Shown here: piece after piece, positions 1 to 64,000 of the stretch
Layout of the letters: each line of letters opens with the position of its first letter
How positions within the stretch are numbered: position 1 is the stretch's first letter
DNA from: Lachnospiraceae bacterium
GTDB taxonomy: Bacteria > Bacillota > Clostridia > Lachnospirales > Lachnospiraceae
Direction: 5' to 3'
NCBI GenBank assembly: GCA_024696945.1
Contig: JAILGF010000012.1
Coordinates: 1 to 64,000 of the forward strand
DNA length: 64,000 nucleotides
Translations under genes and position numbers: made by a program
The notes under the pieces: model-generated
Seen by the model: the letters and a program-made list of their open reading frames with translations, nothing else
What the model was told of the DNA's origin: nothing
The model's database searches: none

Positions 1-1
1 T

Positions 2-664
<663 letters not shown>

Positions 665-722
665 TTGCCGGTTAACATTTATTGGTAAAATTATACAAAT
701 GAATTAGTGTACAATATTTACA

Positions 723-760
723 AAATTTCCGTGCTTGTAACAGGGCACGGAAATTTTTTT
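723..760 (+). terminator. Rho-independent terminator after PFOR gene
   Basis: A perfect 12-bp stem (723-734 with 745-756, outer sequence AAATTTCCGTGC) with a 10-base loop runs into an uninterrupted T run at 754-760. Confidence 0.9.
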
Positions 761-800
761 GTAAAATATTAACAATTTCTATTGCTATTTTTTGTGAAAT

Positions 801-828
801 TTGATAAAATACATAATTAGGATAAAAT
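801..828 (+). promoter_or_regulatory. Probable sigma-A promoter of the DAHP synthase gene
   Basis: TTGATA at 801-806 and TAAAAT at 823-828 are separated by 16 bases, upstream of the gene starting at 892. No operator or riboswitch-like structure is obvious in the leader. Confidence 0.45.
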
Positions 829-891
829 GCAGAGGAATAAATCGTTTTATTATATTAACTTTGACAAAATAAAAAGATTAATCGGAGATTC

Positions 892-1917
892 ATGAACGTA
901 GATTTTGAAAAAAAACTGACCATACCCATGGAAGTCAAGAAAATGTTTCCTATTGACGATAACATGAGAGCGGTTATAGAAGATAAAAGAGAGCAGATTA
1001 AAAAAATAATATCCGGAGAGGACAGCAGACTTCTGCTTGTAATAGGACCTTGCTCCGCGGATAATGAGGCCAGCGTTCTTGATTACATTACAAGGTTAAG
1101 GGCGGTTCAGGACAGAGTAAAAGAAAAGATACTGATCGTTCCGAGAGTTTTCACTAATAAACCGAGGACGACCGGTGACGGATATAAGGGCCTTGTACAT
1201 CAGCCCAATCCAACAGAAAAACCGGATCTGTTCAAAGGTATAATCGCAACCAGAGGAATACATATGCGGGTTGTGAAGGAAACCGGCTTTGTATCGGCGG
1301 ACGAAATGCTGTATCCCGAGAACTACAGATATCTTGATGACCTTTTGGGATATACGACTGTCGGAGCCCGGAGCGTTGAAAACCAACAGCACAGGCTTGT
1401 TGCCAGCGGGGTCGAGATCCCCGTCGGGATGAAAAATCCTACGGGCGGTGATCTTTCGGTAATGATAAATGCCGTACATGCCGCACAGCACCGGCACTCA
1501 TTCCTGTACAGAGGCTGGGCGGTACACTCATACGGGAATCCTTTTGCTCACACAGTGCTGAGAGGATATACCAACAGCCGCGGACGTTCTGTTCCGAATT
1601 ACCATTACGAGGACATAAAGAACGTGATCGAGCTTTATTCCGGTTCGGAACTTCAGAATCCGGCAATAATCATCGATACGAACCACGCAAATTCCGGCAA
1701 GGATCCGTTTGAACAGCCCAGGATCGTAAACGAGGTTATGAATTACAGAAAATATAACCCCGAAATATCAAAAATGGTAAAAGGTTTCCTTATCGAAAGC
1801 TACATTGAAGACGGAGCCCAAAAAATCGGAGAGGGCGTTTACGGAAAATCCATAACGGATGCCTGTCTGGGCTGGGAGAAGAGCGAGAGACTGGTATTGG
1901 AGCTCGCCGAATATTGA
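892..1917 (+). CDS. aroF: 3-deoxy-7-phosphoheptulonate (DAHP) synthase, class I AroF/G/H type
   Basis: The 341-residue product matches the microbial class I DAHP synthases (usually about 350 residues). They condense phosphoenolpyruvate and erythrose 4-phosphate as the first step of the shikimate pathway in the cytoplasm. Visible landmarks are the GPCSADN segment near residue 52, the PRVFTNKPRTTGDGYKGL substrate-binding segment near 84-101, the GARSVENQQHR stretch and the IDTNHANSGK metal-binding region. The start is supported by a purine-rich CGGAG about eight bases upstream. It appears monocistronic, with its own promoter and a terminator before it. Which aromatic amino acid inhibits the enzyme cannot be read from the sequence. 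The family call is secure; the paralogue letter is nominal. Confidence 0.93.
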   Translation: MNVDFEKKLTIPMEVKKMFPIDDNMRAVIEDKREQIKKIISGEDSRLLLVIGPCSADNEASVLDYITRLRAVQDRVKEKILIVPRVFTNKPRTTGDGYKGLVHQPNPTEKPDLFKGIIATRGIHMRVVKETGFVSADEMLYPENYRYLDDLLGYTTVGARSVENQQHRLVASGVEIPVGMKNPTGGDLSVMINAVHAAQHRHSFLYRGWAVHSYGNPFAHTVLRGYTNSRGRSVPNYHYEDIKNVIELYSGSELQNPAIIIDTNHANSGKDPFEQPRIVNEVMNYRKYNPEISKMVKGFLIESYIEDGAQKIGEGVYGKSITDACLGWEKSERLVLELAEY

Positions 1918-1962
1918 AAATCTTAACAATATATGTATAAAGTAAAGCAATTTTAGGCAAGA

Positions 1963-1987
1963 ATGATAATTTTCAATCGATTATCAT
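1963..1987 (+). terminator. Weak AT-rich hairpin downstream of DAHP synthase
   Basis: ATGATAAT at 1963-1970 pairs perfectly with ATTATCAT at 1980-1987 across a 9-base loop. There is no clean T run, so it may be a weak terminator or part of the regulatory region of the next operon. Confidence 0.3.
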
Positions 1988-2006
1988 AATTATTATTGTG
2001 AAATTT

Positions 2007-2047
2007 ACAACAAAATTGTTTACAAATTGTGAATTTTGTTGTATATT
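2007..2047 (+). promoter_or_regulatory. Promoter with overlapping inverted-repeat operator for the glycan import operon
   Basis: TTTACA at 2019-2024 and TATATT at 2042-2047 are 17 bases apart. An 11-bp perfect inverted repeat, ACAACAAAATT at 2007-2017 and AATTTTGTTGT at 2032-2042, flanks the -35 box and runs up to the -10 box. That is a typical position for a repressor site. No regulator gene lies adjacent, so the binding protein is unknown. Confidence 0.55.
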
Positions 2048-2092
2048 TATGTGAAGGAATAAAAATATTTTTTTCTATTTTACGAGGTTGCT

Positions 2093-5000
2093 ATGAAAAA
2101 AAAGAAGTCTAACAGCGCAAGAAACAAAAAAATCATCATTGCGGTAGCCGTTGTAGTGGTTCTTATTGCTATTCTCGTACTTCTTTCACTTCGACCCGTT
2201 AAGAATTATAACGACAAGTATGCCGGAACTAATCTTGACGTCGATGTTGAAGGTATGGAGAGAAGCGGTACCTACAAGCAGTATGTTATGCAGCATGCAA
2301 ATGCGGCAAAGCCTTCTCAGGCAATTGATATCAATCTGGCCGATTACAGATCGGAAGGCGCAGGCGCAGTATCCGCTTATAACGGAGAAAAGGCCGTTGC
2401 CGGTTCATTGCTTACCGAGATCCAGTCAAAGGCAACATGGACTGTCAATGTTCCTCAGGCAGGCTTCTATAATGTTTATATGGAATATCTTTTGCCGAAG
2501 TCTCACGGTGTATCCGCCGAAAGATCGATCCTTATCAATGGCGAGTCACCTTTCCTTGACGCGCAGAATCTTTCATTCTCAAGAATCTGGAAAGACGGCG
2601 GCGATAAGAAGGTTGATAACCAGGGTAACGAGATCAGACCTACTCAGGTTGAGGTTACCGACTGGCAGAAAACATATTTCCAGGATGACAGAGGATATGA
2701 GGCACAGCCTTATATGTTCTATTTCAATTCAGGCAGCAATACCATCACACTTGGCGGAGAGAATGAGCCTCTTGTTATAGGAAAGCTCAGTCTTACTCCC
2801 GTTCTTGATCTTCCTACATACGAACAGTACTATGCTCAGGTATGGAGCCAGCATAATCCCGACGGAACATCCAATACTGCCAAGGACTACATCCAGAAAG
2901 TCCAGGGCGAGGAATCAAGTATTCGTTCCGAATCTTCACTTTATGCAAAATATGACAGATCTTCACCCAGTACACAGCCTTCAAGCGTAACCAATACCGT
3001 TCTTAATTATACCGGTGGTGAGTCTTGGAATATTAACGGCCAGTGGATCGAGTGGAATTTTGAAGTGCCCGAAGACGGCTTCTACAATATTACAATTAAA
3101 GGTCGTCAGAACTATTCAAGAGGTAACGTAAGTAACCGTAAGGTTTATATCGACGGCGACATTCCTTTCAAGGAGCTTGAACAGATTTCATTCGCATACG
3201 ATAATAACTGGGATGTACAGACTCTTGGAACTGATGACGAAAATCCTTACTACTTCTGGCTTGAGAAGGGTACACATACTATCAGGCTTGAAGCTACAAT
3301 GGGTGATCTTGGTAACATCTTACAGCAGATCGAGGATTCAACCTTCAGACTTAACCAGATGTACAGAAAGATCCTCGTTTACACAGGCGTAAGCCCTGAC
3401 ATCTATCGTGATTATCATATTGAAAAGACTTATCCTGAAGTAGTTGATGCTATGGAACTCGAAATGAAGCGTCTCTACAAGATAGTTGATGACTACGTAG
3501 CTTATTCGGGTCAGAAGGCTGAGAACATTGCTCCTGCTCAGACACTTGCTCAGCAGCTTGAACGTTTTGTTGAAAAGCCTCAGAAGATCACTACAGAGTT
3601 TACAACCTTTAAGGATAATATCACAGCACTCGGTACTTCAACACTTAACCTTACAACAACAAGACTTGATATCGACTATATCGTTATCAACGGTATCAAC
3701 ACAGAACCCGAGAGTGACAGCGAGAACATCTTCAAGAAGATCTGGCATGAAGTTAAGTCTTTCGTAGCTTCATTCTTTGTAGATTACAATTCAGTCGGTG
3801 ACGTTTACGACGACAGCGGCGAAGTACTTAAGGTTTGGGTTACAACAGGTCGTGATCAGGGTACTATCTTAAAGACCATGATCGATGATACATTTACACC
3901 TGAGACAGGTATTCCTGTTAACGTTGAGATTGTTATGGCAGGCTCACTGCTGAATGCGGTTATGGCAAACCGCGGACCTAACGTAGTTCTTACCGTTGGT
4001 TCCGATCAGCCTGTTAACTACGCACTCCGTGGAGCTGCAGAGGATATAACACAGTTTGCTGACTGGCAGACAATTCTTGATCCGGCAGAAGATAACTTTA
4101 CAGAGAGTTCATACGAGCAGTATAAGCTTGTTGATGAAAACGGACATTGCGGTATTTACGGACTTCCCGAGACACAGACCTTCAACGTAATGTTCTATCG
4201 TACAGACGTTTTACAGGAACTTGGTTTTGTTTATACAGAAAACGATCCTGAGACACAGGATCCCAATTCCGGTATTAAGGTTGGAGATGCTAAGCCTCCC
4301 AGAACTTGGAAGGAAGTTATAGAGATGCTTCCTACAATTCAGGGACACAACCTTTCGGTAGGTCTTCCTTCAGCAGCAGGTTCAAGTTCGACAGGTACAG
4401 CTTCAACAGCTATTATGTCAACATATCCTGACCTTTCATTATACTTCACTCTGCTATATCAGAACGGCGGTGATATGTATAACGAAAGGGGAACAAAGAC
4501 AACAGTTAACGACGAAGCCGGAATGGCAGCATTCGATACATACGTAAGGTTCTTCAATGATTACGGTCTTCCTACCATCTATGACGCAACAACACGTTTC
4601 CGTCAAGGCGAGATGCCCATCATCGTATCTCCTTACTCATTGTATAACACACTTATGGTTTCCGCACCTGAGATCCGCGGTCTTTGGGACTTCACCTTAG
4701 TACCCGGTACACTTGTTACAGACAAATACGGCAACCCCGTACTTGATGAGAACGGAGAGCAGGAAATCAACTACGATGCATTCATAGCAGGTTCCGCAAC
4801 CATGATGATCTCAACAGACAATGAGACCATTAAGCAGCAAGGTTGGGAATTCATGAAGTGGTGGGTATCGGAAGAAACCCAGACACGTTTCGGACGTGAG
4901 ATCGAAGCTCTGCTCGGTGCATCCGCAAGATATGCTACAGCAAACAGAAAAGCATTTAAGAATCTTTCATGGTCAGCAGACAACATCAGAGTTCTCGATG

Positions 5001-5203
5001 AACAGTGGTCACATACAAAGGGTATCCGTGAGGTTCCCGGAGGATACTTCACCGGACGTCACATCTCCAATGCGATCCGTAAGGTTATCAATGAAAGAAC
5101 CGATACTCGTGAGACCATCATCGACTACTCGAGACTGATCGATGACGAAATTGTCAAGAAACGAAAAGAGTTCGGCTTGCCGCTCGATGACGATCAATCG
5201 TAG
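2093..5203 (+). CDS. Very large membrane-anchored extracellular sugar-binding protein (SBP family 1 with N-terminal beta-sandwich modules)
   Basis: This 1036-residue protein is more than twice the usual size of a sugar-binding protein. A lysine-rich start and a hydrophobic segment at about residues 13-33 act as an uncleaved anchor; there is no lipobox. Two Gly/Tyr/Trp-rich modules follow at about 60-240 and 290-420, each with a PxxGFYN-type strand as in carbohydrate-binding beta-sandwiches. A helical linker comes next, then a family 1 solute-binding domain at about 575-1000. Two permease genes follow with short spacing. I infer that it captures an oligosaccharide outside the membrane and presents it to these permeases, with the added modules perhaps holding the polymer. 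The substrate is unknown. The binding domain is secure; the identity of the front modules is inference. Confidence 0.85.
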   Translation: MKKKKSNSARNKKIIIAVAVVVVLIAILVLLSLRPVKNYNDKYAGTNLDVDVEGMERSGTYKQYVMQHANAAKPSQAIDINLADYRSEGAGAVSAYNGEKAVAGSLLTEIQSKATWTVNVPQAGFYNVYMEYLLPKSHGVSAERSILINGESPFLDAQNLSFSRIWKDGGDKKVDNQGNEIRPTQVEVTDWQKTYFQDDRGYEAQPYMFYFNSGSNTITLGGENEPLVIGKLSLTPVLDLPTYEQYYAQVWSQHNPDGTSNTAKDYIQKVQGEESSIRSESSLYAKYDRSSPSTQPSSVTNTVLNYTGGESWNINGQWIEWNFEVPEDGFYNITIKGRQNYSRGNVSNRKVYIDGDIPFKELEQISFAYDNNWDVQTLGTDDENPYYFWLEKGTHTIRLEATMGDLGNILQQIEDSTFRLNQMYRKILVYTGVSPDIYRDYHIEKTYPEVVDAMELEMKRLYKIVDDYVAYSGQKAENIAPAQTLAQQLERFVEKPQKITTEFTTFKDNITALGTSTLNLTTTRLDIDYIVINGINTEPESDSENIFKKIWHEVKSFVASFFVDYNSVGDVYDDSGEVLKVWVTTGRDQGTILKTMIDDTFTPETGIPVNVEIVMAGSLLNAVMANRGPNVVLTVGSDQPVNYALRGAAEDITQFADWQTILDPAEDNFTESSYEQYKLVDENGHCGIYGLPETQTFNVMFYRTDVLQELGFVYTENDPETQDPNSGIKVGDAKPPRTWKEVIEMLPTIQGHNLSVGLPSAAGSSSTGTASTAIMSTYPDLSLYFTLLYQNGGDMYNERGTKTTVNDEAGMAAFDTYVRFFNDYGLPTIYDATTRFRQGEMPIIVSPYSLYNTLMVSAPEIRGLWDFTLVPGTLVTDKYGNPVLDENGEQEINYDAFIAGSATMMISTDNETIKQQGWEFMKWWVSEETQTRFGREIEALLGASARYATANRKAFKNLSWSADNIRVLDEQWSHTKGIREVPGGYFTGRHISNAIRKVINERTDTRETIIDYSRLIDDEIVKKRKEFGLPLDDDQS

Positions 5204-5255
5204 GATTAATACAGAAGATTTTATTCGGCAATTTAAAATTTAAGGGAGAGTTTAT

Positions 5256-6194
5256 ATGGGCGAGTATATTAAAAAGTATTTTACGTTGAGAAAACACAAC
5301 GCAAGTACAGCATGGAAAAAAGCCAAATTAGCAAAGAACTGCTATTTGTTCCTGCTTCCGTATGCTATAATTTTCTGTATGTTCTACGTATATCCCGTAG
5401 TTGCATCAATCTATTATAGCTTTACTTACTACAACATTCTGGAATCACCCAGGTTCTTGGGCTTACAGAACTACATAAGCCTTATCCTTGAGGACGATAT
5501 ATTCCTTATCGGATTAAAGAACACCTTGGTTATAGCAATTATCACCGGACCTTTGGGATACCTCTTATCATTCCTTTTCGCTTGGCTGATCAACGAGCTT
5601 CCCAGAGCCGTACGAAGCGTAGCGGTTATCGTTTTCTACGCTCCTTCGATCGCAGGTACCTGTTATACGATCTTCTCGATCTTCTTCAGAGGAGATGCAT
5701 ACGGTTACGTAAATTCAATCCTTATGGATATCGGTATCATTGATACTCCTATCCTTTGGTTCATAAATCCTCAGTACATGCTTCCCATCTGTATGGGCGT
5801 TATCCTCTGGATGAGTCTTGGTACCGGATTCCTTTCATTCGTTGCCGGACTTCAGGGCGTTGACCGTTCACAGTTTGAAGCAGGTATGGTGGACGGTGTT
5901 AAGAACAGATGGCAGGAGCTCTGGTACATCACCCTTCCTAATATGAAGCCCATGCTTATATTCGGTGCGGTTATGGCAATTACCCAGTCCTTCTCCGTTC
6001 ATGATGTAACAGCTGCACTCTGCGGCTTCCCGAGTACAGACTATGCTGCACATACAATCGTTTCCTGTCTGATGGACTTCGGTTTCATGAGATTTGAAAT
6101 GGGTTATGCCTGTGCTATAGCAACTGTATTATTCCTGTTAATGATCTTATGTAACAAGGCAATTCAAAGTCTATTAAGGAGAGTAGGAACCTGA
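5256..6194 (+). CDS. Sugar ABC transporter permease (UgpA/LacF type)
   Basis: The 312-residue integral membrane protein has six predicted membrane spans and the cytoplasmic EAA-type coupling loop (EAGMVDGVKNRWQELWYITLP, in the last third). This is typical of the first permease of carbohydrate uptake-1 importers. It lies 52 bases after the large binding protein and one base before the second permease, so the three form an operon. GGGAG precedes the ATG at 5256. No ATP-binding subunit is encoded in this locus; in Firmicutes a shared MsmX-like ATPase often serves such importers (known for the group, inferred here). Confidence 0.9.
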   Translation: MGEYIKKYFTLRKHNASTAWKKAKLAKNCYLFLLPYAIIFCMFYVYPVVASIYYSFTYYNILESPRFLGLQNYISLILEDDIFLIGLKNTLVIAIITGPLGYLLSFLFAWLINELPRAVRSVAVIVFYAPSIAGTCYTIFSIFFRGDAYGYVNSILMDIGIIDTPILWFINPQYMLPICMGVILWMSLGTGFLSFVAGLQGVDRSQFEAGMVDGVKNRWQELWYITLPNMKPMLIFGAVMAITQSFSVHDVTAALCGFPSTDYAAHTIVSCLMDFGFMRFEMGYACAIATVLFLLMILCNKAIQSLLRRVGT

Positions 6195-6195
6195 T

Positions 6196-7107
6196 ATGAG
6201 TAAAAAAGCAAAAGCTAAAACAGCAGCAAATTATTACAAGCCGTATCATAAGCCGCTTATCAGACGTAGAAGGCCTAACAGGTCCGTCGGCGGTGATGTC
6301 GGCCTTTACATCTTCCTTGGATTAATGGCTATTATCATGGTATTCCCGCTCGTTTATGCGGTTGCCAATGCATTAAAGCCCCTTGATGAGTTGTTCAGGT
6401 TCCCTCCGAAGATTTTCGCTCAGAACCCGACACTCGACAACTTCTCAGACTTGTTTGTAACACTTGGTAAATCATGGGTTACATTTACAAGATACCTGTT
6501 CAACACAGTATTTATCACATTTGCCGGAACAGCAGGGCACCTGCTTATCGCATCCATGGGTGCATTCGTTCTTGCAAAGTATGATTTTCCCGGCGGAAGA
6601 TTATTCTTCAAGATAGTTACCGTTGCGATCATGTTCGTTCCTGCTGTTACACAGGTTCCTAACTACATCTTACTTAGTAAGTTAGGCTGGATCGATACAT
6701 ATTGGTCAATCATTATTCCTGCATTTGCTTCTCCTATGGGTATGTTCCTTATGAAGCAGTTCATGGAAGGTCTTCCTACCTCGCTGGTTGAGGCTGCTAA
6801 GATCGACGGTGCTACAGAGTGGAGAGTTTTCACAAACATCGTTATGCCCAATGTTAAGCCTGCATGGATGACACTGATCATCTTCTCGGTACAGGGACTT
6901 TGGAATAACAACGGTGGTATGTACATCTTCTCTGAGCAGAAGAAAACCCTTCCTTACGCTATGGGCCAGATCCAGGGCGGTGGTATTGCAAGAACCGGTC
7001 AGGGTGCTGCAGTTACAGTAGTACTTATGATAGTTCCTATAGCAATATTCATCTTCTCTGAAAGCCAGATCCTTGAAACAATGGCCAGCTCAGGTATGAA
7101 GGATTGA
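6196..7107 (+). CDS. Carbohydrate ABC transporter permease (UgpE/MalG type)
   Basis: The 303-residue partner permease has six membrane segments and the conserved EAAKIDGATEWRVFTNIVMP coupling loop. A basic N-terminal tail of about 35 residues precedes the first membrane span. The gene starts one base after the stop of the previous permease, consistent with translational coupling and a heterodimeric membrane channel. The sugar cannot be deduced. The binding protein at 2093 is the obvious partner, although a second permease pair and binding protein lie in the same cluster. Confidence 0.92.
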   Translation: MSKKAKAKTAANYYKPYHKPLIRRRRPNRSVGGDVGLYIFLGLMAIIMVFPLVYAVANALKPLDELFRFPPKIFAQNPTLDNFSDLFVTLGKSWVTFTRYLFNTVFITFAGTAGHLLIASMGAFVLAKYDFPGGRLFFKIVTVAIMFVPAVTQVPNYILLSKLGWIDTYWSIIIPAFASPMGMFLMKQFMEGLPTSLVEAAKIDGATEWRVFTNIVMPNVKPAWMTLIIFSVQGLWNNNGGMYIFSEQKKTLPYAMGQIQGGGIARTGQGAAVTVVLMIVPIAIFIFSESQILETMASSGMKD

Positions 7108-7123
7108 TGTGGGGAGGTATATG

Positions 7124-8602
7124 ATGAAGAAGATTATTACGAAATGTGTTGCACTGATGATGTGCACGATGTTCTTGCTGCTTATTCCCTGCAGCGTGGA
7201 CGCACATGCCGACAGCAGTTATTCATACAATTACGATTACTGGGGTGAGTTCACGGATTCTCCCGATATGTATTCGGTAGCTGCAGTTGTAACATCTAAG
7301 GACTTAGGTCTTGATGTTGATATGTTAACTCCTCAGAGTATTTCCGTATATGGCAATCTTATCTATGTTTGCGATACATCAAACGGTAGGATCGTTATTC
7401 TTGAAAGAGTTGGAAAGGCAGAATTAAAACTTGTCGAAGTACGTGAAGGTTTTAACGGCCCCTACGATCTTGCAATTTCAGAAGATGGAAATATTTTTAT
7501 AGCAGAGAAGACAGGTGAAAGAATCGTTAAGCTTGACTCAAATTGGAATTACCTTATGGAATTCACAATGCCTGACGATCCTTCAATCGATGAGAAGACA
7601 GCTTTCAATCCTTCCAAAATTGCGGTTGATACAGCTGAACGTGTTTACTGCGTAGCTGAAAACATTAACAAAGGTCTTATTAAATACGAATCTGACGGAA
7701 GCTTCTCAGGATTTATCGGAGCTACACCCGTTACCTACAATTTCTGGGACTGGCTGTGGAAGAAATTCGCATCTCAGGAACAGAGAGAGAAGATGGTAAA
7801 CTTCGTTCCTACACAGTATGATAACCTTTACATGGATAGGGAAGGTTTCATATATGTATGTACAAGCAAGCCTACCGAAGAGGATATCAAGGCTGAGACC
7901 GCTGATGTTGTTCGTAAACTGAACCTTCTGGGTTCCGACATCCTTGTTCGTAACGGAAGTTATCCTATATACGGTGATCTGTATATGGGTACCGGTGGAA
8001 AGAAAACCGGTCCTTCACAGTTCAAGGATATGACCACTCTTGACAATGATATTTATTTCTGTCTTGATAATAACCGTGGCCGACTTTTCGGATATGACGA
8101 TCAGGGACATCTGGTATGCGTATTCGGCGGTGTAGGTAACATGGACGGTTACTTTAATTCAGCAATAAGTATCGATCATATGGGCAAGGATCTTTTTGTA
8201 CTTGATGAAAGAGACGGTGCCATAACAATATTCACTACTACGGAATACGGTGATCTTATCTATAGTGCGGTTGATCAGTTTGACTTAGGTGAGTATGATG
8301 CATCTGAGAAAAGCTGGAGACAGGTTATGGAGCTTAACGGAAACTATGACCTGGCATATATCGGTATCGGACGTTCGCTCTTAAGACAGAAGAAGTACAA
8401 GGAAGCAATGGAGTACTTCGAGCTGAAGCATGATGCTGATAACTACTCAAAAGCATTCAAGCAATATCGTAAGCAGTGGGTTGAAGAGCATATTGTTTTG
8501 ATTGTTATCATAGTTCTTGCATTATTCCTGATCCCTATGGGAATAGGCAGACTCAAATTTATCAAACACGAAATCGACACTGCTGATATTTTTCAATTAT
8601 AA
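7124..8602 (+). CDS. Secreted NHL-type beta-propeller protein with TPR-like tail and C-terminal membrane anchor
   Basis: The roughly 492-residue protein begins with a signal peptide (about residues 1-28). A six-bladed NHL-like propeller follows at about 60-370, with repeats of the form 'VYVxDTSNGRIVIL' and 'IFIAEKTGERIVKLD'. A TPR-like helical stretch with DLAYIGIGRSLLRQKKYKEA lies at about 390-440, then one hydrophobic anchor near the C terminus. A GTG at 7109 would also be in frame, but GGGGAGG at 7111-7117 places initiation at ATG 7124 (or 7121). The gene sits directly behind the two permeases, so it probably acts on the outer face of the membrane with the importer. A glycan- or protein-binding role is inference. 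Confidence 0.8.
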   Translation: MKKIITKCVALMMCTMFLLLIPCSVDAHADSSYSYNYDYWGEFTDSPDMYSVAAVVTSKDLGLDVDMLTPQSISVYGNLIYVCDTSNGRIVILERVGKAELKLVEVREGFNGPYDLAISEDGNIFIAEKTGERIVKLDSNWNYLMEFTMPDDPSIDEKTAFNPSKIAVDTAERVYCVAENINKGLIKYESDGSFSGFIGATPVTYNFWDWLWKKFASQEQREKMVNFVPTQYDNLYMDREGFIYVCTSKPTEEDIKAETADVVRKLNLLGSDILVRNGSYPIYGDLYMGTGGKKTGPSQFKDMTTLDNDIYFCLDNNRGRLFGYDDQGHLVCVFGGVGNMDGYFNSAISIDHMGKDLFVLDERDGAITIFTTTEYGDLIYSAVDQFDLGEYDASEKSWRQVMELNGNYDLAYIGIGRSLLRQKKYKEAMEYFELKHDADNYSKAFKQYRKQWVEEHIVLIVIIVLALFLIPMGIGRLKFIKHEIDTADIFQL

Positions 8603-8621
8603 CTAATGGAGATAGGACGAT

Positions 8622-9281
8622 ATGGCATCAAAAAGATCGCTTAGAAGAAAAAAATTTAATAAGTATAAGGATTCCTTAAAATTCGCCTTCTATTGCGTAA
8701 CACACCCTATAGACGGTTATTGGGATCTGACTCATGAAAAGAGAGGAACAATGGCAGTTGCCAACACAATATTGTTTGCAACGGTTTTCATGAGAATATT
8801 CAGCCTTAGGTATACCAGTTTTATCTTCGTTGATATAAACTGGGAGGAAACAAACATCCTGCTTTATATAGGAACCATTCTTTTCCCTCTGGCTCTGTGG
8901 GTAGTCGGTAACTGGGCTCTGACAACACTGGCAGACGGTAAAGGCCGTCTGGGTCAAGTCTATATGGCGACGTGTTACGCCATGCTCCCTTACCCGATTG
9001 TACAGCTCTTCCTTATGATCTTCAGTAACGTCGTTACTGTTGACGAGGCCGGTTTCTATACAACAGTCGGAACCTTAACTCTTGCATATTGTGCAATTCT
9101 TATTATAGTAGCTATGGGGCAGATTCATGAGTATCGTGCAGGCAAGAACATTATGTTTACGATATTCTCACTGTTTGCTGTATTGGTTGAGGTTTTCATT
9201 CTCTTGTTATTCTTCAGTATGATATCTCAGGGTGTTGCATATTTTGTATCGTTAGTAAAAGAAATGCTGTTCAGACTATAA
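8622..9281 (+). CDS. Yip1-family integral membrane protein
   Basis: The 219-residue protein has about five predicted membrane spans and resembles the YIP1/YIF1 family. The N-terminal FAFYCVTHPIDGYWDLTHEK segment and the 'FPLALWVVGNWALTTLADGKG' region between spans are typical of bacterial members placed in glycan transport clusters. The function of bacterial Yip1 proteins is unknown. It lies 19 bases after the propeller gene and 33 bases before the DUF5696 gene, with AGGAC-like ribosome binding sequences. Constant grouping with ABC permeases suggests a membrane scaffold or assembly role for the importer (inference). Confidence 0.8.
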   Translation: MASKRSLRRKKFNKYKDSLKFAFYCVTHPIDGYWDLTHEKRGTMAVANTILFATVFMRIFSLRYTSFIFVDINWEETNILLYIGTILFPLALWVVGNWALTTLADGKGRLGQVYMATCYAMLPYPIVQLFLMIFSNVVTVDEAGFYTTVGTLTLAYCAILIIVAMGQIHEYRAGKNIMFTIFSLFAVLVEVFILLLFFSMISQGVAYFVSLVKEMLFRL

Positions 9282-9314
9282 CGATTACAGAGAAAAAATG
9301 ATTGAGGAGCTACG

Positions 9315-11936
9315 ATGAAGAAAAAAGTTAATCAGGAATTAAAAAACGAAAGAAAAGCTAAGATCAAGCAGTTCTTACTTGATATGATCTTCCCTGTAAT
9401 CCTGCTGGGCATAACGATCGGCCTGTTTGTTTACGGAAGCAATATCAAGAAAACTGATGATATTATTCCCATGCCTGAAATGTATTCATATTCAGGAGAT
9501 GAGACACCTTTGACCATGCAGGACGGGGATTATCTGTTCACCATGGATCCGTTAACCACTTACTTTACGGTTACAAACACAAAGACCGGTGCGGAGTGGA
9601 AGTCAAATCCCGATGAGATACTCGGCGGAACAGCTTCAGATGATGCACTTCAGAAATTCAAGTCAACAATTATTCTTGAGTATTCAAATGAAACAGGTAG
9701 TAACTTCGAGCCTTACACAAATTATAAATACAGTATTGAAAAGTCGATCTATGACATCCATCAGAACGGAAACACAATTACTGTAGATTATTCAATAGGT
9801 GAGGTTGCCAGAATATATATCTGTCCTCCCGTTTGTCTTGCTTCCGAGTTTGAAGCTTATCTTGAACAGATCGAAGCTGACTCCGGTCAGAAGATAATGC
9901 GTGACGTTAAGGGCAATTACAAAAAGTGGGATAAGGATAAGCTTGGAAAGTATGATGTAGATGCATTCGAAACAATCAAAGCACGTTATCCCAAGGCAAA
10001 TGAAGAGCCTATTTACGTTCTTCGTGACGGCTTAGGTAAGTCTAACATGGAGAAAACCGAGCGTGCATTCATGGCTATCGGTTATACAATGGAGTCATAC
10101 GAGAAGGATATCCTTCTTGATACACAGGAAACCGGTTCTGACAAGCCTATTTTCAATGTATCCATTGAATACACACTTAAGAACAACAGGCTTTATGTAA
10201 ATGTTCCTTTTGATAAGATTGAAAGTCCTGACGGATACCCGCTTATCTACTTAAGTATTCTTCCTTATTTTGACGCTGCAGGTGCAGAAGATGAAGGATA
10301 CATGGTTGTTCCCGAGGGTGGCGGATCGATCATCAACTTCAATAACGGTAAGACAATGATGGAAGCTTATTCATCAAAGATTTACGGTCGTGACCTTTGT
10401 CTTACCAAGGACTCTCTGATACATGATCCTATTTCATATTACGGTGTATTCGGTGCTGCAAGACCCGGAAAGTCATATATCTGTATCCCTGAGGAAGGTT
10501 CCTCTTACGGTACAATCTATGCAGATATTTACAGAACCAAGAGCCCTTGTAACAATATTTATGTAAAGTATGATATTTTCCAGCGTGAGATGTTCGATAT
10601 GGGCGATCAGATGAATTCCGCAATATATAAGTATATTGACGAACTTCCCGCAGGTGAAAAATTAGAGCAGGTTTACATTTTCAGTGACAAAGATACATAC
10701 GTTGACATGGCTAAGGAATATCAGGATTACCTCCTTGAGACTTATGGTTCCTACCTTGATATCAACAAGGATTCCTCCACACCTGTTAACATTGAACTTG
10801 TTGGTGCCGTTGATAAGACCGAACAGATTCTCGGTATCCCCGTAAACAGACCTCTTGAGCTTACAAACTTCTCAGAGGCAGAAGAGATAGCTAAGGATCT
10901 TCATGATAACGTTGGAATGAAGAATGTTACGATCAAGTATCTCGGATGGTGTAACGGTGGTGTTAAACAGACAGTTCTTTCAAGTGCAAGTCCTCTTGGA
11001 AAGCTTGGCGGCAAGAGCGGTCTTAATCAGCTTTCAAGTACGTTAAATTCACTTGGATATAAGTTGGCACTTAACGGTATATGTACCTACGGTATTGACA
11101 GCAACATATTTGACGGTTTCTTCTCATTCACGGATGCAGCAAAGAACATTCCTCAGGAGAGAATGGAAATCTTTAAGTACAGTGCCGTAACATTTGCACT
11201 TCGTGAAGGTAGTGAATCTTATTACCTGCTTCATACAGAGCTTGGCCTTAAGTATGCCGATAATCTTGTTGAAGCTTGTGATAAGTATAACGCAGGAGTA
11301 AGCTTCGATGATATAGGTAAGGATCTTGCAGCTGATTACTATGATGACAATCCTTATTCACGTGAAGCGGTTAAGAAGCTCCATACAGATCTGTTAAAGA
11401 AATACAAAGATGCAGGAAAGTATGTAGTAGTTAATTCTGCTAACCAGTATGCTATTCCTTATGCAGGTCTTTTAACAAACATCGACCTTAAGGGCGGTGA
11501 CTACACAATTCTTGATAGCAACATTCCTTTCCTTGAATTGGCAATACATGGATATGTTGATTATGTAGGAGAGCCTATCAATGTTTCAGGTAACCAGGAT
11601 GATGAGATCCTTTACTCGGCAGCTTACGGAGCCGGACTTGGATTTACATTCATGAAGGAATCTCCTTTCACCCTTCAGGATACACTGTATACACACTATT
11701 ATGGTTGTGATTATGATGCATGGAAGTCTTATATGACCGATATCTATACAAGATATGAAAAAGAAATGGGTCATATATTCAATCAGAGAATGATCAATCA
11801 TGAATTCGTTGATGAGGATAAGCTCGTTTCATGTACGACCTATGAAGACGGTACCAAGGTTTTCGTTAATTTCGGTTATACTACTTATAATGGAAGCGGT
11901 GTAAGAGTTCCCGCTAGAGATTATTTGGTAAAGTAA
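9315..11936 (+). CDS. DUF5696-domain membrane-anchored protein, glycoside-hydrolase-like
   Basis: The 873-residue protein has an N-terminal anchor at about residues 25-45 and a large extracellular part. Its front half (about 60-520) is beta-rich. From about 535 to 800 alternating strands and helices resemble a TIM barrel, with acidic clusters such as SFDDIGKDLAADY near 660-672 that could be catalytic. A short beta-rich domain ends the protein. The layout and context match DUF5696 proteins, which occur with Yip1 proteins and paired permeases in Firmicutes glycan loci. I infer an extracellular glycosidase or glycan-binding enzyme, but no catalytic residue is demonstrated. GAGGAG five bases upstream supports the ATG at 9315. 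Confidence 0.78.
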   Translation: MKKKVNQELKNERKAKIKQFLLDMIFPVILLGITIGLFVYGSNIKKTDDIIPMPEMYSYSGDETPLTMQDGDYLFTMDPLTTYFTVTNTKTGAEWKSNPDEILGGTASDDALQKFKSTIILEYSNETGSNFEPYTNYKYSIEKSIYDIHQNGNTITVDYSIGEVARIYICPPVCLASEFEAYLEQIEADSGQKIMRDVKGNYKKWDKDKLGKYDVDAFETIKARYPKANEEPIYVLRDGLGKSNMEKTERAFMAIGYTMESYEKDILLDTQETGSDKPIFNVSIEYTLKNNRLYVNVPFDKIESPDGYPLIYLSILPYFDAAGAEDEGYMVVPEGGGSIINFNNGKTMMEAYSSKIYGRDLCLTKDSLIHDPISYYGVFGAARPGKSYICIPEEGSSYGTIYADIYRTKSPCNNIYVKYDIFQREMFDMGDQMNSAIYKYIDELPAGEKLEQVYIFSDKDTYVDMAKEYQDYLLETYGSYLDINKDSSTPVNIELVGAVDKTEQILGIPVNRPLELTNFSEAEEIAKDLHDNVGMKNVTIKYLGWCNGGVKQTVLSSASPLGKLGGKSGLNQLSSTLNSLGYKLALNGICTYGIDSNIFDGFFSFTDAAKNIPQERMEIFKYSAVTFALREGSESYYLLHTELGLKYADNLVEACDKYNAGVSFDDIGKDLAADYYDDNPYSREAVKKLHTDLLKKYKDAGKYVVVNSANQYAIPYAGLLTNIDLKGGDYTILDSNIPFLELAIHGYVDYVGEPINVSGNQDDEILYSAAYGAGLGFTFMKESPFTLQDTLYTHYYGCDYDAWKSYMTDIYTRYEKEMGHIFNQRMINHEFVDEDKLVSCTTYEDGTKVFVNFGYTTYNGSGVRVPARDYLVK

Positions 11937-11971
11937 ATAGGTGATAAAATAAAAGAAAGGGAAAAGCGGCT

Positions 11972-12877
11972 ATGAAGAAACAAAAAAAGTTGGCTGGACT
12001 TGAAAAACGCAAGTCCATTTCCGGGTATATATTCATTGCTCCTTTTATACTCGGTTTCCTTCTGTTCATGTTCAAGCCCATGATCGACTCACTTATAATG
12101 AGTTTCCAGGATGTTCAGCTTAGTTCTAACGGATCTACGAGAGTATTTATCGGATTGGATAACTACCACAGTGCATTAAGAGTCGATCCTGATTTTACAA
12201 GACTTTTGACAGAAGAATTTATCAGACTTGTAGTTTATACACTGGCAATTATAGTATTCTCATTCTTTATCTCCCTGATCCTTAATCAGGAATTTAAAGG
12301 AAGAAGCGCAGTCAGAGTAGTATTCTTCTTACCTGTTATTCTTTCATCCGGTGTTATATTAGGACTTGAGTCGAATAACCAGTATATGGATACTTTAAAG
12401 CAGACAGTTGAGGCAAACGTTGAAGGCGTGAGCGTCAGTGTCGCCGTTGAATCAATTCTTAAAACAATGGATATCGGTGGTGCTGTATTTGATAAGGTCT
12501 TCGAAGTTATTGATAACATCTACGATGTAGCGATGGCTTCAGGTATGCAGATCATCATATTCCTTTCCGGTCTTCAGACAATTTCGTCAAGCATGTACGA
12601 AGCTGCAAGTATTGACGGATGTACCAAGTGGGAGAGCCTTTGGAAGATCACCTTCCCTATGATCTCTTCACTGTTCCTTGTAAACTGGATCTACACTATT
12701 GTAGATTTCTGTATGAGATCCGATAACCAGGTTATCAGTAAGATCCAGACAGTTATGACCTCGAAGCTGCAGTACGGTCCGGCATCCGCTATGTCATGGT
12801 TATACTTCCTGTTCATCATAGTATTTGTCGGAATCACATCATTCTTCATATCAAAGGTGGTATATTACAATGACTAA
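11972..12877 (+). CDS. Sugar ABC transporter permease (second pair, UgpA type)
   Basis: The 301-residue permease carries the EAASIDGCTKWESLWKITFP coupling loop. It has an unusual long periplasm-facing insertion between membrane spans three and four (about residues 135-185), where a standard UgpA protein has a short loop. It is the first member of a second permease pair in the same operon and overlaps the next gene by eight bases. Having two pairs within one glycan locus suggests either two importers or a larger hetero-oligomeric complex. The family call is firm; the insertion could mediate contact with the DUF5696 or propeller proteins (inference). Confidence 0.88.
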   Translation: MKKQKKLAGLEKRKSISGYIFIAPFILGFLLFMFKPMIDSLIMSFQDVQLSSNGSTRVFIGLDNYHSALRVDPDFTRLLTEEFIRLVVYTLAIIVFSFFISLILNQEFKGRSAVRVVFFLPVILSSGVILGLESNNQYMDTLKQTVEANVEGVSVSVAVESILKTMDIGGAVFDKVFEVIDNIYDVAMASGMQIIIFLSGLQTISSSMYEAASIDGCTKWESLWKITFPMISSLFLVNWIYTIVDFCMRSDNQVISKIQTVMTSKLQYGPASAMSWLYFLFIIVFVGITSFFISKVVYYND

Positions 12878-13883
12878 AAAGAAAACCGGCTTTAACTTTT
12901 GGGAAAGAAACAGACTGTCTAACGGTTATCTGTTACAGAAAAGAGTAATGAAGGTTGCTATAAGCATTATCCGTGCAATCCTGCTTTTCGGATTATGTTT
13001 CCTTATCCTTCAGCCCGTTCTCAATAAAATTTCCGTTAGCTTCATGGAAGAGCGCGATCTGTATGATCCGATTGTTGTATCGATTCCCAGACATTTTACT
13101 ATTGAGAATTATACGATTTCAGCCAATCCTGAAATTATGGACTATACTGTGAGTCTGCGTAATTCATTTATCGTATCTCTTACCATAGCTATACTTCAGA
13201 TTGCTATGTGTACACTTGTTGGATACGGATTTGCAAGATTTAAATTCCCGTTCAAGAAATTCTGGTTTGCGATGGTAATCCTTATCATCGTCATTCCTCC
13301 ACAGACAATATCAAGTTCACTGTACCTCCATTTCAGGTTCTTTGATATATTTGGTATTATAGAAGCAATAAACGGCGAAGCTTTGAACCTACGATCCTCA
13401 TTTATTCCGTACTATCTGATAAGTGCCGGATGTATGGGTCTGAAGAACGGATTGTACATATACATGGTACGTCAGTACTTCAGAAATATCCCTGTAGATC
13501 TTGAAGAGGCTGCTTACATCGACGGATGCGGAACCTTAAAGACCTTCGTAAGGATCATGCTTCCTCAGGCTAAGCCCATCATTACATCATGCTTCCTGTT
13601 CGCATTTGTTTGGCAGTGGACAGACAGCTTCTATGCAAAGCTGTTCTTCCAGAGCGTTAAGCTTGTCAGCACGCAGCTTTCTAAAATCGTTGCTTCACTT
13701 AGTGTATTCATTGCGCGTGTTCAGGGCGGCGGTAGTGCACAGCCTGCAACAATTACTCTTGCAAGATCAAACCAGATTCTTTCAACCGGTACACTGATGA
13801 TAGTATTCCCTGTTATCTTCCTGTATCTGTTCTGTCAGAGACAGTTCGTTGAAAGTATTGCCAGCACAGGTATTAAGATGTAA
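12870..13883 (+). CDS. Carbohydrate ABC transporter permease (second pair, UgpE type)
   Basis: The 337-residue permease has six spans and the EEAAYIDGCGTLKTFVRIMLP coupling loop. The start at ATG 12870 is chosen because AAGGTGG lies nine bases upstream and it gives an 8-base overlap with the preceding stop. An upstream in-frame start at 12825 would overlap far more and has no ribosome binding site. It pairs with the gene at 11972. The lipoprotein binding protein at 14075, behind its own promoter, is its probable substrate receptor. Confidence 0.9.
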   Translation: MTKKKTGFNFWERNRLSNGYLLQKRVMKVAISIIRAILLFGLCFLILQPVLNKISVSFMEERDLYDPIVVSIPRHFTIENYTISANPEIMDYTVSLRNSFIVSLTIAILQIAMCTLVGYGFARFKFPFKKFWFAMVILIIVIPPQTISSSLYLHFRFFDIFGIIEAINGEALNLRSSFIPYYLISAGCMGLKNGLYIYMVRQYFRNIPVDLEEAAYIDGCGTLKTFVRIMLPQAKPIITSCFLFAFVWQWTDSFYAKLFFQSVKLVSTQLSKIVASLSVFIARVQGGGSAQPATITLARSNQILSTGTLMIVFPVIFLYLFCQRQFVESIASTGIKM

Positions 13884-13913
13884 TAAAATTTTTCTTAGAT
13901 TTTAATAAAAAAG

Positions 13914-13942
13914 TTGCAATCTTGTAACAAGTATGTTATAAT
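13914..13942 (+). promoter_or_regulatory. Internal TGn-extended promoter of the lipoprotein binding protein gene
   Basis: TTGCAA at 13914-13919 and TATAAT at 13937-13942 have a 17-base spacer, with TG at 13934-13935. The spacer contains CTTGTAACAAG (13921-13931), a perfect palindrome around its central base that could be a small operator. It gives the binding protein a transcription start separate from the permeases. Confidence 0.75.
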
Positions 13943-14074
13943 TCAACCATTGTATGTAAACTGTATGGATTTTGAGGTACCCGGAAAAGCATATAATACC
14001 TTGGGATCAGGCAGTTTAGATAAAATTAGCAATAATTTAAATTATTAGCTAGTTCCTATGAGAAGGAGGAAAAA

Positions 14075-15598
14075 ATGAAAAAGAGAAACTTACAGAGAAT
14101 CTTTGCAGCTTTCATGGCAACAGCTATGGTAGTTGGCGCTACAGCTTGTGACAGCAAGGACAACAATAATAGTGGCGACAACAATTCTACCACACCTGCT
14201 ACGAGCAGCAATGAAACAACACCCGCAACAAGCAGCAACGACAGCAACACAACCACACCTGCTACCACTGATGATAAGAAACCTGATGATAGCAGCTCGA
14301 CAGTAACAACACCTACTCCTGAGGTTGATCCTTATGCTAACGTTGATCTTGGCGGAATGGAAATTATCGTTCGTGACTGGTGGTCACCCGAAGAGCCCGC
14401 AGCTCCTGCAAATGATTATGAAGAGGCACGTAACAATTATCGTCAGGAAATGATGGATAAGTACAACTTCAAGATTAGATCACTTGCTATTTCTGATTGG
14501 GGTTCAGCTCCTCAGGACTTCGTTGACTATGTTAACGAGGGTGGTGATGACAAGAACTATGTATTCTTGCTTCGTAACGATCCCGCTGTTGTTGGTGCAA
14601 TGGCTGCAGGTCTTATGTATGATCTTTCAACAATCGACTGCCTTGATTTCTCAGAAGAGAAATACCAGCAGAACCGTACACATGAGATGTATTCTTATGG
14701 TAAGAGCATCTACTGCTTCTTCGCTGGCCCTTCAGAGCCTCGTGATGGTATGTTCTTCAATCCTAACGTTCTTAAAGAGGGCGGACATACTGCAGATGAG
14801 ATCTATGATATGCAGGCTAACGGAACTTGGACTTGGGAAGCATTTGAGAAGATTATGGCTGACTGCCAGAAGGATACTGATGGCGACGGCGTTCCGAACT
14901 ACTTCGGACTTTGCTGTAACAACGGTACTTGCGTAACAGCAGCTGTTATTTCTAACGGTGGTGAGTATATTGGTAAGGACGCTAACGGCAACTTTACTTA
15001 CAGACTTGAAGATCCCGAGACTACAGAAGCTCTTCAGTGGATTGCTGATATCTTTGCTAAGTATAACAACCATGATCCTGAGGGCGCTGCTTGGGATTAC
15101 TATATGCAGGAATTCAAAGATGGTACCATCGCATTCATGATGGATCAGGAATACCAGGTTGGTGTTAACGGAAGATTCTATTCCGATACTCCTTTCACTC
15201 CTGGTTTCGTTATGTTCCCTAAGGGACCCAAGGCTGCTACATATATCAACCTTTGGGATAACAACCCTCATTGTATCCCTGGCTGCTATGACGCTCAGAG
15301 AGCTTGGAATATTGCATTTGCATTCAACCTTTACTCAAATCCTGTTCCTGGATATGAGGATTACAATGAGTATGTTGTAACAGCTAAGAACGGTATCGTT
15401 GATGAGAGAGCACAGGATGAGACAATTCCTATGATGTCAGAGCCTGAGCATGGAACAGTTACTTACCATGCAGTAGTTCCTGATTTGAATGCTGGTCCTG
15501 AGTTTATCTGGAACATCTATGGTGGTTGCGACGTTGCAGCTGCACAGGAAGCTATCAGAGATACTTGGAAGGCTTATATCGACGCTGCTAACAAATAA
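14075..15598 (+). CDS. Extracellular solute-binding lipoprotein (sugar ABC importer)
   Basis: The 507-residue lipoprotein has a signal peptide ending in the lipobox VGATAC (Cys25). A low-complexity Asn/Ser/Thr/Pro linker of about 60 residues follows, which would span the cell wall. A family 1 solute-binding domain begins at about residue 90 (GGMEIIVRDWW). AGAAGGAGG lies upstream of the ATG. It has its own promoter and terminator, consistent with binding proteins being made in excess over permeases. The ligand is unknown, but the adjacent GH43 gene and the permease pair at 11972-13883 point to an oligosaccharide. Confidence 0.92.
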   Translation: MKKRNLQRIFAAFMATAMVVGATACDSKDNNNSGDNNSTTPATSSNETTPATSSNDSNTTTPATTDDKKPDDSSSTVTTPTPEVDPYANVDLGGMEIIVRDWWSPEEPAAPANDYEEARNNYRQEMMDKYNFKIRSLAISDWGSAPQDFVDYVNEGGDDKNYVFLLRNDPAVVGAMAAGLMYDLSTIDCLDFSEEKYQQNRTHEMYSYGKSIYCFFAGPSEPRDGMFFNPNVLKEGGHTADEIYDMQANGTWTWEAFEKIMADCQKDTDGDGVPNYFGLCCNNGTCVTAAVISNGGEYIGKDANGNFTYRLEDPETTEALQWIADIFAKYNNHDPEGAAWDYYMQEFKDGTIAFMMDQEYQVGVNGRFYSDTPFTPGFVMFPKGPKAATYINLWDNNPHCIPGCYDAQRAWNIAFAFNLYSNPVPGYEDYNEYVVTAKNGIVDERAQDETIPMMSEPEHGTVTYHAVVPDLNAGPEFIWNIYGGCDVAAAQEAIRDTWKAYIDAANK

Positions 15599-15633
15599 TT
15601 GAATTTACTTCAGTCATTTGATTAAATTAATTA

Positions 15634-15666
15634 GGGACGGTGTTTTCCGGGCACCGTCCCTTTTTT
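15634..15666 (+). terminator. Rho-independent terminator after binding protein gene
   Basis: GGGACGGTG (15634-15642) pairs with CACCGTCCC (15652-15660) across a 9-base loop, followed by six T residues. Confidence 0.93.
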
Positions 15667-15805
15667 ATGAAATTGATGAATTATTAATTAACTAAAATTT
15701 ATAGATAGTATCTCAATATTCTTTAAAATGATTTAATGTTGCATGATTTAAATAATATTGAAATAGTATTTATATATTATATTAATTCTTCCAGGAGGGT
15801 TTAAA

Positions 15806-17404
15806 ATGTCGGTTACCGCTCATAATCCAATTTTACCAGGATTCTTTCCAGATCCTTCAGCTATAGCTGTTGGTGATGATTTTTATATAGTAAATTCAAC
15901 ATTTACCTATTTCCCCGGACTGCCGGTCATGCATTCAAAGGATCTTGCTCATTGGGATCAGATAGGTAATGTAATGACCCGTGAGAGCCAGCTTCCCTTA
16001 AAGAATGCAGAGGTATCCAGAGGTCTTTTTGCACCCACAATAAGATATAATAAGGGTACTTTCTATGTAATATGTACCAATGTTTCGGGCGGAGGTAATT
16101 TTATCGTAACATCCGATAAAGCAGAAGGACCTTATTCAGAACCTCATTATCTTGAAGGTGCTGATGGAATAGATCCCAGTTTATTTTTTGATGATGACGG
16201 AAAATGTTATTATATAGGAACACATCCCAATCCCGAAGGATGTAAATATGACGGTGACTGGTATATTTATATTCAGGAGCTTGATATCAAGAATTTTAAG
16301 CTTGTCGGAGAAAAGCACAATGTTTGGAACGGTGCAATGCGTGGCGTACATTGGCCCGAAGGACCACATCTCTATAAAAAGGACGGACTTTATTACATTC
16401 TTCATGCTGAGGGTGGTACAGGCCCCGAGCATGCAGTAAGTGTTGCAAGAAGCAATGAGGTTTTTGGACCTTACGAAGGAAACTTTAAGAATCCTATACT
16501 TACACACCGCCATTTAGGAAAGCATTTCCCCATCCAGTACGTAGGACATGCGGATATGTTCTGTACTCCTAAGGGGGACTGGTATATGGTAATGCTTGGA
16601 GTAAGACCTCTTCATGAAAAGACTACTCTTGGCAGGGAGACCTTCCTTGCACGTGTCATATGGGAAGACGCTTGGCCTGTAGTTAACCCGAATGTCGGTA
16701 TGCTTACAATGGCTCTTAACATTGACCTTGACCGATTTGAAAATGAAATGATATCAAACTCTGAGCCCGGAGTTGATAAGAATTATGATTTTAGAACGAT
16801 TACAAAGTTTGGACCTGAAGTATTATCTTTACGTAATCCGGCTCCGGATATGTATGAACTGGTAGAGAAAAAAGGTCTTAAGCTTAAGTGTTCAAAGGAT
16901 CTTATTACAAGCTTAGGAGATGTATCCTTCTTAGGAGTTCGTCAGGACTGCCATGCATTTGAAATCGGCTGTATGATAAATACCGAGAATCTATGCAGAG
17001 GTGCTGCCGCAGGACTTATTGTATTCCAGAACAATATGCATAATATCCGTTTTGAGGTATCCAACTGGATTGGATATATAATAGTGGCTCATAACGGTAT
17101 AGAAGAAAAACTTGAAACCTGTGCTTTGGGCAATACGGCTGCAACGATCATAATCCGTGTACTTGGGTTAAAGGCATTCTTCTTCATCCTTACCGAAAAA
17201 GGTCCTATCCCGATAGCCGGAAATATTGATGTTTCTCATCTTTCAACAGAAATTGCGGGTGGATTTGTTGGATGTACATGCGGTATATATGCTCATGATT
17301 ACGACAAGGACCGCGATATTGACATTCATGCCGGATTCCGTAATTTCTATTACAAGAGATTTAAGACTCAGATGGAAGAAGAGCAGTTAGAAGCTGATGT
17401 CTGA
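15806..17404 (+). CDS. Glycoside hydrolase family 43 beta-xylosidase/arabinofuranosidase-like enzyme
   Basis: The 532-residue enzyme lacks a signal peptide and is probably cytoplasmic, acting on imported oligosaccharides. Residues 1-310 form the five-bladed GH43 propeller. The three expected acidic residues are visible: base Asp16 in GFFPDPS, Asp123 in DGIDPSLFF and the acid Glu185 in HWPEGPHLY. A C-terminal beta-sandwich (about 335-525) is typical of GH43 beta-xylosidases. CCAGGAGGG supports the start. The substrate may be a xylo- or arabino-oligosaccharide; the exact specificity cannot be read off. It follows the importer cluster and likely completes its pathway. Confidence 0.92.
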   Translation: MSVTAHNPILPGFFPDPSAIAVGDDFYIVNSTFTYFPGLPVMHSKDLAHWDQIGNVMTRESQLPLKNAEVSRGLFAPTIRYNKGTFYVICTNVSGGGNFIVTSDKAEGPYSEPHYLEGADGIDPSLFFDDDGKCYYIGTHPNPEGCKYDGDWYIYIQELDIKNFKLVGEKHNVWNGAMRGVHWPEGPHLYKKDGLYYILHAEGGTGPEHAVSVARSNEVFGPYEGNFKNPILTHRHLGKHFPIQYVGHADMFCTPKGDWYMVMLGVRPLHEKTTLGRETFLARVIWEDAWPVVNPNVGMLTMALNIDLDRFENEMISNSEPGVDKNYDFRTITKFGPEVLSLRNPAPDMYELVEKKGLKLKCSKDLITSLGDVSFLGVRQDCHAFEIGCMINTENLCRGAAAGLIVFQNNMHNIRFEVSNWIGYIIVAHNGIEEKLETCALGNTAATIIIRVLGLKAFFFILTEKGPIPIAGNIDVSHLSTEIAGGFVGCTCGIYAHDYDKDRDIDIHAGFRNFYYKRFKTQMEEEQLEADV

Positions 17405-17482
17405 TCAGAAATCGATCAAAGGGACGATTCTCTGATTGTAAATAGATATTTATATAATAAAATTTTTGAGGAAAATTGAAAT

Positions 17483-18700
17483 ATGGAGAAAAAGACAACA
17501 GAAACCACTTCAAAAACTAAGAAAACTACAGTTAAGTCAGCAGAGAAGGCTGCAGCAAGCAAGCAAACAACAAAGTCAGCTAATACAAAATCAAAGTCAG
17601 CAGCTTCATCTACAAAAGCAACAACAAAATCTGCTGCAAAGACTTCGACAAAAACCACGGCTAAAACCGCTGTTAAGACAAAGCGTCTTACAAAAGATAC
17701 TTCAACAGAGAAGAAAACGACTGCTAAGAAAAAGAATACGCCTGATCTCCCGGTAAGATTCCATCTTCCGGGTTTGAGGTTCAATTATCCTTTAAACATG
17801 TACTGGGTAAGTCTGTTAAAGACTCATCCCGAATTATTCAGAGAAGGCGTTGAAATAGGCTCCTTCTTCGGATGCTTCCCTGTGGCTCTTTGGAACGGCG
17901 GAAGACTTATTGCCCACGATCAGTGCGATTCACAGTTTATTACAAACGTTATAAAGAGTGTTAACAATGAGGGTATCCCTGTAAGATATACCTTTACAAA
18001 TCCTTTGCTTACAGAAGAGGATTTAAATGATCCTTACTGCAATTTCTGTATGCAGGCTGCAGACAACGGAATGAATGAGGTTATGGTATTTTCACCGATA
18101 CTGGAAAAGTATATAAGGGAGAAGTATCCTTCATTTTCTGTGAACAGTTCAACCTGTAAGGAAATAAAGAACGCTGATGACCTTAATGCAGAGCTTGAAA
18201 AAGACTATAAATATGTTGTTCTTGATTACAATCTGAATAATCATTGGGAGTTTATCGAAGGCTTAAAGAGTCCTGAAAAGCTTGAGGTGCTTGTTAATAC
18301 CTTATGTACTCCCGCATGTCCGAGACGTGGACAGCATTACAGATACATTGCCGAAAAACAGAGAGCTATCCTTGAAAACAGAAAGCTTCCGGCAGATCAG
18401 AAGACAGAAATAATCGATGACTGGAGATGTGAGTACGGAGAATACAATTATCTTTATAAGATAATGGATTATCCCACATTTATTTCTACGGATAAGATAT
18501 GGAACGAATATCTTCCTCACGGAATCAATAACTTTAAGATAGAGGGACGTACCGCAAACCTGTTCTCGCTTATTGAGACATACTGCTATTATATGATAAA
18601 ACCCGAATGTGTCGGTGAGGCAAGAATGCTGATGATCTCGAACCTTATGAATTCGAGGATTATAACCGTTAACAAGCCCAGACCTTCACATTGGCCTTAA
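17483..18700 (+). CDS. U32-peptidase-like protein with Lys/Ala/Thr-rich N-terminal tail (paralogue 1 of 3)
   Basis: I do not recognise a named function. Residues 1 to about 90 are a low-complexity tail rich in Lys, Thr, Ala and Ser, like histone H1 or a ribosomal extension. The rest (about 92-405) is clearly paralogous to the proteins at 20273 and 22322, sharing the PG-x12-L-x-P entry, an NGGR motif, VRYTFTN, a Cys-rich 'CTPACPRRGQHY' segment and FKIEGRT. The last motif plus the C-x3-C pair resembles the U32 family (YhbU, YegQ, UbiU/V), which has a TIM barrel and often an Fe-S cluster. This copy has extra Cys residues in PYCNFCMQ and SSTCKEI that the other two lack. The assignment is inference from motifs. 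Confidence 0.65.
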   Translation: MEKKTTETTSKTKKTTVKSAEKAAASKQTTKSANTKSKSAASSTKATTKSAAKTSTKTTAKTAVKTKRLTKDTSTEKKTTAKKKNTPDLPVRFHLPGLRFNYPLNMYWVSLLKTHPELFREGVEIGSFFGCFPVALWNGGRLIAHDQCDSQFITNVIKSVNNEGIPVRYTFTNPLLTEEDLNDPYCNFCMQAADNGMNEVMVFSPILEKYIREKYPSFSVNSSTCKEIKNADDLNAELEKDYKYVVLDYNLNNHWEFIEGLKSPEKLEVLVNTLCTPACPRRGQHYRYIAEKQRAILENRKLPADQKTEIIDDWRCEYGEYNYLYKIMDYPTFISTDKIWNEYLPHGINNFKIEGRTANLFSLIETYCYYMIKPECVGEARMLMISNLMNSRIITVNKPRPSHWP

Positions 18701-18727
18701 TTGTCGATCATAATGTCGATCGTTAAG

Positions 18728-18749
18728 CTTGAGCCGGTGATTGCTCAAG
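18728..18749 (+). other. Intercistronic hairpin before metA
   Basis: CTTGAGC (18728-18734) pairs with GCTCAAG (18743-18749) with an 8-base loop and no T run. It may be a weak processing or attenuation site. No SAM riboswitch architecture is visible in this short gap. Confidence 0.35.
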
Positions 18750-18786
18750 TAAATGAGTATATTTAATGTATGAGGAGAAATAAAAT

Positions 18787-19707
18787 ATGCCGATAAGAGT
18801 ACAAAACGATTTACCTGCAAAAAAGGTAATGGAAGAAGAGAATATATTCATGATGGACGAAAATCGTGCCATGTCGCAGGATATCCGTCCTCTTGAGATC
18901 GGTATATTGAACCTGATGCCATTAAAGGAAGCAACAGAGGTTCAGATGCTCCGTTCACTTTCAAATACTCCTTTGCAGGTTAATATTACATTTCTTACTA
19001 CATCCACTTACGTTGGAAAAAATACAGCTAAGAGCCATCTTGACCAGTTTTATCTTACGTTCGATGAGATTAAAAACAGAAAGCTCGACGGACTGATCAT
19101 TACCGGTGCGCCTGTTGAGATGCTTGAATTCGAAGAGGTTGTATATTGGAAGGAACTATGTGACATAATGGAATGGTCCAAGACTCATGTTACCTCGACT
19201 CTTCATATCTGCTGGGGTGCACAGGCCGGAATATATTATCATTACGGCATTAATAAGATAGCGCTTCCACAGAAGATGTTCGGGGTATTTCCTCACAATG
19301 TACATCACAGGAAAGAGCCTTTTGTACGTGGCTTTGATGATGTATTCTTTATACCTCACAGCCGTCACACAACCATCGATCCCAAAGAGGTATGGGCGGA
19401 TGACAGGCTTACGGTACTTGCAGATTCACCGGAAGCAGGCATCTGCATGGTGCTTGCAAAAGAGGGACGTCAGGTATTTGTATTCGGACATCCCGAGTAT
19501 GACAGGATGACACTCGATCAGGAGTACAAGAGAGATCTTGCAAAGGGCATGGATATCCAGATGCCTAAAAACTACTATCCAAACAATGATCCTGAGCAAA
19601 AACCGCTCCTTACATGGCGTGCTCATGCAAATACTATGTATTCAAACTGGCTTAACTATTATGTATATCAGACCACGCCTTACGATGTAGATTCAATAGG
19701 AATTTGA
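18787..19707 (+). CDS. metA: Homoserine O-acetyltransferase, MetA family
   Basis: The 306-residue protein is a full-length MetA. The catalytic Cys142 (HICWGAQAG), His235 and Glu237 (GHPEYD) are all at the family positions. Residue 111 is Glu (TGAPVE), which in the studied Bacillus enzyme selects acetyl-CoA; succinyl-CoA users have Gly there. The enzyme should therefore acetylate homoserine as the first committed step of methionine synthesis in the cytoplasm. GAGGAG nine bases upstream supports the start. It lies between two U32-like genes, but no functional link is evident. A strong terminator follows. Confidence 0.95.
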   Translation: MPIRVQNDLPAKKVMEEENIFMMDENRAMSQDIRPLEIGILNLMPLKEATEVQMLRSLSNTPLQVNITFLTTSTYVGKNTAKSHLDQFYLTFDEIKNRKLDGLIITGAPVEMLEFEEVVYWKELCDIMEWSKTHVTSTLHICWGAQAGIYYHYGINKIALPQKMFGVFPHNVHHRKEPFVRGFDDVFFIPHSRHTTIDPKEVWADDRLTVLADSPEAGICMVLAKEGRQVFVFGHPEYDRMTLDQEYKRDLAKGMDIQMPKNYYPNNDPEQKPLLTWRAHANTMYSNWLNYYVYQTTPYDVDSIGI

Positions 19708-19745
19708 TAATAAATAAGCGTTTTAGATACTGGGCAATAGATTTT

Positions 19746-19779
19746 AAGTGTATTCGTTGTGGGATACACTTTTTTTTTA
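19746..19779 (+). terminator. Rho-independent terminator after metA
   Basis: AAGTGTAT (19746-19753) pairs with ATACACTT (19764-19771) across 10 bases, running into a T run. Confidence 0.88.
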
Positions 19780-19793
19780 TGAAAATAATGAAT

Positions 19794-19961
19794 TTATTCT
19801 TGTTCATCTAAATTTTTTAATGCAAACTTTAAGGCTTGTATAACAAATTCATTTGAACTGACATTTGCATCTTGTGCTCTGCGAGCAATCATCTCGGAAA
19901 GACATTTAGGAATTCGGAATGTTCTGTTTATATATTCTGTTTTATTTATTTTGAATTTCAT
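19794..19961 (-). CDS. Small ribbon-helix-helix (Arc/MetJ-like) protein
   Basis: A 55-residue reading frame on the minus strand starts at ATG 19961-19959 with TAAGGAG eight bases upstream and ends with TAA at 19794. The product begins with basic residues, has a strand-like TFRIP followed by two helices (LSEMIARRAQDA and SSNEFVIQALKFAL), and ends in an acidic tail. This is the pattern of ribbon-helix-helix DNA-binding proteins, which dimerise and insert a beta ribbon in the major groove. No toxin gene lies next to it, so an antitoxin role is unsupported. It could be a solitary regulator or one that controls its own gene. The ribosome binding site and fold pattern make it likely to be real. Confidence 0.75.
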   Translation of the reverse strand: MKFKINKTEYINRTFRIPKCLSEMIARRAQDANVSSNEFVIQALKFALKNLDEQE

Positions 19962-20198
19962 CTGAACTGCTCCTTACTTTTATATATTTTGGATTTAAGA
20001 GAATAATATAACAATTTTGAAAAAATTTCTACACGTATTTAAAACACGCAAAAAATTATACAATATAATACATAATAAGAAATTTTGTTTTCAAAATATG
20101 ATAAATAAGACAACAAAGTATAAATAGTAAATATACAAAGTTAATACACTATAACAGAATAACCATATTATAGGGTGTATATATGGTGTGGAAAGTGG

Positions 20199-20227
20199 TT
20201 GCAAAAAAAGAGTGTATATGTTAATAT
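20199..20227 (+). promoter_or_regulatory. TGn-extended promoter of U32-like paralogue 2
   Basis: TTGCAA (20199-20204) and TAATAT (20222-20227) have a 17-base spacer and a TG at 20219-20220. In the AT-rich gap 19962-20272 this is the only clear feature; the rest shows no open frame with a ribosome binding site and no RNA gene. Confidence 0.65.
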
Positions 20228-20272
20228 TTACAAGACGAAGAAAGCATTATAAAATAGGAAGGACGGAAGAAA

Positions 20273-21217
20273 ATGCAAAAAGTATACTGGCATCTTCCAG
20301 GTTTTTGTTATTTTTATAAATTAAATACTAAAATAATACGTCTGATGAAGGAACATCCTGAAAAGTTTTATGACGGATATGAAATAGGAAGTGTATATGG
20401 TACATTCCCCGGAGCTATATGGAATGGTGGGAGAGCTGTATTCGGTGTAATGTCCAAAAAAGACATAAAACTGGTACTTGACAACTACAACAAGCTCGGT
20501 ATACCTGTCAGATTTACCTGGACAAATTCCCTTTTAGAGGAAAAGCATTTAAATGATACATACTGCAATCTCATCATGGAGCTTGCAAACAACGGTAGAA
20601 ATCAGGTGCTTGTTAATCGTGATGTACTGGGTGATTATTTAAGAAAGACCTACGGCTCTGTATCAGATACCGAAAAAATATCATATACAAAAAACGGATA
20701 CGCCGGTTACATGGATGAATTTGGAGAAGCGACATCAGGCTTTGCTTTTATTTCCTCAACAACCAAGCGTATCACTGATTTAGGAGATGTAAAAAAAGAA
20801 CTGAACGGAGATTATGCTTTAGTAGTCCTTGATTATGACTTAAACTGCGATGAGACAACTCTTAAAGCACTTGAACCCTATGCGGACAGGCTTGAGATAT
20901 TGGTTGATGAAATATGTTATCCTCATTGTCCTAAGCGTAAGGATCATTATGCAGACGAATCGCTAATGCAGCTTACTTTTGATAAGGATACGAGATACGA
21001 GTGTACCAACAAGATGACAAGGCCATCCTTCGCTGAAGCTATGAAACGTCCTCATTTCATCAGCAATGAAAAGCTTCCGGAGTATATTGAAAGAGGCTAT
21101 CACAATTTCAAGATAGTAGGCCGAGGTCTGCCTCAGGACATGGTGCTTGAATCATATCTTTACTATCTTGTTAAAGAAAAAGACAGGGATTTCATAAAGA
21201 AGCAACTGCTTCAGTGA
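20273..21217 (+). CDS. U32-peptidase-like protein (paralogue 2 of 3)
   Basis: The 314-residue paralogue lacks the Lys-rich tail and begins directly at the shared domain ([10 protein letters not shown]). Shared motifs are [12 protein letters not shown] near 43-54, [23 protein letters not shown], '[13 protein letters not shown]' and FKIVGRG near 281-287. A C-x3-C pair plus the upstream TYC cysteine could ligate metal or an Fe-S cluster as in U32 proteins. An insertion of about 25 residues before SSTTKRI distinguishes it from paralogue 3. Its stop codon overlaps the convergent rluF gene by seven bases. It has its own promoter and GGAAGGACGG ribosome binding region. The function is not known to me. 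Confidence 0.65.
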
Positions 21218-21999
21218 TACTCAATAGGTTCACTGCTGGAATCCGAGATCATTTCCCTGAGCTCTTCAAGCTCCTTGGGAGTGAGATTCCTCCAAGTACC
21301 TGACTTAAGATGACCGAGGCGTATATTCATAATACGGACTCTTGTAAGAGCGCGGACTCTATAACCCAAGGCTTCACACATACGGCGGATCTGCCTGTTG
21401 AGACCTTGGGTTAATATTATTTTAAACTGTCTTTTATCCAATTGCTCAATCTTGCAGGGACGGGTGACAGTTTCCAAGATAGGAACACCGCTGCCCATAA
21501 TCCTGATAAATTCGGGTGTAATATCTTTATTTACCGTTACAAGATACTCTTTTTCGTGGTAATTACCGGCTCTTAAGATCTTGTTTACGATATCACCGTC
21601 ATTGGTAAGCAAAATGAGTCCTTCGGAGTCCTTGTCGAGTCTTCCGATGGGGAAAATACGCTTTCCATAGTTTATGAAGTCAATGATATTGTCAGGCTCA
21701 CGCTTATCGGTTGTGCTGACAATGCCGACAGGCTTATTAAAGGCGATAAGAATAAGATCCTCGTTCTTAGAGATATCCTTTCCCTGTACGGTGACCTTCT
21801 GTCCGGGAAGAACCTTACTTCCCATCTGAGCCAATTCTCCATCAATCCTTACTTTACCGTCAGAAACAAGTTTATCAGCCTCACGGCGTGAGCATATTCC
21901 GGACTCGGCAAGATACTTATTGATACGTGTACCTGCTTCAGAGACAGTGTTTTCATCAGTTACCGGTTTATTATTGAACATTTCTTTCTTAGCTTTCAT
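21211..21999 (-). CDS. rluF: 23S rRNA pseudouridine synthase, RluF-like
   Basis: The 262-residue protein has an N-terminal S4 RNA-binding domain ([19 protein letters not shown]) and an RsuA/RluB/E/F catalytic domain. [10 protein letters not shown] contains the catalytic Asp122, and [16 protein letters not shown] is also present. The [11 protein letters not shown] and IDFINYGKR segments match RluF more closely than RluB. The family isomerises specific uridines in 23S rRNA (position 2604 in E. coli). AAGGAT seven bases before the ATG supports the start. It is convergent with the U32-like gene, and the two stop codons overlap. The family is secure; RluF against RluB is likely but not certain. 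Confidence 0.9.
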
Positions 22000-22182
22000 A
22001 ACATATCCTTATTAATTATATATGATTTTTTATATATGATTTTTACAATATTCTGCAATCCCAATAAATACGACGTGATACGGAAAATCATGAATTCATT
22101 GGAATTACCACGATACAATATGATACCACTATATTTAAGAATTATCAATTGTTTTTTAAGGTTAGGTATAGCAAAAAAAGAT

Positions 22183-22211
22183 TTGATATATACTACAATT
22201 TATGATAAAAT
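22183..22211 (+). promoter_or_regulatory. TGn-extended promoter of U32-like paralogue 3
   Basis: TTGATA (22183-22188) and TAAAAT (22206-22211) have a 17-base spacer and TG at 22203-22204. Together with the hairpin at 22245 it accounts for the 322-base gap 22000-22321; I see no supported gene there. Confidence 0.6.
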
Positions 22212-22244
22212 ATCATACAGTTGCGTAATAACATAACTTAATTC

Positions 22245-22269
22245 GGAAATGTCACACATTTACATTTCC
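22245..22269 (+). other. Leader hairpin upstream of U32-like paralogue 3
   Basis: GGAAATGT (22245-22252) pairs perfectly with ACATTTCC (22262-22269) with a 9-base loop, in the predicted 5' leader. There is no T run. It may be a post-transcriptional element or an operator. Confidence 0.4.
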
Positions 22270-22321
22270 TGTGCGCTGTGTTATCGTAAAAACATACAAG
22301 AATCAAAGGAAAACAGTCAAA

Positions 22322-23275
22322 ATGAGTAAAAACACGATCTACTGGCATATACCGGGTATATGCTACTTCGGAATGATAAATCACATTCTTCTGGATGCAA
22401 TGGATAAATATCCCAGCCGTTTCAGGGAAAACTACAAAATAGCATCCTGCTACGGTACTTTCCCGGGTGCTATATGGAACGGCGGAAGAAACTTCATTAA
22501 CGGTATCAGCACCAAGCCGGAGGTTGAATCCATCATCAAATCCTACAATTCAAAGGGAATCCCCGTTCGTTTTACATGGACTAACGTTCTCCTAGAGGAG
22601 AAACATATCTATGACACCTACTGCAACATGATCATGCAGGTCGGGAACAACGGCATGAACCAGGTACTTGTAAACCGTCCTGTTTTGGAGGAATACATAA
22701 GGAAGGAATATCCCAAGTATAAGATCATATCCTCTACAACTAAGAGAATACTCAATCTTGATCAGCTGCTTGATGAGATAAAGAAGGATTATTTCCTTGT
22801 AGTTCTTGATTATGACTTAAATCACGATCAAAACGTTATCGAGAAAATCCTCCCCGAAGCCGGAAGAATAGAAATACTTGTCAACGAAACCTGTAATGCA
22901 CACTGTCCCAAGCGTTCGGATCATTACAAAGAGATATCACGTCATCAGCTGGAATACAACCCTCAGATACAGTATCCCTGCTGGGATCCGTCTCCTGATA
23001 AGAGAACATTTACAGGATGTCAGAAACGTCCGTCGTTTATGAGCATAGATGATGTTGAAAAGTATGCTGAAATGGGCTTTAAAAACTTTAAGATAGTAGG
23101 CCGCGGCGAGGGCAAGGAATTCCTGATAGATTCATATCTTTATTATCTTGTTAAAGATGACAGCCGTGATTTTATCAGAAATTACATTATGAATTCAATT
23201 ATGAAGATGTCTGCACCGGTAAACACGCCCAGAGGACCGGTATCACCTCTGGTACGTCAACCGCTCAGAAGATAA
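22322..23275 (+). CDS. U32-peptidase-like protein (paralogue 3 of 3)
   Basis: The 317-residue paralogue starts at ATG 22322, which follows AAAGGA. A GTG at 22271 is in frame but has no ribosome binding site and would overlap the leader hairpin. The domain matches paralogue 2 over its length: [45 protein letters not shown], 'CNAHCPKRSDHYK' and FKIVGRGEG. A Pro/Arg-rich C-terminal tail is unique to it. The TldD-like gene follows after 27 bases, so they may be co-transcribed. TldD/E mature modified peptides, which hints at peptide chemistry, but no substrate peptide is visible here. The function is unknown. Confidence 0.65.
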   Translation: MSKNTIYWHIPGICYFGMINHILLDAMDKYPSRFRENYKIASCYGTFPGAIWNGGRNFINGISTKPEVESIIKSYNSKGIPVRFTWTNVLLEEKHIYDTYCNMIMQVGNNGMNQVLVNRPVLEEYIRKEYPKYKIISSTTKRILNLDQLLDEIKKDYFLVVLDYDLNHDQNVIEKILPEAGRIEILVNETCNAHCPKRSDHYKEISRHQLEYNPQIQYPCWDPSPDKRTFTGCQKRPSFMSIDDVEKYAEMGFKNFKIVGRGEGKEFLIDSYLYYLVKDDSRDFIRNYIMNSIMKMSAPVNTPRGPVSPLVRQPLRR

Positions 23276-23302
23276 AAAAGTAACTTATATTAGGAGGTAT
23301 TT

Positions 23303-24688
23303 ATGATACAGGATTTATTCAGTAGCAAAAAAGCTCTTTTTGCAGACGGAGTTCAGACCGTGCTCCGTGCGCACGAAAACAGAAACCGCAGAGTTGTTCT
23401 GCTAAAAGGAAATATGGTACAGAACTCTCGCAGCGCTTCTAACGGCATCAGTGCCAGAGTAAACAAAAACGGTACATATGGTTTTGCTTCAACAGCTGAC
23501 TACGATTCTGAAGGGGCAGATAAGGTACTAAAGGCTGCTACAGAAAATGCGCTTTTCTTATCAAAGCATTCAAACAGAAACATAGAACTGCCTGCATCTC
23601 TTGGTACCGGTACGGTGAAGCTTAACGCAGAAATAATCGATACCGAACAGAAAACTATTATTGAGGCATGTAAAACTATTGACGATTACATCGTAAAGAA
23701 GTATCCGGATCTTATCAGCCGTACAGTTGTTTATACAGAGGACTCACAGGACAGGATAATCTATACTTCAGATGCATTTAACGGACATCTTGTAACTCCC
23801 AGATGCTATATCTATGTTATGATGAGTGCCGAAGCTAAGGATGGCAGTCCCGTTGAGCTGTTTAAGGCATTCGGAGGATTTGGAAGCTTTAACGATAATT
23901 TCGGTAAGCTTGACGAAGTATATGAAGGAATTGATCTTCTTTATAAGAGAGTAATGGACAAAAAGGAAGGTGTTTATGCTGAGGCAGGCTTAAAGACCGT
24001 TATTCTTTCACCATTTATGGCAGGAATGCTTGCACATGAGGCAGTTGGTCATACCGTAGAGGCAGACCTGGTACTCGGTGGCAGCGTAGCCGGTCCTTCT
24101 TTGAATAAACGTGTCGGATCAGATCTGGTAAATCTCGTTGATTTTGCTAACATGTATGAAGGAAAGATGGCACCGCTTCCCGTATATATGGATGATGAAG
24201 GTATCGTTGCAAGTGATGTGGAACTTATAAAGGACGGCATCCTTGTCGGATACATGAATGACAGAGAAACTGCTAAGCATTTCGGTATGGAGCCTAGGGG
24301 AAATGCCAGAGGCTGGGGCTTCGCAGATGAGCCTATCATACGTATGAGAAATACCTGTGTTCTTCCCAGAAAGAATACCGTAGAAGAGTTGATTTCATCA
24401 GTAGAAGACGGATATTATCTTATCGATTCCGGAAACGGACAGGCAGACCTTACCGGTGAGTTTATGTTCGGTGTAACCTGTGGTTATGAGATTAAAAACG
24501 GAAAACTCGGAAAGGCGCTTCTTGATACCACGGTATCAGGTGTGGCATTTGAAATGTTAAAGACCGTTGATATGGTATCGAACGAGGTTGAGTGGACTTC
24601 CAGCGGTTTCTGCGGTAAGAAACAGCCGATGGCTGTAGCTATGGGCGGTCCTCATATGAGATGTAAGATAATGATCGGTGGAAGGTAG
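23303..24688 (+). CDS. tldD: TldD-like metalloprotease subunit
   Basis: The 461-residue protein matches the TldD half of the TldD/TldE heterodimer. It carries the zinc-binding HEAVGH motif at residues 245-250 and the conserved C-terminal 'SSGFCGKKQPMAVAMGG' segment with the metal-ligand Cys. In Enterobacteria the pair removes leader peptides from microcin B17 and degrades the CcdA antitoxin as an unfolded peptide. AGGAGGT precedes the ATG. The TldE-like partner follows after 14 bases. The family call is firm; the natural substrate in this organism is unknown. Confidence 0.92.
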   Translation: MIQDLFSSKKALFADGVQTVLRAHENRNRRVVLLKGNMVQNSRSASNGISARVNKNGTYGFASTADYDSEGADKVLKAATENALFLSKHSNRNIELPASLGTGTVKLNAEIIDTEQKTIIEACKTIDDYIVKKYPDLISRTVVYTEDSQDRIIYTSDAFNGHLVTPRCYIYVMMSAEAKDGSPVELFKAFGGFGSFNDNFGKLDEVYEGIDLLYKRVMDKKEGVYAEAGLKTVILSPFMAGMLAHEAVGHTVEADLVLGGSVAGPSLNKRVGSDLVNLVDFANMYEGKMAPLPVYMDDEGIVASDVELIKDGILVGYMNDRETAKHFGMEPRGNARGWGFADEPIIRMRNTCVLPRKNTVEELISSVEDGYYLIDSGNGQADLTGEFMFGVTCGYEIKNGKLGKALLDTTVSGVAFEMLKTVDMVSNEVEWTSSGFCGKKQPMAVAMGGPHMRCKIMIGGR

Positions 24689-24702
24689 AAGGGAGAATAT
24701 AA

Positions 24703-26001
24703 ATGGCAAATATAAGAGATATCGCCGACAGCTTTGATAAGATCATCAAAGATAAAGGCATAGAGAAATATAAATATACATTAACAGAGTCTGAAAAGAG
24801 AGAGTTAAACGTTGAAAACGGCGAGTTTAAGCTTTTCCGTACAGTATTTTCCAACTCGGGATCTATAAAGGTATTTAAGGACAACAAGATCGGTTCCGCA
24901 AGCGGAAATGATCTTTCTGAAGAAGCACTTGAGAGCTTTGCGGCAGATGCTTTGGCTGCAGCTGAATCTTCACCCGAAGATCCCGCACATGACATCGCTC
25001 CTTATGTTGAGCCCCATGTATTTAAGCAGGGTATATTGGAGCCTGATATCGATAAGTTCCTTGAGAGACTAAAGGAATTTTTAGCTACGGTAGCAAAGGA
25101 ATATCCTTTGGTAAAGATCATCCAGTCAACTGGTTCATATGACAGATGGAACTGGTTATCAAGAAATTCAAACGGTACTGAGTTTGAGGGCTTTGGCGGA
25201 CAGTACGGTTTCTCAATCGAGATCTGTGCAAGTGATGGCACAAATACTACAGGCTTTGATTATACAGGCATCGGTACAAACGATCTTGATAAGCCTTTTA
25301 TCGACCTGGGAACTATACGCAGGCATATTGTTGATATTCAGAACAGTCTTGTAACCGAGAATATTGAAGGTAAGTTTGAAGGTACAGTAATATTCACACC
25401 TGAGCTTACCGGCGAATTTATCGGTGGGGTGCTTGGCAACTATTGCGGTGAAGGTGTTGTAATAGACGGCACCAGCCAGTGGCTTGACAAGGTTGGAGAA
25501 AAGGTCGCGGATGAAAAGCTTACCGTAAGATTTGACCCTTATGATGAGAGGATCAACATGGGTGAACGTGCAACTGCTAACGGATTCCTTTCAGAACCTT
25601 ATACAGTTATAGAAAAAGGCGTTCTTAAGACTCATCAGTTAAGCCTTTACGGTGCAAACAAGACAGGTCGTCCGTTAGTAAAGAATACCGGCTGGGATAT
25701 AATCATCGAGCCCGGCGACACGAGCTATGACGAGATGCTGGCATCAGTAAAGAAGGGTATCATCCTTGGCAGATTTTCAGGAGGATCACCCGGAGCAAAC
25801 GGCGAGTTCTCTGGAGTTGCAAAGAACAGCTTCCTGGTAGAGGACGGCAAGGTTAAATGTGCTCTTTCAGAGTGTATGATCAGCGGCAACTTAGGAGAAG
25901 TTGTAAAGAATATCCGCTCCATTTCAAAAGAACTTATATGTGACGGCGGAAGCGTATTACCTTATATGGCAGTGGACGGTATCATAATTTCCGGTAAATG
26001 A
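24703..26001 (+). CDS. tldE: TldE/PmbA-like metalloprotease partner subunit
   Basis: The 432-residue protein belongs to the same family but lacks the HExxxH motif, as expected for the TldE (PmbA) subunit, which helps bind substrate while TldD holds the zinc. The N-terminal domain (about 1-200) and a C-terminal domain with GRFSGGSPGANGEFSGVAK and the CALSECMISGNLGEV stretch are typical. It sits in an operon with tldD and probably the U32-like gene upstream. AGGGAGA precedes the ATG. No peptide precursor is visible nearby. Confidence 0.88.
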   Translation: MANIRDIADSFDKIIKDKGIEKYKYTLTESEKRELNVENGEFKLFRTVFSNSGSIKVFKDNKIGSASGNDLSEEALESFAADALAAAESSPEDPAHDIAPYVEPHVFKQGILEPDIDKFLERLKEFLATVAKEYPLVKIIQSTGSYDRWNWLSRNSNGTEFEGFGGQYGFSIEICASDGTNTTGFDYTGIGTNDLDKPFIDLGTIRRHIVDIQNSLVTENIEGKFEGTVIFTPELTGEFIGGVLGNYCGEGVVIDGTSQWLDKVGEKVADEKLTVRFDPYDERINMGERATANGFLSEPYTVIEKGVLKTHQLSLYGANKTGRPLVKNTGWDIIIEPGDTSYDEMLASVKKGIILGRFSGGSPGANGEFSGVAKNSFLVEDGKVKCALSECMISGNLGEVVKNIRSISKELICDGGSVLPYMAVDGIIISGK

Positions 26002-26035
26002 TTAAATTGTAATTTTGATTAACTTGTCATTTTGA

Positions 26036-26170
26036 CTAATAGGATATGTTGAAACTACAACTGATGATTATTTAAAGGTCGCAGATGGTTGGCATTCATA
26101 TATTCAGTATTTAAATTATTCCGGATATAATTATACTAATAAACAAGGCTGTTCTTTTGCAGTTTCGTAG
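26036..26170 (+). pseudogene. Possible gene remnant, C-terminal fragment
   Basis: An open stretch of 44 codons without a start codon ends at TAG 26168-26170. Its composition (TTDDYLKVADGWHSYIQYL, then NYSGYNYTNKQGC) looks like real protein rather than random AT-rich translation. No frame-compatible upstream part remains, as a TGA precedes it directly. I read it as the decayed tail of a lost gene; the family is not recognised. Confidence 0.35.
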
Positions 26171-26217
26171 AATATATTTTTAGTCACTTAAAAATCCTGA
26201 CTTTTTTGGAATATATC

Positions 26218-26712
26218 ATGAAAAAAATTTTATTGTATATTCTTTTGGCAATATCTGCAGTTTGTATTAGTGTTTTAGTTACAACCTCTATATTGCCGAT
26301 AAAAGAAGCGGATAAATATTCAAAATACTCCTCATTTAATGAAATCAATTCATTTAATATCGTGGCGGAAAATTGTGATAATATATATATGCTCCTATTT
26401 AATGGAGATGATGTTTATAAAGGCTATATAACAAAGAATGAGGACATTGATAATATAATTAAATCTATAAGGGAACTCAAAATAAAATTTGAAGAAAAAG
26501 TGATTGAAGATAAAGACACTTATGGCAATTATGGGGATATGTTGATTCTAAATAGCAAAAATGATTCATTTAAAATACAGCTTTCATTTGTGAGTCATAA
26601 TAGAGTTGAAATTTTTGGAAATTATTGTAATTATTTGTTTAAAATTGAGTCCTCAACAGACGAAATAGATCAGATAATTGAAAATATAAGAAATCAATCA
26701 GTGACATATTAG
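26218..26712 (+). CDS. Small membrane-anchored or secreted hypothetical protein
   Basis: The 164-residue product begins with a lysine pair and one hydrophobic segment (about residues 4-24), then an outward-facing soluble part rich in Asp, Glu, Lys and Asn. There is no lipobox Cys. A TTG at 26206 is in frame, but ATG 26218 is the more natural start; the ribosome binding site is weak (TGGAA). The gene is clearly more AT-rich than tldE and ilvE on either side and adjoins a gene remnant, which suggests a recent acquisition. I recognise no family. Confidence 0.6.
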   Translation: MKKILLYILLAISAVCISVLVTTSILPIKEADKYSKYSSFNEINSFNIVAENCDNIYMLLFNGDDVYKGYITKNEDIDNIIKSIRELKIKFEEKVIEDKDTYGNYGDMLILNSKNDSFKIQLSFVSHNRVEIFGNYCNYLFKIESSTDEIDQIIENIRNQSVTY

Positions 26713-26734
26713 ATTAGGAATTACAAAATTAATC

Positions 26735-26763
26735 TTGAATTATTATATGAATTGTGTTATAAA
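26735..26763 (+). promoter_or_regulatory. TGn-extended promoter of ilvE
   Basis: TTGAAT (26735-26740) and TATAAA (26758-26763) have a 17-base spacer, with TG at 26755-26756. The predicted leader is only about 35 bases, too short for a T-box or leucine attenuator. Confidence 0.7.
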
Positions 26764-26804
26764 TATCTTTAATGTTTTATAAAAGCTTTAAGGAGGACAA
26801 AGAA

Positions 26805-27830
26805 ATGGCAAAGAAAGATATTGACTGGGGCAGTCTGGGATTCGGATATGTTAAGACCGATTACAGATATGTTTCCAATTACAAAGACGGTGCATGGGAT
26901 GCAGGCACCATGACAGAGGACGGCAATGTAGTACTTAGCGAGTGTGCAGGCGTTATCCAGTACGCTCAGACAGTATTTGAGGGCTTAAAGGCTTATGAGA
27001 CAGAGGATGGCAGGATTGTTACCTTCCGCCCTGACTTAAACGCTGAGAGAATAGAGCAGTCTGCAAAGAGACTTGAGATCCCCGTATTCCCTAAGGAGAG
27101 ATTTATTGACGCTGTAAAGCAGGTAGTTAAGGCAAATGCTGACTTCGTTCCTCCTTACGGTTCAGGTGCAACTTTCTATCTTCGTCCCGTACTTTTCGGA
27201 ACAAACCCTGTTATCGGTGTTAAGCCCGCTAACGAGTATCAGTTCAGAATCTTCGGAACACCTGTAGGACCTTACTTCAAGGGCGGCGTAAAGCCTCTTA
27301 CGATCAAGGTTAGTGATTTTGACCGTGCTGCACCTAACGGCACAGGTAATATCAAGGCAGGTCTTAACTATGCTATGTCATTACATGCAATCGTTACCGC
27401 TCATGCTGAGGGTTACGATGAGAACATGTATCTTGATCCTAAGACCAGAACAAACGTTGAAGAGACCGGTGGTGCAAACTTCCTGTTTGTAACCAAGGAC
27501 GGCAAGGTTGTTACTCCTAAGTCGGACAGCATCCTTCCTTCGATCACACGTCGTTCACTTGTTTATGTTGCTCAGCATTATTTAGGACTTGAAGCAGAAG
27601 AGAGAGTTATTCCTTTCGAGGAAGTTAAGGATATGGCTGAGTGCGGTCTTTGCGGTACTGCAGCAGTTATCTCACCTGTCGGCAAGATCGTTGACCATGG
27701 TAAGGAGATCTGCTTACCCAGCGGCATGACAGAGATGGGACCTATCACCAAGAAGCTTTTCGATACTTTAACAGGTATTCAGATGGGCCGTATCGAAGCT
27801 CCCGAGGGCTGGATCTACGAGATCAAATAA
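26805..27830 (+). CDS. ilvE: Branched-chain amino acid aminotransferase
   Basis: The 341-residue protein is a class IV PLP aminotransferase of the larger bacterial/eukaryotic BCAT type. The PLP Lys is K184 in GTGNIKAGLNYA. QTVFEGLKAY, FYLRPVLFGT and the EETGGANFLFV segment are family signatures. It interconverts leucine, isoleucine and valine with their 2-oxo acids in the cytoplasm. The start at ATG 26805 is set by AAGGAGGA just upstream; an in-frame ATG at 26772 has no ribosome binding site. It is monocistronic, between its own promoter and terminator. Confidence 0.95.
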   Translation: MAKKDIDWGSLGFGYVKTDYRYVSNYKDGAWDAGTMTEDGNVVLSECAGVIQYAQTVFEGLKAYETEDGRIVTFRPDLNAERIEQSAKRLEIPVFPKERFIDAVKQVVKANADFVPPYGSGATFYLRPVLFGTNPVIGVKPANEYQFRIFGTPVGPYFKGGVKPLTIKVSDFDRAAPNGTGNIKAGLNYAMSLHAIVTAHAEGYDENMYLDPKTRTNVEETGGANFLFVTKDGKVVTPKSDSILPSITRRSLVYVAQHYLGLEAEERVIPFEEVKDMAECGLCGTAAVISPVGKIVDHGKEICLPSGMTEMGPITKKLFDTLTGIQMGRIEAPEGWIYEIK

Positions 27831-27860
27831 TTAAAAGATATTATTATAATATTCAATTTA

Positions 27861-27890
27861 AAAGACCTGCCGTTTTTGGCAGGTCTTTTT
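27861..27890 (+). terminator. Terminator between ilvE and the convergent AraC gene
   Basis: AAAGACCTGCC (27861-27871) pairs perfectly with GGCAGGTCTTT (27878-27888) across six bases, with T residues on the plus strand and a shorter T-rich tract on the minus strand. It may serve both genes. Confidence 0.92.
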
Positions 27891-27894
27891 CAAT

Positions 27895-28860
27895 TTAGGC
27901 TTCATCCGGTTTAACATAGCCCTTAAATGTTATCGGTTCATCCTCCGGTACATTATATACCTTCTCAAAGGTATTTCTTTCACGAAGCTCCCTATATTCT
28001 GAAGGCGTACAATTTTTAAGCTTTTTAAACATCCGGTTAAAGGTTGATATGCTTGGAAATCCGCATCTGATAGAAACATCGGTTATTTTTAAGGAAGGAT
28101 TGATCAACAGCTCCTCCGCAACCTTAATTCTTTTATAGCACAGGTAATCATAGAAGGTTGTGTTTGCAAATTGCTTGAACAGCCTTGTGAAATGAAATTT
28201 GGAGTAACCTGTAAGCTCAGCTGCATATTCCAAAGTGATGTCTTCAAAATAATGTGAATCGATATAAGTGAAGAGTGAATTGAATTTATTCATGTATTCG
28301 CTCTGTTTATAATCTGATTTTGAAGGTGTTGTCATCAGCTTATCCATTCTGTCCTGACCGAGAATGGCAAAGAAATAAAGGATTTCCGAGTACATTCTAA
28401 GCTCCCACATCGGTTCCTCGGTAAAATATATTTCTGCCATTCTATCGATGCAATCAAGGTATTTTGTAATCGTATCCGGGGCATTATTCTTATTGATAAG
28501 AACAGCTGACGTAAAAAACGGAAGAAATGAAGAAAAACTCTTGATCTTTGATACACAGTCAAGATCGAAGAGGCAGATATAACGTTCGCCTTCCTCAGGA
28601 GCAATGGTTTCATGAAGTTCTCCGGAAGGTATTACGATTATATCTCCGGGCCTAAGAACATATTTTACGTCGTGTATAACAAGAGTATAAATATTGGTAA
28701 TGGGAGCCACAATTTCAACAGCAGAGTGCCAATGACATTCAAAACTTCTTGAAATATCGTTTTTCCACATTCTTACATTTGAACCACGGACAAAGTCAAC
28801 TCTTTCTCTGTCACCCTCAACCTCTCGATGGTAAGTTCTGTTAAATGTATCAACTATCAT
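27895..28860 (-). CDS. AraC-family transcriptional regulator
   Basis: The 321-residue protein has an N-terminal cupin-type ligand domain (VLRPGDIIVIPSGELHE near residues 60-90) and a C-terminal pair of helix-turn-helices (about 205-305) with the AraC signature ending in 'CGFPSISTFNRMFKKLKNCTPSEYRE'-like spacing. The start at 28860 has AAGGGGA four bases upstream; an ATG further upstream at 28938 has none. It is divergent from the importer genes at 29092-32927, and direct repeats suited to AraC proteins lie between them, so it likely activates that operon in response to a sugar. The ligand is unknown. Confidence 0.9.
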   Translation of the reverse strand: MIVDTFNRTYHREVEGDRERVDFVRGSNVRMWKNDISRSFECHWHSAVEIVAPITNIYTLVIHDVKYVLRPGDIIVIPSGELHETIAPEEGERYICLFDLDCVSKIKSFSSFLPFFTSAVLINKNNAPDTITKYLDCIDRMAEIYFTEEPMWELRMYSEILYFFAILGQDRMDKLMTTPSKSDYKQSEYMNKFNSLFTYIDSHYFEDITLEYAAELTGYSKFHFTRLFKQFANTTFYDYLCYKRIKVAEELLINPSLKITDVSIRCGFPSISTFNRMFKKLKNCTPSEYRELRERNTFEKVYNVPEDEPITFKGYVKPDEA

Positions 28861-28950
28861 ATAAATCCCCTTACAATTAAACTTATCAAATGTTGCTATC
28901 AGTATATCACATATTTTCATTTTTGTAAATAGTAACAATTATTAACTACG

Positions 28951-29027
28951 AAAACGATATACTCCGCAATAAATAAGAAGCTTAATCGCAATAAAACGAT
29001 AGCGGACTATTTTGCTTTTAATATAAT
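28951..29027 (+). promoter_or_regulatory. Promoter region with AraC-type direct repeats for the LplB/YtcP/LplA operon
   Basis: CGCAATAAA occurs at 28965-28973 and again at 28987-28995, 22 bases apart or two helical turns. AAAACGATA occurs at 28951-28959 and 28993-29001. A -10 box TATAAT lies at 29022-29027 with a poor -35. That is a typical activator-dependent layout next to an AraC gene. Confidence 0.55.
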
Positions 29028-29091
29028 ATTAATAAAAATGAATTTCAATTTAGAAATAATTTGTTTATTTTTATGAAAAAAGAGGTTCAAA

Positions 29092-30081
29092 ATGGCAAAA
29101 TCTAAGGATAAAGAGGTTACAAATTCTGAGACAAAAATCAAGATTAAAACCAGAATTAGCTTCAAGACCAGCTTTAAAAAATATTGGCAGTTATACGTAT
29201 TGCTTTTGATACCGATCGTATATTTCCTGGTTTTTAAGTATGGTCCAATGGAATACATCATTACGGCATTTAAGAAGTATAAGATGAATACGTCCGTTTG
29301 GGATATGGGATGGGCCGTGAACAAGAAAAAGGAAACCGATATTTTATTCCATTTCAAGGAGGCATTCCAGGACAAACTGTTCTTAAAGGCTTTAAAGAAC
29401 ACAATTGTTCTGAACTTCCTGGATCTTCTGGTAGGCTTCCCGGCACCTATCATTTTTGCACTTATACTTAACGAACTCGTCTTTAAGAAATTCAAAAAAA
29501 CCGTTCAGACCATAGCATATATGCCTCATTTCCTTTCCTGGGTTATCATATACAGCCTTTCTTTAAAGGTTTTTGCAACAGATGACGGTATTCTGAACAT
29601 GCTTATAACAAAGCTTGGCGGAGAAGCCGTGCCTTTCCTGACCAATGAGACTTTGTGGGTTGTAACTTATGTATTCCTTGGCGTATGGCAGAACTTTGGA
29701 TGGGGTTCCATTGTGTATCTTGCTGCAATCGCAGGTATTAATCCTGAACTATACGAAGCAGCTTCGGTTGACGGTGCCGGAAGATTTAAAAAAATGTGGC
29801 ATATTACACTACCGGGAATCAAGCCTACAATAGTCGTACTTCTTATTATGAACCTCGGAAATATCCTGGGAGGCGGATTTGACAGACCGTACGCATTACA
29901 GAACAGTATGGTACTTGATAAAGCCGAAGTTATATCTACCTACGTTTACAAAAAAGGTATTTTGGGAGCCAAATATGAATTGACCACCGCGGTTGGTCTT
30001 TTCCAATCCTTAGTCGGTGTTGCATTCCTGCTTACAGCCAACTTCATATCAAGAAAGTTGGGCGAAAGGGGGATTTGGTAA
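29092..30081 (+). CDS. Sugar ABC transporter permease (LplB type)
   Basis: The 329-residue permease has a charged N-terminal tail and the LplB-type opening 'PIVYFLVFKYGPMEYIITAFKKY'-like region near residues 43-65. The coupling loop is EAASVDGAGRFKKMWHITLP. Proteins of this type pair with YtcP/LplC and an LplA lipoprotein to import oligo- or polysaccharide fragments, often rhamnogalacturonan or mannan pieces. AGAGG lies upstream of the ATG. It heads an operon facing the AraC regulator. No ATPase gene is present. Confidence 0.9.
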   Translation: MAKSKDKEVTNSETKIKIKTRISFKTSFKKYWQLYVLLLIPIVYFLVFKYGPMEYIITAFKKYKMNTSVWDMGWAVNKKKETDILFHFKEAFQDKLFLKALKNTIVLNFLDLLVGFPAPIIFALILNELVFKKFKKTVQTIAYMPHFLSWVIIYSLSLKVFATDDGILNMLITKLGGEAVPFLTNETLWVVTYVFLGVWQNFGWGSIVYLAAIAGINPELYEAASVDGAGRFKKMWHITLPGIKPTIVVLLIMNLGNILGGGFDRPYALQNSMVLDKAEVISTYVYKKGILGAKYELTTAVGLFQSLVGVAFLLTANFISRKLGERGIW

Positions 30082-30082
30082 C

Positions 30083-30155
30083 TGTCGCAAGGAGGGGCCC
30101 GCTGCGAAGCAGTGGGAAGATGCCTTGTGACACGGACCCATCCCGAAGGGATGGG
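30083..30155 (+). other. Structured intercistronic RNA element with two GAA-loop hairpins
   Basis: Between the two permeases, TGTCGCAAGG (30083-30092) pairs with CCTTGTGACA (30123-30132) over 10 bp with one G-U pair. It encloses a hairpin CCCGCTGC-GAA-GCAGTGGG (30098-30116). A second hairpin CCCATCCC-GAA-GGGATGGG (30137-30155) follows. Both have three-base GAA loops closed by C-G, a very stable class. There is no T run, so it is more likely an mRNA-stability or translation element than a terminator. Confidence 0.6.
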
Positions 30156-30185
30156 GTAAAAATGTCAAAATAGGATGGTATTACC

Positions 30186-31055
30186 ATGATAAAATCAGCA
30201 AAAACACGCCGCGGCGACAGGATATTTGTTATAATCTGTATTTTTGTTTCGGCAATATGTCTTATCCCGATGCTCAACCTGGCTGCAAGATCACTTTCAA
30301 GCACGGGAGCTCTTGTAAGACATGAGGTTTCGATTTTTCCTAAAGGACTTAACTTTACGGCATATGAGTATGTATTTGGAAATGCCAAATATGTAAGATC
30401 GTTCTTCTGGACAGCCCTGCTTACATTGATCTGTACGGTTGTTTCGCTTACTATGACCGCAATCTGTGCATATCCTCTCATTTTCCATAAGCTGAGGGGC
30501 AGGGGCTTAATCAACGTCCTTATAACAATAACCATGTTCTTCAACGCGGGTACAATTCCGAATTACCTGCTTATGAAGAAACTTGATCTTTTAAACAACG
30601 CATTGGTTCTGATAATTCCGAGCTGTTTGTCCGTATATAACATGATAATAATGAGAAGCTTTTTCTACGGTATCCCGGATTCCCTTCGTGAGTCGGCTGA
30701 GATAGACGGAGCCAATTACTTTACGATATTGTTAAAGATATACATACCGCTTTCAAAACCGGTATTTGCTACTCTGGCACTGTTTTATGCGGTAGGGCGT
30801 TGGAACGGTTATTCGGATGCGCTGATGTATATTAACAACAAGCGCGAAGATCTCTATCCTTTACAGTATTATCTTTATACCATACTTAAGAGCCAGTCGG
30901 ATCTTTCGGCACAGGAAGGTTTCTCGACTCCGGGTCTCAATGAAACCATTAAGTCTGCGATAGTAATGTTTTCAACAGTTCCTATACTGGTAATCTACCC
31001 GTTTCTGCAAAGATATTTCATTCACGGCGTAACACTTGGTGCAGTAAAAGAATAA
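30186..31055 (+). CDS. Carbohydrate ABC transporter permease (YtcP/LplC type)
   Basis: The 289-residue permease completes the pair with the LplB-type protein. The short basic N terminus, six spans and the coupling loop ESAEIDGANYFTILLKIYIP are family-typical. The C terminus ends in QRYFIHGVTLGAVKE, the usual YtcP ending. It is separated from its partner by a 104-base structured spacer rather than the usual few bases, which may set different subunit yields. AGGAT upstream of ATG 30186 is a modest ribosome binding site. Confidence 0.92.
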   Translation: MIKSAKTRRGDRIFVIICIFVSAICLIPMLNLAARSLSSTGALVRHEVSIFPKGLNFTAYEYVFGNAKYVRSFFWTALLTLICTVVSLTMTAICAYPLIFHKLRGRGLINVLITITMFFNAGTIPNYLLMKKLDLLNNALVLIIPSCLSVYNMIIMRSFFYGIPDSLRESAEIDGANYFTILLKIYIPLSKPVFATLALFYAVGRWNGYSDALMYINNKREDLYPLQYYLYTILKSQSDLSAQEGFSTPGLNETIKSAIVMFSTVPILVIYPFLQRYFIHGVTLGAVKE

Positions 31056-31076
31056 GTATAAATTTATAACGGAATA

Positions 31077-31101
31077 AGCGGATATAGGGGTAATATCCGT
31101 T
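31077..31101 (+). other. Intercistronic hairpin before the LplA-type gene
   Basis: CGGATAT (31079-31085) pairs with ATATCCG (31093-31099), extendable by two weaker pairs. There is no T run. It may protect the downstream binding-protein message. Confidence 0.35.
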
Positions 31102-31142
31102 AATTCATAAATAACAATCACTATTTATATGGAGGAAAAATC

Positions 31143-32927
31143 GTGAAAAAAGTATTAGCTTTGTTACTTGCTTTATGCATGATCCTTTCATTGGCTGCAT
31201 GTACAAAGGATGATGGCGAAAGCACACCTACACCTGCGCAGAACAATGATACAACAACACCTGCACAGAGCAACAATAATGACACAACAACAAAAACTCC
31301 CGATCCCACACCTACAGATATTCCTGTAGTTGAAATCGAGGACAAGGATGAGATCAAGGAACTCACAAACGGTCAGCTTGTTGACGGAAAGTTCCCTGAG
31401 ACAAAGCATATCACCGTAGAAGTATACGATCGTAACGGCGGAACACCCGCAAACGACAATATGTATACTGATTTCATCAAGAAGGGTATGCTTGAGAAGT
31501 ACAATGTAGAGGTTGAATTTATAGCTGTTGACCGCTGGTCAGAGGTAGAGCAGATCAACAACCTTCTTGCATCGGAAGATGCTCCCGACATCTGCTATTC
31601 ATACAGCTTCCCTACAATCCAGTCTTATGCTGATAAGGACGGTATCCTTGATATGTCAGAGTACCTTACAGACGAGTACAAAGGACTTTTCCCCAACCTT
31701 TGGAACTGGTTAGGCACGGCAGGTATCAACTATCGCAAGAATCCTCAGGACGGAACAATTATCGCTATTGAGGGAAAGAGAAACGCTACAGAACGTATCG
31801 TTACATTCGTACGTAAGGATTGGCTTGACAAGCTCGGAATCGCAGCTCCCACAACCACACAGCAGTTTGAGGATATGCTTGTTGCTTTCAAAAACAATGC
31901 AGAAACTCTTCTCGGATCTGATGCCGGTAAACTTATCTGCTACGCAGTAACTGAGGATGTTGGCTGGACAGCTGCAGGTCTTATTGAGTCGAAGATTGAC
32001 CCTAACATTTCCGATAAGGATCAGTATGTTTACGGTTTTGATGACAGAAGATTTACAATACCCGGAACAAAGGAAGCTGTTAGAATCCTTAATAAGTGGT
32101 ATAATCAGGGCCTTCTCTGGAATGATTTCGCTCTTTACGGAAGCGGTGACACCACACTTGATGATTATCTTAAGGCCGGTTATGTAGGTGCATATACACA
32201 GAACTATGACCTTGTATTCAGAAACGGTGAGGAAGGTATCAACTATACACTTTCTCAGCTCGTAGGACCTGACGCTAAGTTTGTTGCTATCGATCCTTTC
32301 GAGGATTCGAACGGAAATCATACAAAGTACCTTTACAGTGCGGTAGGATCTGACAGAAAGATTTTCTTCCCCGCAACCAATAAGGAACCCCTTGCTTGTA
32401 TGCTTTATCTTGATTTTATTTCTGACGCTGCAAACGTAGAATATCTCCAGATCGGTGATGAAGGCATCACTCATACAAAGGACGCAAACGGTGTTGTTTA
32501 TATCCAGGCAGCTGATGACGATCATGCAAGTGCTCGTCCCAATTCAAGCTATAACATCGACCTTACAATGACAACCAACGGACTTCGTCTTGCTTCTGAC
32601 GAGCTTACCATCAAGTCTATGGCTTACGGTTATGCTAACGTTGATCCCGAAGATGTTGTAAATGCGATTAATGTATCACTTAATGACGCTAAATATCCTA
32701 CATCCATAGATCTTGGAACAATTGATTCCGAAGCATCCGTAGGAGATACTCTTACCTCATATCAGAGAGCTGCATTCGATAAGTCTGTAGCAGCTCCCGT
32801 TGCTGATTTTGATTCTGTATGGGACAGCGCAATGGCTGATTACCTTGCAGCAGGCGGACAGGACATCATTGATGAGCGTCTTGAAAAGTGGACAGAAGCA
32901 TACGGTAATGCTACAATGCTTCCTTAA
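31143..32927 (+). CDS. Extracellular solute-binding lipoprotein (LplA/YtcQ type)
   Basis: The 594-residue lipoprotein has a signal peptide with lipobox LAAC (Cys20) and a Thr/Asn/Gln/Pro-rich linker to about residue 60. A solute-binding domain of the LplA/YtcQ type starts near 85 (KHITVEVYDRNGG). Translation starts at a GTG (31143) after TGGAGG. It is the third gene of the AraC-controlled operon and would deliver a saccharide to the permeases at 29092 and 30186. The substrate is not evident. A stem with weak T-rich tail follows the gene. Confidence 0.93.
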   Translation: MKKVLALLLALCMILSLAACTKDDGESTPTPAQNNDTTTPAQSNNNDTTTKTPDPTPTDIPVVEIEDKDEIKELTNGQLVDGKFPETKHITVEVYDRNGGTPANDNMYTDFIKKGMLEKYNVEVEFIAVDRWSEVEQINNLLASEDAPDICYSYSFPTIQSYADKDGILDMSEYLTDEYKGLFPNLWNWLGTAGINYRKNPQDGTIIAIEGKRNATERIVTFVRKDWLDKLGIAAPTTTQQFEDMLVAFKNNAETLLGSDAGKLICYAVTEDVGWTAAGLIESKIDPNISDKDQYVYGFDDRRFTIPGTKEAVRILNKWYNQGLLWNDFALYGSGDTTLDDYLKAGYVGAYTQNYDLVFRNGEEGINYTLSQLVGPDAKFVAIDPFEDSNGNHTKYLYSAVGSDRKIFFPATNKEPLACMLYLDFISDAANVEYLQIGDEGITHTKDANGVVYIQAADDDHASARPNSSYNIDLTMTTNGLRLASDELTIKSMAYGYANVDPEDVVNAINVSLNDAKYPTSIDLGTIDSEASVGDTLTSYQRAAFDKSVAAPVADFDSVWDSAMADYLAAGGQDIIDERLEKWTEAYGNATMLP

Positions 32928-32966
32928 TGAGAGTTACTTTTTTCTAAATAATCTTTAACCGGAACA

Positions 32967-33017
32967 CGAGGGCGGATCCTGATAATTTCAGAGTCTGCCC
33001 TCGCGGCATTTAATTTA
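32967..33017 (+). terminator. Probable terminator after the LplA-type gene
   Basis: CGAGGGCGGA (32967-32976) pairs with TCTGCCCTCG (32994-33003) with one G-U pair and a 17-base loop. The downstream T-rich tract is imperfect. Confidence 0.6.
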
Positions 33018-33065
33018 TTTTAGCAAAATTAAGCAATAATTGAAAAGAAAATACGTTTAAATCGA

Positions 33066-33094
33066 TTGATATTTTAAAAAGAATATAGTACACT
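33066..33094 (+). promoter_or_regulatory. Promoter of the SGNH hydrolase gene
   Basis: TTGATA (33066-33071) and TACACT (33089-33094) have a 17-base spacer. The -10 region shares TATRGTANACTTAAT with sites before the genes at 43438 and 54130. Confidence 0.6.
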
Positions 33095-33125
33095 TAATTC
33101 AATATATATAGTGGAGGTAGTAACA

Positions 33126-34910
33126 ATGCCAGGACCAGTTGCACCGAAGGATCCGGTTAAGAAAAGACCGGCAATATATCTAATGTATGATAAGCAGATT
33201 TTTGCAAATCCGTTTAAGGACGGAACCGGTGTCTGCTTCCTTTTTATGGATGACGGCAGAATGCCTGCTATGGCAAATATGGTAGGCGGAGTCGAGGACG
33301 AAGAAATACTGAAAATGTTAGGAAAGACCGAGGACTTTAAGAAGCTTGTTTACGGAATCGGTGTTTCAATGATAAATGAACAGAAGGTGGATGGTGAATT
33401 CGTTCTCCAGATGTACGGAAAAAGCGATACCTACAACAGCGGAACCTCGCTTAAAACCAGACTTTCCTCCGACGGAACCGAATACCTAATACCTTTAGGA
33501 GAGGTAGAATGGGGTAATGATGATGACCGTATCGGCCAGATACGTTTTCACTTTGATAAAGCAGAATTCCCTGCTACCGTAATGGTTAAGATGTATCTTA
33601 ACGACGGATATACGGCACCTGAATTTGTTCCTTCAGATCCGGTCGACGTAAATTCGGACAGATATAAGGAACTTATAGCTCAGTCGCTTGTATCTATGGG
33701 AAATTATGAAAGATTAAAGAAGGCTATAGAAAAGGCTAAATCAGGCGGTTCGGTTAAAATGGCTTTCATAGGCGGTTCTATTACACAGGGAGCCGGTGCA
33801 ACTCCGATTAATGCCGAGTGCTATGCATTTAAGACCTACAAGGCATTTGACGAGCTTTTTGCCAAGAATCATAACACTGAATATATCAAAGCCGGTGTGG
33901 GCGGAACACCTTCAGAGTTTGGTATTGTAAGATTTGACAGGGATATATTAAGGGACGGATATTTCCTTGACGGTTCAAAATCCTCAGAGCCTAACAGAAA
34001 TCCTGATATAGCAATAGTTGAATTCGCCGTAAATGACGAAGGCGATGAGACGAAGGGCAAGTGCTTCGAGGGACTTATAAGACGTTTCCTTGAAATGGAG
34101 AATATGCCTGCAGTTATCGTAATCTTCAGCGTATTCATAGATGATTACAACCTTCAGGAGAGACTTTCACCCATAGGATTCCACTATGAGATTCCCATGG
34201 TAAGCGCAAAGAATGCCGTAACAGATCAATTCTATATGTCAAAGGAACAGGGCAGGATCATTACCAAGGATCAGTATTTCTATGACAGATATCATCCGAC
34301 AAATCTTGGCCATACAATTATGGCTGACTGTATAATCAATCTGATAAAGAAGGTTGCTGAAGCAGATGCTGCGGTTCCTTATAAATTACCCGAATCGCCC
34401 AAAATGTCCGATTCTTTTGAATATGTGAGTCTAATAACAATAGGTGCGGATTCAAAAGACCTTGCCGGCGGGAAATATGTCGGAACAGGAACAACCGGAG
34501 AAGACAATATGGGTAACTCCTGGTCAATAAGCAATTTCGACCTCGGTGACTTTACAGAAAAAGATGATGCTTCGCAATATGCAGAACGTGATTTTGACCT
34601 GTTTGGAACCATGCAGTTCCCTGACAACAGAAGACATGTATCGGGCTCAACCCCCCTAAGCTTTGACACGGAAAGCAAACTGTTAATGGTAGTAACTAAG
34701 GATTCTGCGGCTCCCGATGAAGGAAATGCCGATATTTTCGTTGACGGAGAACTTGTAAAGACCGTTGATCCTCGTGAAATCGGTTGGACCCACTGTAATG
34801 CAATGATCATTTTTAATAATGATACCAAAGCAAAACACAATGTAAAGATTGCTATGCATCCCGGTGACGAAGACAAGAAATTCACAATTTTAGCATTTGG
34901 TATAAGATAA
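33126..34910 (+). CDS. SGNH/GDSL-family hydrolase, probable carbohydrate esterase
   Basis: The 594-residue protein has no signal peptide. A beta-rich N-terminal region (about 1-185) precedes an SGNH hydrolase domain (about 205-415) with the nucleophile Ser218 in FIGGSITQG, oxyanion residues in GVGGT and Asn303 of FAVNDE, and Asp387/His390 in YDRYHPTNLGH. A C-terminal beta-sandwich completes it. The start at ATG 33126 is fixed by GGAGG eight bases upstream. Enzymes of this kind often remove acetyl groups from glycans. Placement directly after a saccharide importer supports that, but the ester substrate is inferred. Confidence 0.85.
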   Translation: MPGPVAPKDPVKKRPAIYLMYDKQIFANPFKDGTGVCFLFMDDGRMPAMANMVGGVEDEEILKMLGKTEDFKKLVYGIGVSMINEQKVDGEFVLQMYGKSDTYNSGTSLKTRLSSDGTEYLIPLGEVEWGNDDDRIGQIRFHFDKAEFPATVMVKMYLNDGYTAPEFVPSDPVDVNSDRYKELIAQSLVSMGNYERLKKAIEKAKSGGSVKMAFIGGSITQGAGATPINAECYAFKTYKAFDELFAKNHNTEYIKAGVGGTPSEFGIVRFDRDILRDGYFLDGSKSSEPNRNPDIAIVEFAVNDEGDETKGKCFEGLIRRFLEMENMPAVIVIFSVFIDDYNLQERLSPIGFHYEIPMVSAKNAVTDQFYMSKEQGRIITKDQYFYDRYHPTNLGHTIMADCIINLIKKVAEADAAVPYKLPESPKMSDSFEYVSLITIGADSKDLAGGKYVGTGTTGEDNMGNSWSISNFDLGDFTEKDDASQYAERDFDLFGTMQFPDNRRHVSGSTPLSFDTESKLLMVVTKDSAAPDEGNADIFVDGELVKTVDPREIGWTHCNAMIIFNNDTKAKHNVKIAMHPGDEDKKFTILAFGIR

Positions 34911-34917
34911 AAAATTT

Positions 34918-34953
34918 AAGGCATGTCCAAATACACATGGCATGCCTTTTTGT
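34918..34953 (+). terminator. Terminator after the SGNH hydrolase gene
   Basis: AAGGCATG (34918-34925) pairs with CATGCCTT (34941-34948), with a partially paired inner loop, and runs into a T-rich tract. Confidence 0.85.
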
Positions 34954-34999
34954 TATAAATCTTTAAAGCGAAAAATAGTATGATAATATGGTATTCTAA

Positions 35000-35028
35000 T
35001 TGACTATAATGGGCTCATTTGCTATAAT
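35000..35028 (+). promoter_or_regulatory. Strong TGn-extended promoter of the ECF-S/HD-GYP locus
   Basis: TTGACT (35000-35005) and TATAAT (35023-35028) have a 17-base spacer and TG at 35020-35021. This is the best sigma-A match in the window and shows that the interrupted locus is still expected to be transcribed. Confidence 0.82.
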
Positions 35029-35096
35029 ATATAGTTAATCGATGGACTGGATTAAAAGAGGTATTGTGGTTTTAATAATTTGGAAGCTATATAGGG

Positions 35097-35498
35097 ATGA
35101 AGAATTGGAAAACCTGGAAAATTGTTCTTTTTATAGCGTTATGTATCTGCATGAATATAGGAGGAAAAATATTGGCCGTATGGTTGGAATTGCCGTTGTG
35201 GGCGGATTCCTTTGGTACGGTTCTGTGTGCATATGTGGCAGGCCCTATTTGCGGTGCTATGGTGGGACTTACGGGAAATGTGGCGTATAGTGTCGTTAGT
35301 TCAGTTTCTGCAGCCTATACGATTACAAGTATCGCATTAGGAATTATTGTCGGTATTGCAGCAAAAAAGAATTGGTTTGAACGGTTGTACGGCTTTATGA
35401 AGGTCGCTTCCCTTACTATGATAACCGCATTGGTCGTATCAGTGCCCGTGAACATAATCCTTTCTGCAGGTTCTACCGGCAACAAATGGGGCGATTGA
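35097..35498 (+). CDS. ECF-S-like membrane domain (first segment of interrupted sensor gene)
   Basis: The 133 codons encode a hydrophobic protein resembling ECF transporter S components used as sensor domains. It has a WADSFGTVLCAYVAGPICGA segment near residues 35-54 and about four to five membrane spans. The frame stops at TGA (35496-35498) inside the domain (GNKWGD, then stop). Immediately after, the same frame continues with the expected remaining spans (VINYLLDKEWP onward), so this is not a natural end. No good ribosome binding site precedes ATG 35097, and no alternative start is better. Confidence 0.6.
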   Translation: MKNWKTWKIVLFIALCICMNIGGKILAVWLELPLWADSFGTVLCAYVAGPICGAMVGLTGNVAYSVVSSVSAAYTITSIALGIIVGIAAKKNWFERLYGFMKVASLTMITALVVSVPVNIILSAGSTGNKWGD

Positions 35499-35537
35499 GT
35501 AATCAATTACCTTCTTGATAAAGAATGGCCGAGCCTA

Positions 35538-36338
35538 TTGTGCTATATTTTAGGACAGCTCGCCATAGAGTTTGTCGACAAAATGCTTACCATAGCCGTC
35601 ATATACCTGATTATTTGGATCAACAACCTTCGACATAACAGGAACAATGAAAAGACTGCAGCAAAGAGCAGTGCTGCAAGTACTGTTATAGCATTGTGCG
35701 TTTTACTTGGAATGTCGGCACCTGTAAATGTCAAGGCTGACACTTCATCCGAAGCGATAGATTATAATGATTATGTAAAAACCGTGTATAGCAGCAATAA
35801 TGGCTTGCCTTGCGGTGAAGCCAATGATATTGCCCAGACTAATGACGGTGTACTTTGGATCGGTACGTATGCCGGACTGTACCGCTATAATGGACGGGAA
35901 TTCCGCTGGATAGATAATTATGAATCCGTAAAGAACGTAAACTGCCTTTATGTGGATGAGGAAGGTCGTCTTTGGATCGGAACAAATGATAACGGACTTT
36001 CAATCGTCATACGTGAAAAGATAGTAAACGTAATCGACATGTCCAGTGGGCTTCCGTCAAATTCCGTGCGCTGCATAACCCGTGCTTCTGACGGATACTA
36101 TTATATCGGGACCACCAGCAGTCTGCAGGTCCTTATGATGAACAATGGACTTAAGGCTGCCTTTACACTTCCCGATGTCAACTATGCCGACAGTATATCA
36201 GCAGATGAGCTTGGTCATGTGGCAACCATCGCCTCTGACGGACGCTTGTTCTTGCTTAAAAAGGGTGAAGTCCTGACTTCGCTGCAACTGGATGACGAAC
36301 TTGAACTGTTTAACTGCTGTGCCTTTGCGCCTGACTGA
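35538..36338 (+). CDS. End of ECF-S-like domain plus first Reg_prop blades (middle segment of interrupted gene)
   Basis: The segment is in the same frame as the first. It holds the last spans of the ECF-S-like region (to about 35640), a linker with a further hydrophobic stretch, and then the first beta-propeller blades with repeats such as DGVLWIGTYAGLYRY and EGRLWIGTNDNGL. It ends at TGA 36336-36338 within a blade (FAPD, then stop, then TLMVGTS). The nominal start at TTG 35538 has no ribosome binding site; a later ATG at 35583 also lacks one. It is only a coding segment of the larger locus. Confidence 0.5.
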   Translation: MCYILGQLAIEFVDKMLTIAVIYLIIWINNLRHNRNNEKTAAKSSAASTVIALCVLLGMSAPVNVKADTSSEAIDYNDYVKTVYSSNNGLPCGEANDIAQTNDGVLWIGTYAGLYRYNGREFRWIDNYESVKNVNCLYVDEEGRLWIGTNDNGLSIVIREKIVNVIDMSSGLPSNSVRCITRASDGYYYIGTTSSLQVLMMNNGLKAAFTLPDVNYADSISADELGHVATIASDGRLFLLKKGEVLTSLQLDDELELFNCCAFAPD

Positions 36339-36344
36339 ACGCTT

Positions 36345-38819
36345 ATGGTGGGTACTTCTACAAATCATGTTTATCAATTTGACGTATCAGGTGATGATTT
36401 TAAGGAATTGAAGGTAGAAACCTGCAGTGACGTATCCAGTATAAACAATATTAATTTCTTAGATGACGGAACGCTTTTCCTTTCAACCGACAGCGGTGTA
36501 TTTTATTTTGACGCAAGCGGATATCACCACTTGAATACAAATGATTTCAACAACTCCATAGACAACATGCTTTATGACTATCAGGGCAACCTGTGGTTTA
36601 CTTCATCAAGGCTTGGCCTGCTTCGCTTGGCTAAATCACCCTTCAAGGATATATATGGCGCCATAGGTATGGAGCGTCATGTTGTAAATGCGATCGTATT
36701 CTGGCAGGGAAATTATTACATCGGTACGGACAAGGGACTTGATGTGGTTGACAGGGCCTGTCATAATCAGGTGGAAAACAGTCTGACCTCAGAGCTTTCC
36801 GGAAAACGTATCCGTTGTATGTATGTGGATGGAAATAATCATTTATGGGTTTGTACTTATGGAAGCGGGCTAAAGGAGTATTCGCCTGAGGGCGAGAGCT
36901 GGTCATATAATGCCGACAATGGCAGCTTCGGAAACCGTGCCCGTATCGTTACAGGCCTTTCGGATGGTACAATTTTGGCCGCAGGTGACACGGGTATTAG
37001 TTATATCAGGGACCATAAGGTGGAAAGGACCATCCGTAACGAGGATGGCCTGATAAATTCAATGATACTGACCATTACAGAGCGAAGCGACGGAACAATC
37101 CTTGCGGGAACCGACGGTGACGGTATCGCCGTACTTAAGGATGGCAAAGTTGAGAGAATGCTCACCAGGGACGATGGTTTGAGCAGTGGCGTTATCCTGC
37201 GTACGATAAAGGATCCGAAATCAGAGGGCGTATTCATTGTTACCAGTAACAGCCTTTGTTATCTTGAACCGGCAGGAAAAATCCGAATACTTGATAAATT
37301 CCCCTATTTCAACAATTATGACATCTGGGTCAAGGACGAGGACACCTTCTTCGTCATGTCCAGTGCCGGAATCTATGTTGTAGAACGAGACGAGCTCGTT
37401 GAAGGCTGCGAGCTTGCATGGGAGCTTCTGGATGCAAGAAGGGGTCTTGGTACGTCATTGACTGCAAATTCGTGGAACTATTACAACGGAAACAATGAAC
37501 TGTTTCTTCCTTGCGATACGGGCGTTTACCAGATCGACGTAGAAAAGTACAACAGTGATATAAGGTCATACCGTATGCAGCTGGCATCCGTAAAACTGGA
37601 TGGCGTACTGCAGCCGCTCGATAGGACCGGAACAATTACGATAGGACAGGGCGTCAGCCGTGTTGAGCTTGGCCCCGAAATTTTGAACTATACGATTCAG
37701 GAGCCCAATGTAGGCTACTACCTTGAAGGTTATGACACCCAATGGACGATAGTTCCCCAGAACAGCCTGAACAACATAATTTACGTAAATATTCCTTCAG
37801 GATCATATACCTTCCATCTGGCAATAATAGATATGGCCGGTGAAAAGGTCCTTGAGGAACGAAAATTTGAAGTTATAAAAGCCGGAGAATTCTATGAGCA
37901 GCCCGGTTTTACAATGTATATGCTCATAGTTCTTTCGCTGTTCCTGATTTGGTTTACATGGCTTGTTGTGCAAAGACAGCTCAATAAACAGCAGATAAAG
38001 ATTAACATGGCCAACCAGACAGTCATGGCTATAGCAAATGCAGTCGATGCAAAGGACGTACGTACGCACCAGCATTCCACACGTGTTGCTGAGTATTCGG
38101 CGCTTATAGCGAAGGAAATGAACTGCTTCAAATGGTGGAGGCGCAACAAGGAGATTGAAAACTTAAGAAAAGCTGCACAGATGCACGATATCGGAAAAAT
38201 AGGTGTTCCGGACAGCGTATTGAATAAGGTCGGAAGACTGACTGATGATGAGTATGTAAAAATGAAATCACATGTTTTGGGCGGTGCGGAGATCTTAAAG
38301 GACTTCACTCTGGTCGATCATGTTGTGGATGGAACCCGATACCATCATGAACGCTTTGATGGCCGAGGTTATCCGGACGGACTTAAAGGTGAAGAAATCC
38401 CGCTTTACGGACGTATCATAGGTGTGGCTGACGCCTTCGACGCAATGACTTCAAACCGTGTCTATCGAAATTGTATGGATACCGATTATGTCGTAACGGA
38501 AATGCAGAAGGGGCGTGGCACACAGTTCGATCCCGATGTTGTTGATGCGTTTATGCGCCTTATTGATAAGAAGGTTATCGACTTAGATGCGCTTTATGCA
38601 CAGAAACAATTAGAAATCCAGCAGGCTGATCCGGAAGGACAGGCCGAGCTTAAACGTCGTGTTGAGGAGGACAAGAAAATTCAGGAAGCCCAGCTGAAGA
38701 GTGAAGTGGAAGCTAAACCCGGAGATGCAGAGAAGATAAAAGATAAGGACGATTTAAAAGATGGGAAAAATAAGGATGTAACGGATGGGTCATCAGACAA
38801 GAAAGGAGAAAAAGCATGA
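36345..38819 (+). CDS. Reg_prop propeller, Y_Y_Y domain, membrane segment and HD-GYP phosphodiesterase (last segment of interrupted gene)
   Basis: The 824 residues carry more propeller blades (to about 390), a Y_Y_Y-type beta-sandwich (about 410-500) and one membrane span near 525-545. A complete HD-GYP domain follows at about 567-750 with HDIGKIGVPD near 613, HHERFDGRGYPDGLKGEEIP and DAFDAMTS. HD-GYP proteins hydrolyse c-di-GMP. A charged coiled tail ends the protein. The last four bases overlap the BMP-family gene. Translation from ATG 36345 alone would lack a signal sequence and put the propeller in the wrong compartment, so this part makes sense only as the continuation of the full gene. 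Confidence 0.75.
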   Translation: MVGTSTNHVYQFDVSGDDFKELKVETCSDVSSINNINFLDDGTLFLSTDSGVFYFDASGYHHLNTNDFNNSIDNMLYDYQGNLWFTSSRLGLLRLAKSPFKDIYGAIGMERHVVNAIVFWQGNYYIGTDKGLDVVDRACHNQVENSLTSELSGKRIRCMYVDGNNHLWVCTYGSGLKEYSPEGESWSYNADNGSFGNRARIVTGLSDGTILAAGDTGISYIRDHKVERTIRNEDGLINSMILTITERSDGTILAGTDGDGIAVLKDGKVERMLTRDDGLSSGVILRTIKDPKSEGVFIVTSNSLCYLEPAGKIRILDKFPYFNNYDIWVKDEDTFFVMSSAGIYVVERDELVEGCELAWELLDARRGLGTSLTANSWNYYNGNNELFLPCDTGVYQIDVEKYNSDIRSYRMQLASVKLDGVLQPLDRTGTITIGQGVSRVELGPEILNYTIQEPNVGYYLEGYDTQWTIVPQNSLNNIIYVNIPSGSYTFHLAIIDMAGEKVLEERKFEVIKAGEFYEQPGFTMYMLIVLSLFLIWFTWLVVQRQLNKQQIKINMANQTVMAIANAVDAKDVRTHQHSTRVAEYSALIAKEMNCFKWWRRNKEIENLRKAAQMHDIGKIGVPDSVLNKVGRLTDDEYVKMKSHVLGGAEILKDFTLVDHVVDGTRYHHERFDGRGYPDGLKGEEIPLYGRIIGVADAFDAMTSNRVYRNCMDTDYVVTEMQKGRGTQFDPDVVDAFMRLIDKKVIDLDALYAQKQLEIQQADPEGQAELKRRVEEDKKIQEAQLKSEVEAKPGDAEKIKDKDDLKDGKNKDVTDGSSDKKGEKA

Positions 38820-40009
38820 AACGAGTATATATTGTAACGACGTTAACCTGCGTGATCATGCTTGCTGCCTTTATTGGCTGCCTGCGTCTTTTGAATCTTT
38901 CGGGCGGAAAAGAAAACCTGAAGGTTGGCTTTATTTACGACAATGATGAAAGCACACCCTACACTTACAATTTTTCACTGGCTAAAGATGCCTTGGAAAA
39001 GAAATACGGTGAAAACATTGAAATATTGACCTGCAGCAACGTACTCGACGATGAGATGGAGGAGCCTTTAAGAGATCTGGCTTCTAAGGGCTGCGACATA
39101 ATTTTCTTTAATGGTTACAGCGAACTGGTTATGAAACTTGCGCCGGAATACCCTAAAACCCAGTTTTGCCAGACCTCCTATATGGATATGAACGGGATAA
39201 CGGTACCTGAGAACTATCATACGTTTAAGGGAGAGGCATATCAGGGGCGTTATGTGAGCGGAATCGCGTCAGGAATGAAGATAAAGCAGATGATTTCTGA
39301 AGGGATTATTACAGAAGATCAGGCTTTGGTCGGTTTTGTTGCGGCATTTCCGACTTCAGAAGTCATTTCCGGATATACGGCATTTTTGCTTGGAATTAGA
39401 TCAGTGATACCTAACGCTACAATGCGGGTTTGCTATACATATATCTGGAGCAGCTATGCTCTGGAAAAGAGTGCGGCCCAGAGGCTTATTGACGATGGCT
39501 GCGTGATCATTTCACAACATACTGATACCATTGGACCTGCTATAGCGTGTGAGGAGGCTTCACAGTCAAAAGAGGTATACTTTGTGGGTTTTAATCAGAG
39601 TATGTCGGAGGTGGCTCCGGCAGCATCACTTGTTACGTCAAGGGTATGCTGGGAACCATATGTGACTGCAGCCGTTGAAGCAGTAAGAATGGATAAGAAA
39701 ATTGAATCCGCTGTTTCCGGGAAGATTAATGGGTCTGACGTTTCCGCAGGCTTTGATAAGGGATGGGTTGAAATGGTTGACCTTAACCAACAGGTTGCAG
39801 CTCCCGGAACCGAGGATGCCATGAACGAAGCAATAGCCAAGTTTAAAAAAGGCAAAGTGGATTTTGTATTCAAGGGTAATTATACAGGTGTAAACCCGGA
39901 TAACCCTTCAGATACCTTTGACCTGAGCAAGGGGTATATAGAGAACGAAAAGACTTCATACCCGCTGTTCAATTACGTTCTTTCTGAAATTATCACCGTG
40001 GTTGAATAG
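38816..40009 (+). CDS. BMP-family (Med/BmpA-like) extracellular substrate-binding protein
   Basis: The 397-residue protein has an N-terminal hydrophobic segment with a possible lipobox Cys (FIGC, Cys22) and a BMP-family periplasmic-type fold. VGFIYDNDESTPYTYNFS opens it, and EAYQGRYVSGIASGM and VGFVAAFPTSEVISGY follow. BMP proteins usually bind purine nucleosides or related ligands. The ATG overlaps the HD-GYP gene stop by four bases, so the two are translationally coupled. There is no nucleoside permease or ATPase nearby. I infer that it hands a ligand to the ECF-S/propeller sensor rather than serving a transporter. Confidence 0.85.
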   Translation: MKRVYIVTTLTCVIMLAAFIGCLRLLNLSGGKENLKVGFIYDNDESTPYTYNFSLAKDALEKKYGENIEILTCSNVLDDEMEEPLRDLASKGCDIIFFNGYSELVMKLAPEYPKTQFCQTSYMDMNGITVPENYHTFKGEAYQGRYVSGIASGMKIKQMISEGIITEDQALVGFVAAFPTSEVISGYTAFLLGIRSVIPNATMRVCYTYIWSSYALEKSAAQRLIDDGCVIISQHTDTIGPAIACEEASQSKEVYFVGFNQSMSEVAPAASLVTSRVCWEPYVTAAVEAVRMDKKIESAVSGKINGSDVSAGFDKGWVEMVDLNQQVAAPGTEDAMNEAIAKFKKGKVDFVFKGNYTGVNPDNPSDTFDLSKGYIENEKTSYPLFNYVLSEIITVVE

Positions 40010-40051
40010 TAAATGCAACCGTTAAAGCAATGACTTGTTGGGAGAAAAATT

Positions 40052-40603
40052 ATGGTGATACTTATTGGCGGAAGTTCCCATGTCGGAAAGACACTTTTGG
40101 CCCAAAAACTCTTGGAAAAACTGAAAATACCATATCTGTCGCTGGATCATCTCAAAATGATGTTCATTCGTGGAAAACTCACTGATCTGACGGTTGAAGA
40201 TGATTATGAGATGAGGTATTTTTTGTGGCCTTATGCTGCGGAACTTATAAAAACCGCTATTGAAAACAACCAGAGCATGATAGTGGAAGGCTGTTATATT
40301 CCGTCCGAATGGCGTGAATCTTTTGGAGAATCATATCTAAAGGATATTAAATGCTTTTTTATAACAATGTCCGAAGATTATTTAAAGAAGAATATTGACA
40401 AAGTAAAGAACTACGGCAGTGTGATAGAGCGAAGGCTTGAGGATGAGGTTGATCTGGAAAGGCTTATCAATTGCAGTAATGAGTTTAAGAAGGAAGCTTT
40501 GGAATATGATATCCCCGTAATTGAAATATCCGACAGATATGATATTGATGAGATCATGGACAAGGCTTTAACAATAATCGGACCGGGAGAAAATTTAGAA
40601 TGA
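40052..40603 (+). CDS. P-loop kinase-like protein
   Basis: The 183-residue cytoplasmic protein has a Walker A motif GGSSHVGKT at residues 6-14 and an overall size and pattern like small adenylate-kinase or 2-phosphoglycerate-kinase-type P-loop proteins (SLDHLKMMF, MIVEGCYIP). The phosphoryl acceptor is unknown. It starts 42 bases after the BMP gene and overlaps the DUF523 gene by four bases (ATGA). GGGAG supports the start. Confidence 0.75.
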   Translation: MVILIGGSSHVGKTLLAQKLLEKLKIPYLSLDHLKMMFIRGKLTDLTVEDDYEMRYFLWPYAAELIKTAIENNQSMIVEGCYIPSEWRESFGESYLKDIKCFFITMSEDYLKKNIDKVKNYGSVIERRLEDEVDLERLINCSNEFKKEALEYDIPVIEISDRYDIDEIMDKALTIIGPGENLE

Positions 40604-41016
40604 AAATTGCCGTAAGCGCATGCCTTATCGGTGAAAACTGCAAATATAACGGTGGTAACAACTATAATGAAAAACTAATGGACTACCTAAAGGGACATCA
40701 AGTAATTCCTGTATGTCCTGAAGTCCTTGGCGGGCTTTCGATTCCAAGAGAACCTGCAGAAATTGTAAATGGTGTTGTAAGCCATTGTGACGGCGGTTCT
40801 GTAGATAAGGAGTTCAGATCCGGGGCACAAAAAGCCCTGGAAATCATTCTTGCTGAAAAAGCTGAACTTGTAATACTTCAGTCAAGAAGTCCTTCATGCG
40901 GAGTAAATTCTGTCTATGACGGTACCTTTTCCGGAAAACTCGTGCAGGGTGACGGAGTATTTGCAAGTTTACTTAAATGTAATGGAATAAAGGTTATGGA
41001 CGTTGAAGAACTGTGA
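40600..41016 (+). CDS. DUF523 family protein
   Basis: The 138-residue protein matches DUF523 (YbbK-like). It has the N-terminal SACLIGENCKYNGGNN motif with two Cys residues, VCPEVLGGLSIPREPAEI, and the SRSPSCGV segment with a further Cys near residue 103. The conserved Cys set suggests metal or Fe-S binding, but no activity is established for the family. It overlaps the upstream kinase-like gene by four bases and is followed 36 bases later by the GH3 gene. Confidence 0.88.
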   Translation: MKIAVSACLIGENCKYNGGNNYNEKLMDYLKGHQVIPVCPEVLGGLSIPREPAEIVNGVVSHCDGGSVDKEFRSGAQKALEIILAEKAELVILQSRSPSCGVNSVYDGTFSGKLVQGDGVFASLLKCNGIKVMDVEEL

Positions 41017-41052
41017 AATCAGTATTAAAATTAATTTTTTAGGAGAGGGACA

Positions 41053-43278
41053 ATGAACAAAACAAAAGAACAATTATGCCGTAAGAAGGCGCAGAAACTT
41101 GTATCTAAAATGACACTGACCGAGAAGGTTTACCAGCTCCGTCATACCGCACCCGCAATACCCAGATTGGGTCTTAGTGCTTATAATTACTGGAATGAAG
41201 CGCTTCACGGGGTTGCACGTGCAGGAGAAGCAACTGTATTTCCGCAGGCTATCGGAATGGCTGCCGCATTTGATGAGGAACTGTTGGGCCTTGTTGCTGA
41301 CATGATTTCTACAGAAGGCCGTGCAAAATACAATGTACAGAGTAAATACAACGATAACGGTATTTATAAAGGCCTTACCTTCTGGGCTCCTAATATAAAT
41401 ATCTTCAGGGACCCTCGATGGGGAAGAGGTCATGAGACTTACGGAGAAGACCCTTATCTTACATCTCGTTTGGGTGTAAGCTTTGTAAAGGGTATTCAGG
41501 GCAGTGACGAGAATTATATGAAAGCTGCTGCATGTGCAAAGCATTTTGCTGTTCATTCAGGACCTGAAAGTATACGGCACAGCTTTAACGCCGAATGCTC
41601 ACAGCAGGACCTAAGGGAAACATATCTTCCTGCATTTAAGGCTCTTGTACAGGAAGCAAAGGTAGAGGCAGTAATGGGAGCTTATAACAGGACAAACGGC
41701 GAAGCCTGCTGTGCATCAAAAACTCTTCTTCAGGATATTTTGAGAAAAGAATGGGGATTTGAAGGCCACGTTACATCCGATTGTTGGGCAATACGTGACA
41801 TCAACGAAGGACACGGTATTACTTCAAGTCCTGTTGAGTCTGTCGGACTAGCAATGACAAACGGCTGCGATATCAACTGCGGAAATCTCTACGAATATCT
41901 TTTACAGGCAGTAGGTCAGGGTTATGCGACTGAAGAAAGAATAGATGAGGCTCTGACAAACGTCCTTACAACTCGTTTTAAGCTTGGAATAATAAAAGAG
42001 GATGAAAATGGGAATTTCATATCGGCATTTGATGCATATGATGACAATCCCTATAAGAATATTGATTATACACATGTTGATTCCTTTAGTTCAAAAGAGA
42101 TAAATCTTAAGATTGCCGAAGAAAGCATTGTATTGTTAAAAAATGATGACAAGCTTCTTCCTTTTGATAAGAATAAGATCTCTTCTATTGGTATTATCGG
42201 TCCCAATGCGGACAGCCGTAAAGCTCTTGTAGGAAACTATGAAGGTACGTCTTCGGAATATATCACTGTTTTAGAGGGAATACGTCATGCTGTTGAGAAC
42301 AACGGAACAAGGGTATTTGCATCAAACGGCTGTGATCTATACAGACCAAAGGTTGAACCTTTGGGAGAAAAATCTGACAGACTTGCAGAAGTAAAGGCCG
42401 TATGCGATGTTTCGGATGTAATTGTCGCAGTTATGGGACTTGATGCTTCTTTGGAAGGTGAGGAAGGCGATACAGGTAACGCATATGGAAGCGGTGACAA
42501 GCCTAACCTGTTACTTCCCGGACTTCAGCAGGAAGTTTTGGATACTATAGCAGCATCAGGAAAACCTGCTGTACTTGTCGTACTTTCGGGAAGTGCACTT
42601 GCACTCGACAAGGCATCTTCGGAATTTAAGGCAATCATCCAGGGCTGGTATCCCGGTGCTTTAGGCGGAAAGGCAATAGCAAATGTAATTTTCGGCAAGA
42701 AAAATCCTGAAGGACATCTGCCCGTAACCTTCTACAGTGAGAAGAATACACTCCCTGAATTTACCGATTATGCTATGAAGGGAAGAACCTACAGGTATAT
42801 GACCGAGGAACCTCTGTATCCGTTCGGATTTGGCCTTAGCTATACCGACTTCGAAGAAACCGTTACAAAGATAGTGGCAGGTCCTGACGCATACAAAACC
42901 GTGGATGGTGTTCTTGATAACAAACACATTTATTTCAAGTCCGGTGATGAACCCATAGATGTTACAGTCAAGGTTGAAAATAAGGGCTCAATGCCGGGTG
43001 CCGTAACCGTACAGGCTTACGTTGATTATACCGACCTTGGATTAAAAGGGGCACCGATAAGGCAGTTAAAGGCATTAAAGAAAGTGCATCTTGATGCCGG
43101 AGAGGAAAAGGAAGTAGTCATAAGTCTTGATGAAAAAGCCTTTGGCCTTTACGATGAAAACGGTGAGTGGAAGCTTAATCCGGGAACATATAACGTTTAC
43201 ATAGGCAATTCACAGCCCGATAGGAGAAGCGAAGAGCTTACCGGCAAGAAGTGTGATAAAATTCTTGTTACAATATAA
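41053..43278 (+). CDS. Glycoside hydrolase family 3 (beta-glucosidase/beta-xylosidase-like)
   Basis: The 741-residue enzyme has no signal peptide and is likely cytoplasmic. Domain order is the GH3 N-terminal barrel (about 20-330) with nucleophile Asp243 in VTSDCWAI, the C-terminal alpha/beta domain (about 370-600) and a fibronectin type III-like domain (about 645-735). The FRDPRWGRGHETYGEDPYL and KHFAVHSGPES motifs are characteristic and closer to the beta-xylosidase/glucosidase subgroup with Asn-Trp in YNYWNEALHG. It hydrolyses oligosaccharides from the non-reducing end. AGGAGAGGG precedes the ATG. Confidence 0.93.
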   Translation: MNKTKEQLCRKKAQKLVSKMTLTEKVYQLRHTAPAIPRLGLSAYNYWNEALHGVARAGEATVFPQAIGMAAAFDEELLGLVADMISTEGRAKYNVQSKYNDNGIYKGLTFWAPNINIFRDPRWGRGHETYGEDPYLTSRLGVSFVKGIQGSDENYMKAAACAKHFAVHSGPESIRHSFNAECSQQDLRETYLPAFKALVQEAKVEAVMGAYNRTNGEACCASKTLLQDILRKEWGFEGHVTSDCWAIRDINEGHGITSSPVESVGLAMTNGCDINCGNLYEYLLQAVGQGYATEERIDEALTNVLTTRFKLGIIKEDENGNFISAFDAYDDNPYKNIDYTHVDSFSSKEINLKIAEESIVLLKNDDKLLPFDKNKISSIGIIGPNADSRKALVGNYEGTSSEYITVLEGIRHAVENNGTRVFASNGCDLYRPKVEPLGEKSDRLAEVKAVCDVSDVIVAVMGLDASLEGEEGDTGNAYGSGDKPNLLLPGLQQEVLDTIAASGKPAVLVVLSGSALALDKASSEFKAIIQGWYPGALGGKAIANVIFGKKNPEGHLPVTFYSEKNTLPEFTDYAMKGRTYRYMTEEPLYPFGFGLSYTDFEETVTKIVAGPDAYKTVDGVLDNKHIYFKSGDEPIDVTVKVENKGSMPGAVTVQAYVDYTDLGLKGAPIRQLKALKKVHLDAGEEKEVVISLDEKAFGLYDENGEWKLNPGTYNVYIGNSQPDRRSEELTGKKCDKILVTI

Positions 43279-43307
43279 TTTTGAATTAACAGATTTTTGT
43301 TTGAAGG

Positions 43308-43327
43308 GGGGACTGACACCAGTCCCC
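43308..43327 (+). terminator. Possible terminator hairpin after the GH3 gene
   Basis: GGGGACT (43308-43314) pairs with AGTCCCC (43321-43327) across six bases, followed by only ATTT, so termination would be partial. Confidence 0.45.
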
Positions 43328-43371
43328 ATTTAAAAATTATTAAATCTACTATATATATTCTTAGGCGTTTA

Positions 43372-43380
43372 TGGTATACT
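43372..43380 (+). promoter_or_regulatory. TGn-extended -10 element upstream of the paralogue array
   Basis: TGG-TATACT with a poor -35. It sits in TATGGTATACTTAAT, closely matching the site at 54060-54074 and resembling the one at 33084-33098. Confidence 0.5.
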
Positions 43381-43437
43381 TAATATGCTTTACTATTCGA
43401 TTATGTCGACTTTCAAAAAGAAAAGGAGTGGAGAAGA

Positions 43438-45471
43438 ATGGAAAGATCAAACAAACATCTGTTTAAGACAATATGCTGTATTGTATTGGCATTTACACTC
43501 GTTGCAGGTCTGCTTAACATTGCACCGGTAAGATCAAAAGCGGCAAGCACTTCAATGAAAGCGGTTTATACCGTAAAGCAACTTAAAAAGGCCATGAAAG
43601 CTAAAAATGCTGCCACAATTATATTCAGAACCGTGTCTGTTGACCCTGTAACTATTCCTTCTGTAAAGAAAGCAAAGAATAAGGAACTTATCATAAACGC
43701 TCCAAATTCAAGTATAAAAAATAAGTCGAAATTCAAAACAATAACTGTAAATGAAGTAAAGGATTATACTGAGGCTGTATCGGGCAATACCATTGTATGG
43801 AATGACATTTATAATGACGGCTTGACAATAGCAAAGGGGAAAAGCGTAGAAAAGGTTACCTTTACAAGCTGGCTTGGATTTGACCCTACCTACAGAGTAA
43901 GAAAAGGTGCTAAGATTAAATGTGTTGTTTTTGAAAGCTTGGACAAAAACATCGGAATTGCAGATGCTAAAAACAGTTCGTTTTCTATTGAAGGTCAGGC
44001 TTCATCTCTTGAACTGGGTGATTATTATAAGGCCACATATACTTTTGATAAGAGCCTGAGGATAATCAAAAGCGAGATTGATTCCGCATATCAGGGTGAG
44101 TATGTAATGACTTATAAGTATGATAAGAACGGAAATCCTGTTAAAATTACAAATACTCAGCCTGGCGACGTTACAAGTACGACAACACGTAAATATGATT
44201 CAAATAATACACTGCTTGAGATCAAGTCTGCCGATAATTCCGGTGAAATTTCATCGGTTCATTATGAGTACGATAAAGAAGGCAGAATGGTATATTATGC
44301 CGTAAGGTATCCTGACGGATATGATATGTACAATATCGAATTCAAATATGACTCTAAAGGAAGACGTGTTGAGGAATATCAAACTCCTTATGATATCAGA
44401 AATAAATATACCTATGATTCGGCAGGCCATTGTATAGAGAGTACGTATGATGCCAAAGGATATGTTATAGTTACCAAATATTATTATGATAAAAACGGAC
44501 TTTTAGTAAAAACAGTTGAGGAAAGTTCGGAAAATCCGACTACAGTAAATGAGTATGTTTATGACTTTTTAGGAAATAAAACGTTTGGTGTATATAAAAA
44601 TGTCGATAAGAACGGATATACTATTAATTCCTCAAGATTTGGATATATGCTTAATGAATACGTTGGAGATTCCCCAGTATATGAGGATGGTTTTTATTCT
44701 CCGGTAATTGCGGTTTCATATGCAAAAGAATTTTATGAAGAGGCCGGATTTAAATATGTCACAAGTGCCGAGGAGTTAATCGAAGCTATTTCTCCCGGAG
44801 CAGGAATAATAATAGCACCCGGATCATACAATCTGAGTGAATATATCGAACAACAGGAAATGAGTACCTTTAATGAAAAGCATAAATATGTACAGCTTAA
44901 TGACTGCGTTGATGGATTTGAGCTTGTAGTTAATGATGTAGACGACCTTATGATAAGCGGTGGAAGTGTGTATGCCGAGGATACATATCTGGTTATCGAT
45001 CCGAGATATTCAGCGGTATTTAGGTTTGAAGACTGTGACGGGCTGCAGCTGAATTCGTTTACCTGTGGACATACTGATAGAGGAAGCTGCGAAGGTAACG
45101 TTATAGATCTGTATAACTGTAAGGACGTAGGAATATACGGAATGGATATCTTTGGCTGCGGCGTATACGGAATCGGCGCTTATAACGGAAGTAAAGATAT
45201 AAGGGTGTTCAACAGTGTCATACATGACTGTGAATACGGATTCTTCATATTCTCAAAAGATGTAGGCAAGGTTACGTTTACAAACTGCATATTCAATGGT
45301 TCACATGGTGGCGTGACTATTTATTCGGATGAAGAAGTTACTCCTGATTTAACCTTCAATAAATGTTCATTCGGTGAAGGAGAGACCAATATGCTTGCAT
45401 TCGAAGAGAAGTTTAACTTTAAAGACTGTCTGGTTAGCGAGATAACAATGTACCCTGAATATTGCGATTAA
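43438..45471 (+). CDS. Secreted YD-repeat/beta-helix paralogue 1 (long form)
   Basis: The 677-residue exported protein is not of a named family. Order of parts: signal peptide (1-37); a conserved N-terminal domain (about 40-190) with VYTVKQLKKAMK, an IIFRT strand and the YTEAVSGNTIVW motif; about eight YD-type repeats of the form YKYDKNGNPV (about 215-415); and a right-handed parallel beta-helix (about 435-665) with the conserved CGHTDRGSCEGNVIDLYNC and FGCGVYGIGAY motifs. There is no LPXTG or lipobox. AAAGGAGTGGAG precedes ATG 43438. YD repeats resemble those of Rhs/WapA but without a toxin tip. Binding of polysaccharide or a surface role is inference. Confidence 0.75.
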   Translation: MERSNKHLFKTICCIVLAFTLVAGLLNIAPVRSKAASTSMKAVYTVKQLKKAMKAKNAATIIFRTVSVDPVTIPSVKKAKNKELIINAPNSSIKNKSKFKTITVNEVKDYTEAVSGNTIVWNDIYNDGLTIAKGKSVEKVTFTSWLGFDPTYRVRKGAKIKCVVFESLDKNIGIADAKNSSFSIEGQASSLELGDYYKATYTFDKSLRIIKSEIDSAYQGEYVMTYKYDKNGNPVKITNTQPGDVTSTTTRKYDSNNTLLEIKSADNSGEISSVHYEYDKEGRMVYYAVRYPDGYDMYNIEFKYDSKGRRVEEYQTPYDIRNKYTYDSAGHCIESTYDAKGYVIVTKYYYDKNGLLVKTVEESSENPTTVNEYVYDFLGNKTFGVYKNVDKNGYTINSSRFGYMLNEYVGDSPVYEDGFYSPVIAVSYAKEFYEEAGFKYVTSAEELIEAISPGAGIIIAPGSYNLSEYIEQQEMSTFNEKHKYVQLNDCVDGFELVVNDVDDLMISGGSVYAEDTYLVIDPRYSAVFRFEDCDGLQLNSFTCGHTDRGSCEGNVIDLYNCKDVGIYGMDIFGCGVYGIGAYNGSKDIRVFNSVIHDCEYGFFIFSKDVGKVTFTNCIFNGSHGGVTIYSDEEVTPDLTFNKCSFGEGETNMLAFEEKFNFKDCLVSEITMYPEYCD

Positions 45472-45542
45472 GATTATACTCGTAAATGAGATTAACAACT
45501 ACGAAAACCGGTTTATAAAGATATCGAAAGGAGCCACGCCCT

Positions 45543-47555
45543 ATGAAGAAAAATTGCCGCATCATTTGCAAAGCCTTTGCGCTTTTGCTCACCTTCATTA
45601 TGCTGCTATCACTTGTGGATTTCACTCCCGTTCAGGCTGCATCGGATGATGTAAAGGTGGTTTATACATTAAAGCAGCTCAAAAAAGCGATGAAATCCAA
45701 GTCCGAAGGTTCGATCATCTTTAGGACTGAAGTCCATGACTCCATTACCATACCTTCGGTAAAGGCAGCAAAGAACAAGGACGTTTATATTGTCGCCCCT
45801 TATCTGAAGATAAAAAACAAGTCGAAGTTCAATTCGATAACCCTGAAATCCGTGGCTTCCTACACTGAATCGGTTTCGGGGAACACCATCATTTGGTATA
45901 ATCCATTTGAGACGGACTTCATTGTTATGAAGGGCAAGACCATAAACAAGTTGGTATGCCATTGTTCCGGTGATGTTCCGCCTTACATATTAAGGAAGGG
46001 AGCCAAGGTTAAAAGCGTTGAATTTGTCGCCTATGACGGAACGACCAGCACGTCGGATGCAAAGAAGAAAACTGCTTCCATAATGATCCATGGTGAATAT
46101 GATAATGAGTATGACACCAAGGTAACATATTCGTTTGACAAGAATGGACGGATAGTAGGTCTAAAAGAAGAATACTCCGATGGTGATTCCGTATACTCCT
46201 ACAAGTATGATAAAAACGGTAACTGCATCAAGAGCATAAGGCCTGATGGCGATACTATCGAAAGCAAATATGATTCTGATAACAAATTATTGAAAATTGA
46301 ATATATAAGTGATGGTGAAGCATATTACATTGTAAGCAATGAATATGATAAAAATGGAAATCTTGTTCAGAGATTAACCGAAAATATACATGTCACAGGC
46401 AATGTTACGGAATATCATGCATCCTATGAAAACTATAAATATGATAAAAATGGAAGGTGTACTGAAGATATATACGAAAATAAGGAAGATGATATAAAGA
46501 TAACTTTTAAATATTTATATGACAAGGCGGGCAGGTGCATTGAACAGACGATTGTACATAATGGAGATACCGGAATTGTAGAATATTCATATGATGACAA
46601 TGGACTCCTGATTGAAAAGATGGAAAGGTCCGTAGGCAAGGTTGTTATTGATGGATACTCAAGGGATTTCCTTGGTAATGAAATATTTAACGTAAATACA
46701 AATTATTACAAGGATGACGATTCGGAAGACGAATACTACAAATACAGGTATGAAAATTATGTAGGGGAATACCTTGGGGATTATCCGAGGTATGAGGATG
46801 GTTTTGTTTCTCCGGTAGGCGATGTTGAATTTGACAGTGTAGCACATGAGAAGGCAGGTTACACTGTTGTCAGTACTCCAAAAGAGTTTATCGAAGCCAT
46901 TGCTCCCGGAGCCAAGATTATTATCAATCAATATTATATGAATCTGAGTGATTACCTTGAGGAGCTGGATAATGTCAAGTTTAATGCGGATCATCAATAT
47001 GTTCGACTTAATAGGCAGACCGACGGTTATGAACTGGTAATTGATGATGTGGATGATCTGTTCATAAGTGGTGTGAACCCAAATACCAATTATACCGAAC
47101 TTGTGATCGATCCAAGGTATTCGGCCGTATTAAGGTTTGAAAGCTGCGATAATTTAAAGCTTAATTCATTTTGCTGCGGCCATACCGAAAGAGGCGGCTG
47201 TGAAGGTAACGTTATAGACCTTTACAATTGTAAAAATGTTGGAATATACGGAATGGAAATATATGGATGCGGCGTTTACGGAATCGGCGCATATGAAGGC
47301 AGCGGTGACGTTAGGGTATATAACAGCATCATAAGGAGCTGTGAATACGGAATTTATGACTTTACGGACTTAGGTGATAAGGTTATGTTCTCAAACTGCA
47401 TATTCTATAATTCTAATGGCGGTGGGGATTATTTCGGAAGAAATGATGACAGTCCTGATGTGATTTTCAAAAAATGTACCTTTGGAGAAAATGAGACCAA
47501 GGCATTATATTTGAGATCGGAAAATATTTATATTGATTGTATGTGGGATAATTAA
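45543..47555 (+). CDS. Secreted YD-repeat/beta-helix paralogue 2 (long form)
   Basis: The 670-residue protein has the same four-part build as the gene 71 bases upstream: signal peptide (1-32), N-terminal domain with VYTLKQLKKAMK and YTESVSGNTIIW, YD repeats (about 200-390) and a C-terminal beta-helix with CGHTERGGCEGNVIDLYNC and YGCGVYGIGAY. Its first third has a visibly different codon preference (more G/C at third positions, few TAT/GAT clusters) than its middle YD region, which may reflect recombination within the family. GAAAGGAG precedes ATG 45543. Confidence 0.75.
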   Translation: MKKNCRIICKAFALLLTFIMLLSLVDFTPVQAASDDVKVVYTLKQLKKAMKSKSEGSIIFRTEVHDSITIPSVKAAKNKDVYIVAPYLKIKNKSKFNSITLKSVASYTESVSGNTIIWYNPFETDFIVMKGKTINKLVCHCSGDVPPYILRKGAKVKSVEFVAYDGTTSTSDAKKKTASIMIHGEYDNEYDTKVTYSFDKNGRIVGLKEEYSDGDSVYSYKYDKNGNCIKSIRPDGDTIESKYDSDNKLLKIEYISDGEAYYIVSNEYDKNGNLVQRLTENIHVTGNVTEYHASYENYKYDKNGRCTEDIYENKEDDIKITFKYLYDKAGRCIEQTIVHNGDTGIVEYSYDDNGLLIEKMERSVGKVVIDGYSRDFLGNEIFNVNTNYYKDDDSEDEYYKYRYENYVGEYLGDYPRYEDGFVSPVGDVEFDSVAHEKAGYTVVSTPKEFIEAIAPGAKIIINQYYMNLSDYLEELDNVKFNADHQYVRLNRQTDGYELVIDDVDDLFISGVNPNTNYTELVIDPRYSAVLRFESCDNLKLNSFCCGHTERGGCEGNVIDLYNCKNVGIYGMEIYGCGVYGIGAYEGSGDVRVYNSIIRSCEYGIYDFTDLGDKVMFSNCIFYNSNGGGDYFGRNDDSPDVIFKKCTFGENETKALYLRSENIYIDCMWDN

Positions 47556-47613
47556 TTTTACTGCCGTCGAGCGAAGGCGAGTGGGCAATACAAAGTATTA
47601 AGGAGGCAGACAG

Positions 47614-48783
47614 ATGAACAAGTTTTTAAAAAACATATATAAGTTTGTTTTGTTAGCAGCATTGATTATGGCTACCGTGATCATGGTAAAGGGACTTGAG
47701 GTACATGCGGAAGACGGTAAGACTGTCCGTGTTTCAACAGCAAAGGAGATCAAAAAGGCAATAAACAATCCTGATGTTGGCACCATCATTTTCAGAACTC
47801 AGGCTTATATTGACGTTACTATAAAGGCTAACAAGGATGCTTCTTCAAAGTTCTTTATTGTGGATTCGCCTAATGCCAATATTACAAACAAGGCAGTGTT
47901 TGCAAGTATAGATATACAGTCTGCAAAAACATTTACTGAAAGTGCCTCAGGAAACAAAATATCGTTAACCGGATATTTTGATGACTCATTAAACGGATTT
48001 ACGGTATCAAAAAATAAAAAGGTTGAAAGCCTTACATTAAACAATTTTTACTACAATCCCGGTTACAAATTAAAAAAAGGCGCAAAAGTAAAGGAACTGA
48101 CCATTGTAAAGCTTGACAAGGATGATACTCCTTTTATGGTAACCCTTAACAGCAAGAACAAAACCGGAAAAATCTCCATTATAGATTATTGGGATTTTGA
48201 GGAAAAGTTTAGTTTTACAATTGACAAAAACGGTCGTCTTACAAGAGTAATCTGTGACTCTGAAAATGTAGAAAACTATTTTGATTATAAATACGAGTAT
48301 GATAAAAACGGCAATCTACTGTCAGTTACAGGTGAAGATAACGGAAATGGCGGATGTGACTATTTTTCATATTCGGGAAACAAGCTTGTAAATAAGAAGG
48401 TGGGAGTTTTTTCAGTTGCTAACACACAATATGAATATGACAAAAAGGGAAGACTTGTACATGAGTTAAGTAATTATGAATATAACATGGACAATATTAC
48501 GGAATATGAAACATCCGATGTTGATTATGAATATGATAAAAAGGGCAGACTGACATATTATAGATTTGAGTATGTAGAATCCGGATATTTTTATGAGTAC
48601 TCATACCAATACAATTCAAAGGGATTCTTAACAAAAGTTTATTGCAATGAATCAGGTGCTTTGTCAGAATCTACCTACGAGTACAATAAAGCCGGAGATA
48701 TGCTGAAGTTTACCAATGTATCTGAAGGTTATACCGATGTCATAGAATCAAAATATGATGAACTTGGAAACAAAATAAATTAA
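47614..48783 (+). CDS. Secreted YD-repeat paralogue 3 (short form, no beta-helix)
   Basis: The 389-residue protein keeps the signal peptide (1-30), the N-terminal domain (IKKAINNPDVGTIIFRT, FTESASGNKISL) and YD repeats (YEYDKNGNLL, YEYDKKGRL) to the very end, but lacks the beta-helix. It ends cleanly at ESKYDELGNKIN, just where long forms turn into the linker before the helix. AAGGAGGCAGACAG before ATG 47614 is a strong ribosome binding site. It is followed 13 bases later by the GGDEF fusion gene, so the two are probably co-transcribed. Confidence 0.75.
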   Translation: MNKFLKNIYKFVLLAALIMATVIMVKGLEVHAEDGKTVRVSTAKEIKKAINNPDVGTIIFRTQAYIDVTIKANKDASSKFFIVDSPNANITNKAVFASIDIQSAKTFTESASGNKISLTGYFDDSLNGFTVSKNKKVESLTLNNFYYNPGYKLKKGAKVKELTIVKLDKDDTPFMVTLNSKNKTGKISIIDYWDFEEKFSFTIDKNGRLTRVICDSENVENYFDYKYEYDKNGNLLSVTGEDNGNGGCDYFSYSGNKLVNKKVGVFSVANTQYEYDKKGRLVHELSNYEYNMDNITEYETSDVDYEYDKKGRLTYYRFEYVESGYFYEYSYQYNSKGFLTKVYCNESGALSESTYEYNKAGDMLKFTNVSEGYTDVIESKYDELGNKIN

Positions 48784-48796
48784 AGGAATTTAACTC

Positions 48797-50701
48797 ATGA
48801 AGAAGAAAATCGGAGTTTTCGCAAACGGTTGGTCAGGTGAATTCTTAAAATATGCCGTAACCGGTATTCAGAATGCCGCGAAGAAAGAAGGAACGGATAT
48901 ATTCCTCTTTACAACCTACATCCTTTCGGCTGATAATACAAAAAACAATATGTGTCAGCTGAACCTTTTCCATCTTCCTAAACCGGAGGATTTTGCAGGA
49001 ATTATTATTCTTACCAATTCCTTTAACATTCCCGATGAGGCGGAAAGGATCAAGCATCTGTTTGTTGATAAGGGTGTACCGGCTCTTAGTCTTGAGATAA
49101 AAATTGACGGTGCAGCATTTATGGGAACCGGCAACAGGAAGGGTATGTATGATGCAGTCGAGCATCTTATTACCGTTCATAATTGCAAGAAGATCATATA
49201 TTGTGCCGGAATAAAAGACAACCAGGAAAACATTATAAGGAAAAATGCTGTTGTCGAAGCACTAAAAGACCATAACCTCGAACTCATGGCGGAGCTTCCG
49301 GGTGATTATGGTTATTATACTACATCTGAGCAGGTTAGACTCTATCTGGAAAACGGAAACGAATTACCTGATGCTTTCGTATGCGCAAATGACCATATGG
49401 CTATGGGAACGGTTGCGACCTTGAATAATCACGGTTATAACGTTCCCGGAGATGTACTTGTAACAGGATTTGATTTCTTGGCAGACGGTCAGGCTACATT
49501 CCCTATGCTGGCATCTGTAAACCGTGCATGGGATAGACTTGGTGAAAAAGCATATTATAAGCTGATGGAGCTTATAGAAAAGCCTGATCCAACTTTTGAG
49601 CAGTACTTTGATCCTGTATTTATTCCTTCCGAAAGCTGTGGTTGTGAGCCGACTGAGGAGAATAAACAGCTGAGACTTTCTACAATACGTGGAGCATATA
49701 CAAAGAGATCTGAGTCGACACTTATGGATCTATACTTCTCGCAGTTAAGAATATCTTCCACAGAGGTTTTAAACGAAGAAGATTTCAATGATAAGATAGG
49801 CTGGATACTTGAAAAAGGTAAGTATCCCAACGGAGATTTCTATTTTTGTATCGAACCGGACTTTTTTAAGATAGATGAAGAAGAATATCCTGAAAGAATA
49901 CGCGGTTACAGTGATAGAATGTACATGATCTACGGCAGGGAAAACGGAGAAAGTATTGAACCAAGATATTTTAGCAAAAAGGACCTTTTGCCGGTATATA
50001 ATTCCGCTGATGATAAGTCAGATCTGTATATACTTATCCCGATGAGCTATATGAAATTTATCATAGGCTATATAGTACTTAAAAACGATACGAAAATGCT
50101 TTTTGAAAGAACGTTGCGTATCTGGGTCACTAATATGGATACTTTTTTCATAAATCTGAAAAGGTATATAGTAGCTCAACAGGCAAATAAAAAGCTTAAG
50201 GAAATCTACATGACGGATTTCCTTACCGGTATGTATAACAGGATGGGTTGCGATAAGATCCTGTATTCCTTTATCGATGAATGTAAACAGAATAATAAAA
50301 CTTCTGTGTTATTGTTTGCCGATATAGACAGAATGAAGGATATAAACGATATACACGGTCACTTAAACGGCGATCTTGCCATAAAAGCAACAGCTGACGC
50401 TTTAAAAGCCTGCCTTCCTTCAAATGAATGGCATTTCGGAAGATACGGTGGCGACGAATTCATAGTAGTTGGAAGCATGGAAAGCATAGAGGGAGATGCA
50501 TCAGAATTTCAGACCAAGCTGATAAAGGATGTTGAAGCATATATCGAACGACAGTCATTAAGCTTTACTCTTTCGGTAAGTATCGGATATTGTGTTATAA
50601 AACCGGATGATACAAGGAATATAACCGATTATGTGAAGATAGCCGATAATTCCATGTATGAGCAGAAACAGAAGGCTCACAAAAGACATGATTTAATATA
50701 G
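48797..50701 (+). CDS. LacI-like sugar-binding sensor fused to a GGDEF diguanylate cyclase
   Basis: The 634-residue soluble protein begins directly with a Peripla_BP_3/LacI-type ligand domain (about 1-280, KIGVFANGWSGEF, PDAFVCANDHMAMGTV, VLVTGFDF) without a helix-turn-helix or signal peptide. A middle region (about 290-460) of unknown type follows, then a GGDEF domain (about 470-634) with intact RYGGDEF near residue 549-555. An inhibitory RxxD site is not present at the usual place. GGDEF domains make c-di-GMP from two GTP. I infer a cytoplasmic sugar-responsive cyclase. It lies in the middle of the secreted paralogue array and may control it. Confidence 0.9.
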   Translation: MKKKIGVFANGWSGEFLKYAVTGIQNAAKKEGTDIFLFTTYILSADNTKNNMCQLNLFHLPKPEDFAGIIILTNSFNIPDEAERIKHLFVDKGVPALSLEIKIDGAAFMGTGNRKGMYDAVEHLITVHNCKKIIYCAGIKDNQENIIRKNAVVEALKDHNLELMAELPGDYGYYTTSEQVRLYLENGNELPDAFVCANDHMAMGTVATLNNHGYNVPGDVLVTGFDFLADGQATFPMLASVNRAWDRLGEKAYYKLMELIEKPDPTFEQYFDPVFIPSESCGCEPTEENKQLRLSTIRGAYTKRSESTLMDLYFSQLRISSTEVLNEEDFNDKIGWILEKGKYPNGDFYFCIEPDFFKIDEEEYPERIRGYSDRMYMIYGRENGESIEPRYFSKKDLLPVYNSADDKSDLYILIPMSYMKFIIGYIVLKNDTKMLFERTLRIWVTNMDTFFINLKRYIVAQQANKKLKEIYMTDFLTGMYNRMGCDKILYSFIDECKQNNKTSVLLFADIDRMKDINDIHGHLNGDLAIKATADALKACLPSNEWHFGRYGGDEFIVVGSMESIEGDASEFQTKLIKDVEAYIERQSLSFTLSVSIGYCVIKPDDTRNITDYVKIADNSMYEQKQKAHKRHDLI

Positions 50702-50715
50702 AAGGATATACAAAA

Positions 50716-51648
50716 ATGAAAATAGTGTTTTTGGATCGTAAAACCATTGGTGAGGACATTGATCTTTCGGGTTTCAACAGCTTCGGAGAGGTTGTTATGT
50801 ACGATTTCTCATATCCGGATGAGGTACCGGACAGAGTAAAGGACGCAGACATTATCGTACTCAACAAAACAAGAATAGACGAAAGCACCATAGGAACAGC
50901 AGAAAATCTTAAACTTGTATGCGTAACTGCAACAGGAACCAACAATCTTGACAAAGACTATCTTGCGAAAAATGGTATAGAGTGGCGTAATGTTGCCGGA
51001 TATTCCACTGAAACTGTTGCGCAGCATACATTTGCGCTTTTATTCTATCTGTTTGAACATCTCGGTTATTATGATGAATACGTTAAAAGCGAAAGATATG
51101 CCGGAGACAGACTGTTTACACATTTTGAGAAGAATTTTCACGAATTGAACGCTAAAACCTGGGGAATAATCGGTTTGGGAGCCATAGGACACAGAGTCGC
51201 TGAGATTGCAGGAGCCTTTGGGTGTAAGGTTCAGTATTTTTCAACTTCAGGGAAAAACCATGATGAAAAAATAAAGGAAGTAAGCTTTGAACAGTTGCTT
51301 GCTACTTCAGATATTGTTTCAATCCATGCTCCGTTAAACACAGACACGGAAAATCTGATAAATGCAGCAGCATTAAAACAGATGAAGCCTTCCTCGATTC
51401 TTTTAAATCTAGGAAGAGGACCGATCGTAAATGAAGAAGATCTCTGCGAAGCACTTGATAACGGAATAATAGCCGGTGCCGGACTTGATGTACTAAGCGA
51501 GGAACCTATGAGAAAGGACAGTCCTTTCTTAAAACTTAAAAATCCCGAAAAAGTTTTCATTACACCTCATATTGCATGGGCATCGATCGAAGCAAGAGTA
51601 AGGCTGATGAAGATAATAGAAGATCAGATAAGAGAGTGGATTGGGTAG
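50716..51648 (+). CDS. D-2-hydroxyacid dehydrogenase (glycerate dehydrogenase-like)
   Basis: The 310-residue enzyme has the D-isomer-specific dehydrogenase fold: an NAD-binding GLGAIG near residues 154-159, Arg in LNLGRGPIVNEEDL, Glu in LSEEP and His in TPHIAWAS as the catalytic trio. Members reduce hydroxypyruvate, glyoxylate or other 2-oxo acids with NAD(P)H in the cytoplasm. It follows the GGDEF gene by 14 bases, with AGAAGGA upstream. Its link with the surrounding secreted proteins is unclear. The substrate is not determinable from the sequence. Confidence 0.9.
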   Translation: MKIVFLDRKTIGEDIDLSGFNSFGEVVMYDFSYPDEVPDRVKDADIIVLNKTRIDESTIGTAENLKLVCVTATGTNNLDKDYLAKNGIEWRNVAGYSTETVAQHTFALLFYLFEHLGYYDEYVKSERYAGDRLFTHFEKNFHELNAKTWGIIGLGAIGHRVAEIAGAFGCKVQYFSTSGKNHDEKIKEVSFEQLLATSDIVSIHAPLNTDTENLINAAALKQMKPSSILLNLGRGPIVNEEDLCEALDNGIIAGAGLDVLSEEPMRKDSPFLKLKNPEKVFITPHIAWASIEARVRLMKIIEDQIREWIG

Positions 51649-51677
51649 GATATAAAGATTAAAGGAGAAAAAGGCTT

Positions 51678-52775
51678 ATGAAGATAAACAGAGGCAGATT
51701 ATTAGGAAAAGCTTTAATGACCGTAGCTTTAGCTTTATTTACGATTTTTATTATAAAGGTTTGCCCTGTACACGCAGAGATAAGAGAGACGGTAACTGTA
51801 AATAATTCTAAACAGTTAAAAGCAGCCATGAAGAATCCTGAAGTAGGTACTATCATTCTTAATACGGAAGCATATATAAATATTACTATTAAGAACGTAA
51901 AAGGAGCTGAAGATAAAGCTCTCACAATAATGGCTCCTAATGCTTCCATAAATAATAAAGCTGTTTTTGACCAGATTGATATAGTTTCTGTTGGCCGTTA
52001 TAAAGAAAATGTGTCAGGTAATAATATATTCCTTGGCGGGTATATGATGGACTTTAGCAGCATTGAGGTCGCAAAGAAGAAAAAGGTAAAAAGCCTCTCA
52101 TTTTATCTTGATGGGATTAGCTATCCTAAGTATACACTAAGAAAAGGCGCTAAGATTGAAAATATAAATATTATCATTCTTGGATATAACGGTGGAGTTG
52201 AAGAACCGACTGATCTGAACTTTGATCCTGATAAAAGGCAATATACTTTGGAAATTGTCAACCAAAGTGATTGCTATGAAAAATATGATATAAAGATTGA
52301 TAAAAGAGGAAATGTAACAAGTGCGACATGTGAATCCGACGGCGCTGAGTTTGCTTATGATTATTCTTATAAATATGATTCAAACGGTAAAATAAAAAAA
52401 ATTAAAGGTCACGACAATGAAAACGGTAATTTTACAATAGTATTTAAATATTCCGGTAATCTGCTAACAGAATATGACTTTAACAGCAGCAGCTTCACTT
52501 TATCAGACAATATAAAATATACCTATGATGAAAAAGGAAATATAATTTTATCTGAATATCATCACACAGATTCGATAGACGGTCAGTTATTAAAGGATAA
52601 CAGTGTTACTGAGTACAGATATGACAGTAAAAACAGGATTACGTACGAAAAGAGAATTTATAATAACGGCTTATATTATGAGTATATTTATAAATATAAT
52701 AAAGCCGGTGAACGTATAGAAACAGAAACAAATACAGGAATGGATACGGTTAGGAATCATAATGCAGATATATGA
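51678..52775 (+). CDS. Secreted YD-repeat paralogue 4 (short form) overlapping a reverse transcriptase gene
   Basis: The 365-residue short form has a signal peptide (1-35), the N-terminal domain (LKAAMKNPEVGTIILNT, YKENVSGNNIFL) and YD repeats (YKYDSNGKI, YTYDEKGNI, YRYDSKNRI). The last 13 residues (TGMDTVRNHNADI) do not resemble the family. They are encoded where the ribosome binding site and start of the reverse transcriptase lie, with a 14-base overlap. The original 3' end seems to have been replaced when the reverse transcriptase gene arrived, or the overlap evolved for coupling. GGAGAAAAAGG precedes the ATG. Confidence 0.75.
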   Translation: MKINRGRLLGKALMTVALALFTIFIIKVCPVHAEIRETVTVNNSKQLKAAMKNPEVGTIILNTEAYINITIKNVKGAEDKALTIMAPNASINNKAVFDQIDIVSVGRYKENVSGNNIFLGGYMMDFSSIEVAKKKKVKSLSFYLDGISYPKYTLRKGAKIENINIIILGYNGGVEEPTDLNFDPDKRQYTLEIVNQSDCYEKYDIKIDKRGNVTSATCESDGAEFAYDYSYKYDSNGKIKKIKGHDNENGNFTIVFKYSGNLLTEYDFNSSSFTLSDNIKYTYDEKGNIILSEYHHTDSIDGQLLKDNSVTEYRYDSKNRITYEKRIYNNGLYYEYIYKYNKAGERIETETNTGMDTVRNHNADI

Positions 52776-53997
52776 TTATGCATTTGAAAAAGACAAATGG
52801 GAACGGTTTTATGAAAGTTATTCATCAAATGAGCATGTATATAAAGCTGACGTAAAAAAATTACGAGCATATATTGATTCTGAGAAATATCTTGAAGTTT
52901 TAAGAACATATGAAATAACCGGGGAATTCAGCGTTCCTGAGCTTATTATGCTCAACAAAAAAGGAACCGAAAAGAAGAGAATTGTATTTTCCTTTGATGA
53001 TGAAGCTTCGTTACTTTTAAAGTTCTTTGGTTATTACCTTCATACTTATGATGAAAGCTTCTGCGACAATCTATATTCATTTAGGAAGGAAAGAAGCGTA
53101 AAAACAGCAGTTGCCAGGCTGTTAAAGGTTAAAAACCTATCCTTGATGTACGGCGTTAAGCTCGATATACATGACTACTTTAATTCTGCTGATACGGATA
53201 TTATAATAGAAAAAGTAAAGACAGCTTTACCGGGTCAGGATAAGTTGGTATGTTTGATCGAAAGCATATTAACTGATGATAATATTAAAATAAGGGATTC
53301 GCATGATAAAGATCGTGTCAGTATAAATGGCGGTATTCATAAGGGAATGATGGCCGGCAGTCCTTTGTCTCCGTTCCTTGCAAATCTGTATCTGGACGAA
53401 CTTGATAGACACTTTGAAGGAAAAGACGGTTTTTATGTCAGATATTCCGACGACATAATATTTTTCGCCGATACTGAGGAAAAATGTCGAGAGGAACTGG
53501 AATATATAAATAAAGTCCTTGCAGAAAACAGGCTAACTCTTAATCCCGATAAGGTAATGAAGATCGCTCCCGGTGAAAGCTTTGAGTTTCTTGGGTTTTC
53601 ATTCAGTAACGGAAACGTAGATGTAGCCAAATCTTCATTTGAAAAGATAAAGAAAAAGCTTAAACGTAAGGCAAGAGCAGTCCTAAGGTGGAAGCTGAAG
53701 AAAAATGCGGAGCCTGAAAAAACAGCCCGGGTATATATAAAATATTTTAACCGTAAATTTTTTGAAAATCCTATAAAATCGGAGCTTACCTGGTGCAGAT
53801 GGTATTTTCCCATAATAACGACTGACGTAACATTAAAGGAAATTGACCATTATATGCAGGAATGTATAAGATTTCTTTATACCGGAAAGCATACAAAAAG
53901 AAATTTCAATCTACGATATGATGACATTAAGAAGCTTGGATATAGATCACTGGTTAATGAATTCCACAAGGAAGCACCTAAAGAAGGAATCCTGTAA
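52762..53997 (+). CDS. Stand-alone reverse transcriptase (group II intron-like RT)
   Basis: The 411-residue protein carries the RT core: KLDIHDYFNS with Asp135 (motif A), GIHKGMMAGSPLSPFLANLY at 191-210 (motif B), YSDD at 228-231 in place of the common YADD (motif C), and FEFLGFSF (motif E). The last 120 residues are basic and helical with LYTGKHTKRN and LGYRSLVNEF, like a short thumb/maturase-X-like region. There is no HNH endonuclease. No group II intron RNA, retron msr/msd or DGR template repeat is seen beside it. AGGAA before ATG 52762 lies in the preceding paralogue, so the genes are translationally coupled. A terminator overlaps its stop codon. Its role is unknown. Confidence 0.9.
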   Translation: MQIYDYAFEKDKWERFYESYSSNEHVYKADVKKLRAYIDSEKYLEVLRTYEITGEFSVPELIMLNKKGTEKKRIVFSFDDEASLLLKFFGYYLHTYDESFCDNLYSFRKERSVKTAVARLLKVKNLSLMYGVKLDIHDYFNSADTDIIIEKVKTALPGQDKLVCLIESILTDDNIKIRDSHDKDRVSINGGIHKGMMAGSPLSPFLANLYLDELDRHFEGKDGFYVRYSDDIIFFADTEEKCREELEYINKVLAENRLTLNPDKVMKIAPGESFEFLGFSFSNGNVDVAKSSFEKIKKKLKRKARAVLRWKLKKNAEPEKTARVYIKYFNRKFFENPIKSELTWCRWYFPIITTDVTLKEIDHYMQECIRFLYTGKHTKRNFNLRYDDIKKLGYRSLVNEFHKEAPKEGIL

Positions 53998-54022
53998 AAT
54001 ATTTGATTACAGGATTCTTTTT
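53987..54022 (+). terminator. Terminator overlapping the reverse transcriptase stop codon
   Basis: GAATCCTGTAA (53987-53997, including the stop) pairs perfectly with TTACAGGATTC (54007-54017), followed by five T residues. It ends the 47614-53997 transcript unit. Confidence 0.93.
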
Positions 54023-54061
54023 AAATTTATTAAAACTATTAGTGATTTTTTTAGGAAAATA

Positions 54062-54070
54062 TGGTAAACT
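54062..54070 (+). promoter_or_regulatory. TGn-extended -10 element of the Ig-repeat protein gene
   Basis: TGG-TAAACT lies in TATGGTAAACTTAAT, 60 bases upstream of the gene. The -35 is weak. It shares the 15-base pattern seen upstream of 43438. Confidence 0.5.
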
Positions 54071-54129
54071 TAATTTGCTATATTTTAAGAATTATTATTG
54101 GTTTACTTTAAAAATATGAGGAGGTAAAA

Positions 54130-57100
54130 ATGGGTAGAAAAGATTTGTTGTTAAATAAGATAGCAGCTATATTTGTTGCTTTGACACTTGTAGTTACGCT
54201 TATTCCAATAATGTGTGAAAAGGTTTATGTAAAAGCAGCACCTAATGCTTCCGCTGTTAAGAACGAAAGAAACACCTGCATAGGCACAACATCTATAGCA
54301 AATCCTAAATACGGTAGTGGTGGTTGGAGCTATGTTTATTTCGGTAAATATGATAATGATAAAAACGATGATATACCTGCAAGATCTGTAAAGTACAAAG
54401 TTTTAAGCAATAATACTACTGAATACAGTAACGGGAATACAGATCTTCATACAATGTTTTTGGACAGCATCTATTGCTTGAAAGAAATGCAATTTGATAC
54501 TGTTCATGCATATTCCCAGGTTTGGAAGGACAGCGATGTATATAGGTGGCTGAACGATACCGGAAGAGAGGATTCGTTTATAAATGAATGTCTTTCGGAG
54601 GTTGAAAGATCTTCGTTGATATCAAGTTATATTGCCCAGAAGGATCTTGTCGTAGGAACCGGAGATAATAATGTTGATCAATGGACTCATGACAAATTTC
54701 TGCATAGTGCTGAACTTACCGGAGAAAAAGTTTTTGTATTGGATGTGGCTGAGGTTTCAAGACTTGAATTTGGTTATCCGGTCGATCATATATGTGATTG
54801 GACTCCAAGAAATAAATATAATTATAAAGACCTTGACAGAGGTTATGGAAGCACTTCATGGTGGCTGCGATCACCCTTGATCGATAATCCAAACTATATA
54901 GCCAGCGTATCAAACGTAATGACTTACAGCAGAAATGACGGTGCTGCTATTCTTGGAGTTGCTCCGGCATTAAATATCGATCTGTCAACGATTCTTTTTT
55001 CTACAGCCGTAAAAGGAAATCTTGGGGAAAATTATTCAGAATATAAACTCACCTTAAAGGATCCGGGATTATCTATTAAAGAGACTCCCGATATGGCTCC
55101 AAGTTATAGTAAAACCAATACAGGATATTCAATTGGATTGTATTATACTTTAACCGGAGATCCGGATCAGGTATCAATAATCATTACTGACGGTGACTTG
55201 TATGCAGAAGGAACAAAAATAAAAAATTACAGTAAGCTGTATATCTATGAACAGACTTATAATGGAGTTCTTCCTAAAGAAGGTTACGGAAGCTTCCCTA
55301 CAGGCATGGATTATGACCCGTCTACGGATAAAATATATATGCTTGCTGAGAAGATAAACGGTGAAGACGAAACGGATTATGCCAGCGAACCGGTGGAAAT
55401 ATTTGTAAAGTATGCGGAAAATACTAAAATAGGTACCGGAACTATAAGTAATCCCAAAACAAAAGGCCGTTGGAACTATACATATCTTGGTCATTTTGAT
55501 CCTGACGGGACCGGTCCTTTGCCGGCAGAACCTGTTAGATACAGAATACTGAAAAAGGAAACAGATGTTTACAGCGGAGATCTTGGCGGGAAAACTATGT
55601 TTCTTGATTGTGATATGCTTATTAAGCGTATGAAATATAATAACGATCCTTCATATTCAAATGAATGGAAGGATAGTTATATATACTTGTGGCTGAATGA
55701 TGAATCCAGTAACGATTCGTTTATAAACAGCTGCTTTTCTGCCGCTGAACGGTCTGCAATAATTTCGAGCTATAAAAAACAAAAAGATCTTGTACCGGGA
55801 TTTTTGACTGACAATATAGTTACCCAAAAGACCTATGATGATTTTAAAACAACCACGGCCCTTACAGGAGAGAAAATATTTATACTGGACGTCGCAGAGG
55901 TTGAAAGAAATACATTCGGATATTATGTTTCGCATGGAGGAGCTGACTACAGAGTAAAAAAAGACTATCAAGGGAATGAATGGGCATGGTGGCTTCGTTC
56001 ACCTTATGTCGGTAATGAATCTTATACCGGAAGGGCGGGTGTTATAGCCTCAGACGGTGAGGTGCTTTATACTCAGGTAGATGGAAATTTTCATGTCAGC
56101 CCTGCATTTAATATTGACGTTTCAAAAATTTTATTTTCCTCGATCATATCAGGAACCGAAGGAGAACCGGGGGCAGAGCATAAGCTAACGATCAAGGATG
56201 ATTCATTATCATTAAATTTGATTTCAGGAAAAGAAGTCACAGTAACGGGTAATGAGGTTACGGTTCCTTGTTCCATAAGAGGAAATGTTGATTATGTATC
56301 TTATATTATAACAAATGGTGATATTAATAATGAAAATACAGTTATTAAGTTCTATAACGATCTGTATTTTAAAGTTAGTGGTTCTTTTTTGATCTCGCAG
56401 GGGGATCGTTACGGTACATTTAAAATTCCTGATGTATATGATCCTTCTACAGATAAAATTTATGTTTTTGCAGAAAACAGAAATAATGCAAAAGAGCCTG
56501 ATTTTGCCAGCAACTTAATCGAAATAAAAATCGGTGATGCTTCGGCGATTAAGATTACTCAACAGCCGGAAGATGCAACGGTTGAGGAAAATCAGATTGC
56601 TGAATTTGATGTTAAGGCTGAAGGAAATGATCTGAAGTACCTTTGGCAATATAAATTATATGAAGAGTATGGTGATGGTACTTGGGTTGATTGGACATCT
56701 AAAACTACTCCTGCTATAACCGTAGCTTATGCATCATATAGGAACAAGATGTGGCTAAGGTGTAAGATCACAGATAAGAACGGAAATCAGGTTACTACTG
56801 ATGAAGTCAGGCTTTATTATACTGCAAGCAGTAATTCCGGACCGGTAATCACTGAACAGCCTAAGAATGCAACAGTTAATTCCGGCGAACTTGCTTTCTT
56901 CAGCGTAAAAGCATCTGGAGATGAATTAAAATACTTGTGGCAGTATAAAGAGTTAGGTAAAGAAAACTGGGTTGACTGGACTACTAAAACCACTGCAGAT
57001 ATCAATGTGGCTTATGCATCTTACAGAAACGGAATGAGTTTAAGATGTATTATAACTGATAAGAACGGTAAAAAAGTGACATCTGATACGGCTGTTTTAA

Positions 57101-57951
57101 AATATACAATGTTGGCTGAAGGTCCTGTGATAACTCAACAGCCTCAAAATACTATGGTAGCTAAAAATGAATTAGCATACTTTCGCATAAAAGTAAACAC
57201 TAAAACGGTACATTATCTATGGCAATACAAACTTAAAGGTGACTCTGCATTTACGGATTGGACTACGAAGACAACAGCTGAGATAAACGTGGCTTATGCA
57301 GCATATAGGGATGGTATGACTTTAAGATGTAAAGTCACTGATCTGTCAGGTAATACTGTATTTTCGAATGAAGCGGTACTTACATACTCAACCGGAAAAG
57401 GACCGATGATCATCACACAGCCCAAAGATACAACAGTGGCTAAAGGCAAACTGGCATATTTTAATGTATTAGCAAGCGGAGCTGACCTTAAATATCTGTG
57501 GCAATATAAGCAGAAAGGACAGACAGAATTTACTAACTGGACAACTAAGACACAACCGATGATAAGTGTTGCATATGCGACATACAGAAATGGTATGGTT
57601 TTGCGGTGTATTGTGATCGATAAAAACGGTAATTCCGTCATATCGAATGAAGCGGTTTTAAAATATGTGGATAATTCCGGACCGATAATAACTAAGCAGC
57701 CCCAAAGTGCAACAGTTGGTAAGAACGAACTAGCTTACTTTAGCGTGAAAGCGACTGGTAATGAATTAAAATATCTTTGGCAGTATAAACTTAGCGGAGA
57801 GAGTACATTTACAGATTGGACAACAAAAACTACTGCCGATATAAGTGTTGCTTATGCTGAATACAGGAACGGTATGGCTTTAAGATGTATTATAACCGAT
57901 AAAAACGGAAATAAAGTAACATCGGATGAGGCAATATTATCTTATAGATGA
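54130..57951 (+). CDS. Secreted protein with two DUF6273 domains and five Ig-like repeats
   Basis: The 1273-residue exported protein has a signal peptide (1-37) and two DUF6273-type domains (about 50-300 and 435-690). Each contains the pattern VWKDSDVYRWLND / EWKDSYIYLWLND, the hallmark WWLRSP and a GVAPALNIDLS / VSPAFNIDVS ending. A linker domain follows each. Five tandem Ig-like modules (from about residue 808) end the protein. There is no sorting signal. GAGGAGG precedes ATG 54130. DUF6273 is found in secreted proteins of gut Clostridia, without a known activity. It lies between terminators at 54022 and 57977, so it is transcribed alone. A glycan- or matrix-binding role is inferred. Confidence 0.85.
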   Translation: MGRKDLLLNKIAAIFVALTLVVTLIPIMCEKVYVKAAPNASAVKNERNTCIGTTSIANPKYGSGGWSYVYFGKYDNDKNDDIPARSVKYKVLSNNTTEYSNGNTDLHTMFLDSIYCLKEMQFDTVHAYSQVWKDSDVYRWLNDTGREDSFINECLSEVERSSLISSYIAQKDLVVGTGDNNVDQWTHDKFLHSAELTGEKVFVLDVAEVSRLEFGYPVDHICDWTPRNKYNYKDLDRGYGSTSWWLRSPLIDNPNYIASVSNVMTYSRNDGAAILGVAPALNIDLSTILFSTAVKGNLGENYSEYKLTLKDPGLSIKETPDMAPSYSKTNTGYSIGLYYTLTGDPDQVSIIITDGDLYAEGTKIKNYSKLYIYEQTYNGVLPKEGYGSFPTGMDYDPSTDKIYMLAEKINGEDETDYASEPVEIFVKYAENTKIGTGTISNPKTKGRWNYTYLGHFDPDGTGPLPAEPVRYRILKKETDVYSGDLGGKTMFLDCDMLIKRMKYNNDPSYSNEWKDSYIYLWLNDESSNDSFINSCFSAAERSAIISSYKKQKDLVPGFLTDNIVTQKTYDDFKTTTALTGEKIFILDVAEVERNTFGYYVSHGGADYRVKKDYQGNEWAWWLRSPYVGNESYTGRAGVIASDGEVLYTQVDGNFHVSPAFNIDVSKILFSSIISGTEGEPGAEHKLTIKDDSLSLNLISGKEVTVTGNEVTVPCSIRGNVDYVSYIITNGDINNENTVIKFYNDLYFKVSGSFLISQGDRYGTFKIPDVYDPSTDKIYVFAENRNNAKEPDFASNLIEIKIGDASAIKITQQPEDATVEENQIAEFDVKAEGNDLKYLWQYKLYEEYGDGTWVDWTSKTTPAITVAYASYRNKMWLRCKITDKNGNQVTTDEVRLYYTASSNSGPVITEQPKNATVNSGELAFFSVKASGDELKYLWQYKELGKENWVDWTTKTTADINVAYASYRNGMSLRCIITDKNGKKVTSDTAVLKYTMLAEGPVITQQPQNTMVAKNELAYFRIKVNTKTVHYLWQYKLKGDSAFTDWTTKTTAEINVAYAAYRDGMTLRCKVTDLSGNTVFSNEAVLTYSTGKGPMIITQPKDTTVAKGKLAYFNVLASGADLKYLWQYKQKGQTEFTNWTTKTQPMISVAYATYRNGMVLRCIVIDKNGNSVISNEAVLKYVDNSGPIITKQPQSATVGKNELAYFSVKATGNELKYLWQYKLSGESTFTDWTTKTTADISVAYAEYRNGMALRCIITDKNGNKVTSDEAILSYR
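56551..57948 (+). repeat. Five tandem Ig-like coding repeats of about 280 bp
   Basis: Modules begin near 56551, 56845, 57127, 57406 and 57685. Each encodes ITxQPxxxTV, a LKYLWQYK strand, WTTKT, VAYAxYRNGM, LRCxITDKNG and a final strand. Similarity is clear at protein level but DNA is diverged, so these are old duplications. Confidence 0.9.
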
Positions 57952-57976
57952 TTCACGGTTTAAATGTTCTTGATAT

Positions 57977-58016
57977 ATACCCTCTTTACCGGACAAACTG
58001 TAAAGAGGGTATTTTT
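57977..58016 (+). terminator. Strong terminator after the Ig-repeat gene
   Basis: ATACCCTCTTTAC (57977-57989) pairs perfectly with GTAAAGAGGGTAT (58000-58012), followed by T residues. Confidence 0.93.
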
Positions 58017-58090
58017 AGTATCACAGGTAGATATAGATTAAATATATTTTAAAATTTAATAAAGTTAATAATGAAAATTCTTGAAATGTA

Positions 58091-58099
58091 TGATATAAT
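58091..58099 (+). promoter_or_regulatory. TGn-extended -10 element of paralogue 5
   Basis: TGA-TATAAT at 58091-58099, 44 bases upstream of the gene, with a poor -35 (ATGAAA at 58071). Confidence 0.55.
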
Positions 58100-58142
58100 A
58101 TTACAAATTGTATATAAAATATAACAGAAAGGAAAAGTTATT

Positions 58143-59348
58143 ATGAAAAAACTTTTAGCAGTATTACTTATAGTTATTTCAGTATTTATGCTTACCGATA
58201 AGCTGCCTGCACAGGCTGCCGCTAAGAAAACGGTGAGAGTTACCACACAGAAGGAGCTGAATAAAGCTCTCAAGAATTCTAAAGTTGGTACCGTTATCTT
58301 AAGAACAGATTCATACGATCCGTTCATAATTTCTTCCAAGAAGGCTAAAAAGAAGAGTATTATCATTGATTGTCCCAATTCAGTTATTGAGAATAAGGCA
58401 AAGTTTAAAGCAATAACATTGGAAAATGCAAAGAAATATACCGAAAATGTATCAGGGAATACCATCTATTCATATAATTATTTTGATGATAATAACTGCA
58501 GCTTTGTAGTAGCTGCCAACAAGAGCGTTAAGAAGCTTGTTATGTATTATCCGCCTTTAATTGATTCTATGTTTTATATTGTTCAAAAAGGCGCTTCTAT
58601 TAAAGAATTAACTATTGAGAACCAGGGGAATAAGAGTACCTTCGATAAAAAGACCAATACTGTTACGCTCAATACATACGATTTCGAAGATTCAGACTAT
58701 GATGTTACCTATACTTTTACCCTTGATAAGGACGGCAGGGTTTTGAAGCATACCATGATGGGTAAATTCTGGAATGACACCTTTGAATATACCTATGATG
58801 AGTCGGGTAATTATACACAGATAGTTAGATCGAATCCGGACAATTCATATTGCAATTATACATACAGATTTGAATTTGTACCGAATACTACGCTTGTTTC
58901 AGCTTTCTACAATCTAAGTGATGATTTTTGCGGTAATACGGATTATTATTATGACAAAGATAACGTTCTTGTTGAAAAAATAGTTTATTCAGGATTAAGC
59001 GCATACAGATCATCATATGCATACGATAAAAACGGCAGGCTTGAGTATGAAGATTGTATCATTTATGAAATAGTTAACGGTGATGAGCTTGTTGAAGACG
59101 GAATGAACTCACGAAGCTACAAATATGATAAGAAGGGCAACAGAATTGAAGAATTAACTTATACTCAGTGGGGGAATTCATTTAAAACAACGTATAAGTA
59201 CGATAAGAACGGGAACAAGGTTCTGATCATCAATGAATCTGATGGCGATATAGATGAAATGAAATTAGAATATGATGAGTACGGAAACAATGAGGGCATG
59301 TACACTAAGGACGAGAACGGAAACTGGCAAAAGCTTCAGGCCGGCTGA
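58143..59348 (+). CDS. Secreted YD-repeat paralogue 5 (short form)
   Basis: The 401-residue short form has a signal peptide (1-27, ending AQAAA), the N-terminal domain (LNKALKNSKVGTVILRT, YTENVSGNTIYS) and YD repeats (YTYDESGNY, YAYDKNGRL, YKYDKKGNRI, YKYDKNGNKV). It ends GNWQKLQAG with no beta-helix. AGAAAGGAAAAG upstream supports the start. It has its own promoter and opens the second half of the array. Confidence 0.75.
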   Translation: MKKLLAVLLIVISVFMLTDKLPAQAAAKKTVRVTTQKELNKALKNSKVGTVILRTDSYDPFIISSKKAKKKSIIIDCPNSVIENKAKFKAITLENAKKYTENVSGNTIYSYNYFDDNNCSFVVAANKSVKKLVMYYPPLIDSMFYIVQKGASIKELTIENQGNKSTFDKKTNTVTLNTYDFEDSDYDVTYTFTLDKDGRVLKHTMMGKFWNDTFEYTYDESGNYTQIVRSNPDNSYCNYTYRFEFVPNTTLVSAFYNLSDDFCGNTDYYYDKDNVLVEKIVYSGLSAYRSSYAYDKNGRLEYEDCIIYEIVNGDELVEDGMNSRSYKYDKKGNRIEELTYTQWGNSFKTTYKYDKNGNKVLIINESDGDIDEMKLEYDEYGNNEGMYTKDENGNWQKLQAG

Positions 59349-59422
59349 TCGTAAATATACCAATCAGGTGCTGAATAGCTCAAATGGGTCAACGTTCAAA
59401 AACAGTAGGGGGTAGCGCTTTT

Positions 59423-61447
59423 ATGAAAAAACATATAAGGTGTTTAAGTAAATTGTTGGCAGTTTTAATTGTAAGTGTTTCGATTTTAACCTTATTGGGA
59501 CCTATAGGAATAAAGGCAAAGGAAAATGAAGTATATACCAATATAAAGATGGTATACAACGTAAAACAGTTAAAGAAGGCGATGAAGACGGATTATACAT
59601 ACAAAATCGTCTTTAGAACCGAGACTTACGATAAAATTACCATACCCTCCGTTAAAGCAGCAAAAAATAAGGATATTATCATTTGTGCAGCCCATGCTGA
59701 TGTAAAAAACAAGGCTAAGTTCAAAAGTATAACCGTTGAGAGCGTAAACAGTTATACCGAGACTGTTTCTGGAAATACGATCATCTGGAAGTGTACAAGA
59801 TACAATTCCGTTAACCTCGAGGTTTCAAAGAAGAAAAAGGTTAAGAAGCTTGTGTTCGCAGATTGGAAGGAAACAGATCCTCAATATACGGTCAGAAAGG
59901 GTGCAAAGATCAAGAGCATCGAGTTTGAGGGCGACGGATACACAAGCTCCTACGATTCAAAGAACAGAACCATAACATTAACCGGAAAAGATCCTTACAT
60001 TGATTCCGAAATGGTAAATATTAAAACTTATTCATTTGATAAGAGCGGCCGTTGTATCGAGGTCAGATGGACAAATTCAGAAAATGAGTATGATTTTCTG
60101 GATACATATGAGTATGATAAGAACGGCAACAACGTGTATTATGAAAGTAAGTCCCGGGGTTCCCGATATCTTACGATAAAATATGAATACAATTCAAAAA
60201 ATGTCCTTTTAAAACAGATAGGCGATGAAGGTACCGATAAGGAACTTACAATTGAATATTTATATGATAAAAAAGGAAATCTTGAGACAAAGTGTTACTA
60301 TGATGCATATGATTCAGTAGAAGATACAATTGAGTATTCATACGATGACAAAGGGAGGCTATCTGAAGAATTCAGCACTGCCTTTCATTATTATTTAACA
60401 TATGCTTATGATAAGGAAGGAAGGGTTACAGAGTCGAAGCATATCAAAAATGCTGAGGTTTACATAAACAGGTTTATATATGATGATAATGGTCTTCTGA
60501 TAAAGGAAATTGAAGGCTATGAGGATGATGACACCACTGTTTTTGAGTATTCACTTGACGGATGGGGAAATCGTATCTTCTCTATTTCCGGCTTTATGAA
60601 TGAAGAAGGTATTCCTGAAAACAGTTCAAGAACCGAGTATTACGTCGGAGATTTTATCGGAGAATATCCTGTATACGGAGATGCCTACACTTCACCTGTA
60701 AATGGTAAGTCATTTGATAAAACGGCATATGAAAAGGCAGGATATACGGTTGTTACGAATGTTGAAGAATTTTTAGAAGCCATAAAACCCGAAGCTACGA
60801 TCATTATTGAGCCCGGTACTTATTACATGAGCGACTATATTGAGTATCTTGATCGGGATGAATTTAACAATTCACATAAGTATGTTAAGCTTGAAGAAAG
60901 CTATGACGGATATGAGATTTACATTAACGGCGTATATGACCTTACGATATGTGGCGGAAATGCAAATCCTTCAGCTACAACACTAGTTATAGATCCAAGA
61001 TCGTCTGCTGTTTTCCACTTCACGGAGTGTAATGGATTAAAGCTCTGCTCGTTTACCTGCGGACATACCGCTACCGGATATTGCATAGGTAATGTTATAG
61101 ATCTGTATAACTGTCATGACGTTGGAATGTATGCCATGAACATTTTCGGATGCGGTGTATACGGAATAGGAGCATATTATAACAGCGGTAATATCAGACT
61201 TTATAACTGTGTCATCCACGATTGCGAAAACGGAATATTTTATTTCTGCGAACTTGATGAGGATATCGTATTTTTCGATAATTGCATGTTTTACGGTAAT
61301 TATGCGGGCGGTGAGATATATCCGACTGTGGAATGCTATCCGTTAGTTACTTTCCAGAAATGTTCATTTGGTATAAATGAAAGTAAAAAGGACGCTATCT
61401 GGGGTGAATACGTAGATATTGACTGCTTATGGTCAGAAAGTGAATAG
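59423..61447 (+). CDS. Secreted YD-repeat/beta-helix paralogue 6 (long form)
   Basis: The 674-residue protein starts at ATG 59423, which gives a normal signal peptide; AGGGGG lies about ten bases before it. An in-frame ATG at 59384 would add a polar extension and lacks a ribosome binding site. Parts: signal peptide (1-32), N-terminal domain (VYNVKQLKKAMK, YTETVSGNTIIW), YD repeats (YEYDKNGNNV, YAYDKEGRV) and beta-helix (about 435-665) with CGHTATGYCIGNVIDLYNC and FGCGVYGIGAY. In the beta-helix the RG of the GHTxRGxCEG motif is replaced by TG and the Glu by Ile. Confidence 0.75.
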   Translation: MKKHIRCLSKLLAVLIVSVSILTLLGPIGIKAKENEVYTNIKMVYNVKQLKKAMKTDYTYKIVFRTETYDKITIPSVKAAKNKDIIICAAHADVKNKAKFKSITVESVNSYTETVSGNTIIWKCTRYNSVNLEVSKKKKVKKLVFADWKETDPQYTVRKGAKIKSIEFEGDGYTSSYDSKNRTITLTGKDPYIDSEMVNIKTYSFDKSGRCIEVRWTNSENEYDFLDTYEYDKNGNNVYYESKSRGSRYLTIKYEYNSKNVLLKQIGDEGTDKELTIEYLYDKKGNLETKCYYDAYDSVEDTIEYSYDDKGRLSEEFSTAFHYYLTYAYDKEGRVTESKHIKNAEVYINRFIYDDNGLLIKEIEGYEDDDTTVFEYSLDGWGNRIFSISGFMNEEGIPENSSRTEYYVGDFIGEYPVYGDAYTSPVNGKSFDKTAYEKAGYTVVTNVEEFLEAIKPEATIIIEPGTYYMSDYIEYLDRDEFNNSHKYVKLEESYDGYEIYINGVYDLTICGGNANPSATTLVIDPRSSAVFHFTECNGLKLCSFTCGHTATGYCIGNVIDLYNCHDVGMYAMNIFGCGVYGIGAYYNSGNIRLYNCVIHDCENGIFYFCELDEDIVFFDNCMFYGNYAGGEIYPTVECYPLVTFQKCSFGINESKKDAIWGEYVDIDCLWSESE

Positions 61448-61504
61448 AACACAGGTGGTCGATAGAGGAAAGGTTCTTTACAACAGGATTTAAGGAGGAT
61501 GAAA

Positions 61505-63544
61505 ATGAAAAGAAGAGGAAAAGGTATTTTTAAGACAGTCATTACCATGATGCTGGCATTGGTTATGGTGCTTACCATTATCGACCGTGCTCCGGTACAG
61601 GCGGCAGACAACAACACTAAAGTAGTTTATTCGGTTAAGCAGTTAAAAAAAGAATTAAAAGCTAAAGCAGCAGCTACAGTTGTATTTAGGACCGAGACCT
61701 ACGATAATGTAACAATTCCGAAGGTAAAAGCTGCAAAAAACAAGGATCTGATCATTATTGCAGGCAATGCCGGAATTAAAAACAAAGCAAAATGCAATAC
61801 AATTACTGTTAATAACGTAAACCAATATACTGAAGCCGTTTCCGGCAATACCATTATCTGGAAGGATCACGAGTTTGAAATCTTTGAAATTGCAAAGAAG
61901 ATAAAAGTAAACAACCTTATTTTTAAGAAATGGGACGGTATTGATCCTGAGTATGTTATCAGAAAAGGTGCAAAGATTAAGAATGTTTCCATTGAAACAG
62001 ATTATACTGTGAGCAATTACGATTCAAAAACAAGAACTCTTTCCGTGGATTATCTTGATTCTCGACTTGAATCCGGTTCGTTTACTGTTGCAAAATTCAA
62101 ATTCGACAAGAGCGGTCGTATCTTAGAGAGCGAACTGCATGATGATTACAATTTCCTTGATTCGTATGATTCTGCAACATGTTATAAAACGTACAAGTAT
62201 GATAAAAACGGAAATCTTACCGAATACAATAGCGATTACGAAGGTGATTATACATATTCTGTAAAACGTGAATATGATTCAGATAACAATCTTATAATGC
62301 TTTCGTCATCCGATAATTCCGATAGCAGCTTTAAGTCTAAATACAAATATGATTCAAACGGAAACAAGACCTATTATGCTATTTTGAGCGGTGAAGACTA
62401 TGCAAATTATGAGTATCTTTTCCAGTATGATAAAAAGGGCAGATGCGTAGAAGAATGGATCAAACAGCTTGATTATAAGTGTACATATAAGTATGATTCA
62501 AACGGAAGACGTACTGAAATGCATAGTGTCGGAAGTAACGAAGATGATCTGGTAATATATGATTACGATAAAAACGGACTTCTTATTGAAAGAACAGAGA
62601 ATATTAAGGGATACGGCGTAAGTATTGAAAAATACGTTTACGACTCTTTTGGTAACCGTATATATTCAGTTTTTGATACAATACCGGAAAACGGTGAACA
62701 TGACAACTCTATGAGGACCGAGTATTATTATAACGAATATATCGGTGACTATCCTGTATATGAGGACGGTTTTGTATCTCCTGTTAACAATGAGTACTTT
62801 GATAAAAAGACTTATGAAAATGCGGGCTATACCGTTGTTTCAAGTGTAGAGGAGCTTCTAAATGCAATAGCTCCCGGAGCAAAGATAATAATAGAGCCCG
62901 GTTACTATAACATGAGTTTATATATTGAAAACACTGATTCGTATAAAATAGATAATCCATATATTTATATCGATGAAAATTTTGTTGATGGTAAAGAACT
63001 TGTTATTTATGACTGCGATGACCTGTTGATAAGCGGTGGTTCTGCTTACAGAGGTGATACCACTCTGGTTATCGATCCAAGATATTCTGCAGTAATAAAA
63101 TTTGAAAAATGTAATGATCTGAAGCTCAGTTCATTTACCTGCGGACATACGAACAGGGGAACCTGTGAGGGTAATGTAATAGACCTGTATCAATGTAAAA
63201 ACGTTGACTTTTACAATATGGATATGTTCGGATGTGGAGTTTACGGCCTGGGTGCTGATGTTGTAACAAGTAATGTTAATGTATATAACAGTGTTATACA
63301 TGATTGCAGTGCTGGTCCGTTTTGCTTCAACGGGATACAGGACAGCGCAACGTTTACAAATTGTGTATTCTATGGTTCCGAAGGCGGCGGATATTGGTCC
63401 AAGGTATATGATGATTCAAGAGTAACCTTCAAAAAATGTTCATTTGGCGAAGAGGAGACCAATTCATTGTCTTTCCAAGACAAATTCGATTTTATCGATT
63501 GCCTTTGGAGTGAAGTAACCCGTTATCCGGAGTACGGCTACTGA
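61505..63544 (+). CDS. Secreted YD-repeat/beta-helix paralogue 7 (long form)
   Basis: The 679-residue protein starts at ATG 61505, six bases after AAGGAGG (61492-61498). The ATG at 61499 directly abuts the ribosome binding site and is less likely. Parts: signal peptide (1-33), N-terminal domain (VYSVKQLKKELK, YTEAVSGNTIIW), about nine YD repeats and beta-helix with CGHTNRGTCEGNVIDLYQC and FGCGVYGLGAD. It is closest to paralogue 1 in the final residues (WSEVTRYPEYGY against VSEITMYPEYCD), suggesting duplication across the array. Confidence 0.75.
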   Translation: MKRRGKGIFKTVITMMLALVMVLTIIDRAPVQAADNNTKVVYSVKQLKKELKAKAAATVVFRTETYDNVTIPKVKAAKNKDLIIIAGNAGIKNKAKCNTITVNNVNQYTEAVSGNTIIWKDHEFEIFEIAKKIKVNNLIFKKWDGIDPEYVIRKGAKIKNVSIETDYTVSNYDSKTRTLSVDYLDSRLESGSFTVAKFKFDKSGRILESELHDDYNFLDSYDSATCYKTYKYDKNGNLTEYNSDYEGDYTYSVKREYDSDNNLIMLSSSDNSDSSFKSKYKYDSNGNKTYYAILSGEDYANYEYLFQYDKKGRCVEEWIKQLDYKCTYKYDSNGRRTEMHSVGSNEDDLVIYDYDKNGLLIERTENIKGYGVSIEKYVYDSFGNRIYSVFDTIPENGEHDNSMRTEYYYNEYIGDYPVYEDGFVSPVNNEYFDKKTYENAGYTVVSSVEELLNAIAPGAKIIIEPGYYNMSLYIENTDSYKIDNPYIYIDENFVDGKELVIYDCDDLLISGGSAYRGDTTLVIDPRYSAVIKFEKCNDLKLSSFTCGHTNRGTCEGNVIDLYQCKNVDFYNMDMFGCGVYGLGADVVTSNVNVYNSVIHDCSAGPFCFNGIQDSATFTNCVFYGSEGGGYWSKVYDDSRVTFKKCSFGEEETNSLSFQDKFDFIDCLWSEVTRYPEYGY

Positions 63545-63570
63545 TTTTTAAAAGGAATCGGGAGATAAAA

Positions 63571-64000
63571 ATGCGCATATTAATAATCAGTGATACTCAT
63601 GACAAAACCGACAATATTGAGATTCTAAAGAAAAAGATCGGGAAAATCGATCTGATAATCCATTGTGGTGACGGAACGTCGGATTTTGATTTCGCTTCTG
63701 ATTTCCTTAAGGCAAAAATCTGTGGAGTAAGAGGAAATAGCGACATCATATCTCGTGAATCATCAATATTAAATCTGAATATTGAAGGGAAGTTGATACA
63801 TATCGAGCATGGGGATAAGCTCCCGCTATATAGCGAGCTTGTTTTAGTACAATATGCAAAGGATAACGGATATGATGTGATCCTTTACGGGCACACCCAT
63901 GTGCAGAAGATAATAAATAAAGATAATGTATGGATAGTAAATCCGGGAAGCTTGTCCAGGCCACATGACGGATATCCCTCATATATTATCATGCAGACTG
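63571..64000 (+). CDS. YfcE-type metallophosphoesterase (3' end outside window)
   Basis: An open frame from ATG 63571 runs off the window end; 143 codons are visible. It carries the calcineurin-type phosphoesterase metal motifs in order: ISDTHD (residues 6-11), HCGDG, RGNSD, IEHGD and YGHTHV, then NPGSLSRPH. YfcE proteins are small manganese-dependent cytoplasmic phosphodiesterases of about 160-185 residues, so most of the protein is present. GGGAGA upstream supports the start, 26 bases after paralogue 7. The natural substrate is unknown. Confidence 0.9.
   Translation, partial: MRILIISDTHDKTDNIEILKKKIGKIDLIIHCGDGTSDFDFASDFLKAKICGVRGNSDIISRESSILNLNIEGKLIHIEHGDKLPLYSELVLVQYAKDNGYDVILYGHTHVQKIINKDNVWIVNPGSLSRPHDGYPSYIIMQT

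Follow-up and report, generated by a model that had tools for sequence, protein, structure and literature searches.

What does a stand-alone reverse transcriptase (RT) do inside an array of surface-protein paralogues in a Lachnospiraceae bacterium? The question arises from the first 64,000 bases of one contig of this genome (the whole stretch of DNA analysed, hereafter the window), in which the RT gene overlaps the end of an array gene. A sequence-only reading of the window offered two ideas: that the RT copies or spreads the surface proteins, or that it is a defence RT. The second is the better one, because the best match of the RT is the PADLOC model RT_UG26, while the first was not supported. 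We consider it rather probable that the UG26 RT, the RT-5 RNA and usually a small partner protein form a tripartite system like DRT10, located at scattered genome sites. The earlier description of the locus was accurate yet incomplete: the partner gene and the RNA lie on the same contig, 189 and 856 bases past the end of the window (Table 1). A single-window reading can thus mislead when the missing parts begin so close beyond the edge.

Table 1. Features of the RT locus; positions preceded by "contig" lie past the end of the window
Feature	Position	Strand	Remarks
Secreted array paralogue	51678-52775	+	365 aa; upstream neighbour of the RT, outside the system
Overlap of RT start and end of preceding paralogue gene	52762-52775	+	14 bases
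UG26 RT gene	52762-53997	+	411 aa, single open frame; RVT_1 E 1.3e-23
Terminator-like hairpin over RT stop	53987-54022	+	11-bp stem 53987-53997/54007-54017, 9-nt loop, T run; read from the sequence
DUF6273 protein	54130-57951	+	first gene after the RT
Three array paralogues	58143-59348, 59384-61447, 61499-63544	+	between RT and partner
Further ORF	start 63571		with the DUF6273 and array genes, parts the RT from partner and RNA
Partner gene	contig 64189-64794	+	201 aa; starts 189 bases past window end
RT-5 RNA (Rfam RF03026)	contig 64856-64961	+	856 bases past window end; own model 64835-64981
Terminator-like site after RT-5	contig 64972-64999		consensus scan

Classification of the reverse transcriptase

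The RT is an uninterrupted stand-alone protein in which the catalytic YSDD is intact, as had been noted from the sequence; direct reading also gives the motifs KGMMAGSPLSPFLANLYL and GSPLSPFLANLYL, and motif B is GSPLSP. Its sole Pfam match is RVT_1, and the window genome (232 contigs, 86% complete) contains one other match to this family. The PADLOC model RT_UG26 (PDLC03764) aligns with the RT over its full length (residues 1-404) at 490 bits (E 8e-148). The runner-up in PADLOC is a general RT model with 134.6 bits, and the next specific models are UG4 (98 bits), UG17, which is the RT of DRT10 (97), Cas1_IIIb (96), UG27 (94), Drt9 (87) and Drt3a (81). The RT is therefore a member of UG26 (unknown group 26 among the UG/Abi RTs), an uncharacterised UG/DRT class. 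In a quick maximum-likelihood tree of 93 RTs, with other UG classes not knowingly among its rows, the 50 UG26 rows including the window RT form one clade (SH-aLRT 99), and the window RT groups with RTs of its own genus.

Compared with six orthologues, the RT shows dN values of 0.17-0.24 and saturated dS; it is under selection for its protein sequence. Two tyrosines near the C-terminus, Tyr386 and Tyr394, are invariant across 14 RTs and could serve as putative primers of cDNA synthesis. The terminator-like hairpin over the RT stop is absent from the list of our terminator scan, which was limited to loops of 3-8. As for previous work, UG26 is mentioned for cold-seep viruses in an excerpt of PMC10504277, the text of PMC8934634 gave no hit for the term in a word search, and in the literature searched we found no function, RNA or partner for this class.

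Co-occurrence of UG26, RT-5 RNA and a small partner gene

The RT, the RT-5 RNA and a small gene that recurs beside UG26 RTs, here called the partner, co-occur tightly and lie close to one another. At most loci the interval between partner and RT measures ~150-400 nt, and it is there that Rfam names RT-5, an RNA of ~145 nt. UG26 was found in 37 of 397 genomes of the family and RT-5 in 32 (31 over the Rfam cut-off), every one of them with UG26, so that none of the 360 UG26-less genomes had the RNA. A second, overlapping set of 99 relatives gave 14 genomes with UG26 and 13 with RT-5 (12 over the cut-off), all inside those 14, and again none among the 85 UG26-less genomes; in the 14th UG26 genome (G019) the contig stops inside the partner. 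Fisher values for the co-occurrence (3e-42 and 7e-29) overstate independence, because the sampled genomes are related and the two samples overlap. Beside UG26 RTs, the RNA reached the gathering score at 33 of 34 places, and in the window genome it scored 73.0 bits against a gathering cut-off of 45.7.

The Rfam model, with stricter filters that lose some weak matches, missed RT-5 in five UG26 genomes (G648, G745, G753, G759 and G784). With our own RT-5 model, G784 scored 80.9 bits and G753 gave a weak match of 24.9 bits (E 0.005), while no match appeared beside the RT in G648, G745 and G759. The UG26 RTs of these last three genomes (L192-L194; 298-382 bits) are deep-branching, and neither RT-5 nor the partner was found with them. 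The neighbour of the RT at L193 and at L194 is a large gene, interpreted as a peptidase/ABC exporter; at L192 the open RT frame extends into a protein of 1271 aa.

The partner was found in 13 of the 99 relatives, the window genome included, all among the 14 UG26 genomes; this count is largely in-sample because the profile was built from such loci (13 proteins). The same profile matched 29 of the 397 family genomes, 27 of which are absent from the first set. UG26 is present in 26 of these 29, out of 37 UG26 genomes in all. Matches in the remaining genomes (G628, G636 and G677) are weak (E 3e-7 to 1e-4) and correspond to DUF2726 proteins.

Altogether, 32 of the 39 RT places have RT-5 within 2 kb upstream, with gaps of 26-630 bp (median 67.5), and 26 have the partner there; the order partner, RT-5, RT is seen at 24. 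Our own model adds RT-5 at one further place (L188). For the 13 RTs with no partner in this interval, the circumstances differ: in the window genome the partner lies ~10 kb downstream, in G546 both partner and RNA are on another contig, the RT of G518 ends up 312 bp from a contig end, and the other ten have no such explanation. The Rfam name RT-5 suggests that an association with RTs was seen earlier. Among the papers listed by the literature searches, none was seen to connect UG26 with RT-5 or with the partner, although the link may already be known.

Distribution and genomic neighborhood

Among 50,697 phage and 72,556 plasmid records, no place covers 80% or more of the RT, and a pattern-based search of viral contigs gave just two weak matches (27-29%). 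The flanking proteins, of which 108 of 123 selected were scanned, belong to 106 Pfam families, the commonest being present in 3 members and few being defence families. Given this diversity and the small share of defence families, there is no obvious defence island, a descriptive statement made without a control set. Two genomes, G496 (contigs C71 and C127) and G631 (C12 and C73), carry two diverged UG26 systems each, with their own RT-5 and partner. A Bacteroidales record (L038) likewise has RT, RT-5 and partner.

The near absence from phage and plasmid records, the mostly housekeeping neighbours and a contig block common to several members of the genus would all suit a different explanation, namely a host-owned, non-defensive RT-RNA-protein system, for example in stress or DNA repair, that is old in the family. 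We regard this explanation as unlikely. Against it stands the patchy presence of UG26 in both genome sets. In the quick tree, moreover, two distinct UG26 lineages occur inside one genus and the Bacteroidales member is nested among the others, which points to transfer, and the two genomes with paired diverged copies also fit poorly with an old family possession.

Arrangement of the module in the window genome and its clade

Loci in the clade of the window RT begin with the RT, followed by the partner and finally RT-5; all eight loci of this clade with both elements (L053 and L039-L045) have the RNA 3' of the partner gene and thereby downstream of the RT as well. No gene intervenes between RT and partner in L042, L044 and L045, while other genes stand between them in L039, L040, L041, L043 and the window genome. 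In the last case array genes are now inside the module, and 10.9 kb separate the RT stop from RT-5, which is directly followed by a terminator-like site. Since the array genes split the parts, the RT and RT-5 should act in trans. Consensus scans placed a promoter-like site before the partner and the terminator-like site after RT-5; relative to shuffles the promoter count was below and the terminator count above, and promoter-like sites near the partner were no commoner than in shuffles.

This arrangement bears on whether RT-5 is the RT's own RNA or merely acts in cis on the mRNA of the RT or the partner, as a leader or regulator. The position of RT-5 directly 5' of the RT gene at most loci would be natural for a leader. 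However, in the eight loci of the window clade it leads neither mRNA, and in the window genome in particular its position beyond the partner gene and the RT gene means that it is no leader of the RT mRNA. G688, where the order is RT-5, partner, RT, also speaks against it, and we hold the leader explanation to be improbable.

Structure of the RT-5 RNA

Covariation was assessed over 44 aligned RT-5 sequences and 33 pairs, the 3' hairpin being excluded from the pair count because its columns are badly aligned. In total 89.4% of cells are paired, compared to 73.5% in shuffles and 42-48% in slid versions of the structure; as the structure was placed on one of the 44 sequences, the comparison with slid versions favours it. 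GCCUGC near the 5' side and GCAGGC, which lies in a hairpin loop, form a pseudoknot of 6 bp. It is 99.6% paired, with changes on both sides at each of the six pairs, whereas the structure line of RF03026 leaves both stretches unpaired. These observations support a covarying pseudoknot in RT-5 that is new as far as checked and that offers a concrete structural target. Upstream of the RT at L186 (in G753) there is a degenerate RT-5-like RNA, under the Rfam cut-off, in which the pseudoknot is kept by eye.

Past the 3' hairpin a stretch is conserved that reads UUYAAAG or UUUAANG in most rows and that could be the template. A DRT10-style A-B-A' repeat was not supported in that single candidate region (mean length 3.30 compared to 3.14 in column shuffles, p 0.12).

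The partner protein

The last 65 residues of the partner align with DUF2726 (PF10881) proteins (hhalign probability 94%, E 1.4e-7, 3-sequence profile). The remaining parts differ: the DUF2726 proteins found here have a Cys-rich start, whereas most partners have an N-terminal helix and a linker. The predicted structure of a close relative of the window partner, modelled from 5 sequences with a mean pLDDT of 59.6, consists of a long low-confidence helix, a disordered stretch and a C-terminal domain with blocks at pLDDT 63-91. This domain reads H-E-E-E-H-E-H, to be compared with the alpha-beta-beta-beta-alpha-beta core of PD-(D/E)XK. Its best match among solved structures is the restriction enzyme BstEII (E 3e-3, prob 0.99, TM 0.30), and none of these matches reaches E 0.001 or better.

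In the active-site columns of 36 partners (two of 38 sequences were left out, L051 at a contig end and L189 for a wrong start), D is present in 5 and E in 12, while K two residues past the E position occurs in none. Three DUF2726 proteins compared have N at the K position. As the D, E, K set is not kept, we rejected an active PD-(D/E)XK nuclease; the likeness in fold together with the lost residues indicates that the partner probably has a nuclease-like fold that lost activity. A partner whose modelled C-terminal domain resembles a restriction-nuclease fold devoid of catalytic residues is new as far as checked.

In 33 of 34 partners the hydrophobic moment of the first helix exceeds the mean of the shuffles, with p <=0.05 in just 11 of 34, and the reading of this helix as a membrane anchor was set aside on this count. 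The N-terminal pattern of M followed by small and hydrophobic residues, present in 34 of 36, is circular because the start codon was chosen by that pattern. A Pfam scan of 13 members found no SLATT domain. L168 and L181 have longer proteins (293 and 371 aa) that carry the partner's domain at the C-terminus; both still adjoin RT-5 and a UG26 RT, and one has a cysteine-rich stretch at its N-terminus.

The surface-protein array around the RT

That the RT lies inside a paralogue array was borne out: the array protein 43438 matches at six positions of the window (45573, 47617, 51702, 58131, 59447 and 61505), and several array paralogues have RHS/YD-type repeats. The C-terminal part of the DUF6273 protein contains four repeat copies (56927-57932) with a spacing of 279-282 nt that are 62-71% like the reference copy. 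The overlap between the RT and the preceding paralogue is also real (Table 1). The special pairing of RT and paralogue that had been read from it did not withstand comparison with near orthologues of the RT, which are 65-76% identical. Six of these have a visible upstream gene (contig ends truncate L042 and L043), and the overlap is absent from all six. A paralogue precedes the RT in one, L039, 98 bp away; the others have GGDEF genes (L040 and L041), a glycoside hydrolase (L045), another secreted protein (L044) or an unrelated 242-aa protein (L051), as named by similarity to window genes or by eye. With other genes preceding five of the six RTs, the RT-paralogue pair was discarded as a unit, and the coupling of the RT to the array paralogue is incidental.

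The idea that the RT copies or diversifies the array draws on its location inside the array next to the DUF6273 gene and on the presence of array-type proteins in 11 of 12 genus genomes with UG26 compared to 4 of 12 without, a difference that may come from shared descent. Yet the four genomes without UG26 (G005, G007, G018 and G020) still have such proteins; G007, 81% complete and with no UG26 match, contains five, two of them in tandem. The full-length proteins nearest to 43438 occur in other genomes (60, 56 and 52% identity), the best in its own genome being at 50%. There are no recent repeats either, as none of the repeat copies listed in the 41-64 kb region (>=40 nt) is above 81% like its reference. 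Taken together with the varied genes upstream of the orthologous RTs and an RT that has no SQ motif of the diversity-generating retroelement (DGR) type, these observations make the copying idea highly implausible. In genus members without UG26 we found no clean empty site, the flanking genes being too rearranged.

The second RT of the window genome (L052, G000:C165:1-5655) has 402 aa and the motif GSPVSQ, and no UG model scores above the generic RT model. The gene immediately before it, at the contig edge, encodes the C-terminal end of a DUF6273 protein, and no template/variable repeat is listed in these 5.6 kb.

Exclusion of other RT classes

The NCBIfam group II, retron and Drt models that match the RT are all far under their cut-offs. 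A retron was rejected with the St85 model at 55.6 bits against a cut-off of 235, and a DGR because the RT has GSPLSP instead of the SQ motif, as the sequence-only reading had it, and because no near-identical repeat pair is listed in 41-64 kb. That reading had likewise noted no intron RNA, and indeed no Rfam family reaches its cut-off within the window. PQGG in motif B is a mark of group II RTs, and most other RTs from the phylum sample have it. Although the model group_II_RT_mat does match the RT at 120 bits, this is under its cut-off of 300 bits, and with no intron RNA visible in the window, no PQGG in motif B and a UG26 clade that stands apart from those RTs in the quick tree, a decayed group II intron RT is next to inconceivable.

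Proposed mechanism and comparison with known systems

The favoured tripartite reading unites an RT class with an Rfam RNA and a small protein that has no name, three orphans for which no function was found, in one testable unit. The UG26 RT would bind RT-5, whose pseudoknot and outer stem may hold it in place, and a short unpaired stretch of RT-5 would then be copied into DNA. By analogy, the system probably makes RNA-templated cDNA, and it is probably antiviral. The partner, with its N-terminal helix, flexible linker and nuclease-like domain with an incomplete active site, might bind either the ribonucleoprotein or the DNA product and would carry the response, most likely against phage. Against this reading count the ten RTs whose missing partner has no explanation, the three deep-branching RTs with neither RNA nor partner, the unsupported DRT10-style repeat, the lack of an obvious defence island and a promoter signal near the partner no stronger than in shuffles.

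A more specific version can be offered only tentatively. It describes a new tripartite DRT in which a pseudoknotted template RNA, similar to telomerase RNA, would be copied to a defined DNA, and in which an N-terminal helix would carry a dead restriction-nuclease domain that reads this DNA and triggers the response; in the window genome the parts would have been split by the expanding array and would act in trans. If the system is DRT10-like, it would extend the set of RNA-templated DNA-writing systems by one whose partner is of a new kind.

Four papers describe RTs of DRT2, DRT3a, DRT9 and DRT10 that copy their own ncRNA (PMC12632851, PMC13174585, PMC12483538 and PMC13213688). Class 2 DRT systems, which comprise these four, are marked by protein-primed cDNA made on an ncRNA template, by phage protection and by a structured ncRNA encoded with the RT; the last of these is found at most UG26 loci. 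DRT9, made up of a UG28 RT and an ncRNA according to an excerpt of PMC12483538, resembles the present system in pairing an RT with an ncRNA and is among the nearer RT models; it differs in its poly-U template tract, no universal one being seen by eye in RT-5. Another parallel is DRT10, which an excerpt of PMC12632851 presents as a UG17 RT, an ncRNA and a SLATT protein. It also has three parts, its ncRNA of 137 nt is similar in size to RT-5, and UG17 is among the nearer models to the UG26 RT, whereas the partners described here are without SLATT.
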